A stretch of DNA of 64,000 nt from Actinomadura atramentaria DSM 43919 (lineage in GTDB: Bacteria; Actinomycetota; Actinomycetes; Streptosporangiales; Streptosporangiaceae), in the NCBI RefSeq assembly GCF_000381885.1, contig NZ_KB907215.1, positions 240,454-304,453 of the forward strand, written 5' to 3'. Below are positions 1 to 64,000 of this stretch, piece by piece. The notes under the pieces were generated by a model. That model worked only from the letters and a program-made list of their open reading frames with translations, searched no databases and was not told where the DNA came from. Each line of letters starts with the position of its first letter. The first letter of the stretch is position 1. The position numbers were made by a program, and so were the translations under genes.

Positions 1-92
1 CCGCCGTTGTCGTCGCTGCCGCAGGCGGTCAGGGCGAGCGCCCCCGCCAGGACGACGCCGCCGAGGGCGGCGAGCCGGGAACCGTTCTTCAC
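1..92 (-). CDS. pstS: Secreted lipoprotein N-terminus, probably phosphate-binding PstS (partial)
   Basis: Only the first 30 codons are inside the window; the gene runs off the left edge. It starts at a GTG at 92, preceded by AGGAG at 101-105 with 8 nt spacing. The peptide has a lysine near the start, a hydrophobic run, and the lipobox LTAC with the cysteine at residue 24, followed by GSDDNG. This is a lipoprotein signal peptide, so the product should be anchored outside the membrane. The PstS identity is inferred from two things: the next gene upstream is mshD, which in many actinomycetes sits beside the pst phosphate ABC transporter genes, and a PHO-box-like repeat lies in the promoter region. 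Any other solute-binding lipoprotein would fit the visible residues. Confidence 0.6.
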   Translation of the reverse strand, partial: MKNGSRLAALGGVVLAGALALTACGSDDNG

Positions 93-218
93 CGGAGGGT
101 CTCCTCTTGAGTCTGCTTCGTCAGCGGCGCCTCCGGGGCGGGTTGCGGACGGGTGTCCGCGGCCGGGGTGCGCCGTCACAAAGGACGCTAAGCAGGCGAA
201 GTGACCAGACCCCCCGAT

Positions 219-240
219 CCAGATGAACGGGACATGAACG
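219..240 (-). promoter_or_regulatory. PHO-box-like direct repeat (candidate PhoP site) upstream of the PstS-like gene
   Basis: Read on the minus strand there are two adjacent 11-nt units, GTTCATGTCCC and GTTCATCTGGA, matching the direct-repeat form of actinomycete PhoP boxes (GTTCA-type units with 11-nt period). A third single unit, GTTCATCTGGC, lies at 285-295. The tandem repeat is about 125 nt upstream of the GTG start. This suggests activation by PhoR-PhoP under phosphate limitation; PhoRP itself is not in the window. Confidence 0.6.
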
Positions 241-427
241 GAAACCGCGAGGCCGCCGAAGAATGCCCCGCCGTCCCGTGACCGCCAGATGAACGCCCAG
301 CTCAGACCGCCACGAACCCCCCGATTTCCCTACGTTCCAGACACTCAGGGGACACACCTGCGGCCCGCTCCGGCCTCCGGCGGGCCGGGCGGCTCGGCGG
401 GATCGCGGAGGCGACCGACCGGTCTCG

Positions 428-1291
428 TCAGGGGGTTCCGTACATGACATCCACGGCGTGGCGGGTGAAGCCGAGGGATTCGTAGAGGCGGACGGCGGCG
501 GCGTTGGACTCGTCCACGTACAGCAGGACGGACGGGACGCCGCGGTCGCGCAGGTGGTGCAGGCCGACGAGGGTCAGGGCGCGGCCGAGGCCGAGGCCCT
601 GCGCGGACGGGTCGACGCCGACGACGTAGACCTCGCCGAGGCCGTCCGGGTGGATCTTCGTCCAGTGGAAGCCGACGAGGTCGCCGTCTCGTTCCGCGAG
701 GAAGAACCCGGCGGGGTCGAACCAGTCCTCGGCCTCGCGGTCGGCGAGGTCGCCGGCGGTCCATGAGCCCTGCTCGGGGTGGTGGGCGAACGCGCGGGCG
801 TTGACGCCGAGCCAGGCTTCCTCGTCCCTGCCCGGTTGGAACGTGCGTACGGTCACGCCCTCGGCGAGGCTCGGCGTCGGCGGCGCGTCGGCGGCGGGGC
901 GGCGCATCTGGAACAGCGCGCGGACGCGTTCCATCCCGGCGGCTTCGGCGAGCGCGGCGGCGGCCGGAAGGTCGCCGTGCGCCCAGACGCGCAGCGGGCC
1001 GCCCGCGTCGGCGCGAACCGCGTCCAGCAGCGCGCGGCCGTGGCCGCGGCGGCGGTGCGCCGGGTGGACGACGAGTTCGGCGGACGCGTCCTCGCCGTCC
1101 GCGGCCGGGTCGAGATGCGCGTAACCGACGACCGCGCCGTCCTCCAGGACGACACGGCCCGGCCGCCCGCCCCGAAGCGCGATCATCGCGTGCTCCGAGA
1201 GCGGCCCGACCCCGTCCACAGCGGCCGCGATGCCCGCCAGCGCCAGCGCGTCGTCGGTCTCGTCCGCCCGCAGCCCCCGAACCTCAGCCAT
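428..1291 (-). CDS. mshD: Mycothiol synthase (two GNAT domains)
   Basis: A 287-aa acetyltransferase with two tandem GNAT folds, the architecture of MshD, which acetylates Cys-GlcN-Ins in the last step of mycothiol synthesis in the cytoplasm. The first domain has the acetyl-CoA loop VVHPAHRRRGHGRALLD; the second has VVGVDPSAQGLGLGRALT. The protein ends SLGFTRHAVDVMYGTP, typical of the family. The ATG at 1291 gives MAEVRGL and the usual family length; a GTG three codons upstream is an alternative, and no strong ribosome site separates them. The open frame continues upstream into low-complexity GC repeats that look non-coding. Its place beside a PstS-like gene is a common actinobacterial arrangement. 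Confidence 0.93.
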   Translation of the reverse strand: MAEVRGLRADETDDALALAGIAAAVDGVGPLSEHAMIALRGGRPGRVVLEDGAVVGYAHLDPAADGEDASAELVVHPAHRRRGHGRALLDAVRADAGGPLRVWAHGDLPAAAALAEAAGMERVRALFQMRRPAADAPPTPSLAEGVTVRTFQPGRDEEAWLGVNARAFAHHPEQGSWTAGDLADREAEDWFDPAGFFLAERDGDLVGFHWTKIHPDGLGEVYVVGVDPSAQGLGLGRALTLVGLHHLRDRGVPSVLLYVDESNAAAVRLYESLGFTRHAVDVMYGTP

Positions 1292-2204
1292 GATCGCCAC
1301 CCTACGCCCGCCCTTCCGTCCCGAACCGCCCCAGCCCACCCCACGCATCCCGAACCCGCCCAACCACCCCAGCCCACCCCGCAGCATCCCCCGCACCGCC
1401 CCGGACCACCCGGCCCCCCGCCGCCCCCCGCCGCCTCGCCCCGCGCCGGACCGCGCCGGACCGCGCCGGACCGCGCCGGACCGCGCCGTACGTCCGAGGC
1501 TGGACCACGCTACGCGGTCCGGGCCGCGCTGGACCGGGCCGCGCTGGACCGGGCTGCGCCACCGGGCCGGGCCGGGCCGGACGTGCCGCACGTCCGGGGC
1601 CGGGCCGCGCCACGCGGGCCGTGCCGCGCGGTCCGGACGGTCGGCGGCCATGCGGCGTGGTGATGGCGGGGCGCCCCTGCGCCGCGCCGGGCTGCAGGGC
1701 ACTGGAATGCCCCGGGCCGCATCGCGCCGCCCTGGCCGGGTCGCGGCGTGCCGGGCTTGGCGGGCCGCGCTAGACCGCGCCGCACTGCGCCGCGCCGCGC
1801 CGACCGAACCGCGACAAGCCGAACCGCGCCGAACCGACCCGCGCAGTGCCGGATTGAGCGGCGCCGGACCGGACCGACCGCGACAAGCCGCGCCGGACCG
1901 TACAGGACCACACCAAGCCGGACAGTGCCGGACTGGACCGGATCGCCGGGCCGGACTGGGGGGCCTGACTGGGCGGAGCCGGACCGCCCGCGTCGCGCCG
2001 GGCCGGGTCAAGCTGCGGTGGGTCAGGTCGGGAGGTGTCGGATGGCCCCCGTCCAGCGCCGAGCCGCTGCGCAGATCCCGGACTGGGTTTGTTGGATCGA
2101 GCCGCGAGTCGCGGAGGGGCGGTGGCCGTTTCGGGCGACGAGGCGGGGCGGCGGTCAGGGGTTTTGCGGCGTTTCGAAGCCGCCAGGTGCGCTGCTGGCG
2201 GGGG
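1292..2204. other. Gene-free, GC-repeat stretch between mshD and the DUF1348 gene
   Basis: About 910 bp with no credible gene. All six frames are largely open because of extreme GC content, but the translations are Arg/Pro/Ala-rich without recognisable domains, and the DNA is made of short degenerate repeats of the CGCCGGACC type. It presumably carries the mshD promoter near its left end; no clear -10/-35 boxes were identified. Confidence 0.6.
1441..1550. repeat. Short GC tandem repeats (10-mer and 15-mer)
   Basis: A 10-bp unit, ccgcgccgga, is repeated almost five times in a row at 1441-1488. A little further on the 15-mer gggccgcgctggacc occurs twice back to back (1521-1550). Looser variants continue to about 2000. 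This looks like slippage-generated simple sequence. Confidence 0.85.
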
Positions 2205-2666
2205 CTATTGAAGCGGGATGTCGATCTCGCGTTCGGTCTGCGGGCGGGGACCGTGGATGCGTCTGTCTGCTTCTTCGATGGCGACGTCGTTAATGCTCGC
2301 CTCACGGCGTCGCATCAGGCCGTGCTCGTCGAACTCCCAGAGTTCGTTGCCATAGCTCCGCCACCATTGCCCGTCCGCGTCGTGCCACTCGTACTGGAAG
2401 CGGACGGCGATCCGGTCGTCATCGAACGCCCAGAGGCTCTTGCGCAGTGCGTAGTCCAGTTCGCGTGCCCACTTGCGGATCAGGAAGGCGATGATCTCGT
2501 CCCGGCCGCTGATGAACGTGTCCCGGTTCCGCCACTGGGAGTCCGGCGTGTAGGCCGATGCGACGCGGTGCGGGTCGCGGGTGTTCCACGCGTCCTCAGC
2601 GGCTTGGACCTTCTGCTGGGCGGTTTCGCGCGTGAATGGTGGGACGGGCGGACGATCTTCGGGCAC
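2205..2666 (-). CDS. DUF1348 / NTF2-like family protein
   Basis: A 153-aa cytoplasmic protein whose whole length matches the DUF1348 branch of the NTF2/SnoaL-like fold: [20 protein letters not shown], then the Arg/Trp-rich core [16 protein letters not shown], then [19 protein letters not shown]. These proteins form cone-shaped alpha+beta barrels; their substrate is generally unknown. The GTG at 2666 follows GGGGGAG closely and gives the family length. It is divergent from a TetR regulator, with two matching palindromes between them, so it is probably that regulator's main target. Nothing in the sequence reveals its chemistry. Confidence 0.85.
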
Positions 2667-2681
2667 AGCTCCCCCTAGGTT

Positions 2682-2733
2682 GAGAACGATCGTTCTCGAT
2701 GTGAGACGACTAAGGTAGAGAACGCCCGTTCTC
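2682..2733. promoter_or_regulatory. Two palindromic TetR operators
   Basis: Two 16-bp palindromes of the same design lie between the divergent genes: GAGAACGATCGTTCTC at 2682-2697 and GAGAACGCCCGTTCTC at 2718-2733. Arms GAGAACG/CGTTCTC are identical and the centres are 36 bp apart. They are the obvious binding sites for the TetR protein encoded at 2752. Confidence 0.85.
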
Positions 2734-2751
2734 AACGTCAAGGAGCTTCGG

Positions 2752-3384
2752 ATGCCCGCGCCGATCACCGAGGAGCAGACACGGCTCGACCGCGCAGCGT
2801 TGCTGGACGCGGCAGAAGGGCTGTTCTACGAGCGGGGAATCCAGGCGGTCGGCATGGACGAGGTCCGGGCGGCGTCGGGCCTGCCGCTCAAGCGGATCTA
2901 CCGGCTCTACGCCGCCAAGGACGATCTGGTGGTGGCCGTGCTCAGACGCCGGGACGAGCGCTGGCGGGGAAACCTGGCGACCTACGTGGAGCAGGCGCAG
3001 GACCCCCGCGAACGAGTCCTGCGGGTCTTCGAGTGGCTGGCCGACTGGTTCGCCGAGCCGGGCTTCCGCGGCTGCGCGTGGATAAACGCGCACGGAGAAC
3101 TCAGCCCGTCGTCCCCGGCGGTGCTGGCCGAAGTCCGCTCCCACAAGCAGGCGTTCCACGACCAGATCACCGAATGGGTCCGCGCCACCGGCGCGCGCCA
3201 GGCCGAGCCGATCTTCCTGCTCGCCGAAGGTGCGATCGTGACGGCCGGCATCACCGCCGACCCGGCCCCGGCCCACCACGCCCGCACAGCCGCCGCAGCC
3301 CTGCTCAACGCGGGGCGCTACCCCCGCCGGGAGCACCGCCACGGCCCCGGCCGGGCCTGCCCCGGCCACTTCGGCACGCCTTGA
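2752..3384 (+). CDS. TetR-family transcriptional regulator
   Basis: A 210-aa repressor. The N-terminal helix-turn-helix is clear: [21 protein letters not shown], then [22 protein letters not shown], residues about 15-60. The C-terminal ligand domain contains ARGxWIN-like residues ([11 protein letters not shown]) seen in the LmrA/YxaF-like branch of TetR proteins that sense small aromatic or lipophilic molecules. The ATG at 2752 follows AAGGAG. It is divergent from the DUF1348 gene and probably represses both that gene and itself through the palindromes at 2682-2733. The C-terminal tail ([18 protein letters not shown]) is low complexity. The inducer is unknown. Confidence 0.92.
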
Positions 3385-3496
3385 GAACAACCGGGTTCCG
3401 CAGGGGCGCACGAAGCGCCGGTCACGGATTCCAGGGGGCCGGGAAGGCTACACACGGGCATGGGACGGAACATGGCCTCATCCGTAGAAGCGACGG

Positions 3497-4273
3497 CTAC
3501 CCGGTTGAGCTTTGCCGCTCGCCGTAGCTGAGGTGCTGTCCTTCCTTGGTGACCTCGATGCGCAGTTCGTCGTGGGACTCGGTCGCGCGCTGCTCAGCCT
3601 GCGGGACTCCGTGGCCACGCAGGGGCATGAAGTACGCGTTGCCCTGCACTCGGCCGCGAGCGACGTTCGCGGACACGGTGAAGACGAGCAGCGCGTCCAC
3701 GTGCCCCTCGCCGGTATAGGGGGTCACGATGAGGCCGCCTTCGGCGCACTGCTCCACCCACGCGAACGGGAGGCGCCGGACCGCCGCCGTGGAAATGACG
3801 CGGTCGAACGGCGCGTGGTCGAGCGCGCCGTGCTCTCCATCACCGGCGACGACGAGGACGTTCCCGTATCCCGCATTCCGCAGGTTCGCGCGCGCCTGGG
3901 CGGCGATGTCGCCGTCCATCTCCACCGAGACGACGTCGGCGCCGAGCGCGGCGAGGCGGGCCGCGTTCCAGCCGGTCCCGGTCCCGATCTCCAGGACCCT
4001 CATGCCCGGCTCCAAGCGCAACGCCGCGATCATTCGCGCCATCACGGTCGGCGCCGACGAGGACGACGACGGCCAGATACCGTCCTTGAGCTGTGTGACC
4101 ACGGCATCGTCCGCCACGACGACCTGATTCCACACGGCCGGGTCGTCCCGCCGCGACACGCGCCGCCACGTCCCATCCGTCAGGAGCCAGATGTCATCCG
4201 GGATGAAAACACGGCGATCAACAGCGGGAAGCGCAGGAAAAATCACCGGACCCGCAGTCATTTCACGCCGCAT
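3497..4273 (-). CDS. PCMT-type SAM-dependent methyltransferase
   Basis: A 258-aa protein related to protein-L-isoaspartate O-methyltransferase. It has the SAM-binding motif I VLEIGTGTGWNAARLAALG, the acidic motif VVSVEMDGDIAAQAR, and the downstream DRVISTAAVRRLPFAWVEQ. The N-terminal VDRRVFIPDDIWL is typical of actinobacterial PCMT-like enzymes that accompany peptide-modification or DUF397 loci. Homologues as I recall them carry a longer C-terminus after the TxxGQxxW-like motif; here the protein stops at TKEGQHLSYGERQSSTG, so it may be slightly truncated. It lies 6 nt downstream of the last DUF397 gene and is probably cotranscribed. Substrate unknown; ATG codons at 4273 or 4261 are both possible starts. 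Confidence 0.8.
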   Translation of the reverse strand: MRREMTAGPVIFPALPAVDRRVFIPDDIWLLTDGTWRRVSRRDDPAVWNQVVVADDAVVTQLKDGIWPSSSSSAPTVMARMIAALRLEPGMRVLEIGTGTGWNAARLAALGADVVSVEMDGDIAAQARANLRNAGYGNVLVVAGDGEHGALDHAPFDRVISTAAVRRLPFAWVEQCAEGGLIVTPYTGEGHVDALLVFTVSANVARGRVQGNAYFMPLRGHGVPQAEQRATESHDELRIEVTKEGQHLSYGERQSSTG

Positions 4274-4279
4274 GACCGA

Positions 4280-4483
4280 TTACAGGACATCGAAACCATC
4301 TTTGCGGATGCGCTCAACGATAGTCGCGAAGGCGGCGCGGTCCAGCTTTATCATGCCCATTACCGGGGACTTCGAGTCACGGATCGCAATCATGTCGGAA
4401 GTTCTCGCGAGTTCAACACATGCGCCATTCTGAGTCGTGTAACTCGCCTTCCGCCAATGCACCGTCTCACGATTATCGAGCAC
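4280..4483 (-). CDS. DUF397 protein 6 of 6 (IKLDRAAF subtype)
   Basis: A 67-aa DUF397 protein: HWRKASYTTQNGACVELA, then IAIRDSKSP, then MIKLDRAAFATIVERIR. DUF397 proteins are small partners of Scr1/WhiJ-type XRE regulators in actinomycetes. The GTG at 4483 was chosen because GGAGG lies 7 nt upstream (4491-4495) and it gives the same length as its siblings. Its C-terminal half belongs to the lysine-rich subtype shared with the gene at 4891, unlike the VLVFGRGA subtype of the other four. It is followed 6 nt later by the methyltransferase. Confidence 0.88.
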   Translation of the reverse strand: MLDNRETVHWRKASYTTQNGACVELARTSDMIAIRDSKSPVMGMIKLDRAAFATIVERIRKDGFDVL

Positions 4484-4648
4484 GACAAACCCTCCGTGAT
4501 CTGAAGCCCAAACGGTCGACCCCATAGATGACGCTGGACTCGGGTGCCATCGCCGAACAAGCGAACCACGGTTACGAGTCGAGACCTACCCGGCGAGGGC
4601 TTTCAGCAACGCCGCCGAACACGCTCGCGCGCACCGCGACGACCTGCG

Positions 4649-4849
4649 CTACGACTCGTGGTGGCCGTCGCGGATGCGGGCGGCCAAGTCTGCCATCGCA
4701 CCACGACCGAATACGAGGACCGGGCCGTCCGGATCACGCGAATCACGGACACCCACGCCGGACACGAGGTCGGCTATTTCAACGCACTCGCCAGTGTTGC
4801 TGGAGTAACTGGACTTCCGCCAAACGTGATGGAGCCGCTGGTCCGGCAT
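4649..4849 (-). CDS. DUF397 protein 5 of 6 (VLVFGRGA subtype)
   Basis: A 66-aa DUF397 protein: VWRKSSYSSNTGECVEIADL, GVGVRDSRDPDGPVLVFGRG, then AMADLAARIRDGHHES. The ATG at 4849 sits 9 nt after GAGAGG and gives the family length; an ATG at 4894 would overlap the stop of the upstream DUF397 gene and is a possible longer start. Its 3' flank (about 4575-4650) resembles the 3' flank of the gene at 5278, showing that these copies arose by segmental duplication. Probable partner of the regulator at 6162-7025. Confidence 0.88.
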   Translation of the reverse strand: MPDQRLHHVWRKSSYSSNTGECVEIADLVSGVGVRDSRDPDGPVLVFGRGAMADLAARIRDGHHES

Positions 4850-4890
4850 CTTGGTATGCCTCTCGGTCATCGACGGCCGAAGTGCCGCCA

Positions 4891-5091
4891 TCACAGGTCT
4901 AGGTTGCCCGTGCGGACGTCCTTCACGACAGCCGCGAAGGCGGCGCGGTCGAGCTTGATCACGCCAGTCTCAGGAGCCTTGGAGTCACGGATTCCGACAG
5001 CGCCCGCGATATCTGCCATCTCGACGCACGCGGTCTTTTGAAGTGAGCGAGTGGCCTTCCGCCAGTTCGTGGCCTTGCGACCATCGGGCAC
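4891..5091 (-). CDS. DUF397 protein 4 of 6 (IKLDRAAF subtype)
   Basis: A 66-aa DUF397 protein: NWRKATRSLQKTACVEMADI, AVGIRDSKAPETG, then VIKLDRAAFAAVVKDVR. The GTG at 5091 is preceded by GGAGG with 7 nt spacing. It shares the IKLDRAAF core with the gene at 4280, so two DUF397 subtypes alternate along the array. The following DUF397 gene begins within or just after its end, so the two are translationally close. Confidence 0.88.
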   Translation of the reverse strand: MPDGRKATNWRKATRSLQKTACVEMADIAGAVGIRDSKAPETGVIKLDRAAFAAVVKDVRTGNLDL

Positions 5092-5277
5092 GCCAACACC
5101 TCCGCGATCTGGAGACCAGCCGTTGGCCTCGCGAAGAGCACCGGGGGTGGATGGCGCTCAGCCCGAGCGCCATCCCCGATCCAGCACATCACGACCCACG
5201 GCCAAGAGTCGAGACGCCCCAGCGGATACCTTCAGTAGCGCGCATGGACGCGCCCGCGAGCGCTGGGACGGCCTGCG

Positions 5278-5481
5278 CTACAGCTCGTGGATGCCGTCGC
5301 GGATGCGGCCCGCGAGGTCGGCCACCGCGGCGCGGCCGAACAACAGCACCGGGCCATCCGGGTCCCGCGAATCACGAACACCGACACCCGATCCGAAGTC
5401 GGCCAACTCGACGCACGACCCCCTTGGCGTCGACCTGCTGCTCTTACGCCATTGCACCCGAACATACTGCTGCTTCGGCAC
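5278..5481 (-). CDS. DUF397 protein 3 of 6 (VLLFGRAA subtype)
   Basis: A 67-aa DUF397 protein: VQWRKSSRSTPRGSCVELAD, GVGVRDSRDPDGPVLLFGRA, then AVADLAGRIRDGIHEL. It starts at a GTG (5481) with GGGAG 5 nt upstream. Both its start and its stop lie exactly 330 bp from those of the next copy at 5608, the first step of a tandem triplication. Confidence 0.9.
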   Translation of the reverse strand: MPKQQYVRVQWRKSSRSTPRGSCVELADFGSGVGVRDSRDPDGPVLLFGRAAVADLAGRIRDGIHEL

Positions 5482-5583
5482 GTTCGCTCCCGTAAGGTAA
5501 CCGTTCGCGTACAGATTGCTCGTTCTCTAACGTGGCCGAAGCGACGGGCTGACGCTAGCGCGTGGATCTACTGCTGGACTGGA

Positions 5584-5913
5584 GGTGCTAGAACACTCGC
5601 GAAACCGCTACAGCTCGTGGAGGCCAGCGCGGATGCGGGCCGCGAGGTCGGTCACCGCACCGCGACCGAACACCAGCACCGGCCCAGCCGGGTTCTTCGA
5701 GTCGCGGAAGCCGATCTCACCAGCGAGCGCCGCGAGTTCCACGCAAGCACCGCCCTGGTTTGACCTACTACTTTTGCGCCACTGCGCCCGTACGTACTGC
5801 GACTCCGACATGTTCACTCCCTGGGCATCCGTTCGACTACGGCTTGCTGGTTCTTTGATGCGACCGAAACGTCGAGTCGGATACTAACGCGGGGGTCGGG
5901 AGTCGAGATTGAG
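5584..5913. repeat. 330-bp tandem repeat unit (central copy of three)
   Basis: The segment GGTGCTAGAACACTCGCGA, followed by AACCGCTACA, at 5584 recurs nearly unchanged at 5914. The sequence GCTACAGCTCGTGG at 5277-5290 recurs at 5607-5620. DUF397 stop codons fall at 5278, 5608 and 5938, and starts at 5481, 5811 and 6141, all exactly 330 bp apart. The non-coding spacers are also recognisably homologous (5482-5580 against 5812-5912). The central copy is marked; flanking copies extend from about 5250 to 6160. Confidence 0.88.
5608..5811 (-). CDS. DUF397 protein 2 of 6 (VLVFGRGA subtype)
   Basis: A 67-aa DUF397 protein: RAQWRKSSRSNQGGACVELA, EIGFRDSKNPAGPVLVFGRG, then AVTDLAARIRAGLHEL. The ATG at 5811 has GGGAG 6 nt upstream and was preferred to the GTG at 5817 that overlaps it. 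It is the middle member of the 330-bp tandem triplication. Confidence 0.9.
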   Translation of the reverse strand: MSESQYVRAQWRKSSRSNQGGACVELAALAGEIGFRDSKNPAGPVLVFGRGAVTDLAARIRAGLHEL

Positions 5914-5937
5914 GGTGCTAGAACACTCACGAAACCG

Positions 5938-6141
5938 CTACAAGTCGTGAAAGCCGTTGCGGATATGGACCGCGAGGTCAGCCATAGCACTGCGAACGAA
6001 GATCAGCACTGGACCATCTGGGTCCTGTGAATCACGAACGCCCACGCCCGACACGAGGTCGGCCAGCTCAACACAAGAGCCGGTCTCGTTCGACCTTGTT
6101 GCTTTCCGCCACTCGTGACTACGGTGCTGCGGATGGCGCAT
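5938..6141 (-). CDS. DUF397 protein 1 of 6, adjacent to the regulator
   Basis: A 67-aa DUF397 protein: HEWRKATRSNETGSCVELAD, GVGVRDSQDPDGPVLIFVRS, then AMADLAVHIRNGFHDL. AGGAG at about 6151-6155 directly abuts the ATG at 6150 and lies 9 nt from the ATG at 6141, so 6141 is the better start and gives the same 67 aa as its neighbours. It begins about 20 nt after the stop of the XRE regulator and is the usual operon partner of such a gene. Confidence 0.9.
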   Translation of the reverse strand: MRHPQHRSHEWRKATRSNETGSCVELADLVSGVGVRDSQDPDGPVLIFVRSAMADLAVHIRNGFHDL

Positions 6142-6161
6142 GTCTTGCATCTCCTAGTGCC

Positions 6162-7025
6162 CTAGAGTCGCTCCGCCGCAGCGGAGATCGCCGCCATGCT
6201 ATCGCTCGGATCGAGCGCGACACCTTGCAGGTGCTGGAACCCGACCTTAAAGCGGGCGACGTCTTCGGGTTCCTCAACCATCAGTTCACCAGCGAGGTTC
6301 TCGGTGTACGCAGCATCCGGGTCCATCGGCTCCGGAAACTCCAGGATCGCGAACGCCCCCGACATCCCGGGGTGCGATCCCTTCGCGAACGGCACGACCT
6401 GGATGGTCACTTTGGGCATCTCGGACGCTACCTGGAGCACGTGTCGAAGCTGGTCGCGCAGTACGTCACGCCCTCCGATCTGCCGGTGGAGCGCGGCTTC
6501 ATCGACGATGGCCCAGAGCCGGAGCGGATCATCGCCGTTGAGGAGCTTCTGGCGTTCGACGCGGATCGCGGCGCGCTTCTCGATCACATCCTCCGGCAGC
6601 TCCGCAGGCCCGTTCGTCATGACCGCGCGGGCGTAGTCGATCGTCTGAAGCAGGCCGTGGAACATCAGAGGCTCGAAGGTCAGCACGGTGGCGGCCTCGG
6701 CCTCCAACCCGATCAGCGTCGTGTAGTCCTCGCTGAGCATGTTCCGGTACTCGTGCCACCATCCTTTCTCTCGACCACGTCGCGCCAGTTCGAGCAGGTA
6801 CTCACGCTGCTGGGGTGTCGCGCCGTAGAGGTCGCAGAGATCCCGCACGTTCTGCGGGTTCGGGCGGGTCCACTCGCCGCGCTCCATCTTCGTCAGTCGT
6901 CCGCCCGACCAGTTGAGGCGCTTTGTCGCTTCGGCGCTGGTCAAGCCTGCCTGGGCGCGCATAGCCCGCAGCTCGGCCGACAAGCGGCGTCGCCGAAGCG
7001 TGGGGCTATTACGTCGCCCTGCCAT
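6162..7025 (-). CDS. XRE-family regulator with DUF5753 (Scr1/WhiJ type)
   Basis: A 287-aa DNA-binding protein. The N-terminal helix-turn-helix (about residues 15-75) reads ELRAMRAQAGLTSAEATKRL, then WSGGRLTKMERGEW. The rest is the DUF5753 domain: EAEAATVLTFEPLMFHGLLQ, TIDYARAVM, VDEAALHRQIGG and VTIQVVPFAKGSHPGMSGAF. Such regulators pair with DUF397 proteins and control development or secondary metabolism in streptomycetes (WhiJ and relatives). The start has GGAGGAG 7 nt upstream. The six DUF397 genes downstream on the same strand make this an unusually amplified version of the pair. Confidence 0.93.
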   Translation of the reverse strand: MAGRRNSPTLRRRRLSAELRAMRAQAGLTSAEATKRLNWSGGRLTKMERGEWTRPNPQNVRDLCDLYGATPQQREYLLELARRGREKGWWHEYRNMLSEDYTTLIGLEAEAATVLTFEPLMFHGLLQTIDYARAVMTNGPAELPEDVIEKRAAIRVERQKLLNGDDPLRLWAIVDEAALHRQIGGRDVLRDQLRHVLQVASEMPKVTIQVVPFAKGSHPGMSGAFAILEFPEPMDPDAAYTENLAGELMVEEPEDVARFKVGFQHLQGVALDPSDSMAAISAAAERL

Positions 7026-7274
7026 GAGTTGTCTCCTCCGCTCACGTTGAGTCAGCGATCTAGCTTGCCACCTCTGCCGCGACCCTGCGATGCGGTCATA
7101 TCGACATGATTCAGTCGCGTTGAAACTATCGTCTTGAAAATTTCCTCTACGGCTCTCATGCTTGGGGGCATACCGAGGTCCCGGCCGGGTTGGTCGTGTG
7201 GTTGCGGTGACGCCTGCGGGCTCGCCGTGGCGTGCGCGGGCGCGGCCGGGGCGTCCAGCAGCCAAGGAGCAACC

Positions 7275-7523
7275 ATGTGCGAAGCGCTCTCCGGCCTCCG
7301 GGCCGTCTGGCCCGGCTGGTCCTTCTGGTCCAGCCGACACGGCGCGCTGATCTGCGCCACCCGCCGCCGCTACCTCACCGACCACGACTCCCGGCGCGGC
7401 CTGGCCGCCACGCTCGTCGCCAACGGCCCGGACGACCTGCGCGCCCAGCTCGAAGCGCAGGAGTCCATCGAGCTGACGGACCGCGAACCGCGTCCGAACC
7501 CGGCGCGGCGCGTCCCCGCCTGA
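7275..7523 (+). CDS. Small conserved-type hypothetical protein
   Basis: An 82-aa cytoplasmic protein, divergent from the XRE/DUF397 operon. The ATG at 7275 follows AAGGAG with 6 nt spacing. It begins MCEALSGLRAVWPGWSFW and continues SSRHGALICATRRRYL; short proteins with a PGW...ATR core are common next to Scr1-type regulators in actinomycetes, but no function is known to me. The C-terminus is polar (LTDREPRPNPARRVPA). The frame is open further upstream, but the strong ribosome site decides the start. Confidence 0.65.
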   Translation: MCEALSGLRAVWPGWSFWSSRHGALICATRRRYLTDHDSRRGLAATLVANGPDDLRAQLEAQESIELTDREPRPNPARRVPA

Positions 7524-7908
7524 CCGCTCCGTACGTCCGGGCCGTCCGCCGACCCGCCTCGCGTCCGGTCGTCGCGCTCGGCCGCGAGAGGCCAGCCCGT
7601 CCAGCCGCTCGACCGACCCGGCCGATCCTCACCGGGCCTGGCCAGGCGCGCCCTAGTTCAACTCCACCGTCCCGGCCAGCCGACCTTGCTTAGCCAGCCA
7701 GCCACGACTTCAGCCTGGCCTGTCTAGGGACGTCTGATCCTGTCCCGACCCGGCTAGCACTGACCATCCGCCCGCCCTGTCTTACCCGCCCCACCGATCG
7801 CCGGACTCGCGCGGCTCACCCGGCCCGCGCGGCTCCGGCCCCGCACCGTCCGTCCGATCGCGGACGCCGACGAAGCCGTCCGCCGCCCCGAGACGAGGAA
7901 CCCCGACC
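7524..7908. other. Gene-free stretch with GC-rich degenerate repeats
   Basis: About 385 bp of short CCGGCC/GACCC-type repeats. No frame gives a recognisable protein and no hairpin or promoter stands out. It presumably contains the promoter for the gene at 7909. Confidence 0.5.
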
Positions 7909-8568
7909 ATGTCCGCCTGTCCGCAGAAACAGTCCTGGAAGCCGCCGCTCCCCGCCGCACCGATGCAGATTCCAACGGCCGGGCGCGGCCCGGTCCCCTA
8001 CATCGCCGCGTGGTCGTCGGAAACCACACCCCCGTACCGGCTCGTCGTCCGGGGGAACCGCATCGCCTACGCCGACGAGAATCCCCTCGACCGGGACCGC
8101 GACGGCGTCCTGTGGGTCCGGACGGGGAACAGTCCGGGCCGGGGTCGGCCCGAGTTCGGGCGCGTCCACCACCTGCGGCAGCGGCGCGCCATGCGACGCC
8201 TCCTGTGCCAGGTGTGCGCGATGCCCTGCGGCACCGACGACGGCGGGCCGCTGTGGCTGCTGAACGACACCGAGTACACCGAGAACCCGTGGCCCGCGCC
8301 GATCGTCACCGCGCACCCGCCGATCTGCGTCCCGTGCGCCCGGCGGGCGGTGCGCTCGTGCCCGCACCTGCGGCCCGGCCACGTCGCCCTGCGCGCGGAG
8401 CGGTTCGCGCTCGCCGGGGTCCACGGCATCCTGCACACGCCGGACGGGCGGGGCAGGCTGGCCGTCGAGGCGGCGTCGGTCGGGTACGGCGATCGCCGGC
8501 TGCCGTGGGTGCGCGCCGCGCAGCTCCTCGTACGGCTGGACGAGTACACGCTCGTCCCCGTCGTGTGA
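7909..8568 (+). CDS. Cys-rich hypothetical protein, possible zinc-binding
   Basis: A 219-aa soluble protein with no recognised family. The first 90 residues include YRLVVRGNRIAYADENPLDR and DGVLWVR. The centre holds a four-cysteine arrangement: LLCQVCAMPCGTDDGG, then about 30 residues later PPICVPCARRAVRSCPHLRP. Paired CxxC/CxxC sites like these suggest a structural zinc site. The C-terminus (LPWVRAAQLLVRLDEYTLVP) looks helical. The ATG follows AGGAA by about 9 nt. It converges on the Pit gene, from which a perfect hairpin separates it. Confidence 0.7.
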   Translation: MSACPQKQSWKPPLPAAPMQIPTAGRGPVPYIAAWSSETTPPYRLVVRGNRIAYADENPLDRDRDGVLWVRTGNSPGRGRPEFGRVHHLRQRRAMRRLLCQVCAMPCGTDDGGPLWLLNDTEYTENPWPAPIVTAHPPICVPCARRAVRSCPHLRPGHVALRAERFALAGVHGILHTPDGRGRLAVEAASVGYGDRRLPWVRAAQLLVRLDEYTLVPVV

Positions 8569-8612
8569 CGGACCGGCGGGCCGCGCCGGGCGAACCCGCC
8601 GAGTTAACGAGA

Positions 8613-8640
8613 CGGCGGGCCGCCCGGAGGCGGCCCGCCG
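8613..8640. terminator. Bidirectional hairpin between convergent genes
   Basis: A perfect 12-bp stem (8613-8624 with 8629-8640) and a 4-nt loop CGGA lie between the stop of the Cys-rich gene and the stop of pit. There is no U-tract, as usual in high-GC actinomycetes; it should serve both strands. Confidence 0.85.
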
Positions 8641-8642
8641 GA

Positions 8643-9806
8643 TCAAGCACCGAAGAGGTGGACCAACCAATAGACGACAGCCGCGACGAGGGCGGCGGCG
8701 GGCATCGTCAGGACCCACGCGACGAGGATGTTGCCCGCGACGCCCCAGCGGACGGCGGACAGCCGCTTGGTCGCCCCCGAACCCATGATCGCGGCCGTGA
8801 CGGTGTGCGTCGTGGAGATTGGAGCGTGCCAGAGGTACGCGGCCGAGTACAGGATCAGCGAAGAGGTCGCTTCAGCGGCGAACGCCTTCGGCGGATCGAG
8901 CTCGATCACCTTGCGGCCCAGCGTCCGCATGATGCGCCAGCCGCCCGCGTACGTCCCGAGCGACAGCGCGCCCGCGCACGCGACGATGACCCACAGCGGC
9001 ACCGACTGCCCGTCCGAATGTCCCGTGACGACCAGCGCCAGCACAATGATGCCCATCGTCTTCTGCGCGTCCTGCAACCCGTGCCCGAGCGCCATCGACG
9101 ACGCCGACACCGTCTGCGCGATGCGGAACCGCCGCACGACACGGCTCGGGTTCGCCCGCCGGAAGATCCACAGGATCGCCACCATCACCCCGTACGCGAC
9201 GAGGAACCCGATGACGGGCGACACCACCATCGGCACCGCGACCTTGTCGACCACGGTGCTCCACCGCACCGACGAGGACGACGCGAGCCCCGCCCCGACG
9301 ACCCCGCCGATCAGCGCGTGCGACGACGACGACGGCAGCCCGAAGTACCAGGTGATGAGGTTCCAACTGATCGCGCCGAGCACTCCGGCCGCGACGACCG
9401 TCAGCCCGTGGAGCCCGCTCGGCGGCGTGATGACGTCGCTGATCGTCTTGGCGACCTCGACGCCGAGCAGCGCGCCCACCATGTTCATCACGGCGGCCAT
9501 GCCGAGCGCGACCTTGGGCCGCAGCGCCCGCGTCGACACCGATGTCGCGATGGCGTTCGCGGCGTCGTGGAACCCGTTGGTGTAGTCGAAGACGAGCGCG
9601 ACGACCACGACCAGGACGAGCACCGCCGCCTGCGCGTCCGAGCGGAGCCCGAGCGCGCCGAGCGCCATCACCAGCAGCACGCCGACCGGCAGCAGCAGCC
9701 AGAAGCGACGCGGCCCCCGCCGGGCCTGCTCGGCGAGCGACGGCTCCGGCGGGGCGGGCGGTCCGGGCGGATCGGCCACCGAGCCCGGCGACTTCCCGGC
9801 GCTCAC
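8643..9806 (-). CDS. pit: PiT-family low-affinity inorganic phosphate transporter
   Basis: A 387-aa membrane protein with about ten hydrophobic segments. It imports phosphate, usually as a metal-phosphate complex coupled to protons or cations. The PiT signatures are present in both halves: DYTNGFHDAANAIATSVSTR in the first third and ALGHGLQDAQKTMGIIVLAL in the second. GLPSSSSHALIGGVVGAG and APISTTHTVTAAIMG are the paired re-entrant-type motifs. The N-terminal 35 residues are Pro/Ala-rich and cytoplasmic. It overlaps the upstream DUF47 gene by 4 nt (ATGA), so the two are translationally coupled. Confidence 0.95.
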   Translation of the reverse strand: MSAGKSPGSVADPPGPPAPPEPSLAEQARRGPRRFWLLLPVGVLLVMALGALGLRSDAQAAVLVLVVVVALVFDYTNGFHDAANAIATSVSTRALRPKVALGMAAVMNMVGALLGVEVAKTISDVITPPSGLHGLTVVAAGVLGAISWNLITWYFGLPSSSSHALIGGVVGAGLASSSSVRWSTVVDKVAVPMVVSPVIGFLVAYGVMVAILWIFRRANPSRVVRRFRIAQTVSASSMALGHGLQDAQKTMGIIVLALVVTGHSDGQSVPLWVIVACAGALSLGTYAGGWRIMRTLGRKVIELDPPKAFAAEATSSLILYSAAYLWHAPISTTHTVTAAIMGSGATKRLSAVRWGVAGNILVAWVLTMPAAALVAAVVYWLVHLFGA

Positions 9807-10420
9807 GATTCCTTGACCGCGATGGTCTCGACGGTGTTGGCGACGTGCTCGAAGGCGTCGGCCGCGTCCTCCAGCCGGTCGATGACCTCCTTGAGCTTCA
9901 GGACGGTCAGCGTGTCGTACTCACCGCTGAACAGGTGCGCCAGCAGCTTGCGGTACACCTGGTCGCCCTGGTTCTCCAGGCGGTTGATCTCGATCCAGTA
10001 CTCGTTCAGCTCCTTCATGGAGCGCAGCCGGGGCATCGCCTCGGCGGTCAGCTCGGCGGCGCGCTCCAGGACCTCCACCATGTGGACGATCCCCTTGGGG
10101 AACTCCTCGATCTTGTAGAGGACGACCAGGTCGGCGGCCTCCTCCATCTCGTCCATGACGTCGTCGATGGACGAGGCGAGCTGGTAGATGTCCTCGCGGT
10201 CGAACGGCGTGATGAACGTTTCGTTCAGCCGCCGCATGATCGCGTGGGTCGCCTCGTCGCCCGCGTGCTCGCAGGCGCGCATCTTCTCGGCGATCGCCGC
10301 ACGATCGGCGCCGTCGCTGATGAGCTCCACGAGCAGCCTGGCGCCGGTGACCAGGTTGTTCGCCGAGTCGGCGAACATGTCGTAGAAGCTGTCCTCACGC
10401 GGCGTGAGACGCAAGCGCAC
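9803..10420 (-). CDS. DUF47 / PhoU-like Pit accessory protein
   Basis: A 205-aa all-helical cytoplasmic protein of the DUF47 (PhoU-related) family: FADSANNLVTGARLLVELI, CEHAGDEATHAIMRRLNETF, then ITPFDREDIYQLASSIDDVM with its acidic metal-binding residues. These proteins are nearly always encoded before a Pit transporter and are thought to control it or bind metals for it. The GTG at 10420 has AGGAG 6 nt upstream. With the 4-nt overlap into pit this is a two-gene operon. No PHO box was seen upstream, consistent with constitutive low-affinity uptake. Confidence 0.93.
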   Translation of the reverse strand: MRLRLTPREDSFYDMFADSANNLVTGARLLVELISDGADRAAIAEKMRACEHAGDEATHAIMRRLNETFITPFDREDIYQLASSIDDVMDEMEEAADLVVLYKIEEFPKGIVHMVEVLERAAELTAEAMPRLRSMKELNEYWIEINRLENQGDQVYRKLLAHLFSGEYDTLTVLKLKEVIDRLEDAADAFEHVANTVETIAVKES

Positions 10421-10830
10421 GTCGTTCTCCTGAAGTGCCGGAACAGTCCGCAGAGGATCGTAGGCGCTACCGGCCGTAAAAAGAACCTTTGCCCTGGCTT
10501 CGACCGGTGTCCACCGACCTCTCCACCTACAAGACTGCCCTAGATCACTCCGGGCACACCCCGGCGGCTCCCCCCGGTGCGCGCGAGCCGCGCCGAAACG
10601 CCGTCGCGCCGACGAGTCCGCGCGAGCACAGGTGAGATTGGTTACACCCCGTCCGGCGGTGGGCGCGGGACGTGCGGGACGCGCGTGGCGGACCGGTCCT
10701 CGCGGGCGTTCGCGGCACCCGGCGGCGGGGCCGCGGATCGGGGGATTTCGGCCGCATCCGGCCGCCGTTCCGGTGGGACCGGGACCGGCCGCGCCGCCGG
10801 GCGGCGCGGGCCGCCGCGGCGCGGGACGGG
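10421..10830. other. Gene-free stretch upstream of the DUF47-pit operon
   Basis: About 410 bp. The left part is the leader of the DUF47 gene, with a relatively AT-rich patch (AAAAAGAACC at about 10480) that may mark its promoter. The right part is GC-rich without a credible frame. Confidence 0.5.
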
Positions 10831-11001
10831 TCAGCGCGCGACGACCGCGCCCTCCTCGACGACGCCGAGCACGGAGTCGATCTCGGCGAGGGTCAGCGGA
10901 CCCTCGGCCTCGGCGACCGCGCTGAGCATCTCGGCGTACAGCTCGATCTCGTCGAGGGCGACGCGGTCGTGGACGCGCAGATCGAGGTTCTGCCGGTGCA
11001 T
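10831..11001 (-). CDS. 56-aa acidic small protein, unknown function
   Basis: A very short but convincing gene. AGGAGG lies 8 nt before the ATG at 11001. The product runs MHRQNLDLRVHDRVALDE, IELYAEMLSAVAEAEG, PLTLAEIDSVLGVVEE, then GAVVAR. The DEIELYAEML helix and the following LTLAEIDxVLGV segment resemble small actinomycete proteins I recall only as hypothetical. No signal peptide or cysteine. It lies 184 nt downstream of the giant AAA gene on the same strand. The codon pattern fits a coding frame; the short length limits certainty. Confidence 0.7.
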   Translation of the reverse strand: MHRQNLDLRVHDRVALDEIELYAEMLSAVAEAEGPLTLAEIDSVLGVVEEGAVVAR

Positions 11002-11185
11002 CGCGTCCACCTCCTGGTCGGCCCCGCCGTCGCGCGGGGCGCTGGGTGGCGCGCCCGCCGCCCGGGGCGCTCCTGAACGTCAGGCTACGCGCCGGTCCGC
11101 GCCGCGCACATGGCCCATGAGTGCCATTCCCGGGCGGGCGGCGGCATGGTCCGGACGGGCCACCGTCAACCAGTCAAATCGGACG

Positions 11186-14100
11186 TCAACCACGTTGGTG
11201 GAAGTCCCCCAGCATCCGCTCCAGCGGCGTCGCGGGCAGGTCGGACGCCGTCAGCCGCGCTACCGTCGCCGCGTTCACGTCCGCGCCCGCGAGCCGGGCC
11301 GCCTGCCGCGCGACGGTCTGCTCGAACAGCGTCCGGACCGTCCGCGCGTAGGCGAACGCCGGATCGCCGCGCATCGCCTCGAAGCGGTTGAGCAGCTCGG
11401 CGCGCAGCTCCTCGTCCAGGACGTACAGGTCGCGTTCGGCGTACTGCTGGAAGAGCAGGACCAGGTCGCGGTCGCCCATGCCGGTGAACTCCAGCCGCCG
11501 CGCGAACTCGCCGCGGAAGACCGGGTTCCCGGCGAGGAAACCGTCCATCTCGGCGGACGGGCCTGTGCAGACGAGCATGAACCGGTCGCCGCGGGCCGCG
11601 AGGACGGCGCGCAGCTCGTCCACGACGGCGGGCGCGCGGTCCAGCCGGTCCGCCTCCTGCACCACCAGGACGCCGCCGAGCGCCTGGTCGGCCATCGCGG
11701 CGACGCGCGCCTCGGTGTCCGCGCGGTCGCGGCCCGCCAGGTGGACGGGGCGGCACGCGACGACGTGCCCGGACTCCAGCAGCCCGAACGCCGCGTAGAT
11801 GCCGCCGAGCAGGCCCGCGACGGTCGTCTTGCCCGTGCCGGGCGCGCCGGTGAACAGCAGGTGCAGCGGCTCGCCGCCGCCGACGCCGTGCCGACGCCGC
11901 CCGGCCGCCGTCTCCGCGCGCTCCACCAGGTCGCGGACGGTCTCCTTGACGTCCTCCAAGCCGGTCAGCGCGTCCAGCCGCGACAGGTAGCCGTCGATGT
12001 CGCCGGGCGGGCGCAGCGCCGGCTCGATGCTCTCCGCGACGCCCGCGAGATCCTGCGCGGACAGCACCAGGCGGTCCCGGGACGCGCCCGCGCGCTCCAG
12101 ATGGCGGCGGCACGCCTGGTCCAGGTACGCCTCGACGAGCCGCGCGTTGACCAGGTCGCCGGGGCCGCGCAGCCGCTCCAGGTCGGCGCGGGCCGCCTCC
12201 AGGGCGTCCGGGCCGACCGTGACGCGGCGCTCGTCGGCGAGCAGGTTGAGCAGCGTCATCCGGGGATCGACGCCGGTGAAGTCCGGCAGGCGGTAGACGC
12301 GGAACGCCTCGGCCAGCCGGGGATGGTCGCGGCGCAGCCGCTGGTAGGCGCGCGGGTCGCAGGTCGCGACGAGCGGGACGGCGTTCGTCGGATCGCGCCG
12401 CGCGCGGCGCACCGCGGCGGCGGCCGCCACCGGGTCCGCCGAACCGGTCACCGCCGCGTCGAACCGCTCGAACAGCACCGCCGGGCCGTCGCCCGACACC
12501 AGCGCGGCGAGGCGGTCGGGCGGCGCGTCCCGGACGTCCTCGGCCTCGTGGGCGCGCAGCGCGCCGTCGCCGTGGCCCGCGTCGGCCATCGTCAGCGCGA
12601 CGAGCCGCGCCAGCCGCCGCTGCCCCGTGTGCGGCGCCCCGACGAGCAGGACGCTCGGCACGCCGGACCGCACGCCCGGCCGCCCGTCCACGCGGGTGCC
12701 CGCGCCGTCGTCGCCCGCCAGCGCGTTCCACGCCTCGACCTGCTCGCGGACCTCGCCGAGCAGGACGGCCGCGTCCTCCGGGCCCGACATGAACACGATG
12801 CCGTAACGCTCCACGACGCGGCGCTCGCTGCGGTCGCGCGGGGGCGGGATCTCCGCGACGGGCGTCTCCGGGGCGGGAGTGTCGTCCAGGAAATCGAAGC
12901 TGCCCATCATCGTCTCGGACATGATCCGCGTGCCGGGCGGGGGTTCGCGGGTCGTCGGCGGGGCGGGCTCGACGCCCGCCTCGTCGGGGGCCCCGCCGGA
13001 CAGGACGCGGGTGCGCGGCGGGCCGGACGGGCCGGGGCGCGGCGGGACGGGCGCGCCGCGCGGGGGGCCGTCCACGCGGGTGCCGTCGGCGTCGAACGGC
13101 TCGTCGGGCGCGGTGTCGTCTTCCGTGCCGGGCGCGGGCTGCTGGAGGTACTGCGGGGGCGCGGACGGGCCGCCGGGTTGGTCGCCGAGTTGGTCGGGCT
13201 GGCCGGGCTGGCCCTGCTGCGCGCCAGGCTGATAGCCGGGCTGCCGGCCCTGTTGACCGGGCAGCCCGCCTGGCTGCCGGCCCTGCTGCACGCCGGGCTG
13301 GTGACCGGGCTGACCGGACGGTCCGCCGGGCTGGCCCGGCTGCCCGCCGGGCTGCTGGCCGGACGGCATGCCGGACTGATGGCTGTGCTGCTGGCCGGGC
13401 TGCGCGCCGGGCTGGCCGGGCTGGCCGAAGCCGAGCGCCGTGTACGGCGGCGCGATGTCGCCCTCGGGCTCGGGTTCCGGCTGCGGCCCCGCCGCGACGG
13501 GCGGCCGGTCGGGCGCGGCACCGCCGGACCGCCCGAAGCCGAGCGCGGTGTAAGGCGGCGCGAACCCGCCGTCCCCGGCCTCGCGCGTCGCCTCCGCGCC
13601 GGGCGCGTTCGCGTCGGATGCCCCGGCCCCGGGCGCGCCCGGCCCGCGACCAGGCGATCCATGACCGGGCGCACCGGAACCAGGCGTCCCCTGGCCAAGT
13701 CCTCCAACCCCCGGCCCGACCTGACCAGGCCCGCCGTAACCGGGCGCGCCAACGCCAGGCGCGTCCGCACCCGGAACGCCCGCCCCAGGCACCCCGTAGC
13801 CAGGCGCAGCGCCAGGCCCGTCCGCACCGGCCACGCCATAACCCGGCGCGACGCCAGACCCATCCTGACCAGGCACGCCATAACCCGGCGCAGCGCCAAG
13901 CCCATCCTGACCAGGCACCCCGGCCCCAGGCACCCCGTAACCGGGCGCCCCAGCCCCGTCCTGGCCGGGCGCCCCGGCCCCCGGCGCGCCGTACCCGGCC
14001 CACCCGGGCGCGTCACCCGGCGCGGGCATGCCGAACTCCGCCCGTCCCGGCTCGGCGGCCGGCCCCGGCGGCACCGCGCCCGGCGGCGGCACGAGCCCCG

Positions 14101-15658
14101 GCTGCTGGTTCCCCGCCACGGGCGGCTGCACGAACGGGCGGCCCGGCTGGTCCGGAACGGCCGGGGGCGGCGGCGTCCCCGGCGCGAACCCCGGCCGCGA
14201 CTGCGCGCTCTGCGGCTGCTGCGGCGGCTTCGGCGGCGCGGGCGGCGTGATGGTCGTGGACCGCGCGGTGGCGCGCGCCCGGTCCCGGCCGACGATGCCC
14301 GCGATGATCGCCGTAGGGACGGGGAAGCCGCGCGGCCGCGCGGGCATCCCGGCCGCGCGGCACCACGCGAGGTCCATCGCGTAGACGGCGGCGAGCAGCG
14401 CCTCCTCGGCGGCCTGCCCGCCGCGCCGCACCGAGGACGCGAGCGGCTCGGCGAGGCGCATGTCGTCCGGCCACAGCCGCCGCAGCGGATGGCCGGGTCC
14501 GGCCAGCACCGCCTCGACGGTGTAGCGCAGTTCGGCGTCGAGCCACTGGGCCGTCTCGGTGACGACGTTCGCGCGGACGACCGACAGGTCCGCCGCCAGC
14601 AGCGCCGCCGCGACGAGCCGGGGCTCGACGAACTCGGGCGCGGCCGGGTCGCCCGTGTGGTCGGCCAGCGCCTCGGCCGTCGAGTAGAACTCGTGCCGGA
14701 ACGCGTCGCCGGGCGACATCTCGCCGCGCAGCGACGCGACGGCGCGCCACGGGCAGCGCGTCATCCACTGCTGCGCGACGGCCGCGTCGCCGTACGGGAG
14801 CGCGCCGTAGTCGACGGTCGGGCTGCCGAGCGTCGGCGCGAGGATCTCCAGCAGCGCGTCGGCGCGCAGCCGGAGCCGCGGGTCCTCGCGCAGCGCGTTC
14901 GCGACCGCCCACATCGTCCGCAGCACGACGATGGCCGCCTCGACGCGGCTCGCGCGCAGCCGCTCGGTGTACGGGCGGACGAGCGTTTCCAGCGTCGGCG
15001 GCGTCAGCCAGCGCGGCCCGTCCACCTTCGGCAGCGGCCGGGAGCGGTACGGGCCCCACAGGTCCAGCATCTCGGCGTCGCGGCGCGCGTCGAAGACGGG
15101 CGTGACGCAGCAGAACAGCAGCACGTCCCACGCGGCGACGACCGTCGAGGGCACGTGCCGCGCGAACTCCGGGCGGGCGTGCGGGTAGTCGGCGGCGGGC
15201 AGCGCCGCCGCGGCCTCGACCGTCGCGCGGACGCGGTCGGTCAGCGCGGGCGCGAACCCGGTGCCGAGGAACGGCCGCGGCGCGGGCGGCGGCGTCTCGA
15301 ACCCGCCGTTGGCCGGGACGACGTGCGGCGGCAGCGGCGGGAACACCGCGCCGACCTCGCTCGCGGGCCGCGCGGCCGCCCGCGTCGCCGGGTTGAGCGG
15401 CGGCGGGCACAGGAACCACTGCCGCCCGCCCGGGTTCATCCGGTACCAGCGCGCCCACGCGCCGAACACCCAGCCGGTGCCCTCGGGCAGGACGAGGACG
15501 CGCCCCGCGATCAGCTGCTGGCGCTGCTGCAGGGGCGCCGTCGGCCACCACGGCGCGGCGACCAGCGCGCGCGTGTCGGCCTCGGCCGCCGCGAACGCGT
15601 CGCCCCCCGCACGGGGGCTGGGCGGCGGAGCACTGCCATAGCCCGGTCCCCACACCAC
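11186..15658 (-). CDS. Giant double-AAA protein with Gly/Pro-rich repeats (CbxX/EccA-like C-terminus)
   Basis: A 1490-aa protein in four parts. Residues 1 to about 455 form a conserved-looking N-terminal region with no motif I know (WVFGAWARWYRMNPGGRQWF near the start). Then a long Gly/Pro/Gln-rich region repeats APGYGVPGAGVPGQDG-type units and carries two copies of APPYTALGFG. Next is a degenerate ATPase-like domain whose P-loop reads GAPHTGQRRL, lacking the GKT lysine. Last is a CbxX/CfqX-type AAA domain: LTGLEDVKETVRDLV, Walker A GAPGTGKTT near residue 1271-1279, Walker B VLVVQEADR with Q where D is usual, and C-terminal helices. EccA of type VII secretion has the same ATPase class. It starts at GTG, 40 nt after the carbonic anhydrase gene. 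Confidence 0.85.
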   Translation of the reverse strand: MVWGPGYGSAPPPSPRAGGDAFAAAEADTRALVAAPWWPTAPLQQRQQLIAGRVLVLPEGTGWVFGAWARWYRMNPGGRQWFLCPPPLNPATRAAARPASEVGAVFPPLPPHVVPANGGFETPPPAPRPFLGTGFAPALTDRVRATVEAAAALPAADYPHARPEFARHVPSTVVAAWDVLLFCCVTPVFDARRDAEMLDLWGPYRSRPLPKVDGPRWLTPPTLETLVRPYTERLRASRVEAAIVVLRTMWAVANALREDPRLRLRADALLEILAPTLGSPTVDYGALPYGDAAVAQQWMTRCPWRAVASLRGEMSPGDAFRHEFYSTAEALADHTGDPAAPEFVEPRLVAAALLAADLSVVRANVVTETAQWLDAELRYTVEAVLAGPGHPLRRLWPDDMRLAEPLASSVRRGGQAAEEALLAAVYAMDLAWCRAAGMPARPRGFPVPTAIIAGIVGRDRARATARSTTITPPAPPKPPQQPQSAQSRPGFAPGTPPPPAVPDQPGRPFVQPPVAGNQQPGLVPPPGAVPPGPAAEPGRAEFGMPAPGDAPGWAGYGAPGAGAPGQDGAGAPGYGVPGAGVPGQDGLGAAPGYGVPGQDGSGVAPGYGVAGADGPGAAPGYGVPGAGVPGADAPGVGAPGYGGPGQVGPGVGGLGQGTPGSGAPGHGSPGRGPGAPGAGASDANAPGAEATREAGDGGFAPPYTALGFGRSGGAAPDRPPVAAGPQPEPEPEGDIAPPYTALGFGQPGQPGAQPGQQHSHQSGMPSGQQPGGQPGQPGGPSGQPGHQPGVQQGRQPGGLPGQQGRQPGYQPGAQQGQPGQPDQLGDQPGGPSAPPQYLQQPAPGTEDDTAPDEPFDADGTRVDGPPRGAPVPPRPGPSGPPRTRVLSGGAPDEAGVEPAPPTTREPPPGTRIMSETMMGSFDFLDDTPAPETPVAEIPPPRDRSERRVVERYGIVFMSGPEDAAVLLGEVREQVEAWNALAGDDGAGTRVDGRPGVRSGVPSVLLVGAPHTGQRRLARLVALTMADAGHGDGALRAHEAEDVRDAPPDRLAALVSGDGPAVLFERFDAAVTGSADPVAAAAAVRRARRDPTNAVPLVATCDPRAYQRLRRDHPRLAEAFRVYRLPDFTGVDPRMTLLNLLADERRVTVGPDALEAARADLERLRGPGDLVNARLVEAYLDQACRRHLERAGASRDRLVLSAQDLAGVAESIEPALRPPGDIDGYLSRLDALTGLEDVKETVRDLVERAETAAGRRRHGVGGGEPLHLLFTGAPGTGKTTVAGLLGGIYAAFGLLESGHVVACRPVHLAGRDRADTEARVAAMADQALGGVLVVQEADRLDRAPAVVDELRAVLAARGDRFMLVCTGPSAEMDGFLAGNPVFRGEFARRLEFTGMGDRDLVLLFQQYAERDLYVLDEELRAELLNRFEAMRGDPAFAYARTVRTLFEQTVARQAARLAGADVNAATVARLTASDLPATPLERMLGDFHQRG

Positions 15659-15698
15659 CCGGTCATCGTAGCCAGAGCGCCGGACTCGCCCCTTTTCG

Positions 15699-16223
15699 TC
15701 AGCTCCAGACGGCGCGCGCGTGCCGTTCGGCCTTCTCCATGTAGACCTTCGGCGTGTACTCCAGGACGAGCCGGTCGTCGTCGGTCAGCTCGCGGACGAC
15801 CTTGCCGGGCGCGCCCGCGACGAGCACGCCGGACGGGAAGCTCTTGCCGGGCGTCACGAGCGCGCCCGCCGCGACGAGCGTGTGCGCGCCGATCCGCGCG
15901 CCGTTCAGCACGACCGCGCCGATCCCGATCAGCGCGCCCGTCTCGATGTGCGCGCCGTGGACCATCGCCTTGTGGCCCAGGCTGACGCGGTCCTCCAGGA
16001 CGGCCGGGAAGCCGGGGTCGGCGTGCAGGCAGCTCAGGTCCTGGATGTTGACCTCGTCGCCGACGACGACCTCCGCGTCCTCGGCGCGCAGCACCGAGCC
16101 GTACCAGACGCTGGACCGCCGGCCCAGCCGAACCTTCCCGACGACCACCGCGTTCGGGGCGATCCACGCCCCGGGGTGGATGTCGGGCGCGTCGTCGTCG
16201 AGAGAACCCACGTAGCCGCTCAT
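15699..16223 (-). CDS. Gamma-class carbonic anhydrase family protein
   Basis: A 174-aa left-handed beta-helix protein built from hexapeptide repeats (APNAVVVGKVRLG, NGARIGAHTLVAAGALVTPG). Zinc ligands of the gamma-CA family are in place: His67 in CLHADPGF and His84/His89 in LGHKAMVHG. The protein would form a trimer with metal at the subunit interfaces and may hydrate CO2 or act on acyl-thioesters, as relatives PaaY and YrdA do. The ATG at 16223 gives MSGYVGSLDDDAPDIHPGAW, a normal family N-terminus. It may be cotranscribed with the giant AAA gene 40 nt downstream. Confidence 0.9.
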   Translation of the reverse strand: MSGYVGSLDDDAPDIHPGAWIAPNAVVVGKVRLGRRSSVWYGSVLRAEDAEVVVGDEVNIQDLSCLHADPGFPAVLEDRVSLGHKAMVHGAHIETGALIGIGAVVLNGARIGAHTLVAAGALVTPGKSFPSGVLVAGAPGKVVRELTDDDRLVLEYTPKVYMEKAERHARAVWS

Positions 16224-16500
16224 GGACGCGATCGTAGGACCCGCCGCGCCGCGCCCCCACGCCGGGACGGCACGCGAGATCTACGGAAATTCGCTAGTTT
16301 GCGGACACGTCCCGGATGAAGAAACGGCAGCAAGAACGGTGTTCCGGTTGCGCGAATAGGGGTGGACCGGACAAGGTCGAGGGTGCCGTTCTCTCAATCG
16401 TGTCCGCCCCGCAGGGGCGGCGTGGATCGCGGGCGGGGCGGCGAGGACCGCAACCGAACCCTGGCGGGGTGATCCCCCCGCCGACGACCCCCAAGGCATC

Positions 16501-17484
16501 ATGAGCAACGAAGCGGAAATCCTGCCGAACCTCCAGCGCGAGGAGAACTTCGAGATCGTCATGCGCGGCTACAACCGCCGCCATGTCGACGAGTACATCG
16601 CCCGTTGCCAGAGCAAGCTCCGCGAGCAGGAGGTCCGGCTGGCGCGGGCGCTCAGCGAGAACGAGGCCATCCGCCGCGAGATGGCCGAGGTCCGCGAGGC
16701 CCGCAAGCCGACCGGCGACGACCTCAGCGACCGCCTCAAGCAGATCATCAACCTCGCCGAGGACGAGGCCCAGGACAAGGTCGCGCAGGCCAAGGCGCGC
16801 GGCGAGCAGATCCGCGACGAGGCCGAGCGCGAGTCGCAGCGCATCGTCGACGAGGCCCGCTCGCACGCCGAGCGCGACCTCGGGCAGGCCCGGGAGAAGG
16901 CCGAACAGGTCCTCGCGTCGGCGAAGAAGGAGGCCGACAGCGTCCTGACGTCGGCCAAGCAGGAGGCCGAGCAGACCGTCACCACGGCGCGTCTGGAGGC
17001 CGAGCGCACCCTGACGTCGGCGGAGCGGCGCGCCAGCGTCATCAACGAGGGCGCGACGCAGCGGCTGACGCAGCTCACCCGCAACCACACGCAGGCGCTC
17101 CAGCGCCTCACCGAGATCAGCGAGACCCTGCACCGGCTGCTGACGGCCGAGAACGAGGCGGGGCCGCTGGAGAAGATGGTCGAGGACGCGGTCAAGCAGC
17201 CGATCCCGCGCAAGGCCCCGGCGCAGCCGGCGAACCCGGCGCCCGCGCCGGCCGCCGCCGCGCCGAAGGCCGCCGCGGCCCGGCACGCCGCGCCCGCCCC
17301 GGCCGGCGCGGCCGGCGCGCCGCCGCAGGCGATGGGCCGGCCCGACCCGGACGCGACGGTCGCGGACGCGCCCGCCCCGGCCGCCGCGCCCAAGCCCGCG
17401 GCCGCCGCCGCAGCCGCCCGGCCCGACGCGGACGCCGAGAGCGTCCAGCACCGGCCCGCCGAACGGCCCGCGGAAAGCGCCTGA
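16501..17484 (+). CDS. DivIVA-like coiled-coil cytoskeletal protein (FilP/Scy type)
   Basis: A 327-aa protein. The N-terminal 50 residues hold the DivIVA-type lipid-binding motif (FEIVMRGYNRRHVDEYIARC). Residues about 45-215 are a continuous coiled coil of AEQVLASAKKEADSVLTSAK-type repeats, and the last 100 residues are Ala/Pro-rich and disordered. Proteins of this build organise polar growth and intermediate-filament-like structures in filamentous actinomycetes. The start ATG at 16501 has AAGG 5 nt upstream. It is divergent from the carbonic anhydrase gene and is followed by def 63 nt later, possibly in one transcript. Confidence 0.82.
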   Translation: MSNEAEILPNLQREENFEIVMRGYNRRHVDEYIARCQSKLREQEVRLARALSENEAIRREMAEVREARKPTGDDLSDRLKQIINLAEDEAQDKVAQAKARGEQIRDEAERESQRIVDEARSHAERDLGQAREKAEQVLASAKKEADSVLTSAKQEAEQTVTTARLEAERTLTSAERRASVINEGATQRLTQLTRNHTQALQRLTEISETLHRLLTAENEAGPLEKMVEDAVKQPIPRKAPAQPANPAPAPAAAAPKAAAARHAAPAPAGAAGAPPQAMGRPDPDATVADAPAPAAAPKPAAAAAAARPDADAESVQHRPAERPAESA

Positions 17485-17547
17485 CGCCTGGGGACGCGGT
17501 CCGGCGCGCCTCGCCGGACCGCGTCCCGCGACCGAAGGAGAGACCGC

Positions 17548-18081
17548 ATGGCGTCCCGGCGACGGGGCGGGGGCGACGGGACCGTCCGCCCGATCCGCCT
17601 CCTCGGCGACCCGGTGCTGCGCTCCGCGTGCGACCCGGTCCGCGCGTTCGACGCCGCGCTCGGCCGCCTCGTCGACGACATGTTCGCGTCGATGTACGAG
17701 GCGGACGGCGCGGGGCTCGCCGCGAACCAGATCGGCGTCGGGCTCCGCGTGTTCGTCTACGACTGCTCGGACGCGCGGGGCCGCCGCCGCGTCGGGCACG
17801 TCGTCAACCCCGTCCTCGTCGAGGCGGACGGCGAGACCCTGACCGACGCCGAGGGCTGCCTGTCCGTCCCCGGCCTGCGCTTCCCCACCCCGCGCTTCGC
17901 GCGCGCCGTCGTCACGGGCGCCGACCGCACCGGCGCGCCGCTGCGCGTCGAGGGCACGGGCTACTTCGCGCGCTGCCTCCAACACGAATGCGGGCACCTG
18001 GACGGCTCCGTCTACATCGACACCCTCTCCGGCGATTCCCGCCGAGAGGCGATGCGCGCCATCCGCATGACCCGCGGCTGA
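17548..18081 (+). CDS. def: Peptide deformylase
   Basis: A 177-aa metalloenzyme that removes the formyl group from nascent N-terminal fMet. All three motifs are present: GAGLAANQIGV (motif I), EGCLSVPGL with the metal-binding Cys (motif II), and QHECGHLDGSVYID with the HExxH metal site (motif III). Motif III is HECGH rather than the commoner HE(F/Y/L)DH, a variant that also occurs in other actinomycete paralogues as I recall. AAGGAG lies 7 nt before the ATG. Length is normal for the family. Confidence 0.95.
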   Translation: MASRRRGGGDGTVRPIRLLGDPVLRSACDPVRAFDAALGRLVDDMFASMYEADGAGLAANQIGVGLRVFVYDCSDARGRRRVGHVVNPVLVEADGETLTDAEGCLSVPGLRFPTPRFARAVVTGADRTGAPLRVEGTGYFARCLQHECGHLDGSVYIDTLSGDSRREAMRAIRMTRG

Positions 18082-18160
18082 ACCCCGCCCGGTCCCGGAC
18101 TCCTGAGCCCAACCCATCCCGCACCGCGCGACCGACTCGACAGGACTCCCGGCCGTCTCA

Positions 18161-18560
18161 CCGAACTCATGTGAGCAGCGGTACCCACGGCCGACTGCGC
18201 GCGACGCGGCATACTCGCCCAGCCCACGAGCGCGACAGGACACACGACTGACGCGACGCGGCGCGCGACTGACTCATTCAGCTCACAAGCGCAGCGGACA
18301 CGGCTGAATCGGCACGACCCACGAGCGTCTCACCCAGCTCACGGGCGCAGCAGGACACACGATCGACGCCACGCGACCCGCAGCTCACCCATTCAGCTCA
18401 CAAGCGCAGCGGCACACGCGGCTGAACTCCCGCGACGCGCGGCTGTCTCACCCAGCTCACAGGCGCTGCAGGGCACGCGGCTGACGCCGCACCACGCGCG
18501 GCTGACTGATCCAACTCATGGGCGCAACAGGACGAGCGGCTGACGCCGCACGACGCGCAG
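18161..18560. repeat. 58-bp minisatellite, about seven degenerate copies
   Basis: Downstream of def the sequence repeats a unit of roughly 55-60 bp anchored on CAGCTCACAAGCGCAGC, followed by a GCGGCTGA-CGC core. Anchors occur about every 58 bp across 400 bp, with divergence between copies. No reading frame is conserved. It lies between two convergent genes. Confidence 0.8.
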
Positions 18561-18616
18561 GGGACCAGCCTGGTCGCCGGAGCCGATGACCGGCGGCGCT
18601 CCGCCAGAACCGGGGC

Positions 18617-19042
18617 TCAGCTCCAGCGCGCGGACCGCTGACGCTTGACGTCCGAGCGGCGCTTCTTGTTCTCCAGCCGCCGCTCGTTGATCCCGCGCGG
18701 GATCTTCTTCGGGACGCGCTTCTTCGGCGGCGGCGCGATGGCGTCCCCGAGAATGGCAGCGAGCCGGGCCCGAGCGGCGTCCCGGTTCCGCTGCTGAGAC
18801 CGGTACTCCTCCGCGCGGATGGTGAGCACCCCGCGCACGAGCCGCCCCGCCAACCGCTGCAACGCTCGATCGCGCAACGGCTCGGGCAGCGACGGCGAGT
18901 TGGCGACATCGAACGACAACTCGGCGGCCGTGGCACTGGTGTTGACATGCTGCCCGCCAGGCCCGGACGACCGCGAGAACCGCCAACTCAGCTCGGCCTC
19001 GGGAATCAAGACCGAGTCACGGACACGAACGTGGTCAGGCAT
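18617..19042 (-). CDS. arfB: Alternative ribosome-rescue factor / peptidyl-tRNA hydrolase
   Basis: A 141-aa protein of the ArfB (YaeJ) family, which enters stalled ribosomes and hydrolyses peptidyl-tRNA without needing a stop codon. The catalytic GGQ loop is SRSSGPGGQHVNTSATAAEL near residue 30. The basic tail that occupies the mRNA channel is present (KKRVPKKIPRGINERRLENK, KKRRSDVKRQRS). ATG at 19042 gives MPDHVRVRDSVLIPEAELSW, a standard start. Length is typical. Confidence 0.94.
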   Translation of the reverse strand: MPDHVRVRDSVLIPEAELSWRFSRSSGPGGQHVNTSATAAELSFDVANSPSLPEPLRDRALQRLAGRLVRGVLTIRAEEYRSQQRNRDAARARLAAILGDAIAPPPKKRVPKKIPRGINERRLENKKRRSDVKRQRSARWS

Positions 19043-19049
19043 ACCGCCA

Positions 19050-19529
19050 TTATCCCCACGAGCCCCCAGCCGAGTCTCCCGGTTTTCCGCCGGCCTCCGA
19101 AGGCAACCAGCCCCCGTCGTCCTCACCGATTGAAGCCCCCAGCAAGCACAGGGAGCCGAACACCAACGTGACGATCGTCGCCACTCCGCAGGCGATGGTC
19201 ACCAACGCGACCCCCAGAGCCCCTGGACTCGGGACACGCGTCACCAGCCGCGCGAAACCGCAGATCCCGGCGACACCCGCAGTGCATGAGGGGAGGAAGT
19301 AGATGAAAACCCAGTCGGCGTGGGTGTCGATCGCCGCGATGTGCGGACCAAGGAAGAAAAGTACCGGGCTGGCGACCATGGGGAACAGCACGCCCACAAG
19401 TAACAGCCGAACAGTCCACTCATCGCTTCTCCCTTCTGGTTTGTTCACATGCACTCCCCGGCCGGCTCGTCGCTCGCGTCGGGACGCCCCGGACGCCACG
19501 ACGTCATCGTGACCGTCCGCTTCCATCAT
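19050..19529 (-). CDS. Small membrane protein, end of the T7SS-type cassette
   Basis: A 159-aa protein with three hydrophobic segments: VRLLLVGVLFPMVASPVLFF, FIYFLPSCTAGVAGICGFA, and GALGVALVTIACGVATIVTL. It has no recognised family. The N-terminal 35 residues are polar, and a start at 19529 is supported by GAGGCGAGG just upstream; internal starts near residue 27 are possible. It follows the lipoprotein gene by 19 nt on the same strand, so it is probably the last gene of the operon. Confidence 0.65.
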   Translation of the reverse strand: MMEADGHDDVVASGASRRERRAGRGVHVNKPEGRSDEWTVRLLLVGVLFPMVASPVLFFLGPHIAAIDTHADWVFIYFLPSCTAGVAGICGFARLVTRVPSPGALGVALVTIACGVATIVTLVFGSLCLLGASIGEDDGGWLPSEAGGKPGDSAGGSWG

Positions 19530-19548
19530 GACCTCGCCTCTTCAATTC

Positions 19549-20133
19549 TCAGTCGGCACCCGGCTGCTCCCGCGTACCGCGACTTGACCGACCGCCCCTC
19601 TTGGCGCGCGAATCGCGCGGATCGAGCAGACAAGGCGATCCAACACTGAAAGCGATGGCTCCCTGTTCATACAGGGCGTCGATGGTGAAACCGTAACCAC
19701 TCGACGGGTCCATTCCAGACAGCTCGTTGATTTCGGGCTTGCTCCCACTGGGGCCAAATTTCGAGATCGCCCAGCCGGAACTCTCGGCGAACACCTTCAG
19801 CCGCCTGAGCGCCGGCAATATATCAGTCCGAGGCACCCCTTCGATTCGCGAAAATATTACGAGCTGATAAGGGCTGTAGTCCCCGTTGGAAAAATACTCA
19901 ACGTCGGAATCATTCCCACAGGAATCGGGGCTTCCACTGCGCCCGGTATGCTGTTGCGGCAGCGCGAGGCCGCGAATTACTTCGTCAAAGAATTGGTTGA
20001 GCTTCGCCGCCGCAACCCTGTCATCAACTACTGGCAAATCTTTCATCTCGACTCCCACAATGTGACAACCAGCACAGGGGGTGACCAGCAGCACGACCAG
20101 GTAGATCGCGAGCCCCAGCCTTCTACCACTCAT
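19549..20133 (-). CDS. Lipoprotein of unknown function in the T7SS-type cassette
   Basis: A 194-aa protein with an Arg-rich start and hydrophobic run ending in the lipobox PCAGC near residue 22, so it should be lipid-anchored outside the cell. The body has no recognised domain; it contains a possible disulfide pair (SPDSCGND and GSPCLLDP). GLAIYLVVLLVTPCAGC is the signal peptide. The ATG at 20133 overlaps the TGA of the hydrolase gene (ATGA), indicating translational coupling. GC content is visibly lower here than in neighbouring regions. Confidence 0.7.
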   Translation of the reverse strand: MSGRRLGLAIYLVVLLVTPCAGCHIVGVEMKDLPVVDDRVAAAKLNQFFDEVIRGLALPQQHTGRSGSPDSCGNDSDVEYFSNGDYSPYQLVIFSRIEGVPRTDILPALRRLKVFAESSGWAISKFGPSGSKPEINELSGMDPSSGYGFTIDALYEQGAIAFSVGSPCLLDPRDSRAKRGGRSSRGTREQPGAD

Positions 20134-21743
20134 CCCGGGGGCCTTCCCCATTCGAGCGAAACATTCCCATAGTCGCCCACGATGATTCTCGCCTGGTTCT
20201 TGAGCGTCTCACTACCTCGATTCCAATAACCGCTGTGTCCCTCGGTGTCGGTCACGGTCGAGTTACCACCGAATTCTCTGTCCCCCGGAATCACCCCGCC
20301 TGGACCGCCGTGGACCATCCGACCCGCCCAGCCGGTGACATCGCCCCCATCCATCTGGCTCCAGAAATGCCGACCGTCGATGTGGAGGTCCTTGACATGC
20401 CCCACTCTCATACCGGGACTTCCAGCGGTGACCATGTCATCAATCGCCAGGCCATTGCCCTGGCGCCCAGCCTCTGCGGCCACGACACTGCCGTAACTGT
20501 GCGCTACCACCGTGACGTGACCTTTCGGCAACCCGGCGTCGGCGTGCGACTGGCGGAGACCGTCAATGAACCCGTCGAGCTTGGGCGCTCCATGCACCGC
20601 ATAACCAGAACCGACGGCGGCAGGGAAAACCGAATCAGGCGCATCGTAACCAAGCCAGGCAATGGTCGACGTCTGACCGGGTGCGAGCTTATTGCACGCC
20701 TCCCAAAGACGATCGGCTCTTCGCATGATTCCAGGGAAGCGATCGAGATCGTCTTTCGTTCCCGGTACGTAAACCGCAGTATTTTTTGCTTTGTCGGGGT
20801 TACCAAAAGCAACAATGGCTCGGCCGTCGCCATCGTTGCGCAGTCCCAGCAGGTAAACTTCCCGAGAATCGCGCACGAGGCCACGATCCGACCCACCCAT
20901 GCCATAAAAATCCAACCGCTCCTGCAACGCAAAGAGCCGTCTCTCGGCCGGGGTCCGCGGTCCTCCATGAGCTTCAATGGAAGAAAGGCGATGCTGCAGG
21001 TCGATCCGGTTGGCTTCGTCTCGGTCTTCAGTCGGTATCCCGTCAAGCCAGCCTATCGAGTTCGGGTAAGCGCCCATCAACAGATGGCGCTGTTCCTCCG
21101 GAAGATTTTTCCACCAATCAGCGACCTCTTTCGGAGTCCTGACATTCTTAGGCGGAATCTCATCCGATTCGAACCCGGCCAGATCGGTTGCCATGCGTGC
21201 GTCGTCACGAAGGCCCGCGAGCGGACGCCCTGAGTCGAGAATATCAGGCGTCAGCCTGCCGAGGGCCGCCACGATCTCCCGGTCCGCCTTCCGCGCATCC
21301 TCCAAAGCATCGACAAACTCCCGCTGGATTCCACTGGCCACCTGCTTGAACTGACCCCAATTACCGTAGGCGGGAGGAAGTACGTCAGGAAAATCTATTG
21401 AACCGTCACTGCCGACCTTCAGGTAGCGCATCTGGGCGTTGTTGATGGCGTTCAGAAGCTTTGTCTGCGCCGCCTGGAACTTTTTCTGGGCGCTGTTCAG
21501 CACGCTGGCGATCGACGCGGCTTCGGCTGAGGCGACTCGGATGCGTTCCTGGACGGGGACGAGCGTGCGGAGGGCGGCTTCGGCGTCCTTGCCGGTCCAC
21601 TTCGAGCGGCGCACGCCTTGGAGGAACTTGTCGCGGTAGACGTCTTCGGCCTGTTCGAGCTGCTCTACCGACTTTCGCCACGAGCGCCAGGCCGCGTCGA
21701 GGCCGTCTAGCTTCGCGTCGCGTAACTGGGTGAAGGAAACCAC
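20130..21743 (-). CDS. DUF1023 alpha/beta hydrolase with helical N-terminus (T7SS-type substrate)
   Basis: A 537-aa protein. Its first ~200 residues are helical and WXG100-like (LDGLDAAWRSWRKSVEQLEQ, then a coiled-coil run). The C-terminal half is a DUF1023 alpha/beta hydrolase with nucleophile elbow VTVVAHSYGSVVAAEAG and a late His in VKDLHIDGRHFWSQMD or GHSGYWNR. Hydrolases of this build are often encoded with ESX genes and are likely secreted effectors. The GTG at 21743 overlaps the preceding stop by one base (TAGTG). No signal peptide is present, consistent with type VII export. The reaction is unknown; esterase or lipase activity is the usual guess. Confidence 0.82.
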   Translation of the reverse strand: MVSFTQLRDAKLDGLDAAWRSWRKSVEQLEQAEDVYRDKFLQGVRRSKWTGKDAEAALRTLVPVQERIRVASAEAASIASVLNSAQKKFQAAQTKLLNAINNAQMRYLKVGSDGSIDFPDVLPPAYGNWGQFKQVASGIQREFVDALEDARKADREIVAALGRLTPDILDSGRPLAGLRDDARMATDLAGFESDEIPPKNVRTPKEVADWWKNLPEEQRHLLMGAYPNSIGWLDGIPTEDRDEANRIDLQHRLSSIEAHGGPRTPAERRLFALQERLDFYGMGGSDRGLVRDSREVYLLGLRNDGDGRAIVAFGNPDKAKNTAVYVPGTKDDLDRFPGIMRRADRLWEACNKLAPGQTSTIAWLGYDAPDSVFPAAVGSGYAVHGAPKLDGFIDGLRQSHADAGLPKGHVTVVAHSYGSVVAAEAGRQGNGLAIDDMVTAGSPGMRVGHVKDLHIDGRHFWSQMDGGDVTGWAGRMVHGGPGGVIPGDREFGGNSTVTDTEGHSGYWNRGSETLKNQARIIVGDYGNVSLEWGRPPG

Positions 21744-22207
21744 TAGTGAGCGTGTCCTGTTCGGATCGCGGTGATCTGCTGCTTCATCTCGGCTTCCGCC
21801 GACTGGCGGTTGTCGGCGCACTTGCGGACCGCGTCGCCGAGGAACTCGACCTCGTCGGACATTCGCTGCAGCGCCGTCAACCAGGCGTGGGCGACGTTCT
21901 CCATCTCGGCGGCCGTCGCCCAGCCGCTCAGCATCCCGGCCGCCTTTTCCGTTTCGGCCGGGAAGGCTTTGGATGCCTGGCGCGCGTGTTCCGCCGAATC
22001 ATCGGCCGACGCGCCTGCGGCCCGTAGCGCGGACGGGTCCATCGCGGACATTCCGCCTCCGCCGGCGGGCGGCTGGCCCGGCGTTGCGGGTGGAGTCGTC
22101 TGCGGCTTCGGCGTCTGCATCCACGGTGGCAGCGACTTCTCTACATCCGGGGGAAGCGGCTTCTGCGGCTGCGGATTGAGCAGTTGGTTGATCGTGTTCT
22201 CGGTCAT
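21743..22207 (-). CDS. Pro-rich WXG100-like helical protein
   Basis: A 154-aa protein. The first 55 residues are proline-rich (QPQKPLPPDVEKSLPPWMQT), followed by a helical hairpin-like domain: SALRAAGASADDSAEHARQA, GMLSGWATAAEMENVAHAWL, then DEVEFLGDAVRKCADN. The helix-GW-helix pattern resembles the ESAT-6/WXG100 superfamily, although the turn is SGW rather than WxG. It sits 13 nt after the mycosin stop and is coupled to the hydrolase gene downstream. Probably a chaperone-like partner or a secreted protein of the same cassette. Confidence 0.65.
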   Translation of the reverse strand: MTENTINQLLNPQPQKPLPPDVEKSLPPWMQTPKPQTTPPATPGQPPAGGGGMSAMDPSALRAAGASADDSAEHARQASKAFPAETEKAAGMLSGWATAAEMENVAHAWLTALQRMSDEVEFLGDAVRKCADNRQSAEAEMKQQITAIRTGHAH

Positions 22208-22220
22208 TCGCGGTGCTCCC

Positions 22221-23414
22221 TCAACCGATCCCGGTTCGCCGTCGAGACCGGCCGATCAGGATCGCTCCCCCGCCGACGACTGCGAGCAGCACGACGGCAC
22301 CGCCGCCGATCAGCGCGAGCCTCTTCGGTGTGAACACCGCGCTCGACTCGCTCTCGGCCACGGGCCGCGCCGAGACGGTCGGTGCCGGGGCCTCCGCGCG
22401 ATGACGATCCCATTCCGCGTACACGGGGTTCGGGGCATCGGCCGCGACCTTGGCGGTGAGCGCCCGATAGGGCATCACCAGGCCGTAGCCGGTTTGCTCG
22501 TCCTTCCCTGCGGGGCCGACGTCCTTGGCGGTGGCGAGGACCCGCTGCACGACCTCCCGCGCCGACATCTGGGGGTACTTGGAACGGACGAGCGCCACGA
22601 TGGCGGAGACGAACGCCGTCGATGCGCTCGTTCCATTGACCCGAACGACCTTTCCGGTCCGGTCGAGAGTTCCAATTTGGACTCCGGGTGCGGCGAGATC
22701 GACTGATGGATGCCGTGTCGAGTCGGACCACGGCTTGATGTCGGCGCCCACGGCACCGACCGTCAGGACGCCAGGGCAGTCGCCCGGTTCCATAAAGTAT
22801 CGACCTGCGTAATTACCGGAACCGACCACCACGACGACATCGTGTTCCAGCGCCTTGTCGACGGCATCCTGAAGGTCCTTCGAGCAGCGGCCCTCGCCGT
22901 GGTTCCCGTGCCACGCAGCGGAAATATTGATGACGCTCGCTCCGTGGTCGACCGCCCAGTTCATACCCGCGATGTAGCCCGAGATGTCGCGGACGGCGAC
23001 GGGAAGGATCCGGGCGTCCGGCGCGAGCCCGATCATGCCGGTGCGAGCACCGTTCGCGGCGATCAACGCTGCGATCCCCGTCCCATGACCGAAGCCGCCT
23101 TTATCGAACATGTCTTTCTGGGTGTCGGTGTCGGTCCGCCCATCGGTTCCGTTTCCCTCTGTGTCCCAACCGGGGAGGAGCCGACCGTCGAACTCGGGGA
23201 GTTGCCCGTCCACGCCTGTGTCGATCACGCCCACCGTGACACCGGCTCCCTTGGACACCGGCCAGACCTTCTGCTGGACGCTCCAGGTCGTGAACCACCA
23301 TTCCTCCTGGCGCGGAGCGGCTGCGGCCGCTGACGCGACGGCAGGACCGAGCAGCGGAAGCGCAGTAAGACACACCGCGACGAACGACCGCAGTGCTCGC
23401 GAGAGGCGGATCAT
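22221..23414 (-). CDS. mycP: Type VII secretion-associated subtilisin (mycosin)
   Basis: A 397-aa membrane-anchored serine protease of the S8 family. A signal peptide (FVAVCLTALPLLGPAVASA) is followed by the catalytic triad: Asp in VGVIDTGVD, His in GFGHGTGIAALIA, and Ser in VNGTSASTAFVSAIVAL. The oxyanion segment VVVVVGSGNYAGR is present. A C-terminal transmembrane helix (LIGGGAVVLLAVVGGGAILI) and a short basic tail complete the mycosin architecture. Mycosins are essential parts of ESX systems and cleave secreted substrates. Its ATG overlaps the stop of the upstream PPE-like gene by 4 nt. No EccB, C, D or E gene is in the window. Confidence 0.92.
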   Translation of the reverse strand: MIRLSRALRSFVAVCLTALPLLGPAVASAAAAAPRQEEWWFTTWSVQQKVWPVSKGAGVTVGVIDTGVDGQLPEFDGRLLPGWDTEGNGTDGRTDTDTQKDMFDKGGFGHGTGIAALIAANGARTGMIGLAPDARILPVAVRDISGYIAGMNWAVDHGASVINISAAWHGNHGEGRCSKDLQDAVDKALEHDVVVVVGSGNYAGRYFMEPGDCPGVLTVGAVGADIKPWSDSTRHPSVDLAAPGVQIGTLDRTGKVVRVNGTSASTAFVSAIVALVRSKYPQMSAREVVQRVLATAKDVGPAGKDEQTGYGLVMPYRALTAKVAADAPNPVYAEWDRHRAEAPAPTVSARPVAESESSAVFTPKRLALIGGGAVVLLAVVGGGAILIGRSRRRTGIG

Positions 23415-24766
23415 CCGTCACCTCGAAGTTCCGGTGGGGCATCCAACCGACCGGGCCGCTCGTCAGCCGCCTTTCCACAACCGCAGGAACACTTGGTCGA
23501 GGATTGCGAGAACTCCTCTTCCTGCTCTCCTCGTGGCGCGGACGGCGCACCGCCCACGTTCGGCTCCGGTACCGGCTCCATGCCCCAGACCTCGGTAGCG
23601 GAGTCCATGCGCCAACCGTCCTCGTCAGACTCGATGACGGCCGAGAGTTCGGCCCCGATCACCGGTGTGACCGCAGGTTCTCCCTCCCAGCTCTCCTTAT
23701 CCTCCGCGAGCCAGTAATCGCGGCGCCGTTCCTCTTGCGCTTCGCCCTTGCCACCTGCCCCCATACCGCCGGAACCCATCGGGCCTGTTCCGCGCAGCCC
23801 CGTAGACGCTTGCCGTCCCAACGTTGTCCGTGCGCCCGCCGAACCGGCGTTAGGCGGCATTCCAGCGCCTCCGTCAGGCGGGCCGAGACTGCCTGGAGCC
23901 CCACCGGGCGTCGGAGGCAAGCCTGAAGGACCACCGATCACGGCGGATCCCGGGCCGCCAAACGTTCCTGGAGCGCCTCCGGAACCGAACCCACCGGGTG
24001 GGCCGGAGAACGGCGAACCCATTCCAGTGCTACCGCCCACACCCGCAAGCTCGGTGTCGTGAGGAAACACACCGACGGGATGCTGGCCGGGAGGAGAGCT
24101 GCCGACGCCGCCCCCACCGTGCGGGCCGCTCAAGCTGCCTGGCGCACCTGAGGCGCCAGCCGGCTCCCGGCCGCCGTGACTGCCGCCCGAAATGCCCGGG
24201 GCCGCCTGGGTCGGCTGCCCGCTCGCCGCCGCCCGATCCATCGGGTGTGGCGGAGCGCCGGTTGGTTGGAGGTCGTCGACGATTCTCAGCCCCTTCTGGA
24301 CCATGACCGACTCGGGCAGTCGGGACCACGCCTCGGTGATGCGGCCGTTGAGGCGTTTCATGTACTCGCGGGCGTAATCGTCATCGCCGCCGGTCTTGAT
24401 CCAACCCGCGCCCGGTTTGTGCTTGACGTACCAGGGCAGGATCTCCGCCCCGTACCAGTCGAGGGTTCCGCCGACCTTGGCAGTCGCGGTGGACAGTTCG
24501 TCCGCCGTGGTGTGGAGCTTCTTGAGCGCCGCCTGGGTCGCGGTCGCGGCCTCGTCGTCCCAGACGTCGGTCAGCGTCCTGGCCGCGTGGGCGAGGACGT
24601 CGCGCAGCCGCGCGAGATGCTCGGACGCCGCCTTGTGGGCTTCTCCGGCCTTGGCGATGGCATCCGCGTCCGTCGCGTCGAGGAGGGCACGGATCTTGTC
24701 GACGTCGCCGTAGGCGTGCGGGTTCCCGCTCGGCGCCGTCCCCGTCCTGAGTTGGTACTGCGTCAT
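23411..24766 (-). CDS. PPE/WXG100-like protein with Gly/Pro-rich region and C-terminal Cys motif
   Basis: A 451-aa protein. Residues 1 to about 170 are helical (ATDADAIAKAGEAHKAASEH, VWDDEAATATQAALKKL, LDWYGAEILPWYVKHKPG), like PPE/WXG100 substrates. Residues about 175-340 are Gly/Pro/Ser-rich. The C-terminus holds RRRDYWLAEDKESWEGEP followed by AVTPVIGAEL, a motif I recall at the end of actinomycete PPE-like T7SS proteins. It ends in an acidic stretch and a TKCSCGCGKA cysteine cluster that could bind metal. It starts 2 nt after the small WXG100 gene and overlaps mycP by 4 nt. Probably a type VII substrate or adaptor. Confidence 0.75.
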   Translation of the reverse strand: MTQYQLRTGTAPSGNPHAYGDVDKIRALLDATDADAIAKAGEAHKAASEHLARLRDVLAHAARTLTDVWDDEAATATQAALKKLHTTADELSTATAKVGGTLDWYGAEILPWYVKHKPGAGWIKTGGDDDYAREYMKRLNGRITEAWSRLPESVMVQKGLRIVDDLQPTGAPPHPMDRAAASGQPTQAAPGISGGSHGGREPAGASGAPGSLSGPHGGGGVGSSPPGQHPVGVFPHDTELAGVGGSTGMGSPFSGPPGGFGSGGAPGTFGGPGSAVIGGPSGLPPTPGGAPGSLGPPDGGAGMPPNAGSAGARTTLGRQASTGLRGTGPMGSGGMGAGGKGEAQEERRRDYWLAEDKESWEGEPAVTPVIGAELSAVIESDEDGWRMDSATEVWGMEPVPEPNVGGAPSAPRGEQEEEFSQSSTKCSCGCGKAADERPGRLDAPPELRGDG

Positions 24767-24768
24767 CG

Positions 24769-25143
24769 CTACTCCACCGCCTTGACGGACGAACGGGTAG
24801 GGGCGGGGCCGCTGGACGGGTTGATCGAGCGAATGTCCGCGAGCATCTTCTCGTCGGATTCGCGGTAGTTGTCCGCCATCTTGGACAACGCCGCCGCGAA
24901 CTCCGCGAGGTTGGAGACGAATTCGTCGTATAGGCGGGCGATGTTCCGATTTCCCGCCACCACGGTCGCGGCTAACGACTGGGCCGCATCCCACGTCCCG
25001 AACGCCGACGCCGGTACGTTGCCGCGCGACTCCACGTCGGAGACGCTCCCGCTACCCGTGAGCTGGTCGAGTTCGCGCTGCATCTTCTTGGCCACGTCCT
25101 TGATCTTGGCGTGGTCGTAGCGTGACGTGCCTGGTCCCGCCAT
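24769..25143 (-). CDS. WXG100/ESAT-6-like small secreted-type protein
   Basis: A 124-aa helical protein at the head of the cassette: YDHAKIKDVAKKMQRELDQL, then SAFGTWDAAQSLAATVVAGN, then EFAAALSKMADNYRESDEKM. The helix-turn(FGTW)-helix layout, absence of a signal peptide and the late YRESDE segment (close to the YxxxD/E export signal) fit the WXG100 superfamily. The ATG at 25143 has AAAGGTGAG a few nt upstream. The operon order WXG100, PPE-like, mycosin, helper, hydrolase, lipoprotein, membrane protein is continuous to 19050. Confidence 0.78.
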   Translation of the reverse strand: MAGPGTSRYDHAKIKDVAKKMQRELDQLTGSGSVSDVESRGNVPASAFGTWDAAQSLAATVVAGNRNIARLYDEFVSNLAEFAAALSKMADNYRESDEKMLADIRSINPSSGPAPTRSSVKAVE

Positions 25144-25325
25144 TGGCTCACCTTTCGGGCATGGGTGTGTCCGGGGAGCGCGGGGTCGACACGAATCCTT
25201 TACCGAGCGCGGGTGATCAGTCAAGTCGAATGGGAGCGGGGCGGGTTATGCATCGCTCCAGGCGGGCGTGGCGCCATGTTCGTGCGCTTCAGTGCAGAAG
25301 TGGACAGCACCCCCGCAAACGGAAA

Positions 25326-25366
25326 CACGGCCGCGTGATCCACGGGGATTCGATCACGCGGCCGTG
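25326..25366 (-). terminator. Hairpin terminator after the HtrA gene
   Basis: A perfect 15-bp stem (25326-25340 with 25352-25366) and 11-nt loop lie about 130 nt after the HtrA stop and upstream of the WXG100 gene. It would separate the two same-strand transcription units. Confidence 0.75.
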
Positions 25367-25494
25367 CTCTCCCATGCCGGGTCGCGCGGGGCCCGGCCCG
25401 GCCCCGCACGACCCTCATCACCGGTGGCGGCCGCTCGTCCGCCCGCTCCCCCCGGAGCCGTGACCGCGCGGGGCCACCGGTGAGTCCTGATGCC

Positions 25495-26415
<921 letters not shown>

Positions 26416-26618
26416 GTCGGTTCCCCCTGTTTGTCTTGCCTGCCTCCGAATATCGGTGACCCGTCTGAGTCGTCCCTGAGCCGTACCTGAACATCGCCTG
26501 AAGACGTGGACAGGGCGCGGTCCCCGGTCCGGCGGGAGCGGGGGCGCGCCCTGTGGGTCCAGCAGACCGCGCCGACCTGGAGACGGCCTGAAAGGACGCG
26601 CAACCTTCGCCGCACATG

Positions 26619-28064
26619 TCAGTCGAGCGGCAGGATCACCCGGAACACCGCGCCCTCGCCCGGCGACGACTCGACCTCGACGCGTCCGTCGTGGGCGGCG
26701 ACGAGCGCGGCGACGATGGCGAGCCCCAGCCCGGTGCCGCCCGCGGCGGCGCGCGTGCGGCCCTCGTCCGCCCGGTAGAACCGTTCGAAGACGCGTTCGC
26801 GCTGCTCGGGGCTCAGCCCGGGCCCCTGGTCGGCGACCTCGCAGACGGCGGCGGGCGCGCCCGCCAGCTCGCCGGGCCGCAGCCGCACCTCGATGGGCGT
26901 GTCCGCCGGGGTGTGGGCGACGGCGTTGTTGAGCAGGTTCGCCAGGACCTGCCGCAGCCGGGGCTCGTCCCCGAGCACCTGGTAGGCGACGCCGCCGTCC
27001 ACCGAAAGGTCGATGGAACGGTCCGGAGCGACGACGCGGGTGTCGCGGACGGCGTCCGCCGCGACCGCGAGCAGGTCCACCGGCCGCCGCTCGACGGGCC
27101 GCTGCCGGTCGAGCCGCGCCAGCAGCAGCAGGTCCTCGACGAGCAGCCCCATCCGGGACGCGGTGTCCTCGATCCGCCCGATGAGCCGGTCCAACTCCTC
27201 CGGGGACCGCGCCGCGCCCTGCCGGTACAGCTCGGCGAACCCGCGGATCGCGGTGAGCGGCGTCCGCAGTTCGTGGCTGGCGTCCGCGACGAACCGGCGC
27301 ATCCGCTCCTCGGACCGCCGCGCCGACGCCTCCGACACGGCGCGCGCGCCGAACGCGGCCTCGATCTGGCTGAGCATCCCGTTCAGCGCGAGCCCGAGCC
27401 GGCCGACCTCGGTGCGCGGGTCGGCGTCGGGGACGCGGCGCGACAGGTCCCCGGCGGCGATGGCCCCGGCGGTGTCCTCGATCTCGCGCAGCGGCCGCAG
27501 GCTCGCCGCGACCGCCCACACGCCGAGGATCGTGATGCCCGCGACGACGAGCACGCCGACGATCGCGTCGATCCCGGCGAGCCGCCCGACCGTCCGCTCG
27601 ACCTCCTGGAGGCTGACGGCCAGGACGAGCACGCTCCCGTCCGGCAATGGTTCGGCGATGACGCGCCAGGGCGTCCGGCCGCCGTCGGTGCCGGACGAGG
27701 TGAACGGCTCGCCCGTCCGCCCGTAGTCGCGCGCGGACAGCCGGGGCCGCCCGGCCGTCCCGAACGGCGGCGGATCGCCTTCGCGGACCTGCCCGTCCGT
27801 CCCCCGGACGGCGATGAACATCTCGCTCGGCAGCCGCACGTACACGCGGTCCTCGGCGGTGCCGAGCTGCGGAGCGACCTGCTTGACGGCGCGCGCGACG
27901 TTGTCGCGGAGCTGTTCGTCGGCGCGCCCGACCAGATAACTGCGCAGTACGCCCACGCTGGCGGTGCTCATGACGACGAGCCCGAGCGCGACGAGCAGCA
28001 GCACGCCCGCGATCAGCCGCACCCGCAGCGGCGTGCGGGCGGCGAGACGGCGCAGCGCGGTCAG
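26619..28064 (-). CDS. Sensor histidine kinase of a two-component system
   Basis: A membrane kinase of about 481 aa. Two transmembrane helices (LIAGVLLLVALGLVVMSTAS and IVGVLVVAGITILGVWAVAA) flank an extracytoplasmic sensor region; then come a HAMP domain, the phospho-acceptor H-box RRFVADASHELRTPLTAIRG, and the HATPase boxes (NLLNNAVAHT, DQGPGLSPEQ, GGTGLGLAIV). A GTG at 28022 would cut the family's usual LRRLAARTPLRVRLI lead-in. That lead-in is encoded upstream and begins at a CTG (28064) that overlaps the regulator's stop and has GGGAG before it. I therefore infer a CTG start. Ligand unknown. Confidence 0.9.
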   Translation of the reverse strand: MTALRRLAARTPLRVRLIAGVLLLVALGLVVMSTASVGVLRSYLVGRADEQLRDNVARAVKQVAPQLGTAEDRVYVRLPSEMFIAVRGTDGQVREGDPPPFGTAGRPRLSARDYGRTGEPFTSSGTDGGRTPWRVIAEPLPDGSVLVLAVSLQEVERTVGRLAGIDAIVGVLVVAGITILGVWAVAASLRPLREIEDTAGAIAAGDLSRRVPDADPRTEVGRLGLALNGMLSQIEAAFGARAVSEASARRSEERMRRFVADASHELRTPLTAIRGFAELYRQGAARSPEELDRLIGRIEDTASRMGLLVEDLLLLARLDRQRPVERRPVDLLAVAADAVRDTRVVAPDRSIDLSVDGGVAYQVLGDEPRLRQVLANLLNNAVAHTPADTPIEVRLRPGELAGAPAAVCEVADQGPGLSPEQRERVFERFYRADEGRTRAAAGGTGLGLAIVAALVAAHDGRVEVESSPGEGAVFRVILPLD

Positions 28065-28786
28065 GACGGGGGCTCCCGCAGGACGTACCCGACGCCGCGC
28101 AGCGTGTGGATCAGCCGGGGCTCGGCGTTGTCGACCTTGCGGCGCAGCGCGGACACGTAGGACTCGACGATCCCGGCGTCACCCCGGAAGTCGTAGTTCC
28201 AGACGTGGTCGAGGATCTGCGCCTTGGACAGGACGCGCCCCGCGTTCGCCATGAAGTACCGGAGCAGCTTGAACTCCGTCGGCGAGAGCTGGATGGCCGA
28301 GCCGCCGCGCCAGACCTCGTGCGACTCCTCGTCCAGCTCGACGTCGGCGAAGACCATGCGCGGCTGCGGCTCGGCGGCCCCGCCGCGGAACCGGCGCAGG
28401 ACGGCGCGGATGCGGGCGATGACCTCCTCCAGGCTGAACGGCTTGGTGACGTAGTCGTCGCCGCCGATGGTCAGGCCCTTGACGCGGTCCTGCACGGAGT
28501 CGCGCGCGGTGAGGAAGACGACGGGCGTGCGGTCGCCGCCGGAGCGCAGCCGCCGGGCGACGTCGAACCCGTCGATGTCGGGCAGCATCACGTCCAGGAC
28601 GATGAGGTCGGGCCGGTGCCGCCGGGCGGCCTGGACCGCGTCGGCGCCGCTCGTCGCGGTGACGACGTCGAAGCCGGTGAAGCGCAGGCTTCCGGCGAGC
28701 AGTTCCAGGATGTTGGGCTCGTCCTCGACGACGAGCAGCCGCGCCTCCGGCGTCCGGCCGCCCGCCGAGCCCGTGGTCTCGGCCAA
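28061..28786 (-). CDS. OmpR-family response regulator
   Basis: A 241-aa regulator. The receiver has the acidic pair in LLVVEDEPNILELL, the phospho-accepting Asp in DLIVLDVMLPDIDGFD, and the Lys in GGDDYVTKPFSLEE. The C-terminal winged helix reads LSPTEFKLLRYFMANAGRVL, IVESYVSALRRKVD and HTLRGVGYVLREP. The TTG at 28786 follows AAGGGGGA and gives MAETTGSAGG; the in-frame ATGs at 28804/28807 lack a ribosome site but cannot be excluded. Coupled to the kinase gene downstream and probably controlling the HtrA-like protease beyond it. Confidence 0.93.
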   Translation of the reverse strand: MAETTGSAGGRTPEARLLVVEDEPNILELLAGSLRFTGFDVVTATSGADAVQAARRHRPDLIVLDVMLPDIDGFDVARRLRSGGDRTPVVFLTARDSVQDRVKGLTIGGDDYVTKPFSLEEVIARIRAVLRRFRGGAAEPQPRMVFADVELDEESHEVWRGGSAIQLSPTEFKLLRYFMANAGRVLSKAQILDHVWNYDFRGDAGIVESYVSALRRKVDNAEPRLIHTLRGVGYVLREPPS

Positions 28787-28915
28787 TGGTCCCCCTTCTC
28801 CCATCATGGCAAAGGCTGCCACGGGAACCTGAAGGGAGCCTGACCGCGAGCTGGAAGCGGCCGTCCCCGGCACCGCCGGGAGGAGTGCGGCGCCGGGGAC
28901 GGACGTTCGTGGGGG

Positions 28916-29986
28916 TCAGCCGAAGTACTCGATGAACGGGACGCGCTTGGACCCGGTGCTCGCGGTCCCGACGCTCGCGACGCCCGTCGTGCCCGGGCGG
29001 GCGTCGGCGTCCGCGACGGCGAGCGTGCCGGAGCGCGCCGGGCCGTACACCGTCGTCCACGCGGTGCCGCTGTAGTGGTAGTAGGTCGCCTTGCCGGACG
29101 ACGTCGCGGGCGTGACGATCGCGCCGGACTTGCCGTCCGACGACAGGCCCGCCGGGGTCTGCGAGCCGGGCGTGTTCGCCGTCTTCCACGTCGTGCCGTC
29201 GTAACGCAGCAGCGCGTTGGTGGACTGCGAGTTCTGCTTGGCGCGCAGGACGTAGACGTTGGTGGCGGAGTTGGCGACGATCCGCGTGAAGACGGCGCGG
29301 TTCGTCGGGGTGCCCATCGAGCCGGGCACCTTGATCTGCTTCCAGGTCTTGCCGTCGTAGTGGACGACCAGGCCGGTGACGCCGGTGCCGTTGCTGGTCG
29401 TCCCGGCGAGCCACACGTCGCTCTTGGAGCGGACGTCCACCGCGACGATCGAGGTGGACGCGGGCAGCGTCACCTTGGCGTCCGTCCAGGCGGAGCCCGT
29501 CCAGCGCAGCACCGACGCGGGGCCGCCCGAGCTGACGTCGATGCCGGTGACGGAGTAGGCGGTGCCGTCCGCGGCGGCGGACACCTGCGTCGGCAGCCCC
29601 ACCATCGGGTAGCTCGCCGTCGCCCACTTCGTGCCGTTCCAGTACAGGCTGACCGGGCCGGTGAGGTTGAAGCCGACGATCCACGCCTTGCTCGCGCTCG
29701 CCGCGGCGACGTCGGTCGGGGTGAAGCCGACCGGGCTCGTCTGCGCCTTCCACGCCGACCCGTCCCAGCGGACGATCCGCGCGGTCGGCGACCACAGCGC
29801 GCCGCTCGACCCGACGGCCCAGCCGGCGCTCTTGCTCGCGAAGTCGACGCGGTCCAGGCTGCCGTCGTAGTTCAGGGCCGTGCTGGCGATGTTCCGCCAG
29901 CCCGCCGCCAGCGCGGGCGGCGCGAGCAGCACCCCGGTGCCGAGGGCGAGGGCGGTGGCCCCGGCGAGCAGCGCGTTGCGTCTCAT
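28916..29986 (-). CDS. Secreted tryptophan-repeat protein (propeller-like)
   Basis: A 356-aa secreted protein. The signal peptide is RRNALLAGATALALGTGVLL followed by APPALAA. The mature part consists of six or seven repeats of a WDGSAWK-type unit: RIVRWDGSAWKAQTS, LYWNGTKWATAS, VLRWTGSAWTDAKV, VVHYDGKTWKQIKV, LLRYDGTTWKTANT and YYHYSGTAWTTVYG. This periodic pattern suggests a beta-propeller, a common secreted or binding fold; no catalytic residues stand out. GGGGAG lies 8 nt before the ATG. It is on the same strand as, and about 130 nt upstream of, the response regulator. Confidence 0.8.
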   Translation of the reverse strand: MRRNALLAGATALALGTGVLLAPPALAAGWRNIASTALNYDGSLDRVDFASKSAGWAVGSSGALWSPTARIVRWDGSAWKAQTSPVGFTPTDVAAASASKAWIVGFNLTGPVSLYWNGTKWATASYPMVGLPTQVSAAADGTAYSVTGIDVSSGGPASVLRWTGSAWTDAKVTLPASTSIVAVDVRSKSDVWLAGTTSNGTGVTGLVVHYDGKTWKQIKVPGSMGTPTNRAVFTRIVANSATNVYVLRAKQNSQSTNALLRYDGTTWKTANTPGSQTPAGLSSDGKSGAIVTPATSSGKATYYHYSGTAWTTVYGPARSGTLAVADADARPGTTGVASVGTASTGSKRVPFIEYFG

Positions 29987-30083
29987 CAATCGTCTCCCCA
30001 AGCTCAGATCCCGACGACGCAAAAGAGTACGGGAAGACTTACCCGCGGGTAAGAGGCGGCTTATGCCGAAGTGATGAAAACAG

Positions 30084-30120
30084 GAACGCCCGGAGGCGGC
30101 GCTCCTGCCTCCGGGCGTTC
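30084..30120 (-). terminator. Hairpin terminator after the crotonase gene
   Basis: A perfect 14-bp stem (30084-30097 with 30107-30120) and a 9-nt loop begin 12 nt after the crotonase stop codon. It ends the SDR-crotonase operon. Confidence 0.85.
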
Positions 30121-30132
30121 TGAAGGGTGCGG

Positions 30133-30897
30133 TTACTCGCCCTTCCAGACGGGCTTGCGCTTCTCGGCGAACGCCGCCGGGCCCTCCATCGCGTCGGCCG
30201 AGCCGAACACCGGGAGGACGATCTCCTGCTGCTTGGCGAACGCCTCGTCGGCGGACCAGTCGGCGGACTCGACGATGACCTTCTTCGTCGCGGCCAGCGC
30301 CAGCGGCGCGTTCTCCGCGACCTTGAGGGCCAGCTCCTTCGCCGCCGCGAGCGCGCCGCCGGACTCGGTGAGCCGGTTGACGAAGCCCAGCTCCGCCATC
30401 CGCTCCGCCGGGTACTTGTCGCCGGTCAGCGCGATCTCCATCGCGATGTGGAACGGGATGCGCTGCGGGAGCCGCAGCAGCCCGCCGCCCGCCGCGACCA
30501 GGCCGCGCTTGGGCTCGGGCAGCCCGAACTGGGCGTCCTTCGCCGCGACGACCATGTCGCACGACAGCGCGACCTCGCAGCCGCCGGCCAGCGCGTAGCC
30601 CTCGACCGCCGCGATCAGCGGCTTGGCCGACGGGCGCTCCACGATCCCCGCGAACCCGCGGCCCTCCACGACCGGGTTGTCGCCGGTCAGGAAGCCCTTG
30701 AGGTCCATGCCCGCGCAGAACGTGCCGCCCGCGCCGGTGAGGATGCCGATCGACAGGTCCTTGCGGGAGTCCAGCTCGTCCAGCGCCGCCGCGATGCCCT
30801 TCGCCACCTCGCCGTTGACGGCGTTGCGGGCCTCCGGGCGGTTGATCGTGATGATGAGGACGGCGCCGTCCTCCTCGGTGAGAACAGCCTCGGACAT
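30133..30897 (-). CDS. Enoyl-CoA hydratase/isomerase (crotonase) family protein
   Basis: A 254-aa cytoplasmic crotonase. Family landmarks include INRPEARNAVNGEVAKGIAA, the oxyanion-hole region GAGGTFCAGMDLKGFLTGDN, and AAVEGYALAGGCEVALSCDM. The catalytic-site positions read LPEPKRGLVAAGGGLLRLPQ, with the first Glu after LP present and Gly where a second Glu is seen in true hydratases, so isomerase or another crotonase activity is possible. ATG at 30897 gives MSEAVLTEEDGAVLIITINR. It follows the SDR gene by 8 nt; together they suggest a fatty-acid or related acyl-CoA beta-oxidation step. Confidence 0.9.
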   Translation of the reverse strand: MSEAVLTEEDGAVLIITINRPEARNAVNGEVAKGIAAALDELDSRKDLSIGILTGAGGTFCAGMDLKGFLTGDNPVVEGRGFAGIVERPSAKPLIAAVEGYALAGGCEVALSCDMVVAAKDAQFGLPEPKRGLVAAGGGLLRLPQRIPFHIAMEIALTGDKYPAERMAELGFVNRLTESGGALAAAKELALKVAENAPLALAATKKVIVESADWSADEAFAKQQEIVLPVFGSADAMEGPAAFAEKRKPVWKGE

Positions 30898-30905
30898 TCA
30901 GTGCC

Positions 30906-31679
30906 TCACTTCGGCTGGAAGCGGATGCCGCCGTCGAACCGGATGGTCTCGCCGTTCATGTAGTCGTTCTCGATCAGCGAGACGACCAGGTGGGCGAACT
31001 CCGACGCCTTGCCCATGCGCTTGGGGAACGGCACCGGCGCGGCCAGCTTGGCCTTGAACGCCTCGGCGGCCTCGCCCTCGCCGTAGATCGGCGTGTCGAT
31101 GATGCCGGGGCAGATGGTGTTGACCCGGACGCCGATGGCGGCGAGGTCGCGGGCGGCGGGCAGCGTCATGCCGACGATGCCGCCCTTGGACGCGGAGTAG
31201 GCGATCTGCCCGGTCTGGCCCTCCAGCGCCGCGACGGAGGCCGTGTTGATGACGACGCCGCGCAGGCCGTCGGCGTCGGCGGGCTCGGTCTTGGCGATGG
31301 CCGCGGCGCCGAGGCGCAGCAGGTTGAAGGTGCCGATCAGGTTGATCTGGACGACCTTCTCGAAGGTGGCCAGGTCGTGCGGGTTGCCGTTGCGGTCGAC
31401 CGTGCGGGTCGCCCAGCCGATGCCGGCGCTGCTCACGATGACGCGCAGCGGGGCGCCGGTGTCGACGGCGGCCTGGACGGCGGCCTGCACCTGCGCCTCG
31501 TCGGACACGTCGGTCTTGACGAACACGCCGCCGATCTCGTCCGCGAGGGCCTTGCCCTTGTCCTCGTTGAGGTCGGCCACGACTACCTTGGCGCCGTCGG
31601 CGGCGAGGGCGCGGACGGTGGCCTCACCGAGACCGCTCGCACCACCGGAGACGACGGCGGAAACTCCGTTCAGGTCCAT
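30906..31679 (-). CDS. Short-chain dehydrogenase, 3-hydroxyacyl-CoA dehydrogenase type
   Basis: A 257-aa NAD(P)-dependent SDR resembling HSD10/3-hydroxyacyl-CoA dehydrogenases. The nucleotide motif is VVSGGASGLGEATVRALAAD, with an acidic VVVADLNED that favours NAD. The catalytic Ser is in VVINTASVAALEGQTGQIAY and the YxxxK in AYSASKGGIVG. The C-terminus ENDYMNGETIRFDGGIRFQP is family-typical. ATG at 31679 has AAGG 9 nt upstream; an ATG three codons earlier is too close to that site. It precedes the crotonase by 8 nt. Confidence 0.92.
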   Translation of the reverse strand: MDLNGVSAVVSGGASGLGEATVRALAADGAKVVVADLNEDKGKALADEIGGVFVKTDVSDEAQVQAAVQAAVDTGAPLRVIVSSAGIGWATRTVDRNGNPHDLATFEKVVQINLIGTFNLLRLGAAAIAKTEPADADGLRGVVINTASVAALEGQTGQIAYSASKGGIVGMTLPAARDLAAIGVRVNTICPGIIDTPIYGEGEAAEAFKAKLAAPVPFPKRMGKASEFAHLVVSLIENDYMNGETIRFDGGIRFQPK

Positions 31680-32937
31680 AAGCAGCACCTTACGTCAGGG
31701 ACCGAATGTGGTTCGGGTGATGTTACCCACAGGTCACAATACGGGGAATGTTTTCGCGCTCCGACATCCGGGTGGCCCCGCCCGGACCCGCGCCGCACCG
31801 CGCCGCGCCCGCCCGCGCCCGGCGGCCCGGACGACCCGGCGCGGGCTGAGTAATACCCGTCCGGTCCTCGGCCGATTCCTGGCAACGGGCGAGTACGCCC
31901 AGCCGAGGGCGCCGTGACGAAGACCTCCCGCGCCGCCTTGCACCCGACGCGCGACGCGCGCCCCTACCCCGCGCACGTGCCGACGGCGGGCGGCGGGTGG
32001 CGGGTGGCGGAGCAGATCGTGGAACGTTCCGTCAACCTTTGAACACCGACCGGAAACCGCCATGCGCGGATCGTGCGTCCGGAGAAGGAACCGGGCGGCC
32101 GTCTTTGATCACCGGCGCACATTTCCGGAATTCTTTCGGCGCGGTGGCCACGTCCGGCCTCGGATCGCGGTGAACCGCCGGACCCGGCATGGCCGAGATC
32201 ACACGCCGGTAAAGCATCAACCTTTATGTCCGAAATCTTGTAACAGTGCGTAGTCGTCGGATACAGATCACGGAACGGCCAAGCCTTCCGATGAGACATG
32301 CGCCACGTTCCGGCCAGCAACATCTACCCGCGGAGTGAGTCCGCCGTCCCCGCGCGGACCCCGGCGGCGGCTACCCGACGTGATCAACTCCGCCGCCCGG
32401 ACGGCCCGCGAATTGCTCACCCCGAGGCCACACAAACCGTACAGAACGGCCATTCACGGCTCTCTGTGACCCAGATCACGGAGCCGAGATCAGCCCAGGC
32501 AGCGCCGGGAACGCGGACCCCGGCGGGCCCCGCGCCGCCCCGGAAAACACCGTCCGTGATTTGCCAGATATCCCGGCCTATGGCTACGTTCCTGGCGATC
32601 CCTGCGGCACGGGCCGCCCGACAACGCCGTCGACAGGTCCCTCGCCAGAGACGCGAGGCAACCTCGGCAGAGGCCCGGCATCGCCGCCGATCACAACAGA
32701 AGAGCACCACCGACGCGCGAGAAGCGGCGCCCCGACCATCGCCGCCGCGTCGGCAGCCGCGTCCGTGCGGTCAGGAAGCACGGAGCCGGTACCGCGAGCC
32801 CGGCGTCCCGCCGTCCCGTCCCTGGGCGGCGCGACGGACCCGAGCCGCGTCGCGACCACCGCAAGCCGTCCCGGGCACAGCCCTGCCCGGGTGGCCGGCC
32901 GCGCCGGTAGGCACCGCCCGCTAGGTCAGGAGTCGTC
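31680..32937. other. Long gene-free region: SDR promoter and NlpC/P60 leader
   Basis: About 1250 bp with no credible gene. The left end must contain the promoter of the SDR-crotonase operon; TGTGACCTGTGGGTAACA is seen on the minus strand near 31720-31740. The right 600 bp lead into the NlpC/P60 gene and carry a CRP-like site. Part of the region (32040-32300) is less GC-rich than average. Frames here read as basic, patternless peptides. Confidence 0.55.
32465..32480. promoter_or_regulatory. CRP-like palindromic site upstream of the NlpC/P60 gene
   Basis: TGTGACCCAGATCACG matches the CRP/Cmr half-site arrangement TGTGA-N6-TCACA with one mismatch. It lies about 460 nt upstream of the cell-wall hydrolase start. 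In actinobacteria CRP homologues control some cell-wall hydrolase genes such as rpfA. The distance implies a long leader or a role in an unseen promoter. Confidence 0.5.
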
Positions 32938-33513
32938 CTGCATACCCCCCGATTCACCGCGAACACCCATGCCCGCACGTTCCGCGCCCGGATCGCGACG
33001 GCCGCCACGGCCGCGCTGCTCGGCGCGGGGGCCCTGGTGGCGATCGGCGCCTCGGACGGCGCGGACGCCGCCCCGACGACGGCCGCGCCGCGGTTCGCGC
33101 CCGTCGCGGCCAAGACGAAGATCTCGGCGGCGAAGAAGGCGAAGCAGCGCAAGCGCGCCGACTACGCCGTGAAGTACGCCTACAAGCAGATCGGCGACAA
33201 GTACCGCTACGGGGCGACCGGCCCTGGTTCGTGGGACTGCTCCGGACTCGCGGGCGGCTCGTGGCGCAAGGCCGGCGTCAAGCTTCCCCGCACGACGCAG
33301 CAGATCTACCGCGCGGTCAAGTACAAGGTGTCGTGGAAGGGCGCCGTGAAGGGCGACCTGCTGTTCTTCTACGGCGGACGGTCGCACGTCGGCATCTACG
33401 TCGGCCACGGCTACATGATCCACGCGCCCAGCTCCGGCAAGCGCGTCAAGAAGATCAAGCTCACGAGCTACTACAAGCGCAACTTCAGCGGCGCCGTCCG
33501 GCCCGGGTACTGA
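32938..33513 (+). CDS. Secreted NlpC/P60 peptidoglycan endopeptidase
   Basis: A 191-aa secreted cell-wall hydrolase. The start is a probable CTG at 32938, 5 nt after AGGAG. It restores a full signal peptide (RTFRARIATAATAALLGAGA, LVAIGASDGADAAP) that the GTG at 33037 would cut off. The catalytic domain (residues about 78-191) has the nucleophile in GSWDCSGLAGGSW, His in RSHVGIYVGHGYMIHA, and a second polar His in the same segment. These enzymes cut the D-Glu-meso-DAP bond in stem peptides. A basic Lys-rich linker (KTKISAAKKAKQRKRADYAV) separates signal and domain. A very strong terminator follows. Confidence 0.88.
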   Translation: MHTPRFTANTHARTFRARIATAATAALLGAGALVAIGASDGADAAPTTAAPRFAPVAAKTKISAAKKAKQRKRADYAVKYAYKQIGDKYRYGATGPGSWDCSGLAGGSWRKAGVKLPRTTQQIYRAVKYKVSWKGAVKGDLLFFYGGRSHVGIYVGHGYMIHAPSSGKRVKKIKLTSYYKRNFSGAVRPGY

Positions 33514-33530
33514 CCCGCCGGAGCGCCGAC

Positions 33531-33576
33531 GTGCGAGCGGCCCGGAACCCGGTGCGGGGTTCCGGGCCGCTCGCAC
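33531..33576. terminator. Strong 20-bp hairpin terminator
   Basis: A perfect 20-bp stem (33531-33550 with 33557-33576) and 6-nt loop start 17 nt after the NlpC/P60 stop. It lies between this gene and the convergent Old Yellow Enzyme remnant and could end transcription from both sides. Confidence 0.92.
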
Positions 33577-33592
33577 GCGCGGGCGGACGCGG

Positions 33593-33988
33593 TCACGCGC
33601 CGTCGACCGCCGGGTAGTCGGTGTAGCCCCGGTGGTCGCCCCCGAAGAACGACGCCCGGTCCGCCGCGTTGTAGGGACCGCCCGCCCGGACGCGCTCGGG
33701 CAGGTCCGGGTTGGCGAGCCACAGTTCCCCGAACACGGCGGCGTCGGCGGTGCCGTCCGTCACCGCGTCCGCGCCGAGCTCCGGCCGCGACGGGAAGTCC
33801 TCGGGCGTCGGGTGCGCGTTCAGCAGCAGCGTTCCGGGCCACGCCGCGCGGAGTCGCCGCGTCCGCGCCCGGTCGCCCAGCTCGAAGATGTGGAGATAGG
33901 CGAGCCCGTACGGGGCGACGGCCGCGAGGAGCGCTCCGTAGAGCTCGTCGGTGTCGCTCTCGCTGAGGCCGTAGTTTGAAGGGGTGCT
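33593..33988 (-). pseudogene. C-terminal remnant of an Old Yellow Enzyme (alkene reductase)
   Basis: An open minus-strand frame of 131 codons with no start codon. It reads YGLSESDTDELYGALLAAVA, PYGLAYLHIFELGDR, TLLLNAHPTPEDFPSRPELG, DAVTDGTADAAVFGELWLAN, PDLPERVRAGGPYNAADRAS, then GYTDYPAVDGA and stop. This is the last third of an OYE/NemA-type flavin-dependent ene-reductase, including the FGxxxxANPDLPxR signature. The first ~230 residues are missing. The frame is closed by a TAG at 33989-33991, inside the LAL regulator's first codons, so the breakpoint coincides with the start of that gene. Almost certainly non-functional. Confidence 0.85.
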
Positions 33989-36644
33989 CTACGGGCGGGA
34001 CGAAGAACGACGCCGCATCACCGAACTGGTCGCCGCCGCGCGCGCCGGACGCAGCGGCGTGCTCGTACTGCGCGGCGAGGCGGGCATCGGCAAGACGGCG
34101 CTGCTGGACGCGGCCGTCGAACCGGGCCTGCGCGTGCTGCGCGCGACGGGCGTCGAGGCCGAGTCCGGGCTCGCGTTCGCCGGGCTGAACCAGCTTCTCT
34201 GGCCGATCCGGGAACGCCTCGACGCGCTGCTCCCCGATCCGCAGGCGGGCGTGCTGCGCGGCGTCCTCGGCCTCGGGCCCGTGCTGCCGACCGACCGGTT
34301 CGCCTGCGGCCTCGGGCTGCTGACGCTGCTCGCCGAACTGGCCGCGGCCGAGCCCGTCCTGGTCCTGGTGGACGACGCGCACTGGCTCGACCAGGCGACC
34401 GCCGAGACGCTGCTGTTCGCGGCGCGGCGGCTCGCCGCCGAGGGCGTCGCGCTGCTCGTCGCCGCCCGCGACGGCGCGGGGCCGGACGCGCCGACGCCCG
34501 GCGGACGGCCCGGCTTCCCCGCGACCGGACTGCCCGAACTGGCCGTGGGACGGCTCGACGACGCCGCCGCCGACCGGCTGCTCGCCGAACGCGGGCTCCC
34601 CTCGGCGCGGCGCGCGTCCGTCATCGCGCAGTCGGCGGGGAACCCGCTCGCGCTCATCGAGTTCGGCGCGGCCGGACGGGACCTGCCGGACGCGCACGCG
34701 CCGGGCGGGCCGGGCCCGCTGCCGGTCGCCGACCGCGTTTTGGCCGGATACCGCCAGCGGATCGCCGCGCTCCCGGACGCCACCCGGCTGATCCTGCTGC
34801 TCGCCGCCGCCGAGGGACGCGGGTACATGCCCGCGCTGCTCCCGGCCGCCGTCGGGTTCGGGACGTCGCTCGCGGACCTCGGTCCCGCCGAGGAAGCGGG
34901 GCTCGTCACCGTCGCGGACACCCTGATCGTCTTCCGGCATCCGCTGATCCGCGCCGCCGCCTACCACGGCGCGACGGCCGACCAGCGGCTCGCCGCGCAC
35001 CGCGCCCTCGCCGCGGCCGCCGAAACCCCCGACTGCGCGGTGCGGCACCGGTCGGCGGCGGCGCTCGTCCCCGAAGAGTCGGTCGCCGCCGCGCTGGTCG
35101 CGGCCGCCGAGCGGGCGTCGGCGCGCGGCGGACTCGGCACGGCCGCCGCGCTGTACCGGCGCGCCGCCGAGCTGACGCCCGTCGTCGCGGACCGCGCGCT
35201 CCGACTCGCGTCCGCCGCCGAGCTGGACCTGCTGTCCGGGCATACCGCCGAGGCGGACGAGCAGGCGGCGGGCGCCGAGTCGCTGGCGCCCGTTCCCGCC
35301 GTCCGCGCGCGGCTCGCGCGGGTCCGCGCCGCCGTCGAGTACGAGCGCGGCGACCCGCGCGCCGCCGCGCGGATGCTCGTCGAGCGCGGCCGCGACGCCG
35401 AAGACCCCGGGCTGCTGCGCGCCGCCGCGCTGTACGGGTGGACGGCGGGCGCGGCCGACGCCGTGCGCGCCGCCGCCGACCTCGCGCCGGACGACCGGCT
35501 CGTCACCGGGTTCGCCCGGCTGGCCGACGGCGACTACGCGGCGGGCGCGCCCGCGCTGGCCGCCGCCGTCGCGGCCGCCGGGGCCGCGCCGCCCGGGTCC
35601 GCCGAACGCGCCGCCGCCGTCGAGGCGGCCCTGGCGATCGGCGCGGACGACGCCGCCGCCGACCTCGCCGCCGAGGAGATCGCGCACCACCGGCGGCACG
35701 GGCTCGTCGGCGCGCTGCCCGCGCTGCTGCACGCGCAGGCGCGCGTCCAACTCGACCGGGGGCTGCCCGGCGACGCCGCCGCGTCCGTCGCGGAGGCCGC
35801 CGCGCTCGCCCGCGACACCGGCGCGGCCCGCCGCGCCGGACGCCTGGACGGGACGCTCGCCCGGCTCGCCGCGATCGAGGGCGACGCCGACCGCGTCCGC
35901 GCCGCGCTGGACGCGGTGCCCGGCGGCGCGTTCGCGAGCGCCGCGCTCGCGCTGCTCGACCTCGGCGCGGGACGGCCCGAGGAGGCGCTGCGGCGGCTCG
36001 GCCCGGTCGTGCGCGGCCGGCGGCGGCACGCGGGCGGGCTGATCCCGTCCGTCGCGGACCTGGTCGAGGCGGCCGTGCGCGCCGGGACGCCCGACGAGGC
36101 CCGCGCCGACGCGACCCGGCTGCGCGCGTGGGCGGACGCGACCGGGCAGCCGTGGGCGCTCGCGCTCGCCGCCCGCTGCGCCGCGCTGCTCGACGACGCC
36201 GAGGAGCCGTTCCGGCGCGCCGCCGCGCTGCACACCCGCGCGACGCGGCCGTTCGAGCGCGCCCGCACCGAGCTGCTGTACGGCGAGTGGCTGCGCCGCC
36301 ACCGCCGCCGCGCCGACGCGCGCGTCCCGCTGCGGTCCGCGCTGGAGACGTTCGAGCGGCTGCGCGCGACGCCGTGGGCGGACCGGACGCGCGGTGAACT
36401 GCGCGCGGCGGGCGACCCCGGCGCGTCCCCCGTCGTCAACGGCGACGTCCTGGACCGGCTCACCCCGCAGGAGCGGCAGGTGGTGCGGCTCGCGGCGGCC
36501 GGGACGTCCAGCCGCGAGATCGCCGCGCAGCTCTTCCTCAGCCCGCGCACCGTCGAGTACCACCTCTACAAGGCGTATCCGAAGCTCGGCGTCTCGTCGC
36601 GACGGGAACTGGCCCAACTGGAACTAGCCGAAATGGCGTCCTGA
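33984..36644 (+). CDS. LAL-type LuxR-family ATPase regulator
   Basis: An 886-aa regulator. It has an N-terminal AAA/NB-ARC-like ATPase domain with Walker A LRGEAGIGKTALLDAA near residue 30 and Walker B PVLVLVDDAHWLDQATA. A long Ala-rich helical TPR-like middle follows, and a C-terminal LuxR helix-turn-helix: LTPQERQVVRLAAAGTSSRE, IAAQLFLSPRTVEYHLYK. This is the MalT/LAL architecture of large pathway-specific activators. It starts at GTG 33984 immediately after GAAGGG; the tight spacing suggests a weak or leaderless start. The start lies at the breakpoint of the Old Yellow Enzyme remnant. Target and inducer unknown; codon use is normal for the window. Confidence 0.9.
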   Translation: MLYGRDEERRRITELVAAARAGRSGVLVLRGEAGIGKTALLDAAVEPGLRVLRATGVEAESGLAFAGLNQLLWPIRERLDALLPDPQAGVLRGVLGLGPVLPTDRFACGLGLLTLLAELAAAEPVLVLVDDAHWLDQATAETLLFAARRLAAEGVALLVAARDGAGPDAPTPGGRPGFPATGLPELAVGRLDDAAADRLLAERGLPSARRASVIAQSAGNPLALIEFGAAGRDLPDAHAPGGPGPLPVADRVLAGYRQRIAALPDATRLILLLAAAEGRGYMPALLPAAVGFGTSLADLGPAEEAGLVTVADTLIVFRHPLIRAAAYHGATADQRLAAHRALAAAAETPDCAVRHRSAAALVPEESVAAALVAAAERASARGGLGTAAALYRRAAELTPVVADRALRLASAAELDLLSGHTAEADEQAAGAESLAPVPAVRARLARVRAAVEYERGDPRAAARMLVERGRDAEDPGLLRAAALYGWTAGAADAVRAAADLAPDDRLVTGFARLADGDYAAGAPALAAAVAAAGAAPPGSAERAAAVEAALAIGADDAAADLAAEEIAHHRRHGLVGALPALLHAQARVQLDRGLPGDAAASVAEAAALARDTGAARRAGRLDGTLARLAAIEGDADRVRAALDAVPGGAFASAALALLDLGAGRPEEALRRLGPVVRGRRRHAGGLIPSVADLVEAAVRAGTPDEARADATRLRAWADATGQPWALALAARCAALLDDAEEPFRRAAALHTRATRPFERARTELLYGEWLRRHRRRADARVPLRSALETFERLRATPWADRTRGELRAAGDPGASPVVNGDVLDRLTPQERQVVRLAAAGTSSREIAAQLFLSPRTVEYHLYKAYPKLGVSSRRELAQLELAEMAS

Positions 36645-36662
36645 ACCGCCACAATAGGGACG

Positions 36663-37529
36663 ATGACCGACGCCGCCCGTGCGCGCGCCGGGGCGTCGCT
36701 GCGCGGCCTCGCCGTCGGTGACGCGCTCGGCTCGCAGTTCTTCGTCCCCGCCAACCGCGCCGCCTTCGACTCCCGCGCCCTGCCGCCCGCCCCCTGGTCG
36801 TGGACGGACGACACCGAGATGGCCGCGTCCGTGGTCCGCGTCCTCGCCGACCACGGCGGCATCGACCAGGACGCGCTCGCGGCGAGCTTCGCCGAGCACC
36901 ACGACTTCGACCGCGGCTACGGGCCCGGCACCGGGCGGCTGCTGCGGCTCGTCCGGGAGGGCGGCGACTGGCGCGTCCTCGCCCGCGACGCGTTCGGCGG
37001 GCAGGGATCGTGGGGCAACGGCGCGGCGATGCGCGTCGCGCCGATCGGGGCGTGGCACGCGGGCGACCCCGCCGCCGCGGCGTGCGACGCCGCGCTGTCG
37101 GCGGAGGTCACGCATCCGCATCCGGAGGCCGTCGCGGGCGCGGTCGCGGTGGCCGTCGCCGCGGCGCTCGCCGCCGACGCGCCGCGCCCGCCGGGGCCGT
37201 TCCTGGACACGGTGCTCGCGCACGTCCCGGCGGGCGCGGTCCGCGACGGCGTCGCGGAGGCGCGGCGGCTGCTCACGCTGTCCGATCCGCGCGCGGTCGC
37301 GGGCGTCCTCGGCAACGGGCGGCTCGTCGCGGCGCACGACACCGTCCCGTTCACCCTGTGGGTCGCGGCCCGGCACCGCGACGACTACGCGACGGCGTTC
37401 TGGGCGACCGCGTCGGCGGGCGGGGACGTGGACACCACATGCGCGATCGTCGGCGGCATCCTCGCCGCGCCGCCCGCTCCGTGGCTCGCCGCGACCGAGC
37501 CGCTCCCCGCCTGGGCCGACCCCGTCTGA
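36663..37529 (+). CDS. ADP-ribosylglycohydrolase family protein
   Basis: A 288-aa helical enzyme of the ARH/DraG family, which removes ADP-ribose from modified residues or O-acetyl-ADP-ribose. Family motifs: LRGLAVGDALGSQFFVPANR at the start, WSWTDDTEMAASVV with the metal-binding Thr-Asp-Asp, QGSWGNGAAMRVAPIGAWHA, and SAGGDVDTTCAIVGGILAAP with the second acidic metal site. Two Mg ions are expected. ATG at 36663 directly precedes the DALGS core at the right distance. It lies 18 nt after the LAL regulator on the same strand, so it may be cotranscribed. Confidence 0.92.
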   Translation: MTDAARARAGASLRGLAVGDALGSQFFVPANRAAFDSRALPPAPWSWTDDTEMAASVVRVLADHGGIDQDALAASFAEHHDFDRGYGPGTGRLLRLVREGGDWRVLARDAFGGQGSWGNGAAMRVAPIGAWHAGDPAAAACDAALSAEVTHPHPEAVAGAVAVAVAAALAADAPRPPGPFLDTVLAHVPAGAVRDGVAEARRLLTLSDPRAVAGVLGNGRLVAAHDTVPFTLWVAARHRDDYATAFWATASAGGDVDTTCAIVGGILAAPPAPWLAATEPLPAWADPV

Positions 37530-37694
37530 CGCCCGGCCGGTACCGTTGTCGCCCGGTATCGAGATGGCGGTCCGGGGCCGTTCGGCTAGACTGGCGCCGG
37601 GTCCGCCGGGGCACATTCCGGTGCGCTCCCACCCGTACACGACGACCGAACCCCGCTCGGGACGGCGTCGTCGCAGGTGGGCGGCGGTCCGCCA

Positions 37695-37767
37695 GGGTCG
37701 CTAGCTCAATTGGCAGAGCTCCGGACTTTTAATCCGTAGGTTGTGGGTTCGAGTCCCACGCGACCCA
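37695..37767 (+). tRNA. tRNA-Lys (anticodon TTT)
   Basis: A complete 73-nt cloverleaf. The acceptor stem pairs GGGTCGC with GCGACCC. The D arm includes TAGCTCAATTGGCAGAGC, and the anticodon loop CTTTTAA gives anticodon TTT. The T arm is GTGGG-TTCGAGT-CCCAC. The discriminator is A and no CCA is encoded. Bases 1 and 73 were set by the acceptor pairing. Confidence 0.97.
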
Positions 37768-37830
37768 CCTGCCCGTCCTTGTCCGCGTTGGCCTGCGCGC
37801 GCCCGGCGGGGCGGCGATGATGGGTCCGCG

Positions 37831-38727
37831 ATGCACGAGTACCAGTACTACGAGTTCATGGCGCTGGACCGGCCGCTGGACGACCGGCAGCGGGCCGAGA
37901 TCCGCGCGCTGTCCACCGGCGCGCGGATGACGCCGATCCGGTTCATCGACGAGTACGTCACGAGCGACTTCCACGGCGATCCGCGCACGATGATGGAGCG
38001 CTACTACGACGCCCATCTCTACGTCACGAACTGGGGCACGCACCGCCTCATGTTCCGGCTGCCCCGCGGGTTCCCGGGCGCGGACGTCGTCCACCGGTAC
38101 CTCGCCGCGCCGTACGTCGTGTTCTGGACGCACGGGCCGCACCTGATCCTCGACCTGACGAGCGAGGACGAGGACGGGGACTGGGTCGAGGACACCGAGG
38201 GCGTGCTGGCGGGCGTCGCGGGCGTCCGCGCCGAACTGATCGTCGGGGACCTGCGTCCTCTCTACCTCGCGTGGCTCGCCGCCTACGGAAGGTGGGAGGA
38301 GGACGACGACATCTTCGACGACGGCGACATGGACCGCGTCGAGCCCCCGGTGCCCGCCGGACTCGACGCGCTCACCCCGTGCCAGCTCGCGTTGGGCGGG
38401 CTGATGCGCCTCGACCCGGCGCTGCTCGCCGTCGCCGCCGAGGGCAGCCCCGCGCGCTACGACCTGCCCGACGATCCCGACGCGCTGGCCGACTGGATCG
38501 GCGCGCTCCCGCCGCACGCGAAGGACCGCTACCTGCTCCGGATCGCCGAGGGCGGCGCGATCGACGTCCGGGCGGACCTGCTCCGCCGGTTCCACGACGC
38601 CATCGAGGTCGGCACCCATCCCGTGGGCCGCCCCCGCCGGACGGTCGGCGAACTCCTCGCCGCCGCCCGCGCGCTCCGCGCCGAACACGGGTACGCCGAC
38701 CTGGGCGCCGAGCTTCCGCCGCTCTGA
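37831..38727 (+). CDS. Conserved actinobacterial hypothetical protein
   Basis: A 298-aa soluble acidic protein beginning MHEYQYYEFMALDRPLDDRQ. It continues with RAEIRALSTGARMTPIRFID, YVTSDFHGDPRTMMERYYDA, and NWGTHRLMFRLPRGFPG. I recall this N-terminal pattern from actinobacterial proteins annotated only as hypothetical, sometimes near SWIM zinc-finger genes; none is visible here. The second half is Leu/Ala-rich (LTPCQLALGGLMRLDPALLA) and ends in a helical LAAARALRAEHGYADLGAEL. The ATG at 37831 starts 63 nt after the tRNA gene; upstream ATGs are out of frame. No catalytic motif recognised. Confidence 0.78.
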   Translation: MHEYQYYEFMALDRPLDDRQRAEIRALSTGARMTPIRFIDEYVTSDFHGDPRTMMERYYDAHLYVTNWGTHRLMFRLPRGFPGADVVHRYLAAPYVVFWTHGPHLILDLTSEDEDGDWVEDTEGVLAGVAGVRAELIVGDLRPLYLAWLAAYGRWEEDDDIFDDGDMDRVEPPVPAGLDALTPCQLALGGLMRLDPALLAVAAEGSPARYDLPDDPDALADWIGALPPHAKDRYLLRIAEGGAIDVRADLLRRFHDAIEVGTHPVGRPRRTVGELLAAARALRAEHGYADLGAELPPL

Positions 38728-38790
38728 GCCGGGGCCCGCGCACGGCGCGGCGGATTGTGTTCATGACGTCGCCGACGGTAGTCATGCCGG

Positions 38791-39765
38791 GTGAACGACA
38801 GGTCTCCGGAATCCCCGACATGCGCTCTCCCCGACGCGGACGAGCCCTGGCGGGTCCGCCCCCCGCGCCGCCGCACGCCGTTCCGCCCCCGACACGGACG
38901 ACGGCGGGGGCTCGTCTCCTTCCTTTCCCGGCCCCGGCGACGGTTCGGACGCCGCCCGAAACCGCAGGCCGAGCCGCAGCTTCAGCGCGAGCCGGGGCTC
39001 AAGCCGCGGTCCAGAGCGCGCGCTGGGCTGGCAATCGGCAATCCCGAGTCGCAGGTCATGTGCCAACCTGAGCCTTGGATCAAGCGCCGCAGCGAATCGC
39101 GGGCCTGGTCGATGCCGTGGACTCGGCTGCGCCGCGGTCTATGGGCTCGGCATGAGCCTGGCGCCAAACCTCAATCCGCGCGCCCGCGCGAGGTGCGCTC
39201 CAAGCGCCGCCGCACGCGGCGCGCCGGAAGGTGGAACACGCCGTGGACCTGGCTGCGGCGCGGCATGAGGACCGCCTTGTGGCGGGGAGCTGCGGCGCGG
39301 CTGCTGCGACGGGCGTGGCTCGGTCGGCGGCTGGTGGCAGGGTTCTCAGGACTGATGATCGTCGGAGTCGCGGCGGGATTCCTGCTCAGCGGCGCACCAG
39401 CGCGTACGACACCGGCGCGCCCGAGCACCGCTGCTCCCGATCGCGCTCCGACGTTCGGACCCCCGACGCCCGGCAGCCGCGCGGATGTCGCCGCGGACTC
39501 ATTCCGGCGGTCGGCGAACGGGGACGACCCGCCGCACCGCACAGCGTCGTCCGGCGGCCCGAACTCCCGTGAGGCGGCGGCACCCGGCGGGCGGGCACGG
39601 CGGCCGCGCGCCCACCGCGACCAGCGCCCCGCGAGACCCCGAGCCCATCCGCCCCGTCCGCACGCGCCGGACTGGGCCCAAGGCGAATGCCGCCGCAGAT
39701 ACCCGAACGACGCCGTACGACAGAACGCCTGCACGCGCCTGCTGCACAACTTCGTCCACCGCTGA
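38791..39765 (+). CDS. Arg-rich single-pass membrane protein with extracytoplasmic Cys motif
   Basis: A 324-aa protein of unknown family. Residues 1 to about 175 are strongly basic and would be cytoplasmic; they contain two related blocks, WSMPWTRLRRGLWARHEPG and WNTPWTWLRRGMRTALWRG, and a Pro/Arg-rich FLSRPRRRFGRRPKPQ stretch. One transmembrane helix follows (LVAGFSGLMIVGVAAGFLLS). The outer part is a disordered linker ending in WAQGECRRRYPNDAVRQNAC and TRLLHNFVHR, with two cysteines able to form a disulfide. It starts at GTG 38791 without a strong ribosome site. The basic composition calls for some caution, but the helix and Cys motif make a real gene likely. Confidence 0.6.
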   Translation: MNDRSPESPTCALPDADEPWRVRPPRRRTPFRPRHGRRRGLVSFLSRPRRRFGRRPKPQAEPQLQREPGLKPRSRARAGLAIGNPESQVMCQPEPWIKRRSESRAWSMPWTRLRRGLWARHEPGAKPQSARPREVRSKRRRTRRAGRWNTPWTWLRRGMRTALWRGAAARLLRRAWLGRRLVAGFSGLMIVGVAAGFLLSGAPARTTPARPSTAAPDRAPTFGPPTPGSRADVAADSFRRSANGDDPPHRTASSGGPNSREAAAPGGRARRPRAHRDQRPARPRAHPPRPHAPDWAQGECRRRYPNDAVRQNACTRLLHNFVHR

Positions 39766-39775
39766 GGGCGGCCGG

Positions 39776-40306
39776 TCAGTGGGTGTGGTGGGCCAGAACT
39801 CGGTTCAGCAGGCGGGTCAGTTCGGCGCGTTCGGCGGTGTCGAGGGGGGCGAGCAGCTCGTCCTGGAGTTCGGCGACCAGGGCGTCCAGGCGGGTGAGGT
39901 GGGCGCGGCCCGATTCGGTCAGGGTCACGACGTTGCGGCGGCGGTCGGACGGGTCGGGGTCGCGGCGGACGTACTCGCGGTCGGCCAGCTCGTTCAGGAT
40001 GGCGACCATGTCGCTGCGGTAGATCCCCGACCGGCGGCTCAGCTCGGCCTGGCTCGCGGGGCCGGACTCGCGGAGCACCGCGAGCACCGCGTAGTGCCAT
40101 TTGCGGGCGTCCACGCCGGCGAGGCCCGCGCCGACGATGCGGTCCGCGAGCGCGGCGGTGAGCCCGAGCAGGCGGCTCGGCAGCTCGCGCAGTTGCTCGC
40201 TGCCCGGTACGCCGGCTCCCGGCTCGACGGCGCACGCCGCCACCGCTGCGTCTTCCCGCTCGCCGGCCTCGAAGCCGGGCGGAGGGGACTCGATGGGGTC
40301 GGGCAT
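39776..40306 (-). CDS. MarR-family transcriptional regulator
   Basis: A 176-aa winged-helix regulator. After a 30-residue acidic N-terminus come helices RKWHYAVLAVLRESGPASQA, the recognition segment ELSRRSGIYRSDMVAILNEL, and the wing YVRRDPDPSDRRRNVVTLTE. The C-terminal dimerisation helices end LTRLLNRVLAHHTH. ATG at 40306. It is divergent from the SnoaL-dehalogenase pair and the large inverted repeat between them fits its operator, so it should repress that operon and sense a phenolic or halogenated ligand. Confidence 0.93.
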   Translation of the reverse strand: MPDPIESPPPGFEAGEREDAAVAACAVEPGAGVPGSEQLRELPSRLLGLTAALADRIVGAGLAGVDARKWHYAVLAVLRESGPASQAELSRRSGIYRSDMVAILNELADREYVRRDPDPSDRRRNVVTLTESGRAHLTRLDALVAELQDELLAPLDTAERAELTRLLNRVLAHHTH

Positions 40307-40327
40307 GACGGCGATCCTACCGGCTTG

Positions 40328-40385
40328 CGTTCGGACGACTAACGATCTACCTTCATTAGTAACACGAACGTTAGTCGAACGAACG
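40328..40385. promoter_or_regulatory. MarR operator (17-bp inverted repeat)
   Basis: CGTTCGGACGACTAACG at 40328-40344 and CGTTAGTCGAACGAACG at 40369-40385 are inverted copies matching at 15 of 17 positions, with a 24-bp spacer between. They occupy the promoter region of both the MarR gene and the SnoaL-dhaA operon. Confidence 0.78.
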
Positions 40386-40397
40386 ATTGGACCCCCA

Positions 40398-40832
40398 ATG
40401 GACTCCCTCCAGGACCTCCGCGACCGCGCCGAGCTCACCGACCTCCTCGCCCGCCAGGGCCGCTGGCTGGACGAGCGCCGGTACGACGACGACGCCTTCA
40501 CCGCCTCCGTCTTCACCCCCGACGCCGTCGCGGTCACCGGCGGCGGCCGCGCCGAGGGCCGCACCGAGCTCATCGCGCAGGCCCGCCGCGCCCACGACCG
40601 CTTCACCGTGACCCAGCACCTCACCACGGGCGTCGCCGTCGACCTCGACGGCGACCGCGCCGCCGTCCGCGCGAACCTCGTCGCCGTCCTCGTCCCGGGC
40701 GAGAACGCGACGCCGATCGCGGTCGGCGAGGTGTACCGCTTCGACGCCGTCCGCACCCCGGACGGCTGGCGCTTCGCGAGCGTCGAGGCGACCCGCCTCT
40801 GGCGCTCCGGCGAAGTCCCCGCCGCGAGCTGA
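40398..40832 (+). CDS. SnoaL-like / nuclear transport factor 2 family protein
   Basis: A 144-aa protein of the SnoaL-4-like NTF2 fold: RAELTDLLARQGRWLDERRY, then FTPDAVAVTGGGRAEGRTEL, then TVTQHLTTGVAVDLDGDRAA and VGEVYRFDAVRTPDGWRFAS. Such proteins act as hydratases, isomerases or dehalogenases on small molecules. The ATG at 40398 opens the operon directly after the MarR operator, and the dehalogenase gene follows 13 nt later, so both probably act on the same compound. Confidence 0.85.
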   Translation: MDSLQDLRDRAELTDLLARQGRWLDERRYDDDAFTASVFTPDAVAVTGGGRAEGRTELIAQARRAHDRFTVTQHLTTGVAVDLDGDRAAVRANLVAVLVPGENATPIAVGEVYRFDAVRTPDGWRFASVEATRLWRSGEVPAAS

Positions 40833-40845
40833 GAGGACCCCCGCC

Positions 40846-41703
40846 ATGCCGACCGTCGACGTGCTCGACTCGACCATCCACTACGAGGACGCGGGCGAGG
40901 GCACCCCGTTCGTGTTCCTCCACGGCAACCCGGCCTCGTCCCATCTGTGGCGGAACGTGCTGCCGAACGTCGGCCCCGTGCGCCGTCTCGCGCCCGACCT
41001 CGTCGGGATGGGCCGCTCGGGCAAACCCGACATCCCCTACCTGTTCGCCGACCACGCCCGCTACCTCGACGCCTGGTTCGACGCGCTCGGCCTGGACGGC
41101 GTCGTCCTCGTCGGCCACGACTGGGGCGGCGCGCTCGCGTTCGACTGGGCGTCCCGCCACCCCGACCGGGTGCGCGGCGCGGCGTTCCTGGAGAGCATCG
41201 TCCGGCCCATGCGCTGGACGGACCTGTCCCCGCAGGCGCGCGAGCGCTTCGAGCTGGTCCGCTCCCCCGCGGGCGAGGCGATGGTCCTGGACGAGAACCG
41301 GTTCCTGCGCTCGGCGTTCACCGGCGGCGTCCGCACACCCGTCGCGGACGCCGACCTGGACGCCTACCTCGCCCCCTACCCGACCCGCGAGAGCCGTCGG
41401 CCGATCCTCGCCTGGGCGCGCCAGCTCCCGCTCGGCGGCGAACCCGCCGAACTCGTCGCCCGCATCGAGGCGTACGACGCGTGGCTCGCCAAGAGCACGG
41501 ACGTCCCGAAACTGCTGATGACGTTCGAGGGCGCCCCGTCCCTGCTCATCGACGCGGCGGCCGCGCGGTGGTGCGCGGAGAACATCGCCGCGCTGGAGAC
41601 CGTCCCGTGCGGCACGGCCGGGCACCACGCGCCCGAGGACCGCCCGGCGGAGATCGCCGCCGCGATCTCGGCCTGGTCCGCGCGGCACGGGCTCCGCGAC
41701 TGA
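40846..41703 (+). CDS. dhaA: Haloalkane dehalogenase
   Basis: A 285-aa alpha/beta hydrolase with the full haloalkane dehalogenase signature (HLD-II type). The halide-binding Asn28 is in FLHGNPASSHLWRN and Trp93 follows the nucleophile Asp92 in VGHDWGGALAFDWASR. The catalytic acid is Glu116 in AAFLESIVRPMRW, and the base is His260 or His261 in GTAGHHAPEDRPAE. It would cleave carbon-halogen bonds to give an alcohol and halide in the cytoplasm. AGAGGA lies close upstream of the ATG. It forms an operon with the SnoaL-like gene under a MarR regulator. Halide-stabilising residues are conserved, so activity is plausible. Confidence 0.92.
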   Translation: MPTVDVLDSTIHYEDAGEGTPFVFLHGNPASSHLWRNVLPNVGPVRRLAPDLVGMGRSGKPDIPYLFADHARYLDAWFDALGLDGVVLVGHDWGGALAFDWASRHPDRVRGAAFLESIVRPMRWTDLSPQARERFELVRSPAGEAMVLDENRFLRSAFTGGVRTPVADADLDAYLAPYPTRESRRPILAWARQLPLGGEPAELVARIEAYDAWLAKSTDVPKLLMTFEGAPSLLIDAAAARWCAENIAALETVPCGTAGHHAPEDRPAEIAAAISAWSARHGLRD

Positions 41704-41707
41704 ACGA

Positions 41708-41744
41708 GCGGCGGCGCCCCGGGGACGTCCCGGGACGCCGCCGC
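41708..41744. terminator. Hairpin between dhaA and a convergent small gene
   Basis: A 16-bp stem with one mismatch (41708-41723 with 41729-41744) and a 5-nt loop follows the dhaA stop directly and precedes the stop of the small secreted protein on the other strand. It can serve both. Confidence 0.85.
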
Positions 41745-41752
41745 GCCCAGAG

Positions 41753-42013
41753 TTACTTGCCGGGCGACATCACCGGCGCGGACCCGGTCGTCCGGTTGAT
41801 GATGTCGCTGCCCGGACTCCCGTCGCCCTTGGCGAGGTTGAGCGAGCGGTCGACCTCCAGCCAACTGTCGTTGCCCGCGTCCTCACCGCTGTTGGTGAAG
41901 TTGAACGCGTGGATGTTGACGTCGCGGGGACTGGACGCCGCGGCCGCCGCCCCCGCCGGGCCGAGGGTGAGCAGCCCCGCGGCGAGCACGGACGCGAGCG
42001 CCTTGACGAGCAT
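41753..42013 (-). CDS. Small secreted protein (86 aa)
   Basis: A signal peptide (LVKALASVLAAGLLTLGPAG, then AAAAASSP) leads to a mature part of about 55 residues: DVNIHAFNFTNSGEDAGNDS, WLEVDRSLNLAKGDGSPGSD, IINRTTGSAPVMSPGK. There are no cysteines and no known family. The ATG at 42013 has AGAGGA 8-9 nt upstream. It lies 35 nt after the BASS transporter gene on the same strand and may be the last gene of that operon. Possibly a processed peptide; function unknown. Confidence 0.75.
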   Translation of the reverse strand: MLVKALASVLAAGLLTLGPAGAAAAASSPRDVNIHAFNFTNSGEDAGNDSWLEVDRSLNLAKGDGSPGSDIINRTTGSAPVMSPGK

Positions 42014-42048
42014 GATGAACGGATTCCTCTCGATCGGGTGCGCGGCGG

Positions 42049-43086
42049 TCACGCGGCCGCGCGGACGGGTTCGGGCAGTGCGGCCGGGCGCGCCGCGAAG
42101 CGCTGCGCCAGCCAGGAGCACACCAGGAGCTGCATCTGGTGGTAGAGCATCAGCGGGAGCACGACCGTGCTGAGCGCCGCGCCCGCGAACAGCACCGACG
42201 CCATCGGCAGGCCGCTGGCCAGGCTCTTCTGCGACCCGCAGAACAGCGCGGCGATGCGGTCCTCGCGGGAGAATCCCGCGGCCCGCGCGAGCAGCGCCGC
42301 GACGGCCAGCGCCACGGCGAGCAGCGCCGCGACGACGAGCGCGAGCGCGGCCAGTTCGCGCGGCGCGAGCCCGCGCCAGACGCCGGCGACGACGCCCAGG
42401 CTGAACGCGGTGTAGACGACGAGCAGGATGACGGCCCGGTCGTACAGCGACAGCAGCCGCCGCCGCGCGCGGACGCGGTCCCCGATCCACCGCTGCGCGA
42501 CCTGCCCGGCGAGGAACGGCAGCAGCAGCCGGACGGTGATGTCGCCGACGGAGCCGAGCGAGAACCCGCCGCCGCCCGCCGACATCAGCGCCGCTGCGAG
42601 CACCGGCGTCAGCACGACGCCGAGGACGCTCGACAGCGACGCGCTGCAGATCGCGCCCGCCTCGTTCCCCCGCGCGATCGACGTCAGGGTGATCGACGAC
42701 TGCACGGTGGACGGCAGCACGCACAGGAACACGATCCCCGCGTAGAGCGGTTCGCGCAGCACCGCCGGGGCGAGCGGCGCGCACGCGACGGCCAGCAGCG
42801 GGAAGACCGCGAACGTGACCGTCGTGATCGCCGCGTGCAGCCGCCAGTGCCGCAGCCCGCGCAATGCCTCGGCGGTGGACAGCCGCGCGCCGTAGAAGAA
42901 GAACAGCACGACGATCGCGACGGTCCCGGCGCGGTCGAGAAAGTTCGCTGTGACGCCCCGCGCCGGGCACATCGCGGCGATTCCCACGGTGCAGAGAATC
43001 GCCGCGATGTAGGGATCGACGCGGAGTCGCGCCAGCGTCGCGGAAATGCCCCGCGCCGCTCTCCCCACGACCTCGGGAAAGGTCAC
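42049..43086 (-). CDS. Bile acid:sodium symporter-type transporter (YfeH/SLC10A7-like)
   Basis: A 345-aa protein with about ten transmembrane segments of the BASS fold. Family landmarks include VVLFFFYGARLSTAEALRGL near residue 60, IVFLCVLPSTVQSSITLTSI in the first inverted repeat, and FCGSQKSLASGLPMASVLFA in the second. YfeH and SLC10A7 relatives transport organic anions or carboxylates. Its GTG start overlaps the stop of the upstream lyase gene (GTGA), so enzyme and transporter are translationally coupled. Confidence 0.88.
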   Translation of the reverse strand: MTFPEVVGRAARGISATLARLRVDPYIAAILCTVGIAAMCPARGVTANFLDRAGTVAIVVLFFFYGARLSTAEALRGLRHWRLHAAITTVTFAVFPLLAVACAPLAPAVLREPLYAGIVFLCVLPSTVQSSITLTSIARGNEAGAICSASLSSVLGVVLTPVLAAALMSAGGGGFSLGSVGDITVRLLLPFLAGQVAQRWIGDRVRARRRLLSLYDRAVILLVVYTAFSLGVVAGVWRGLAPRELAALALVVAALLAVALAVAALLARAAGFSREDRIAALFCGSQKSLASGLPMASVLFAGAALSTVVLPLMLYHQMQLLVCSWLAQRFAARPAALPEPVRAAA

Positions 43087-43943
43087 GCCAGGACCTTTTC
43101 CGCCTTCGGGTGGTGCCGGCTGATATTGCGCTCCAGCAGTTCGAGCGATTCCTTCACGCCGACGCTTCCTGCGGTGACCGCGGGCAGCCGCCCGTCGTCG
43201 TCCTTCAGCCGGGCGATGGCGTCGTCCATCGCGGTCTGCGCGGCGAACAGGCACGGCGTGCTGTAGATCGCGACGTTCACGCCGAGCGCCGCCAGCTCCG
43301 ACAGCGACAGCCGCGGCGACTTGCCGCCCGCGATCTGGTTGAACAGCAGCGGCTTGCCGCCGATGACGTCCCGGACCCGGTGGACCCACTCGACGCTGCG
43401 GACGCCGTCGACGAGCACGACGTCGGCGTCGGTCTCGGCGAGCGCCTTGGCGCGCAGCAGGATCTCCTCCTCGTCGGTGGCGTCGGTGCGCGCGACGACG
43501 ACGAGGTCCCGCCGGGTGGCGAGCACCATCTCCAGCTTCTCCAGGTACTCCGGCAGCGGCAGCACGCGCTTGCCGTCCACGTGCCCGCACCGGCGGGGGC
43601 GCTGCTGGTCCTCCAGGATGACGCCGGACGCGCCGGTCGCCTCGAGCTGCTCGACGACGTGGCAGGCGACCTCCGGGTCGACGTACCCGTCGTCGATGTC
43701 CACCAGCAGGTGCCGGCGCGGGAAGGCGAGCCGCAGCCGCTGGACGAACGCGACGATGTCCGGCCAGGCGATGAAACCGATGTCGGGCAGGCCGTAGTGC
43801 GAGGCCGCGAATCCGAAGCCGGACACGAAGAGGCCGTCGTAGTGTTTTGCGGCGACGGAGGCGGAGAACATGTCGAAGACCCCGATGAGCGGGGTCACTC
43901 CCTCCGACATGATCTCGCGGCGAAGCGCGTCTCCGTAATTCAC
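43083..43943 (-). CDS. Isocitrate lyase / PEP mutase superfamily enzyme
   Basis: A 286-aa TIM-barrel enzyme. Motifs include TPLIGVFDMFSASVAAKHYD at the start, the metal-binding LLVDIDDGYVDPEVACHVVE, ILEDQQRPRRCGHVDGKRVL with the active-site Cys in RRCGH (KKCGH in isocitrate and methylisocitrate lyases), and LVVVARTDATDEEEI. True PEP mutases have EDKxxxKxNS here, so a 2-methylisocitrate- or dimethylmalate-lyase-like C-C cleavage is more likely than phosphonate synthesis. No other phosphonate genes are in view. ATG at 43943. Coupled to the BASS transporter, which may import or export its substrate. Confidence 0.85.
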   Translation of the reverse strand: MNYGDALRREIMSEGVTPLIGVFDMFSASVAAKHYDGLFVSGFGFAASHYGLPDIGFIAWPDIVAFVQRLRLAFPRRHLLVDIDDGYVDPEVACHVVEQLEATGASGVILEDQQRPRRCGHVDGKRVLPLPEYLEKLEMVLATRRDLVVVARTDATDEEEILLRAKALAETDADVVLVDGVRSVEWVHRVRDVIGGKPLLFNQIAGGKSPRLSLSELAALGVNVAIYSTPCLFAAQTAMDDAIARLKDDDGRLPAVTAGSVGVKESLELLERNISRHHPKAEKVLA

Positions 43944-44333
43944 TGATCACTCCTTGGTCTCGCGTTGCGCGGACGGGGGCCATCGGGAAAAGGGCGTGGA
44001 ACCCGTCCCGGAAACGCGGATTGCAAAGCCATTCCGCGTCGACCTCAGTTACCCATACCCCGGCTAAAGCTTGGCCCATCGAACCGTTAGTTCGTTACAA
44101 AAACAGGCGCGTTCGCCTTCGGCTCTTCGCGCGGATGGCCCGACTTCGTCCCGGCATCGACGGAAAAGACCCGCCCATCTTTCCGAGATTTTCTGATCAC
44201 GGGAGGCGGCGCGTTTTCGGTGAACGGCGGATGAACGCCTCGACAACAAACCATGACGCACCCGGCTTTCCGGTCAATTCACCAGCGAAAAGGCGGTTCA
44301 CTGGGCGACCGGTCGGCAGCGAAAGGCGTCCCG
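43944..44333. other. Divergent promoter region between the lyase operon and uppP
   Basis: About 390 bp without a credible gene. A less GC-rich patch at 44040-44110 contains AACCGTTAGTTCGTTAC; it may be a promoter or operator for one of the divergent units, but no firm box was assigned. Confidence 0.5.
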
Positions 44334-45170
44334 GTGAGCGGTATCAGCGTGTGGCAGTCCGTCGTGCTCGGGGTCGTGGAGGGGCTCACCGAGTTCCTCC
44401 CGGTCTCGTCCACCGGGCATCTCAAGATCGGCGAGGGGCTGATGGGCATCGACGTCGGCGACCCGTCGGTCGTCGGCTTCACGGCGGTGATCCAGGTCGG
44501 GGCCATCGCGGCCGTGCTCGTCTACTTCCGCGCGGACATCGTCCGGCTCGTCCGCGCGTGGTTCCGCGGCGTCGCGCGGCCCGCCGCGCGCGACGACCAC
44601 GACTACCGGCTCGCCTGGTGGATCATCTTCGCGACGATCCCGATCGTCGTCGCGGGACTGCTCGCCAAGCCGCTCATCGACGGGCCGCTGGCGTCGCTGT
44701 GGGTCGTCGCCGCGTCGCTCGTCGGCGGCAGCGCCGTGCTCGCGGTCGCCGAGCGGTTCGGCCGCCGCCGCCGGACGGAGGCCGACGCGACCGCCGCGGA
44801 CACGCTCATCATCGGCACCTCCCAGATCCTCGCGCTGCTGTTCCCCGGCTTCTCGCGGTCCGGCGCGACGATGTCGGCGGGGCTGCTGCGCGGGCTGGAC
44901 CGGCCCGCGGCGACGCGGCTGTCGTTCTTCCTGTCGCTGCCCGCGCTGACCGGGGCCGGACTGTACGAGCTGAAGGACGCGGCGAGCGGCGACACCTCCG
45001 TCGCGGCGCTCGCGGTCGGGACCGTGGTCTCGTTCGCCGTCGCCTACGCCTCGATCGCGTGGCTGCTGCGGTACGTCGCGCACCACTCGTTCACGGCGTT
45101 CATCGTGTACCGGCTCGGCGTCGCCGCCGTGCTCGCCGGGCTGCTCGCCGCCGGGACGCTCAGCCCCTGA
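44334..45170 (+). CDS. uppP: Undecaprenyl-diphosphate phosphatase
   Basis: A 278-aa integral membrane enzyme that dephosphorylates undecaprenyl pyrophosphate to recycle the lipid carrier of cell-wall synthesis; its overproduction gives bacitracin resistance. Both catalytic motifs are present: VEGLTEFLPVSSTGHLKIG and LLFPGFSRSGATMSAGLLRG, with the essential Glu, Ser, His and Arg. Seven or eight hydrophobic segments. GTG at 44334 follows GAAAGG by 7 nt and gives the standard N-terminus VSGISVWQSVVLGVVEGLTE; upstream in-frame sequence is not membrane-like. Confidence 0.96.
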   Translation: MSGISVWQSVVLGVVEGLTEFLPVSSTGHLKIGEGLMGIDVGDPSVVGFTAVIQVGAIAAVLVYFRADIVRLVRAWFRGVARPAARDDHDYRLAWWIIFATIPIVVAGLLAKPLIDGPLASLWVVAASLVGGSAVLAVAERFGRRRRTEADATAADTLIIGTSQILALLFPGFSRSGATMSAGLLRGLDRPAATRLSFFLSLPALTGAGLYELKDAASGDTSVAALAVGTVVSFAVAYASIAWLLRYVAHHSFTAFIVYRLGVAAVLAGLLAAGTLSP

Positions 45171-45223
45171 CGCCCGGCACCCCGAAACTGGTTCGGCCGC
45201 ACTTGGCGGCTAATGTCCGGGTC

Positions 45224-45832
45224 ATGAAGCGGGCGGGGCGCGAGATCATCGAAAGCTGCCGGGCGAGCTTCGGACCGCCGCCGCGCCCGGTGGACCGCGC
45301 GCTGCGCGTCCGCGCGCCGCTCTGGCTGCGGGCGCGCCCGGCCGACGAGCTGTGGGACGTCCTGCGCGGGCACGACGCGCTCCTCGCCACCGGCACCGTC
45401 GTGTGGGGCAGCGTCGTCCAGGCGCACCGGGCGCTGCTGCGGCCCGGCCGGGGCGACCGGCCCGCCGTCGTCGTCTACAGTCCGGACCCGTCGTTCGACG
45501 ACATGCCCGACGACCTGCAGGAGGTCGCGTCCGCGCTGTACGCCGCGAAGGGCACCGCGCCGGACGACCCGGGCCTCGCGCCGCTCGCGGCGGCGCTGGC
45601 CGACGAGGGGCGCCGCGTGATGCGGGCGCCGGTGCCGCGCTCGCTCGTCGGCAGCCTTCCGGCGTACGCGACGTCGCTGCTCGTCGCGCGCCGCCACCTG
45701 CCCGGCGGCCACCTCGCCGCCGGGACCTTCCCGCTCGTCGTCGCGCCCGGCCGCCCCGGCGGCCTGGTCCTCCCGAGCCGCTTCTGGCCCGACCGGCTCC
45801 TGCGCCTGTGGAACACCGCCGCCGAGAACTGA
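45224..45832 (+). CDS. Conserved-type hypothetical protein
   Basis: A 202-aa cytoplasmic protein of unknown family. It begins MKRAGREIIESCRASFGPPP, then LWLRARPADELWDVLRGHDA, TVVWGSVVQAHRALLRPGRG, and AVVVYSPDPSFDDMPDDLQE. The second half includes VARRHLPGGHLAAGTFPLVV and ends RFWPDRLLRLWNTAAEN. No signal peptide or membrane segment. ATG at 45224 is 53 nt after uppP. The even spread of conserved-looking aromatic and acidic residues suggests a folded domain, but I do not recognise it. Confidence 0.72.
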   Translation: MKRAGREIIESCRASFGPPPRPVDRALRVRAPLWLRARPADELWDVLRGHDALLATGTVVWGSVVQAHRALLRPGRGDRPAVVVYSPDPSFDDMPDDLQEVASALYAAKGTAPDDPGLAPLAAALADEGRRVMRAPVPRSLVGSLPAYATSLLVARRHLPGGHLAAGTFPLVVAPGRPGGLVLPSRFWPDRLLRLWNTAAEN

Positions 45833-46164
45833 CCGGCCTCCCCGCCGCGCCGCCTCACCAACATCCCCACCGAACCCGCCGTCAGGGCACACGCGGCCCC
45901 GCGCGCCGCGCTGTCCCACCCAACGGGCCCGGACGCCCGGACGGCTCCGGCTCATGCCGGGCGCAGGCGGCCCGGCGCGCCGCGCTGTTCCGTCTGCCGG
46001 GGCCGGACGGCCCCGGTTCGTGCGGCGGGCACGATCGCGCGTCGTGCCGCCCTAGCTGCCGGGCCCGACCCGATGCCGGGACGACCGCAGCCCTCGGCGT
46101 GACGCGGCGCGCTGCCGGGTCGGGGCCGATGCCGCCCGGCGCGTCGGCCGGGCGGAGCGACGGG
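45833..46164. repeat. Gene-free stretch with ~80-bp degenerate repeats
   Basis: About 330 bp between convergent genes. The motif GCGCGCCGCGCTGT followed by a CGG-GCCCGG-type block occurs twice about 80 bp apart (near 45900 and 45980), with a looser third relative (CGGCGCGCTGCCGGG) near 46105. No gene recognised. Confidence 0.65.
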
Positions 46165-47337
46165 TCAGGCGGACGGGACCGTCCGGCGGTCGCGTCGGCG
46201 GCGGCCGACGTAGCCGCCCTCGCGCGGCGGCGCGGCCTCCGCCGGCTGCGGCGTGCCGGACCGCGGCGGTGCGGCCTCCGGCGGCTGGGGCGTGCCGGAC
46301 GGCGGCGTCCCCTCGGGCTCGGGCGTCGGAGCCGCGAGGGGCACTGCCGGGTAGAGCCCCGTCGCGCGCGTCGGCCGTTCGGAACGCTCCGGGGCGGGCC
46401 GCGTCGCGGGCACCGCAGCGGGCTCGGCCTTCGCGGGCCGCGCGGCGGCGCGCCGCAGCTCGTGCCGCGGGAACGTCAGCACCGCGAGCCCCGCGAGCAG
46501 CACGCTCCCGCCGCGCAGCATCACGATCGTCGTGTCGTGCGGCCACGGCTCGCCGAACAGCAGCGTCGCCGAGACGAGCAGGTGCGCTTTCGCGGTGACC
46601 GTCAACACCGTCACGAGCACGGTGAGCCGGCACCGCTGGAGCCCCACCGACAGCAGCCCGATCCCGAGAATCCCCGCGATGAGGAACAGGTAGAGGTGCG
46701 GCGTGGCGAACGGGTTGTGGCGGCCCTGCCGCATGAGCAGCGCCATCCCGAGCCCGAACGTCTCGGCGACGCCGAGCAGCACCCCCGCGCCGATGCCGTA
46801 GGCGATGCCGGTGATGGCGCGGGCATGGCGGCCGACGGTGACGCGGTCGCGCAGCGAGAACATCCACATCGGGACGAGCAGCGACGGCACGACCACGAGC
46901 GCGACGGCCCAGGCGGGCGGCAGCGCGGCCAGGTGCGGCCGGTGGACGGCGGCCAGCGGCGGCCCGGGCGCGGCGGTGACCGACAGCGCCGCGGTGGCCA
47001 TCGCCGCGACGACGATCGCCATCGCGAACCACTCGCGGCGGGTGAGCCGCTCCCCGAAGCGGACGGCGCCGATGACGAGCAGGACGACCAGGCTCCCCGC
47101 GTACGCGGGGAGGGCGCTGGCGATGGGCAGCGTGAGCAGGGCGAAGTCGGCCATCGCGAACCCGGTGATCAGGACGACGAGGCCGAGGACCCAGCGCGGG
47201 CTGCGCACGACGCGGCCGGTGGTCTCCAGCGGGCGTCGCGCGGACAGCGGGGGCATCGTGGTGGCGGCGGACTTGAACAGGACGAAGGCGACGACGAAGA
47301 CCACCTGTGCGGCGCAGGCCAGCAGCGGCGCAGTCAT
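46165..47337 (-). CDS. DMT-like multi-pass membrane transporter with Pro-rich tail
   Basis: A 390-aa protein with ten hydrophobic segments arranged like drug/metabolite transporters (EamA-type). Examples: APLLACAAQVVFVVAFVLFK, ALLTLPIASALPAYAGSLVV, AGVLLGVAETFGLGMALLMR and LVTVLTVTAKAHLLVSATLL. The C-terminal 80 residues are cytoplasmic and low complexity, with a duplicated SGTPQPPEAAPPR / SGTPQPAEAAPPR unit. Substrate unknown. ATG at 47337 follows a weak GGGGGTG; a GTG two codons upstream is possible. Function might be small-molecule export. Confidence 0.75.
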   Translation of the reverse strand: MTAPLLACAAQVVFVVAFVLFKSAATTMPPLSARRPLETTGRVVRSPRWVLGLVVLITGFAMADFALLTLPIASALPAYAGSLVVLLVIGAVRFGERLTRREWFAMAIVVAAMATAALSVTAAPGPPLAAVHRPHLAALPPAWAVALVVVPSLLVPMWMFSLRDRVTVGRHARAITGIAYGIGAGVLLGVAETFGLGMALLMRQGRHNPFATPHLYLFLIAGILGIGLLSVGLQRCRLTVLVTVLTVTAKAHLLVSATLLFGEPWPHDTTIVMLRGGSVLLAGLAVLTFPRHELRRAAARPAKAEPAAVPATRPAPERSERPTRATGLYPAVPLAAPTPEPEGTPPSGTPQPPEAAPPRSGTPQPAEAAPPREGGYVGRRRRDRRTVPSA

Positions 47338-47789
47338 GGGCACCCCCGGGGGTGAGGCCCCTCCGGGTCGCCCGGACCCCCGGCCCGGCCTCTCCGGACG
47401 GGCGGAGACGCTTATAGCCGGATAGTGACATAACACACGCGCCGAATAATCGGCTCCGATGACGGAGAATGTCACCTCATTGTGTGCTGCGGTGAGCAAT
47501 AGCCGGACCGCGGTTTGTTCCTTTCGCGCGCCGCCGCCGAGCGGGAGGGTAGTAACGTTGCGGGTAGGTCTCCCCACGTCCGGCGCGCGCTCGCCGGCCG
47601 ACGCCCGTCCCGAAACTCAAGATCAAGTCACGCAGCGCGTTGCCGATGACTCAGCGTAGGTGAATGATTGCGTTGCGTTCCCATCTCACAGTGTGGTGAT
47701 CTCGTGACTCTCGGCCCGACAGCCAGCGCCGCCTTCCCGCGCGCGGTGCCCGCAGGCGCGTCCGCGCCCTCCCCGCCGGGGCGCCGGAC
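47338..47789. other. Divergent promoter region
   Basis: About 450 bp between the DMT-like transporter and the ATP-binding protein. A less GC-rich part (47420-47540 and 47620-47700) should contain both promoters. No palindromic operator or gene was recognised. Confidence 0.5.
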
Positions 47790-48185
47790 GTGACCGCCGA
47801 CATGGAGCCGATCGGGGAGGCGTTCACCTGCACCGGCGAGCGGTCCGCCGGGCAGGCCGCGCGCCGGATCGTCCGGGACCGGGCCGCCAAGGTCATCGGC
47901 GACGCCGGGCGGCTCGACGACATCGAGCTGATGACCGCCGAGGCCGTCGCCAACGCCGTCCTGCACGGGTCGGGGCTGATCACGGTCGACGTCCGCACCG
48001 ACCGGCGGCTGCTGCGCGTCGAGATCTCCGACGAGGGCCCGGGCCACGAGGACACCGGCGAGGTCCTGCGCCTGGACCACGGCCGGGGCCTCGTCGTCAT
48101 CGACGCGCTCGCCGCCGAGTGGGAGCTGGAGCAGAGCGCGGGCGGCACCCACCTGTGGTTCACGGTGGAGGTCCCGCGGATGTGA
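47790..48185 (+). CDS. RsbW-like ATP-binding protein (HATPase, anti-sigma type)
   Basis: A 131-aa single-domain GHKL ATPase. Boxes: N box LMTAEAVANAVLHGSGLITV, G1 ISDEGPGHED, and G2 DHGRGLVVIDALAAEWELE. Streptomycete-type genomes hold many such orphan proteins; they act as anti-sigma kinases or as regulators of other switches. No partner anti-anti-sigma or sigma gene is adjacent. The GTG at 47790 gives MTADMEPIGEAFTCTG; a second start at the internal Met5 is possible. Confidence 0.85.
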   Translation: MTADMEPIGEAFTCTGERSAGQAARRIVRDRAAKVIGDAGRLDDIELMTAEAVANAVLHGSGLITVDVRTDRRLLRVEISDEGPGHEDTGEVLRLDHGRGLVVIDALAAEWELEQSAGGTHLWFTVEVPRM

Positions 48186-48195
48186 CCGGGGGCCG

Positions 48196-49845
48196 TCAGC
48201 CCTCGGCGGGCGGCTCCACCAGCAGCCGGCGCAGCACCTTGCCGGTGGCGTTGCGCGGCAGGTCGGCGCGGAAGTGGACGTCGCGCGGCACGGCGAACCG
48301 CGCGAGGTTCGCCCGGACGTGCGTGCGCACCGCCTCGGCGTCCAGCGGCTCGCCCGCCGGGTCCAGCACCAGGTGGGCGGCGAGGCGCTGCCCGAACTCG
48401 GCGTCGGGCACGCCGACGACGACGGCCTCGCGGACCTGCGGCAGCCGCATCAGCACCTCCTCGACGGCGCTGGGGAAGATGTTCTCGCCGCCGGAGACGA
48501 CCATGTCGTCGTCGCGGCCGTCCACGGTCAGCCGTCCGTCGGCGTCGATGTGCCCGAGGTCGCCCAGGCTGATCATGCCGTCGTGCATCTCCTTCGTCGC
48601 GCCGTTGGTGTAGCCCGCGAACATCAGCTCGTTGGCGGCGAAGATGCGGCCGGTGACGCCGGTCGGGACGGGGTTGCCGTCCGCGTCGAGGATCGCGACG
48701 CGGGTGCCGGGCGGCGGCGTGCCCGCCGAGCCGGGCCGCGCCCGCAGGTCCTCCGGCGTCGCGATCGTCACCCAGGACGCCTCGGTCGAGCCGTACAGGT
48801 TGTAGACGACGTCGCCGAACCTGTCCATGAACGCGGTCGACACCGCGCCGGGCAGCGCGGACCCGCTGACGGCGCAGATCCGGAGCGCGCTCGTGTCGTA
48901 CTTCGGGAACGTCTCGGCCGGCAGGTCCAGGATGCGGCGCAGCATCACGGGGATCGCGATGAGCGTCGTCGCGCGGGACCGGTCGAGGAGCCGCAGCGTG
49001 CCCTCGGGGTCGAACCGGCGCTGCAGGACGATCGTCGCGCGCAGCGAGATCGCCGCCTGGAGCATCGCGTAGCCCCAGGTGTGGAACAGCGGCGCCTCGA
49101 TCAGCATCGTCTCGTGGACGCGCATCGGGATGCGCGACAGGATCGAGGTGAGCGGCTGCAGGCCCGGCTTGGAGTGCCGGTTCGCGCCCTTCGGCGTGCC
49201 GGTCGTGCCGGAGCTGAGCATGATCGTGCGGCCGGTGCGGCGCGGCGGCTCGATCCGCACGGCGGGCGTCGAGGCGATCAGCTCGCCGAGGCCCGAGTCG
49301 GGGCCGCCCGCGGTCAGCGCGTGGACGCCCTCGGGGACGGCCGCGAGGAAGTCGCCGAACTCGTGGTCGGCGATCACCACGTCGACGCTCTGCTCCTTCA
49401 CGACGGTCACGAGCTGCTCGGTGCTCATGCCGGTGTTCAGCAGGACGGTGTCGGCGCCGCGCTTGCTCGCCCCGACCAGCGCCTCGATCATGCCCCGGTG
49501 GTTGCGGCACAGCACGGCCACGCGCGGCGGCTCGCCGAACCGGCCGAGCGCGGCGGCGAGGCGGTCGGTGCGGGCGTCCAGTTCGCCGTAGGTGACGGTG
49601 CCGTCGTCGTCGCGGACCGCGACGCGCTCGGGATCGCGCGCCGCCGCCGACACGAACGTGCCGCCGAGGGCGGTCCCCCAGCGGCGCAGCGCCGCGAGCT
49701 GGCGCGCCACGCGCTGCGGCGGGCCGGGCCGCCAGAGGCCGCTCCGGGCGAACATGCCGCCCGTCCGGGCCACCGATCGCGTCCGGTCGCCCATGTCCGA
49801 TGATCCGATCATGTCCGTCACCCGCTGTCCGCCGACCGTCGTCAT
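48196..49845 (-). CDS. Acyl-CoA synthetase (AMP-forming, FadD-like)
   Basis: A 549-aa adenylate-forming enzyme. Motifs: P-loop TIMLSSGTTGTPKGANRHSK, the AMP motif VVYNLYGSTEASWVTIA, the hinge SLGDLGHIDADGRLTVDGRD, and the C-terminal catalytic Lys in LPRNATGKVLRRLL. It activates a carboxylic acid (fatty, aromatic or other) to acyl-CoA. The first 45 residues are atypical and several starts are possible (49845, 49812 or later). It is divergent from a TetR regulator that probably represses it through the palindrome at 49931-49950. Confidence 0.92.
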   Translation of the reverse strand: MTTVGGQRVTDMIGSSDMGDRTRSVARTGGMFARSGLWRPGPPQRVARQLAALRRWGTALGGTFVSAAARDPERVAVRDDDGTVTYGELDARTDRLAAALGRFGEPPRVAVLCRNHRGMIEALVGASKRGADTVLLNTGMSTEQLVTVVKEQSVDVVIADHEFGDFLAAVPEGVHALTAGGPDSGLGELIASTPAVRIEPPRRTGRTIMLSSGTTGTPKGANRHSKPGLQPLTSILSRIPMRVHETMLIEAPLFHTWGYAMLQAAISLRATIVLQRRFDPEGTLRLLDRSRATTLIAIPVMLRRILDLPAETFPKYDTSALRICAVSGSALPGAVSTAFMDRFGDVVYNLYGSTEASWVTIATPEDLRARPGSAGTPPPGTRVAILDADGNPVPTGVTGRIFAANELMFAGYTNGATKEMHDGMISLGDLGHIDADGRLTVDGRDDDMVVSGGENIFPSAVEEVLMRLPQVREAVVVGVPDAEFGQRLAAHLVLDPAGEPLDAEAVRTHVRANLARFAVPRDVHFRADLPRNATGKVLRRLLVEPPAEG

Positions 49846-49930
49846 CGGCCGGCGTGCCCGGCCTCGGTGAAGACCGTAAAGGCGCGTACGCGCGCGTTCT
49901 CCTTAGCCGACCCAGGTGTTCCCCGCGGTA

Positions 49931-49950
49931 CTTGTCATTCCACTGACAAG
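49931..49950. promoter_or_regulatory. Inverted repeat, candidate TetR operator
   Basis: CTTGTCATTCCACTGACAAG contains perfect 7-bp arms CTTGTCA/TGACAAG with a 6-nt spacer. It lies between the divergent acyl-CoA synthetase and TetR genes, about 85 nt upstream of the former. Confidence 0.72.
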
Positions 49951-50077
49951 ACCCGGCGCGGCGTGTTCGGCGTCTCGTTGCGCCGCGATCATTTTCTTCT
50001 CCGGGTTTATACGGGCCTCGCATAATTTCGCGTCGGAGGTGCGTAAACGGACTGTCCGGGACGTTAGGCTGGCGGTC

Positions 50078-50854
50078 ATGGCCAACGGCGGCACCGGCGC
50101 TGGGTCCGGAACGGGACGGGAGCGCCCGTCGTTCCGGCGGCTCTCCTCGGACCGGCGGCGCGAGGAGATCATCGCGGCCGGGATCAGGACGTTCGGGAAC
50201 CGGCCGGAGCCGGAGGTCTCGATCGACGACGTCGCCGCCGCCGCGGGCACGTCGCGTTCCTCGGTGTACCGGTATTTCGACGGCAAGGGCGAGCTGTACG
50301 AGGTCGTCGCGCAGCGCGTCGGCTCCGATCTCAACGACCGGCTGGAGGCCGTGCCGGGGACCTCGCCGTCCGAGCTGGTCATGGCGCGGCTCGCGGTCTA
50401 CTTCGACTTCCTGGAGGAGTACGAGGGCGGGTACGCCGGGATTCTCGGGATCGGCGCGGCCCGCGCGCCGCTCGCCGCGTTGGCGGTCGCGCAGGGCGTC
50501 CGCGACCGCATCTGCGCGCTGACGTACCGGACGCTGGAGGTGGACGAGCCGAGCGAGCCGCTGCGCGTGGCCGTCCGCTCGTGGATCGCGGGCGTCGAGT
50601 GGGCGGGCGCGGAGTGGCTGCGGACGCGCAGCCCGTCGCGCGGCGAGCTGGAGATGCTGCTCGGCACGCAGATGCTGACGCAGCTCGTCGGCACGGCCGC
50701 GACCGACCCGCTGACGGCGGACCGCGTCGCCTGGCTGCTGCGGGTCGAACCGCTCGACTCGCCGTTCGGCCTGGCCCTGCGCGGAATGGCGGACGTCTTC
50801 GACCGCCGCGCCCTCGGCGCCCTGGCCCGCTTCCTCGCCCACACCGACACCTGA
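50078..50854 (+). CDS. TetR-family transcriptional regulator
   Basis: A 258-aa repressor. The N-terminal helix-turn-helix is RREEIIAAGIRTFGNRPEPE, then VSIDDVAAAAGTSRSSVYRY and FDGKGELYEVVAQRVG. The C-terminal domain is helical and Leu/Ala-rich with AVRSWIAGVEWAGAEWLRTR near residue 180. ATG at 50078 gives MANGGTGAGSGTGRERPSFR, a disordered lead of 20 residues. Divergent from the acyl-CoA synthetase; likely ligand an acyl-CoA or related acid. Confidence 0.92.
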   Translation: MANGGTGAGSGTGRERPSFRRLSSDRRREEIIAAGIRTFGNRPEPEVSIDDVAAAAGTSRSSVYRYFDGKGELYEVVAQRVGSDLNDRLEAVPGTSPSELVMARLAVYFDFLEEYEGGYAGILGIGAARAPLAALAVAQGVRDRICALTYRTLEVDEPSEPLRVAVRSWIAGVEWAGAEWLRTRSPSRGELEMLLGTQMLTQLVGTAATDPLTADRVAWLLRVEPLDSPFGLALRGMADVFDRRALGALARFLAHTDT

Positions 50855-50936
50855 CCGGGGCCGATACCCCGACGACCACCGCCCAGGCGCTCGCGCCCCG
50901 ACGAACAGCAGCCGGGCATGCGGGTAACCCAAACCC

Positions 50937-51233
50937 AAGAGAACAGGCCACCCGCAGACCGGCACGCCCCAACACTGCGTCCGGGCGCGGGCCGGTACGG
51001 CCGGGCGTGCGTCACTCGTACTCAGGAGAACGGGCCGCACGCGGACCAACGCTCCGCCCAACACGCGGGCCAGTGCGACCCGACGTGCGGTCACTCGCAC
51101 CAGCAAGAACAGGCCACCCGCAGACCGGTACGCCCCAACACTGCGTCCAAGGCGCGGGCCAGTGCGGCCCGTGCGGTCGCTCACACGAACTCGCACGAAC
51201 GAGAGAACGTGCCGCCTGCGAACCGCCGCTCGC
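50937..51233. repeat. Minisatellite of ~80-100 bp units, about three and a half copies
   Basis: Downstream of the TetR gene the block GAACAGGCCACCCGCAGACC, continuing to GCGTCACTCG-type ends, recurs. GAAC anchors fall at 50941, 51028, 51107 and 51205. Copies 1 and 3 are nearly identical over 40 bp, and copy 2 is more diverged. It lies in the convergent gap before the first CdaR-type regulator; no gene recognised. Confidence 0.8.
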
Positions 51234-51258
51234 GCGTCGGGGCGCGTGGCGGCGGGGG

Positions 51259-52548
51259 TCAGCGGGCTCGGGCGTGGGGGCGGCGGGTGGCGCGGGGCGG
51301 GACGGGCGCGGGCGGGACGGCGGTGAGCATGCGGCGCGCGCCCGCGCGGGGGCGGGCCGCGTGGCCGCCGCCGCGTCCGGCCGGGCCGCCGTGCCGGGCG
51401 TGCAGGATCATCTCCAGCTCCAGGCAGCGGCCCGGGTCCTGCAAGTCCTCGCCGAACAACTCCTCCAGGTGCCGCAGGCGGTACCGGACCGTCTGCGGAT
51501 GCACGTGCAGCCGGTTGCCCGCCTCGGTCGCGTTGAAGTTGCTCTCCAGCAGCGACAGCAGCGTCTCCGACAGCCGGTCGTGCTGCACCCGCGACAGCCC
51601 GGCGAGCGGCGCGAGGCGCGCCCCGGCGGCGTGCTCGATGAGGTCCTCGGCGGTGAAGATCACGAGCGTCGGGACGTGGTCCATGCAGCGGACGATGCCC
51701 TCGGACCCGATCCGGCCGCGCCGCGCGAGCGTCAGCGCGCGCCGCGCCCAGCGCAGCGACTCGGCGGTCCGCAGCGGCGCGACCGCCGGGCCGAGGACGA
51801 CGATCCAGTCCTTGACCAGCGACTCCAGCAGCCGTTCGCGGCCGGGCCCCTCCGGGTCGGGCAGCACCAGGCACGGCTCGGCGCGCGCGAAGTCCATGAG
51901 CACGTCGGGCGGCAGCGCGGGCGGGTGCGCGCCGGTGTCAGTGCGCGGGTGCAGGACGACGGCGGCCGCGGCGCGCGGCAACCGCCAGCGCGCGGCCTTC
52001 GCGGCGTCGGCGATGGCGGCGGCCGCTCCCTCGGCTTCGGCGTCGCCGTCGAGCAGGAGGGTGAGCAGCCGCGCGCGCCGGCGGCGGACCGCCTCGTCGC
52101 TGCCCGCCGTCTCGGCCTCGTAGCCCGCGGCGGCCTCGGCGGTGACGGCGTCGAGGTAGGAGAACTGCGCGTCGGCCACCAGGCCGAGGACGGCGCGGTC
52201 CACGTCGAGGGATTCGGCGAACGACGTCAGCGTGCGCCAGACGGCCCGCGCGGAGCGGTGCAGCGCGACGTGCAGCTCGTCCAGGTCGCGGCCGCGCAGC
52301 GCCATGCCGCGCCCGAGCTCCCGGTAGGTCTCGGCGATGCGCGGCCACGCGCCGCGCGGGTCCTCGACGAGTTCGTAGAAGAGCCGGAGCCCTTCGGCGA
52401 CGCCGGCGCGCACGTCGGCGCCGGGCGGCGCGGCCGCCGGGTCGGCCGCCAGTTCCTCCGCCGCGACGGCGACGTAGGGGCGCATCCGCCGCACGAGGTC
52501 CCGCGGGATCGCCTCGAACGGGCGGACATCGAGTTCGGGCTGCGTCAT
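51259..52548 (-). CDS. PucR/CdaR-type transcriptional regulator 1
   Basis: A 429-aa regulator. The N-terminal half is an all-helical sensory-like domain (residues about 10-180; FAESLDVDRAVLGLVADAQF). It is followed by a GGDEF-like alpha/beta domain, and the C-terminal helix-turn-helix of the PucR family: LLSLLESNFNATEAGNRLHV, HPQTVRYRLRHLEELFGEDL. The last 60 residues are Pro/Arg-rich. ATG at 52548. It is paralogous over its whole length to the regulators at 52798 and 62850, which flank the same secreted-protein island. Such regulators often sense metabolites and control adjacent catabolic or export genes. Confidence 0.88.
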   Translation of the reverse strand: MTQPELDVRPFEAIPRDLVRRMRPYVAVAAEELAADPAAAPPGADVRAGVAEGLRLFYELVEDPRGAWPRIAETYRELGRGMALRGRDLDELHVALHRSARAVWRTLTSFAESLDVDRAVLGLVADAQFSYLDAVTAEAAAGYEAETAGSDEAVRRRRARLLTLLLDGDAEAEGAAAAIADAAKAARWRLPRAAAAVVLHPRTDTGAHPPALPPDVLMDFARAEPCLVLPDPEGPGRERLLESLVKDWIVVLGPAVAPLRTAESLRWARRALTLARRGRIGSEGIVRCMDHVPTLVIFTAEDLIEHAAGARLAPLAGLSRVQHDRLSETLLSLLESNFNATEAGNRLHVHPQTVRYRLRHLEELFGEDLQDPGRCLELEMILHARHGGPAGRGGGHAARPRAGARRMLTAVPPAPVPPRATRRPHARAR

Positions 52549-52722
52549 GGAACGACTCCCTGCACATCCACCGTTGTGAAACCCCGAGTCCCACAAGGAT
52601 GCCGCAAGGGCCTCCCGGCGCGTTTGTCACCGAAGTGCGCCGCTTTCCCGGCCGAACCTTCGACGGATTGCTAAAACCCCCACAACGCCGCTGGTCGTGG
52701 GGGTGTTACCAGAAGGGCCGGA

Positions 52723-52753
52723 CCCGGCCGTCCGAGCGCCTTGGACGGCCGGG
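52723..52753 (-). terminator. Hairpin terminator after regulator 2
   Basis: A perfect 11-bp stem (52723-52733 with 52743-52753) and 9-nt loop follow the stop of the gene at 52798 on the minus strand. Between them lies an additional small inverted repeat GAGAC-TTGAT-GTCTC at 52768-52782. Confidence 0.78.
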
Positions 52754-52797
52754 CCCGAGTTCTTACGAGACTTGATGTCTCATAGTGGTGGCGCCGG

Positions 52798-54042
52798 TCA
52801 CGCGGGCGCGGGGTCGGCGGCGGCGGACCGGGCGTGCAGGATCAGCTCCATCTCCAGGCAGCGGCGCGGGTCGCGCAGGTCGTCGCCGAACAGGTCCTCC
52901 AACTGCCGCAGGCGGTACCGGACGGTCTGCGGGTGGACGCGCAGCCGCCGGCTGGCCTGCGCCGCGTTGAAGTTGTTCTCCAGCAGCGCCTGCAGCGTCT
53001 CGGTGAGCCGGTCGCGCTGCGCGGGCGCGAGGTCCTTCAGCGGCGCGAGCCGCGTCGTGGCGGCGTCGTCGATCAGCTCGCCCGCGCGCAGCACCACCAG
53101 CGAGGGCAGGTGGTCGGCGCTGCGGACCGGCCGCTCGGTGGGGAACGCGCCCCGCCGCGCGAGGGTGAGGGTGTCGCGCGCCCAGCGCAGCGACTCGCGG
53201 GCGCGCGCCAGCGGCACGGTCGGGCCGACCGCGACGATCCAGTCCCGGGCGAGCCGGTCGAGCACGGCGGCGCGGCCGGGGGCGTCGGGATCGGGCAGCA
53301 GCAGGGACGGTTCGGGCATGCCCTGGTCGGCGAGCAGTTCGTCCGACACCGGCAGTGGCGGACGGAACGCGCCGTCCGCCGCGCGGTCCGGGCGGCCGGG
53401 GCGGACCGCGACGGCGACGGCCGCGACGGTCGCGGGCAGCGGCCAGCGCGCCTGCGCGGCGAGCGCCTCCAGCGCGGCGCGGTCGCCGACCGGGTCGGAC
53501 AGCAGCAGCGCCAGCAGCCGGGCGCGGCGCAGCCGCTCGTCGCGCAGCGCGTCGCCGGTCTCGGCGCGGTAGCCCTCGGCGACGACGGCCGAGACCGCGT
53601 CCAGGTAGCTGAACTGGGCCTCCACGACGAGCAGCAGCGTCTCGTGGTCGAGGTCCAGCTCGTCGGTGAGGGCGGCCAGGCCGCGCCAGGCGGCGAGCGC
53701 GGAGCGGCGCAGCGTCTGGTGCGACTCGACGGGGTCGCGCCCGTCGCGGGCGAGCTGCCGGCCGGCCGCGCGGTAGAAGGACGCGACCTTGTCCCAGCCG
53801 GCGCCGGGGTCCTCCAGAAGGTCGCAGAAGTGGGCGAGACCCGCGACGATGCCCTCGCGGAGGCGGTGGTCGGCGGGCCGGTCCGGCGGCGCGTCCCCGG
53901 CGGGGTCGTGCCAGGGGGCCGCGCCGCCGAGCAGTTCGCGCAGCAGGTCGTCGGCGGCGCCCTCGACGACGGGCCGCAGCCGGGTGCCGACCCAGGACGG
54001 GATCAGTTCGAAGGGACGATGGTCGAGCGTTGTCGCAGTCAC
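52798..54042 (-). CDS. PucR/CdaR-type transcriptional regulator 2
   Basis: A 414-aa paralogue of the preceding gene. It begins VTATTLDHRPFELIPSWVGT, has the same helical N-domain (LDLDHETLLLVVEAQFSYLD), and ends with the PucR helix-turn-helix LQALLENNFNAAQASRRLRV, HPQTVRYRLRQLEDLFGDDL. The GTG at 54042 is 8 nt after GGGGGA. Together with regulator 1 it forms a same-strand pair downstream of the AurF-like gene (gap 199 nt). Ligand unknown. Confidence 0.88.
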   Translation of the reverse strand: MTATTLDHRPFELIPSWVGTRLRPVVEGAADDLLRELLGGAAPWHDPAGDAPPDRPADHRLREGIVAGLAHFCDLLEDPGAGWDKVASFYRAAGRQLARDGRDPVESHQTLRRSALAAWRGLAALTDELDLDHETLLLVVEAQFSYLDAVSAVVAEGYRAETGDALRDERLRRARLLALLLSDPVGDRAALEALAAQARWPLPATVAAVAVAVRPGRPDRAADGAFRPPLPVSDELLADQGMPEPSLLLPDPDAPGRAAVLDRLARDWIVAVGPTVPLARARESLRWARDTLTLARRGAFPTERPVRSADHLPSLVVLRAGELIDDAATTRLAPLKDLAPAQRDRLTETLQALLENNFNAAQASRRLRVHPQTVRYRLRQLEDLFGDDLRDPRRCLEMELILHARSAAADPAPA

Positions 54043-54241
54043 CGGTTCACTCCCCCGAGGAATGTGGACGGACCCAACCAGCATCACGTATCGGCGGCCC
54101 GCCGCATTGTGCGGTGCGGAACACTTTCACGCTCCCCGTCTCCAACCGGTTGACAAGACCGGCGGACGACTGACAATCCACGGGAACCGCGTCCCGAAAT
54201 ATCCTTTCTCACCGTTCCCGACCTGGGCGGGCTCCGGGTTA

Positions 54242-55174
54242 TCAGTGGATGAGCCCGGCCCGCCGCCAGAGCACCGCCGCGGGCCCGGAAACGAGTCCGA
54301 GTTCTTCGATGAACGGCACGATCTTCTGACCGAGCCAGTATCTGGTGGCACGGTGATGGGGATTGGCGAGCGCCATTTCCCGTCCCTCGTCCGGTTCGAG
54401 CCCGACGCACCGGTACACCGCGGGGTCGATCATGAATTCCAGCGCGGCCGTCGCGCCGACCGCCGTGACGAGCCGGTGCCGCGTCAGCGCCGACCGCGAC
54501 AGCCCCGCCATGCTCCGCTCGATCTCGGCGCGCGCGTAGCGGACGTGCCGCGACTCCTCCACCACGTGGACGCGGCTGATCTCCCGCACCAGCGGCTGCA
54601 CGCGCGGGTCGTCCATCGTCGCCCGCTGCATCCGGTCGAAGATCTCCTCCCCGACCAGGAAAACCGCCCACATCGACGGCCCCGAGCCGAGCGCCTTGAA
54701 CAGCCGCCCGATGTTGCGGACCGGCGCGGGCACGCCGTAATCGGGCGTCTCCAGCTTCTCCAGGAGCTTGCCGAACATCACCGAGTGCCGCGTCTCGTCG
54801 CCGACCTCGGTCAGCGCGAACTGCGCGTTCGCGGTGCGGACGTCCAGGTCGTAGAGGAAGCGCAGGAAGAGCTGCATCAGGCACATCTCGAGCCAGATCC
54901 CGGCGGCCGTGATGCTCGCCAGCTCGTGCCGCGACAGCGTGACGCGCTGCGCGTGCGTGAGCCGCTCCCACAGCGGCGTCCCGTAGAGGGAGACGCGCTC
55001 GGGCGGCAGGAACGGCTTCTCCCGGTCGAACGGCGCGTCCCAGTCCAGGACGGCGTCGGGGTCGTAGGTGGCGCGGGCCGCCGAGCGCAGCAGGCGGCGC
55101 GCGACGGTCTCCCGGTCCCGGAGGGGGCGGCGCGGGGCGTCCGCGCGGGGCGCGGCGGTGTTCGGGGTCGTCAT
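54242..55174 (-). CDS. AurF-type diiron oxygenase
   Basis: A 310-aa ferritin-like helical enzyme. The diiron ligand set of the p-aminobenzoate N-oxygenase (AurF) family is complete: Glu in ITAAGIWLEMCLMQLFLRFL, Glu and His in TEVGDETRHSVMF, Glu in FLVGEEIFDRMQ, and His/Glu/His in VHVVEESRHVRYA. AurF relatives N-oxygenate arylamines or act on other substrates. No nitro-compound biosynthetic genes are next to it, so substrate and role are open. ATG at 55174 has GAAGGA 7 nt upstream. It lies between the CdaR-type regulators and the secreted lipoprotein/lipase genes on the same strand. Confidence 0.88.
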   Translation of the reverse strand: MTTPNTAAPRADAPRRPLRDRETVARRLLRSAARATYDPDAVLDWDAPFDREKPFLPPERVSLYGTPLWERLTHAQRVTLSRHELASITAAGIWLEMCLMQLFLRFLYDLDVRTANAQFALTEVGDETRHSVMFGKLLEKLETPDYGVPAPVRNIGRLFKALGSGPSMWAVFLVGEEIFDRMQRATMDDPRVQPLVREISRVHVVEESRHVRYARAEIERSMAGLSRSALTRHRLVTAVGATAALEFMIDPAVYRCVGLEPDEGREMALANPHHRATRYWLGQKIVPFIEELGLVSGPAAVLWRRAGLIH

Positions 55175-55325
55175 CTCTCGGTCCTTCACAGGCGGGCGAA
55201 CGGCCGTGGACGGCACGACTCTCCCCCGCCGGGAACCGCCGAGGAATACGGTCTTCGCGCAGGTCGGCCCGGTGCGTTGGCAGTCCCCTCACAACCTCCG
55301 GGGCGACATCCCCGCACAACGACGA

Positions 55326-55368
55326 CACCCGCCCGCCCACCGTGGGAGAAGGTGGGGGCGGACGGGTG
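55326..55368 (-). terminator. Hairpin terminator after the lipoprotein gene
   Basis: A 13-bp stem with one mismatch (55326-55338 with 55356-55368) about 30 nt downstream of the lipoprotein stop. It should end the lipase/FnIII-paralogue transcripts before the AurF gene. Confidence 0.78.
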
Positions 55369-55398
55369 CCGGTGTCCCGACGCGGCGGACGAACCGCG

Positions 55399-55932
55399 TC
55401 AGGCCTTGTTGACCTTGCAGGACGGCGCGGCGTCGAACGCCTTGGTCAGCGCCGGGTCGGCCCGCAGGTCGTCCTTGGGGCCCTTGTAGGCCATCGAGGC
55501 GATCATCGTCTTGGACAGGTCCTTCATGTCCTTCTGCAGCGCGGCCATGCTGGAGGTGTCGGCCTTGGCGAGGTTCGCCTTGGCGTTCTCCACCGACTTG
55601 CGCGTGATCTCCAGCCGGGTCAGCGCCCGGCTCACGGCCTTGTCAGCGCCGTTGACGGGCGGGTTGCCCGCGCTCTTCACGCCGGCCTCCATGTCGCCCA
55701 GCCGCTTGGAGATCTGGTCAAGGAAGGTCTCGATGTTCGCCTTGTACTGCTTCGGGTCCTTCGACTGGGTCGGCAGGGAGAGCTGCTGACCGCCCGCCTT
55801 GTTGACGGACTCGCAGACCTTGGCCGCCCAGGCGACCTCGGGCGGGTCCTTCTTGTCGTCGGACGATCCGCAGCCGGTGATGAAGCTGCCGAGGGCGGCG
55901 GTCAGAACCGCGCCGATGATCAGACGCCGCAT
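55399..55932 (-). CDS. Secreted lipoprotein, helical, unknown function
   Basis: A 177-aa lipoprotein. Signal peptide LIIGAVLTAALGSFITGC with lipobox ITGC (Cys21). The mature chain is mainly helical: ANIETFLDQISKRLGDMEAG, TRLEITRKSVENAKANLAKA, and DMKDLSKTMIASMAYKGPKD, with two cysteines (AAKVCESVN and APSCKVN). No recognised family; helical surface lipoproteins of this type are common in actinomycetes. ATG at 55932 has AAGGAG 9 nt upstream. It follows the lipase gene by 16 nt and is probably in its operon. Confidence 0.82.
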   Translation of the reverse strand: MRRLIIGAVLTAALGSFITGCGSSDDKKDPPEVAWAAKVCESVNKAGGQQLSLPTQSKDPKQYKANIETFLDQISKRLGDMEAGVKSAGNPPVNGADKAVSRALTRLEITRKSVENAKANLAKADTSSMAALQKDMKDLSKTMIASMAYKGPKDDLRADPALTKAFDAAPSCKVNKA

Positions 55933-55948
55933 GGGGTGGGTCTCCTTG

Positions 55949-57205
55949 TCAGGCAGAGCAGTTGGAGGAGGGGGCCTCGCCCTTGACCGCGGAGGCCATG
56001 AAGGCGAGCACATCGTCGTTCGCGCGGCCGACGCCGGTGATGTGGTCGACCGGGTAGGTCTTCCACGTCTCCTGGACGCCGAGCTTGCAGTACGCCTGGT
56101 GCAGCGTGTCGTCCTGCGCGAACGGGACGATGTCGTCGTTGGTGCCGTGGTAGTGGAAGACCGGCGCCTTGATCGCGGTGCCGCCGAGCAGGTTCTCCTT
56201 GACGCGCGCGAGCCACGGCGCGTCCAGGAACGGCGACTTGGTGAGGTAGTCGGTCGTCTTGTGCCCGGCGTAGTTGGTCAGCAGCTCCAGCGTGCAGTCG
56301 TTGGCGACCATGTTCGAGAAGACCTGCTGCCCGTCGTCCTTGAAGTAGGACGACAGCTTCAGCTCGGGGTAGGCGTTGTCGAGGCCGACGAGCGCCGTCA
56401 TCAGGAACCCGAAGCCGCGCTTGGAGTTCAGGCCCACCGCGACCTTGGTCAGGTCGGCCGGGACGCCGCCGCCCGCGACGCCGACGAGCTTCAGCTCCGG
56501 CGCGTAGTCCGGCTGCATCTGGCCCGCCCACATCGCGGCGCCGCCGCCCTGCGAGTAGCCGCGGAACAGCACCTTCGCGTCGGCCGACAGCCCGGCCTCG
56601 GAGAACCGCTGCGCCGCCCGGACGCTGTCGATCACCGCGGAGCCCATCGACTTCCCGGCGATGTAGGTCATCTTCGGGTCGGGGTGGTAGCCCTCGTAGT
56701 CGGTCATCGCGACCGCGTAGCCCGCCTTGAGCATGCCGTTCACGGCGGCCTGCTCGTAGAATGCGCCCTCGTCGATGAACTTCGACGGCGCGCAGCGGAA
56801 CGCGGGGCCGCTCGTGCCGGGGCCGAACCCGACGATCGGGAGGGTCTTGGCGTCGCCGGACTTGGGCACCAGGATCGTGCCGGTCACCGCGTCGGGCTTG
56901 CCGAGCGCGTCCTGCGACACGTACATGACCTGCCAGGCGTTGGCGAGGCTGCGCGCCGTCGGCGGGCCCGCCTTGGACGGCCGCCAGCGCAGGATGTCGC
57001 CGGGCTTGGCGTCCGCCGGGATCGAGGCCGGCGGGACGTAGAAGTCGTCGCCCGCCGGGGCGGCGTCCGCGGGCAGGTTCGGCGCGGCGGGGGCCGCGGA
57101 CGCGGACCCGCCGAGCGACGCGCCGACCAGCGCGACGCCGAGCGTCAGCGCCGCGACGGCCGGGGCGGCGGTCCGCGAGCGGCGGGTTCGGAACAGGCCG
57201 AGCAT
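55949..57205 (-). CDS. Secreted lipase (LIP family, alpha/beta hydrolase)
   Basis: A 418-aa secreted lipase. The signal peptide (AAPAVAALTLGVALVGASLG, GSASAAPA) is cleaved near residue 38. The catalytic site is GYSQGGGAAMWAGQMQPDYA with nucleophile Ser, acid Asp in YHGTNDDIVPFAQ, and His in YPVDHITGVG. This matches actinobacterial secretory lipases related to Candida LIP enzymes, which cut extracellular lipids or esters. The ATG at 57205 is 9 nt from AAAGGAG; the ATG at 57214 abuts that site. It begins 14 nt after the FnIII paralogue at 57220. Confidence 0.92.
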   Translation of the reverse strand: MLGLFRTRRSRTAAPAVAALTLGVALVGASLGGSASAAPAAPNLPADAAPAGDDFYVPPASIPADAKPGDILRWRPSKAGPPTARSLANAWQVMYVSQDALGKPDAVTGTILVPKSGDAKTLPIVGFGPGTSGPAFRCAPSKFIDEGAFYEQAAVNGMLKAGYAVAMTDYEGYHPDPKMTYIAGKSMGSAVIDSVRAAQRFSEAGLSADAKVLFRGYSQGGGAAMWAGQMQPDYAPELKLVGVAGGGVPADLTKVAVGLNSKRGFGFLMTALVGLDNAYPELKLSSYFKDDGQQVFSNMVANDCTLELLTNYAGHKTTDYLTKSPFLDAPWLARVKENLLGGTAIKAPVFHYHGTNDDIVPFAQDDTLHQAYCKLGVQETWKTYPVDHITGVGRANDDVLAFMASAVKGEAPSSNCSA

Positions 57206-57219
57206 CGGTCGCATCTCCT

Positions 57220-58659
57220 TTACGCCTTCGCCTGCGGCGTGAGGTTCAGGTCCAGGGTGTTGCCGTCACCGGCGGTGAACGCCGACAGGATCGGGGTGAG
57301 GAGGTTGCAGTCCTGGATCTCCGACAGCTTGTACGTGCCTGAGATCTTGCCGCCCTTGAGCGGGTTGAACGTCCCGTCGGACTCCAGGTGGATCGCGGAG
57401 GGGTCCTTGGTCTGGCACTTGTCGCCGCCGCCGAGGGGGATCACGCCGAAGAGGCTGAAGCTCGGCAGCTTCGTGATGACGTTGACGTCCGCCTTCAGCG
57501 GGCCGTTCAGCGTGCCGGTGACCTTGCCCTGCGGCACGATCTCGATGCCCGCGGTCACGGGGAGGAAGCCGAGAATCGAGAAGTTGCCGCTCGTCGGGTT
57601 CAGCGCGAGGTCGGCGGTGTAGGACTTGGTCTTCAGGTCGAGCGAGGCGTCGATCGCGCCGACCAGGGGGGCGGTGCCGTTCGGGGCCTTCACGAACGTC
57701 GAGCCGGCGAGCGCGAAGCTGTAGTTGACCGGGGTGTCCCCGCCGGGGCTGGAAGGGGTCTTGACTGCCACTGCGGTGGACGCATCCGACAGGTTGCCCG
57801 CCGCGTCCTTCGCCTTCACCGTGAACGTGTACTGGGTGTCGGCCTGGAGGCCGGACACCACGGCGCTCGTCGTGGTCGTGTCCGCGACCTTCTTGCCGCT
57901 GCCGTCGTACACCTCGTAGCCGGTCACGCCGACGTTGTCGGTCGACGCCTCCCAACTGAGCGCGGCGCTGGACGTCGTGGCGGTCGCCGTCACGTTCTGC
58001 GGGATGCTCGGCGCGACGGTGTCCTCATCACCGCCGCCGCCCTCGGTCTTCACGCCGATCGTCGCGAGGACGTTGTCCTGGCCCGGCTCCTGCGTGCATT
58101 CGGACTCGAAGGTGTCGAGCCCGGTGAGCGTGCCGTCCGCGAGCTTCGGCGTCAGCGTGAGCAGGAGGTTGTTCACCACGATCTTCGCGGTGCCCTCCTT
58201 GCTGAACTGGATGGGCGGCGCGGACCCGGTCGCCTTGATGTCGAACCCGCCGCTGGCGGGAAGCGTCGTGCTCTCCAGCGTCACCGGGACCTTGACGGGC
58301 AGGTCGCCCTGCGGCGCCTGGACGACGGCCTCGGCGGACGCCGTGCCCTCGAGCGTCTTCGCGCCCACCTCGCGCAGCCCCTGCGCGGACTTCTCGCCCA
58401 CCGTCGACACCGTGTCGACGACGATCTTGGGGATCGGCGTCTTCGGCGGCACGGTCTCGGGGATGTCCGAGCTCATCGTCACCTGGACCTGCTGCGGTCC
58501 GAGCAGCGGGAACTCGCACTGGTAGTTCAGCTTCAGGGTGTGAACCGAAGCCGCGGCCGGGTTCGCCCCGGCCACGCCGGCGATGCCGGTCACGGCGGCG
58601 GCCACGGAGACCGCGACGCCGGTGTTCCGCAAGCGGGCCGGCAGTGTCTTGGCTTTCAC
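57220..58659 (-). CDS. Secreted DUF6801 protein with one FnIII domain (paralogue 1)
   Basis: A 479-aa secreted protein. A GTG start follows CGAGAGGT. The signal peptide is GVAVSVAAAVTGIAGVAGAN then PAAA. Residues about 40-210 are a DUF6801-type domain (HTLKLNYQCEFPLLGPQQVQ). One fibronectin type III domain follows (SIPQNVTATATTSSAALSWE to GYEVYDGSGKKVADTTTTSA). A conserved C-terminal domain of about 165 residues contains GFLPVTAGIEIVPQGKVTGT and LESDGTFNPLKGGKISGTYK. Two paralogues lie upstream. The FnIII domain here is closest to the second FnIII of the gene at 60327. Likely surface-binding or envelope-associated; no catalytic site seen. Confidence 0.85.
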   Translation of the reverse strand: MKAKTLPARLRNTGVAVSVAAAVTGIAGVAGANPAAASVHTLKLNYQCEFPLLGPQQVQVTMSSDIPETVPPKTPIPKIVVDTVSTVGEKSAQGLREVGAKTLEGTASAEAVVQAPQGDLPVKVPVTLESTTLPASGGFDIKATGSAPPIQFSKEGTAKIVVNNLLLTLTPKLADGTLTGLDTFESECTQEPGQDNVLATIGVKTEGGGGDEDTVAPSIPQNVTATATTSSAALSWEASTDNVGVTGYEVYDGSGKKVADTTTTSAVVSGLQADTQYTFTVKAKDAAGNLSDASTAVAVKTPSSPGGDTPVNYSFALAGSTFVKAPNGTAPLVGAIDASLDLKTKSYTADLALNPTSGNFSILGFLPVTAGIEIVPQGKVTGTLNGPLKADVNVITKLPSFSLFGVIPLGGGDKCQTKDPSAIHLESDGTFNPLKGGKISGTYKLSEIQDCNLLTPILSAFTAGDGNTLDLNLTPQAKA

Positions 58660-58711
58660 TGTCTACCTCTCGTGTCGCCGAGGACGGGGGCGGAGGGGGT
58701 CGGGTAGGGCG

Positions 58712-60166
58712 TCAGTTCTGCACGTCAGGGGTGAGGTTCAGGTCGAGGGTGTTGCCGTCACCGGCGGTGAACGCCGACAGGATCGGCGTGAGGACGCCGC
58801 AGTCCTGGATCTCCGAGAGTTTGTAAGTACCGGTGATCTCGCCGCCCTTGAGCGGGTTGAAAGTTCCGGCGGACTCCAGGTGGATCGCGGAGGGCTCCTT
58901 GGTCTGGCACTTGTCGCCGCCGCCGAGGGGAATTCCGAACAGGTTGAACGTCGACAGCTTCGTGACGACGTCCACGTCCGCCTCAAGCGGACCGTTCAGC
59001 GTCCCGGTGACCTTGTCCTGAGGAACGATCTCGATTCCCGCCGTCACCGGCAGGAACCCGAGGATCGAGAAATTCCCGGTCTTCTTGTTCAGCGACAGGT
59101 CGGCGGTGTACGCCTTGGTCTTCAAGTCGAGGTCGGCGTCGATCGCGCCGGTGAGCGGGGCTTTGCCGTTCGGGGCCTTCACGAACGTCGAACCCGCCAG
59201 TGCGAATCCGTACTTGACGTGGCTTCCGGTGTCGTCGCCCTTGACGGTGACGGGCGCGGCCGTGCCGGGCGCGGAGGCGTTTCCCTCGCCGTCGACGGCG
59301 TTCACCGCGAAGGTGTAGTCACCGGGCAGCAGGTCCGTCAGCGACAGGCTCGTGGTCTTGCCATCGGTCTTGCCGTACGACTTCCCGGTCTGGTCGAACA
59401 CCTCGTACCCCGCGACGCCGGACGGCTCCACGCCGAACGGCGCCTGGTCGGTCGAGGCGGCCCACGCGACTTTCGCCGCGCCATTGGAGTCGGCGGTCGC
59501 GGCCACGTCACCCGGCGCGGTCGGCGGCATGTTGTCCCTGTCGGGTATGCCGGACTCAGCCAGGACATTGCTCTGAGCCGCGTTGGACCGAGTGCAGTCC
59601 ATCTTCAGCGAAATGCCCGACTCATCGGGGATCTCTATGACGTTGCCGCCGGAGTCCCACAGCTCGGGAACAATCTGCATGTCGTCGACGGTGATACGCC
59701 AGGGCTTGTCCCCGCTGATCGAGAACGGCGGGAACTGTCCCTTGCCGTGGAGGACGATCGGCGCGGGGTCATCGGGTACGACGGCCTTCTCCAACGTGAG
59801 GGGCGCCCTGATGCTGAGGTCGCCCTGCTGGACGTGCAATGTCGAGGACAACGACGCCGTCCCGCTCATACTGGCCGCGCCGATGCCGTTGAGCCCGGTC
59901 CACCCGGTCAGAGCCATCTCCGCGTCGACCGTGGCCCTCGGGATCGGATTGCCGGGCGGCACCGGCTCGGGGATGTCCGCGTTGAGGGTGAGCTGCATCA
60001 TCTGGTCCCCGAGCATCGGGAGCGGGCACCGGTAGTCGAGTTTCAGGGAGTGCTCGGTCGCCGCGGCGGAGCCCGCCCCGGCGATGCCGACGACGCCGGC
60101 CGCAGCGGTCACGCAAACCGCGACGCCGAGACCGCGCACGCGGTTCGGCAGTGTCTTGGTTCTCAC
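58712..60166 (-). CDS. Secreted DUF6801 protein with one FnIII domain (paralogue 2)
   Basis: A 484-aa secreted protein with the same plan as its neighbour. GTG at 60166 follows GAGAGGT by 5 nt. The signal peptide is LGVAVCVTAAAGVVGIAGAG. The N-terminal domain (HSLKLDYRCPLPMLGDQMMQ) is the most diverged of the three. The FnIII domain (TAPGDVAATADSNGAAKVAW to GYEVFDQTGKSYGKTDGKTT) matches the first FnIII of the gene at 60327, not that of paralogue 1. The C-terminal domain is nearly identical to the others (GFLPVTAGIEIVPQDKVTGT). 52 nt separate it from paralogue 1. Confidence 0.85.
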   Translation of the reverse strand: MRTKTLPNRVRGLGVAVCVTAAAGVVGIAGAGSAAATEHSLKLDYRCPLPMLGDQMMQLTLNADIPEPVPPGNPIPRATVDAEMALTGWTGLNGIGAASMSGTASLSSTLHVQQGDLSIRAPLTLEKAVVPDDPAPIVLHGKGQFPPFSISGDKPWRITVDDMQIVPELWDSGGNVIEIPDESGISLKMDCTRSNAAQSNVLAESGIPDRDNMPPTAPGDVAATADSNGAAKVAWAASTDQAPFGVEPSGVAGYEVFDQTGKSYGKTDGKTTSLSLTDLLPGDYTFAVNAVDGEGNASAPGTAAPVTVKGDDTGSHVKYGFALAGSTFVKAPNGKAPLTGAIDADLDLKTKAYTADLSLNKKTGNFSILGFLPVTAGIEIVPQDKVTGTLNGPLEADVDVVTKLSTFNLFGIPLGGGDKCQTKEPSAIHLESAGTFNPLKGGEITGTYKLSEIQDCGVLTPILSAFTAGDGNTLDLNLTPDVQN

Positions 60167-60240
60167 GTCAACCTCTCGTGTCACCGAAGGCGGGGCGGAA
60201 TGCGGGGCTCGTGCGGGGCTTTTGCGGGGATTGAGGGGGA

Positions 60241-60290
60241 CCGGCCCCCGCCGTGCGGGACCGCGCTGGGCGCGGGGCGGCGGGGGCCGG
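60241..60290 (-). terminator. Hairpin between paralogues 3 and 2
   Basis: A perfect 13-bp stem (60241-60253 with 60278-60290) and 24-nt loop lie 36 nt after the stop of the gene at 60327 and before the start of the next one. It may end or attenuate the first transcript. Confidence 0.78.
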
Positions 60291-60326
60291 TCGGAAACCG
60301 TGAACCGGTTACCGGAGGGAGGAGCG

Positions 60327-62120
60327 TCAGCTCTTCGCGACCGGGGTCAGGTCCAGGTCGAGGGTGTTGCCGTCACCGGCGGTGAAGATGGACAGGATCG
60401 GCGTCAGGATGTTGCAGTCCTGGATCTCCGACAGCTTGTACGTGCCGGTGATCTTGCCGCCCTTGAGCGGGTTGAACGTCCCGTCGGACTCCAGGTGGAT
60501 CGCGGAGGGGTCCTTGGTCTGGCACTTGTCGCCGCCGCCGATCGGGATGGCCCCGAACAGGTTGAAGACGGACAGCTTGGTGATGACGTTGACGTCGGCC
60601 TTCAGCGGGCCGTTCAGCGTGCCCGTGACCTTGCCCGTCGGGACGATCTCGATGCCCGCGCTCACCGGCAGGAAGCCGAGGATCGCGAAGTTGCCCGTGG
60701 TCTTGTTCAGCGAAAGGTCAGCGGTGTAGGCCTTGGTCTTGAGGTCCAGGTCCGCGTCGATCGCACCGGTCAGCGGGGCCGAGCCGTTGGGGGACTTGAC
60801 GAACGTCGAGCCCTTCAGCGTGAACCCGTACTTGACGTGGTTGTTGTCGCCACCGCCGCCGCCGGCCTGGGTCGTGACCTGGAACGGCGCGCTGGCCTCG
60901 GAGAGGTTGCCCGCGGCGTCCTTGGCCTTGACCGTGAAGGTGTACTGCGTCGAGGCCTTCAGGCCCGAGACGGTGGCGCTGGTGCCGGTCACGTCCGCGA
61001 CCTTGTTGCCAGAGCCGTCGTACACCTCGTAGCCGGTGACGCCGACGTTGTCGGTGGACGCGGTCCACGACAGGGCGACGCTGCTCGAGGTGGCCGTGCC
61101 CGTCACACCCTGCGGGGTGCTCGGCGCGACGGTGTCGTCGTCACCGCCGCCACCCTCGCCCGCAACCGTGACCGCGGCGGCCGTGCCGGCGGCGGAGACG
61201 TTGCCCGCACCGTCGGTCGCCTTCACCGAGAAGGTGTAGTCACCGGCGGCGAGACCGGTCAGCGAGAGGCTGGTGGTCTTGCTGTCGGTCTTGCCCACCG
61301 ACTTGCCGGTCTGGTCGAAGACCTCGTAGCCCGCGACGCCCGACGGGGTCACGCCGTCCGGCGCGGTGTCGGTCGAGGCGCCCCAGGTCACCTTCGCGGC
61401 GCCGGCGGCGTCGGAGGTGGCCTTCACGTCGGCCGGAGCGCTCGGCGCCACGGTGTCCTTGCCACCCGGGTCAGGGTTGCCCTCGCCGATGTCGAACTCG
61501 GCCAGGACGTTGTTCTGGTTCGGGTCCTGCGTGCAGGGGATCTTGTCCATCGACGTGCCCGGCTCCGGCGGGATCTCGACGACGTTGCCGTCGGAGTCGC
61601 GCGGCACGATGTTCAGCGTCAGGTCACCGACGATGATCTTGCCGTGGCCCGCCTTGTTGAAGGTGAGCTGCGGCGCCTCGCCGGTGCCGTGGATGACGAT
61701 CGGCGCCGGGTCGACCGGAACCGGCGTCTTGTCCAGCTTGATCGGCACCTTGACGTTCAGGTTGCCCTGCGGCACCTGGAGCGTGGAGGAGGCGGACGCC
61801 GAGCCCTCGAGGCTGGCGGCGCCGACCATGCTCAGGCCGGACCAGGTGTTCTCGTCGACCGTGGAGATCGCGTCGATCATGATCTTCGGGATCTTCTGAC
61901 CGACGGGGACGGACTTGGGAATGTCCGACTTGATGTCGACGGTGACCTTCTGCTCCCCGATGAGGGGGTACTTGCAGGTGTAGGTCAGACCGTTGAGGGT
62001 CACCGGGTCGGCCGAGGCCGGGCCCGCGGCCACCACACCGGTCAGGGCGGCCACCATGCTGCCGACGGCGGCCGCCGCGAGGGCGGTACGTGCCCTCGGG
62101 GACTTCTTCTTGGCGTTCAC
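60327..62120 (-). CDS. Secreted DUF6801 protein with two FnIII domains (paralogue 3)
   Basis: A 597-aa secreted protein, the longest of the three. The GTG at 62120 is a few nt after AAGAGGT. The signal peptide is TALAAAAVGSMVAALTGVVA then AGPASA. The DUF6801-type domain covers residues about 42-230 (GLTYTCKYPLIGEQKVTVDI). Two FnIII domains follow: the first (APADVKATSDAAGAAKVTWG to GYEVFDQTGKSVGKTDSKTT) resembles paralogue 2, the second (TPQGVTGTATSSSVALSWTA to GYEVYDGSGNKVADVTGTSA) resembles paralogue 1. The shared C-terminal domain ends DGNTLDLDLTPVAKS. It appears to be the parental or fused form of the family. Confidence 0.87.
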   Translation of the reverse strand: MNAKKKSPRARTALAAAAVGSMVAALTGVVAAGPASADPVTLNGLTYTCKYPLIGEQKVTVDIKSDIPKSVPVGQKIPKIMIDAISTVDENTWSGLSMVGAASLEGSASASSTLQVPQGNLNVKVPIKLDKTPVPVDPAPIVIHGTGEAPQLTFNKAGHGKIIVGDLTLNIVPRDSDGNVVEIPPEPGTSMDKIPCTQDPNQNNVLAEFDIGEGNPDPGGKDTVAPSAPADVKATSDAAGAAKVTWGASTDTAPDGVTPSGVAGYEVFDQTGKSVGKTDSKTTSLSLTGLAAGDYTFSVKATDGAGNVSAAGTAAAVTVAGEGGGGDDDTVAPSTPQGVTGTATSSSVALSWTASTDNVGVTGYEVYDGSGNKVADVTGTSATVSGLKASTQYTFTVKAKDAAGNLSEASAPFQVTTQAGGGGGDNNHVKYGFTLKGSTFVKSPNGSAPLTGAIDADLDLKTKAYTADLSLNKTTGNFAILGFLPVSAGIEIVPTGKVTGTLNGPLKADVNVITKLSVFNLFGAIPIGGGDKCQTKDPSAIHLESDGTFNPLKGGKITGTYKLSEIQDCNILTPILSIFTAGDGNTLDLDLTPVAKS

Positions 62121-62849
62121 TCGCTACCTCTTCGCGTTGCGGAGAAACGGCTGTGCATCTCGGCGGCCCCCGGGGGGACGGTTCACCTCCGACGAGGCGG
62201 CCTCGGATGTCGGTGCTGTGAATTGCCGGGCGCTGGATTGCGTCCGAGCTGAAACTCCCGGGGACGGGACCGGCCGTGTCGGCCGGGTCGTGTCCCTGGT
62301 TCGTCGGCGCACCGGTCGGGTTCGCGACCTGCGCCGCCGGATCGTTCGGGGGCTTCGTTGGCGCAAACTATCCGGCGGCGGACGCGGAGTCCACACATTG
62401 TTCCCGCGGCCCAGAAATTTCATAAGTAGTGAGTGACGCACGCCACTGCGACTATCAGAGCGGCGTAACCGCAAGCCTTCCACGGCGTGTGAACGGTCAC
62501 TTCCGGAATGATCAGATTTGGAATACCACCAGCGTTCCTGAATCTTTTTTCATCATCCGATGAGTCATTTTGGGGGCCCGTCGGGGGCCATCGGGGTTTC
62601 TTGTCACCCAGCGCGCGTTCGGCCGCCCGCTTTGTTCACCCGGTGTACGGACCGGGCCCCGCTCGGCGGGTTAGCTTGCACGTGTCCTGGATCACGGGAG
62701 GCACGGCGCGCGGGGGTCCCCGCTCGGCGCGTCCCACCCCCTGCCGCGATCCCTGCACGACGGCCGGCGGAACCGCCGGTCCGGAACTCCGGCGCCGCCC
62801 CGCGCCGCGTCCCGGACCGATCCGGCGGAACCGGCTCTGGAGGTGTCCC
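62121..62849. other. Gene-free region with a less GC-rich patch
   Basis: About 730 bp between divergent genes. The stretch 62400-62590 is visibly AT-richer (AATTTCATAAGTAGTGAG; TTTTTTCATCATCCGATGAG) and probably holds promoters for paralogue 3 and regulator 3. No credible frame was seen. Confidence 0.55.
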
Positions 62850-64000
62850 ATGACCCGAACCCTCGACCCCGTCGCGGCGAGCGCGGCGGGCGCGGCGTCG
62901 TCGCTGCCCCGGCGGCTGGCCCAGCTCATGCGGCCGGAGCTGCCCAGCCTGTGCGACGAGATCGTCGCCGAGATCCGCAAGGCGATCCCGGAGTACGCGC
63001 CGCCCGGCGACGGCCCCTACGACCACGCCTACGACCAGGTGCTGCACGCGAGCGTCCGGCAGAGCCTGACCGCGTTCACCGACCGCGTCGGCGGGACGCC
63101 CGGCGGGGCGGCCTCGCACCGCGAGGCGGCGCGCCGGCTCGGCGAGTACGAGGCGATGGAGGGCCGCAGCCTCGACTCGCTGCAGGCCGCGTACCGGATC
63201 GGCGGCCAGGTCGCGTGGCGGCGCGTCATGAAGGTCGCGCCGCGCTACGACATCTCGTCCACCGTCATGTCACGGCTCGCCGACGCGCTGTTCTCGTTCA
63301 TGGACGAACTCGCCGCGCTGTCGCTGGAGGGCTACCTCGCCGCCCGCGCCCACCCGGTCGCCGCGCTGGACGAGCGCCGCCGCCGGCTGCTGCGCATCCT
63401 GCTCGACGGCGCCGCCGGCCCCGGCCCCGCGCTGGTGGAGATGGCCGAGGCCGCGGGCTGGACCGTACCGGAGCAGGTCACGCTGGTCGCGCTGCGGCCC
63501 GGACCCGGGCAGGTCCGGACGGTGCTGGACGACGACCTGCTCGTCGACCTCGACGACGCCGAGCCGCACCTGCTGCTGCCCGGCCCGCCGACCGAGGAGC
63601 GCGCGGCGATGCTCGCGACGGCCTTCCCCGGCCGCCGGCTCGCGATCGGCACGGCCGTCCCGCTGGCCCGCGCCGCGGACTCGCTGCGCTGGGCGCGGCA
63701 GGCGCTGCACCTGGCCGAGGAGGGTGTGCTGGAGGTGGACGGTCCCATCGTCCGCTGCGACGACCACCTGGTCACGCTGTGGCTGATGGCCGACCCGGCG
63801 CTGCTGGAGCAGCTCGCGCACCAAGTGCTCGGGGTGCTGCCCGCGATGACGCCCGGCCAGCAGGACCGGCTGACCGAGACGCTGCGGACCTGGCTCGTCA
63901 CCCGTGGAACGGCCGCGGAGATCGCGGCGCGGCTGCACATCCACCCGCAGACCGTCCGGTACCGCATGCGCAAGATCGAGCAGACGCTCGGGCCGGAGCT
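62850..64000 (+). CDS. PucR/CdaR-type transcriptional regulator 3 (partial)
   Basis: The first 383 codons are in the window; the gene runs off the right edge. It has the same layout as regulators 1 and 2: helical N-domain (LGEYEAMEGRSLDSLQAAYR, VMSRLADALFSFMDELAALS), a middle alpha/beta domain, and the PucR helix-turn-helix LRTWLVTRGTAAEIAARLHI, HPQTVRYRMRKIEQTLGPEL at the edge. ATG at 62850 has GGAGG 7 nt upstream. It is divergent from paralogue 3 and may regulate the lipase/FnIII island. Confidence 0.9.
   Translation, partial: MTRTLDPVAASAAGAASSLPRRLAQLMRPELPSLCDEIVAEIRKAIPEYAPPGDGPYDHAYDQVLHASVRQSLTAFTDRVGGTPGGAASHREAARRLGEYEAMEGRSLDSLQAAYRIGGQVAWRRVMKVAPRYDISSTVMSRLADALFSFMDELAALSLEGYLAARAHPVAALDERRRRLLRILLDGAAGPGPALVEMAEAAGWTVPEQVTLVALRPGPGQVRTVLDDDLLVDLDDAEPHLLLPGPPTEERAAMLATAFPGRRLAIGTAVPLARAADSLRWARQALHLAEEGVLEVDGPIVRCDDHLVTLWLMADPALLEQLAHQVLGVLPAMTPGQQDRLTETLRTWLVTRGTAAEIAARLHIHPQTVRYRMRKIEQTLGPE

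Follow-up and report, generated by a model that had tools for sequence, protein, structure and literature searches.

Domain-limited conversion between paralogous genes has been described for the bacterial release factors RF1 and RF2 (PMC4530459) and for a PE_PGRS pair (PMC1762029), as these accounts present it. Exchange between paralogues is well known; the protein family considered here and its C-terminal barrel are undescribed. The Pfam entry DUF6801 (PF20611) covers the N-terminal domain only and gives no function, the C-terminal domain and the gene array lying outside the entry. No literature on DUF6801 was found, and further searches at title and abstract level returned nothing on the family.

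Organization of the locus

The window, which is the whole 64,000-nucleotide stretch of Actinomadura atramentaria DSM 43919 that was analysed, contains three adjacent minus-strand open reading frames transcribed in the order p3, p2 and p1. Each protein comprises a Sec-type signal peptide, a DUF6801 domain (N-domain), FnIII and a C-terminal domain (C-domain) of approximately 160-170 residues. The signal peptides were read from the sequence, and the same reading of p1, p2 and p3 displayed no anchor motif. The first gene of the array, p3, is on sequence grounds the closest of the three to a putative undisturbed two-FnIII parent. The features of the locus are as follows.

60327..62120, minus strand: p3, 597 aa; signal peptide, DUF6801 (N) domain, two FnIII and C-domain
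61500..61985, minus strand: p3 DUF6801 match, residues 46-207 (Pfam)
61176..61457, minus strand: p3 FnIII 1 (sister: p2 FnIII, 100/100)
60882..61136, minus strand: p3 FnIII 2 (sister: p1 FnIII, 100/94)
60348..60824, minus strand: p3 C-domain, predicted beta-barrel, without Pfam family
60243..60288, minus strand: G+C-rich hairpin between p3 and p2, with 10-base exact arms
60102..60199, minus strand: leader and 5' end of p2, with their p1 homologue at 58595-58694
58712..60184, minus strand: p2, probable recombinant, 490 aa
59905..59930, minus strand: approximate exchange point within the p2 N-domain
59255..59536, minus strand: p2 FnIII
58733..59206, minus strand: p2 C-domain
57220..58659, minus strand: p1, 479 aa; gamma-lineage N-domain with probable p3-lineage last FnIII and C-domain
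58063..58527, minus strand: p1 DUF6801 match, residues 45-199, gamma lineage (Pfam)
about 58024-58050, minus strand: p1 Gly-rich linker directly before FnIII
57769..58023, minus strand: p1 FnIII
57241..57717, minus strand: p1 C-domain
55949..57214, minus strand: secretory lipase (LIP, PF03583), starting 5 nt past p1
55399..55932, minus strand: small protein carrying a lipoprotein-type signal, its start inferred from sequence; follows the lipase in the same direction

All three N-domains score above the DUF6801 gathering cut-off of 26 bits, with 100.3 bits for p1 (E-value 1.6e-28), 47.9 for p2 (2e-12) and 94.0 for p3 (1.4e-26). The fn3 family (PF00041, cut-off 25 bits) is found twice in p3 (65.5 bits), once in p1 (48.4 bits) and once in p2, there below the gathering score (17.8 bits). 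Beyond the lipase and the small lipoprotein-type protein lie an AurF-like protein and then PucR-type regulators.

Distribution of the family

A first scan of genome contigs with full-length p3 as query returned no relative. Searching the genome collection with the C-domain alignment identified 21 loci, 18 of them in Actinomadura and the remaining three in one Streptomyces, one Actinocorallia and one gammaproteobacterial MAG. p3 was matched somewhere in 59 of the 60 genomes of the group, many through FnIII alone. Phylum-wide both domains are rare, the C-domain occurring in 5/296 genomes, DUF6801 in 7/296 and both in 4/296. The array comparison was made on the 17 genomes with informative arrays, window included, from which 63 genes were parsed. 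Their architecture is an N-domain (sometimes doubled), 0 to 5 FnIII and a C-domain in constant order, the exceptions being a few C-only ORFs. On other contigs the genome of the window carries a further N-FnIII-C gene (L048, 6415-8037) and a pair of C-only ORFs (L049, 5646-6812), and contig C2 has additional weak matches near 307834 and 708275.

Conflicting histories of the N, FnIII and C domains

The array probably arose by recombination between two old neighbouring lineages, an FnIII-bearing p3 type and a lineage named gamma; copying of pieces between two older genes lying side by side would have left quite different front ends on very similar back ends. Separate trees of the N, FnIII and C domains disagree, and in the domain and partial trees the nearest relative changes from one part of a gene to another. 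This bears out the mosaic origin proposed by a sequence-only reading of the locus, whose pairing of the FnIII domains is likewise supported. The FnIII of p2, below the Pfam cut-off, is still 73% identical to the first FnIII of p3 and 38% to the second, while that of p1 is 80% identical to the second and 57% to the first. Both pairs are recovered in the FnIII tree (100/100 for p2 with p3 FnIII-1 and 100/94 for p1 with p3 FnIII-2), each from few columns, and the latter pair lies next to the last FnIII, the fourth, of the gene in G010/G016 (94/82). The N-domains of p1, p2 and p3 are divergent, as that reading held, with 40-45% identity. Its description of the C-domains as nearly identical captured that they are much more alike than the N-domains but overstated the likeness, which amounts to 83-85% in protein and about 85% in DNA. 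Between p1 and p3 similarity jumps from approximately 45% to approximately 80% at the Gly-rich linker preceding the p1 FnIII.

In the N tree, p1 falls inside a clade of 17 genes, one per genome and present in 17/17 genomes (100/97), which defines gamma; the clade with p1 is also found in the 27-row N tree (94/99). FnIII is absent from the gamma gene in 13 of these genomes, and the gamma genes of G026, G039 and G058 contain one FnIII each. Gamma is the last gene of the array in 15/17 genomes, G010 and G016 being the exceptions, and a LIP gene adjoins it in 15 of the 16 genomes other than that of the window (one weak match), the contig ending in the 16th. In G010 and G016 (L042/L044) gamma and the lipase are located approximately 7 kb away from the FnIII gene, which is directly followed by lipoprotein and AurF genes.

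The C-domains tell a different story, since those of p1, p2 and p3 group together (85/86 in the 63-row tree, 95/89 in the 27-row tree) and join the FnIII gene found in the two sister species, G010/G016 (99/99, 27-row tree). With groups defined once the trees were known, AU tests rejected both the N-domain of p1 forced with that of p3 (p = 4e-6, cost 78 log units) and the C-domain of p1 forced into gamma C (p = 0.001, cost 26.5 log units). These results bear directly on the origin suggested from the sequence alone, namely that a two-FnIII ancestor was duplicated twice, with p2 losing the second FnIII and p1 the first, and that the C-domains are alike through gene conversion. The FnIII pairings of p2 with p3 FnIII-1 and of p1 with p3 FnIII-2 agree with such a history, as does the resemblance of p2 to a p3-type gene devoid of FnIII-2. 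For p1 it is contradicted by an N-domain that belongs to gamma, a lineage found in every genome compared and mostly without FnIII, and by the rejected union with the N-domain of p3; p1 is thus neither a duplicate that lost its first FnIII nor a gene trimmed from a two-FnIII ancestor, and the duplication-and-loss history as a whole is improbable.

Since the N-domain of p1 represents the old gamma lineage, in which 13 of 17 genes are without FnIII, p1 would instead have gained its last FnIII and C-domain from the p3 lineage. A species tree built from rpoC and gyrB places the window as sister to G010/G016 (100/100), followed by G058; rpoB was dropped because several genomes showed two copies. In a set of 65 genomes, no relative closer to the window species than G010/G016 was identified. 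Two rpoB-like genes are present in several genomes of the genus (e.g. G004, G056, G040 and G037). The gamma genes of G010 and G016 have no FnIII, and their C-domains lie outside the FnIII-gene group, so that the capture of FnIII and C-domain by p1 would most simply be placed on the branch leading to the window alone. The 63-row tree does not unite the C-domains of gamma in a single clade: 10/17 cluster with two C-only ORFs, another 4 take basal positions and the remaining 3 (window, G037 and G058) are found among the C-domains of FnIII genes. In parallel to p1, the G037 gamma gene carries a C-domain of FnIII-gene type (97/89), and the G058 gamma C-domain is probably also of this type, with an AU p = 0.24 against gamma C.

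p2 as a second recombinant

The leader, signal peptide and first approximately 90 residues of p2 are p1-like and the remainder is p3-like. At N-domain nucleotide sites where p1 and p3 differ, p2 agrees with p1 at 58/86 and thereafter at 24/99, giving a maximum chi-square of 34.8 on 185 sites that was reached in 0/5000 permutations. Amino-acid sites behave similarly, with agreement at 17/22 and then 6/32 (maximum chi-square 18.3 on 54 sites, p = 0.0002). The exchange point is located after residue 86 by amino acids and 92 by nucleotides. In addition, p2 aligns with p1 over the leader and 5' end with a local score of 45 (best of 300 shuffles, 17), and the p2 and p3 leaders share no likeness, their score of 7.5 being within the range of shuffles (up to 16). 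In partial N trees p2 joins p1 by its left part (94/89) and p3 by its right part (92/80). Forcing the right part with p1 was rejected (p = 0.005), as was, less strongly, forcing the left part, comprising 71 columns, with p3 (p = 0.03); grouping of p2 with the whole gamma clade was neither recovered nor rejected (p = 0.11). Thus, the sequence-only reading was right in relating p2 to a two-FnIII gene without its second FnIII but missed the p1-type 5' part.

p2 is preceded by a strong hairpin (z -3.3); the genome has just two sites with its exact 10-base arms. The exact motif is present in 10/17 genomes, window included, and 9 other genomes of the genus have the hairpin core immediately before gamma. 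As the hairpin precedes gamma elsewhere and p2 here, p2 stands at gamma's usual start position. The hairpin could be a terminator or a processing site separating p3 from the downstream genes. Consensus promoters were not found, terminator-like sites were no more numerous than in shuffled sequence and an Rfam search of 57000-63000 gave no match.

In the proposed mechanism, homologous recombination between a p3-type gene and the neighbouring gamma gene would have reshuffled a tandem array of secreted modular proteins, each consisting of a variable N-domain, 0-5 FnIII spacers and a C-terminal barrel. p1 would combine the gamma N-domain with the last FnIII and C-domain taken from the p3 lineage, the joint being placed in the Gly-rich linker. 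p2 would consist of the gamma leader, signal peptide and first approximately 90 residues followed by a p3-like remainder, with its second FnIII lost, and its location after the hairpin is the outcome expected of unequal crossing-over between gamma and a p3-type gene. We infer both the order of these events and a mechanism of unequal crossing-over in place of conversion. One crossover from p3 does not suffice as the source of p2, since beyond the exchange point the p2 N-domain is only 47% identical to p3, compared with 73% for FnIII and 85% for the C-domain. An extra step must be postulated, which may have been fast evolution of the N-domain, an older donor paralogue since lost, or later homogenisation of FnIII and C-domain.

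Rate of the C-domain and age of the exchange

A similar C-domain on divergent N-domains might also result from an old duplication order in which the C-domain evolves slowly and the N-domains fast, without any recombination. The 62 within-array gene pairs from the examined loci, which are not independent, argue against this explanation: the median of C minus N identity is about 1 point (range -17 to +54), so the C-domain is not intrinsically slower than the N-domain and the simple slow-C reading is rejected. The window pairs, at +41, +43 and +46, hold ranks 2 to 4 of the 62. A history free of recombination would accommodate silent sites in the C-domain that are not recent, the long branch of the p2 N-domain in the N trees and the conserved hydrophobic face of the C-domain. 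It is nevertheless very unlikely, being opposed by N and C trees that reject each other's groupings in AU tests, by the exchange point within p2 and by the most extreme pair, genes 3 and 4 of G049 (L040, 5069-8251; C minus N = +54), in which identity steps sharply from about 60% to 95% at the start of the C-domain. The C-domains of this pair are 96% identical, with 0.97 of silent codons identical, and the N-domains 42%. On these sequence features the pair represents a recent exchange by what appears to be the same process as in the window.

Recent conversion in the window might be read from blocks of identical DNA, the longest of which spans 92 nt between p1 and p3 (57343-57434 = 60450-60541). 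GC3 reaches 0.96 in both p1 and p3 and 0.89 in p2, values at which conservation of the protein by itself is expected to give long stretches of identical DNA. A runs test on 45 silent polymorphic codons gave p = 0.09 for p1/p3 and 0.56 and 0.87 for the other pairs. Silent identity among the window C copies is 0.72-0.81, against 0.65-0.67 expected at saturation, and overlaps the 0.68-0.81 observed in the C-domain between species. Depressed silent divergence, as in a recent tract, is a property of G049 genes 3 and 4 and not of the window, whose silent sites, when checked along the suggested lines of synonymous divergence, reveal no sign of recent exchange. Recent gene conversion is consequently rejected for the window, whereas homogenisation of the C-domain by recombination is upheld by the disagreement of the trees and by a C-domain that is not slower.

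Predicted folds and possible function

The C-domain is predicted by a structure model to fold as a beta-barrel. No Pfam family covers it among the 63 members checked, two of which match Pfam MSP (PsbO) at E 0.04, a chance level. In its overall barrel fold the model resembles OmpW, DynF, PsbO and YceI-like proteins, with only 4-11% identity to them and no Pfam relation above chance. The predicted fold of the N-domain is closest to PDB 3lso, a putative membrane anchored protein of Corynebacterium diphtheriae, which has no sequence match to the N-domain at E up to 10 and is absent among the 50 Foldseek matches listed for the N model; Foldseek with this model gave no match at E 0.001. By sequence, neither N nor C has a solved relative at E 1, and at E 10 one chance-like match was obtained for N and none for C. 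The two domains are unrelated to each other by hhalign (probability 1.8%).

A tentative functional reading is that the three are Sec-secreted, unanchored proteins sharing a common, probably soluble barrel that would hold or dock a hydrophobic ligand, with FnIII setting the reach and the diverging N-domain providing specificity. They would have a lipid-handling role beside the secretory lipase encoded next to gamma. The alternative of a C-domain forming a membrane-spanning barrel like OmpW, with FnIII and the N-domain outside, is unlikely. Returning to module exchange, the swaps in the window, in G037 and probably in G058, together with the recent C exchange in G049, raise the rather doubtful idea that the array may be a standing exchange device for the secretome, in which the old and always present gamma gene would repeatedly swap barrel and FnIII with its FnIII-bearing neighbours. 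Selection would then act on new pairings of head and barrel, the heads would diverge for different targets and the barrel, as an undescribed lipid-binding fold, would be kept in common for the adjacent lipase.

Comparison with known exchanges between paralogues

A known kind of process is at work here in a family not described before. As a case of modules exchanged between tandem paralogues in bacteria, the locus is clean and datable, with agreement among the domain trees, the hairpin as a position marker and the exchange point. It also defines a conserved secreted array of DUF6801, FnIII, barrel and secretory lipase, whose unclassified C-domain could be given a name and put to the test. In annotation, orthologues of such genes have to be assigned domain by domain. 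As far as the published accounts of RF1/RF2 (PMC4530459) and PE_PGRS (PMC1762029) describe them, conversion between paralogues is common to those systems and the present one. In contrast to both, whole modules moved here (the last FnIII with the C-domain, and the 5' end), the tandem neighbours differ in domain make-up and the number of FnIII changed.
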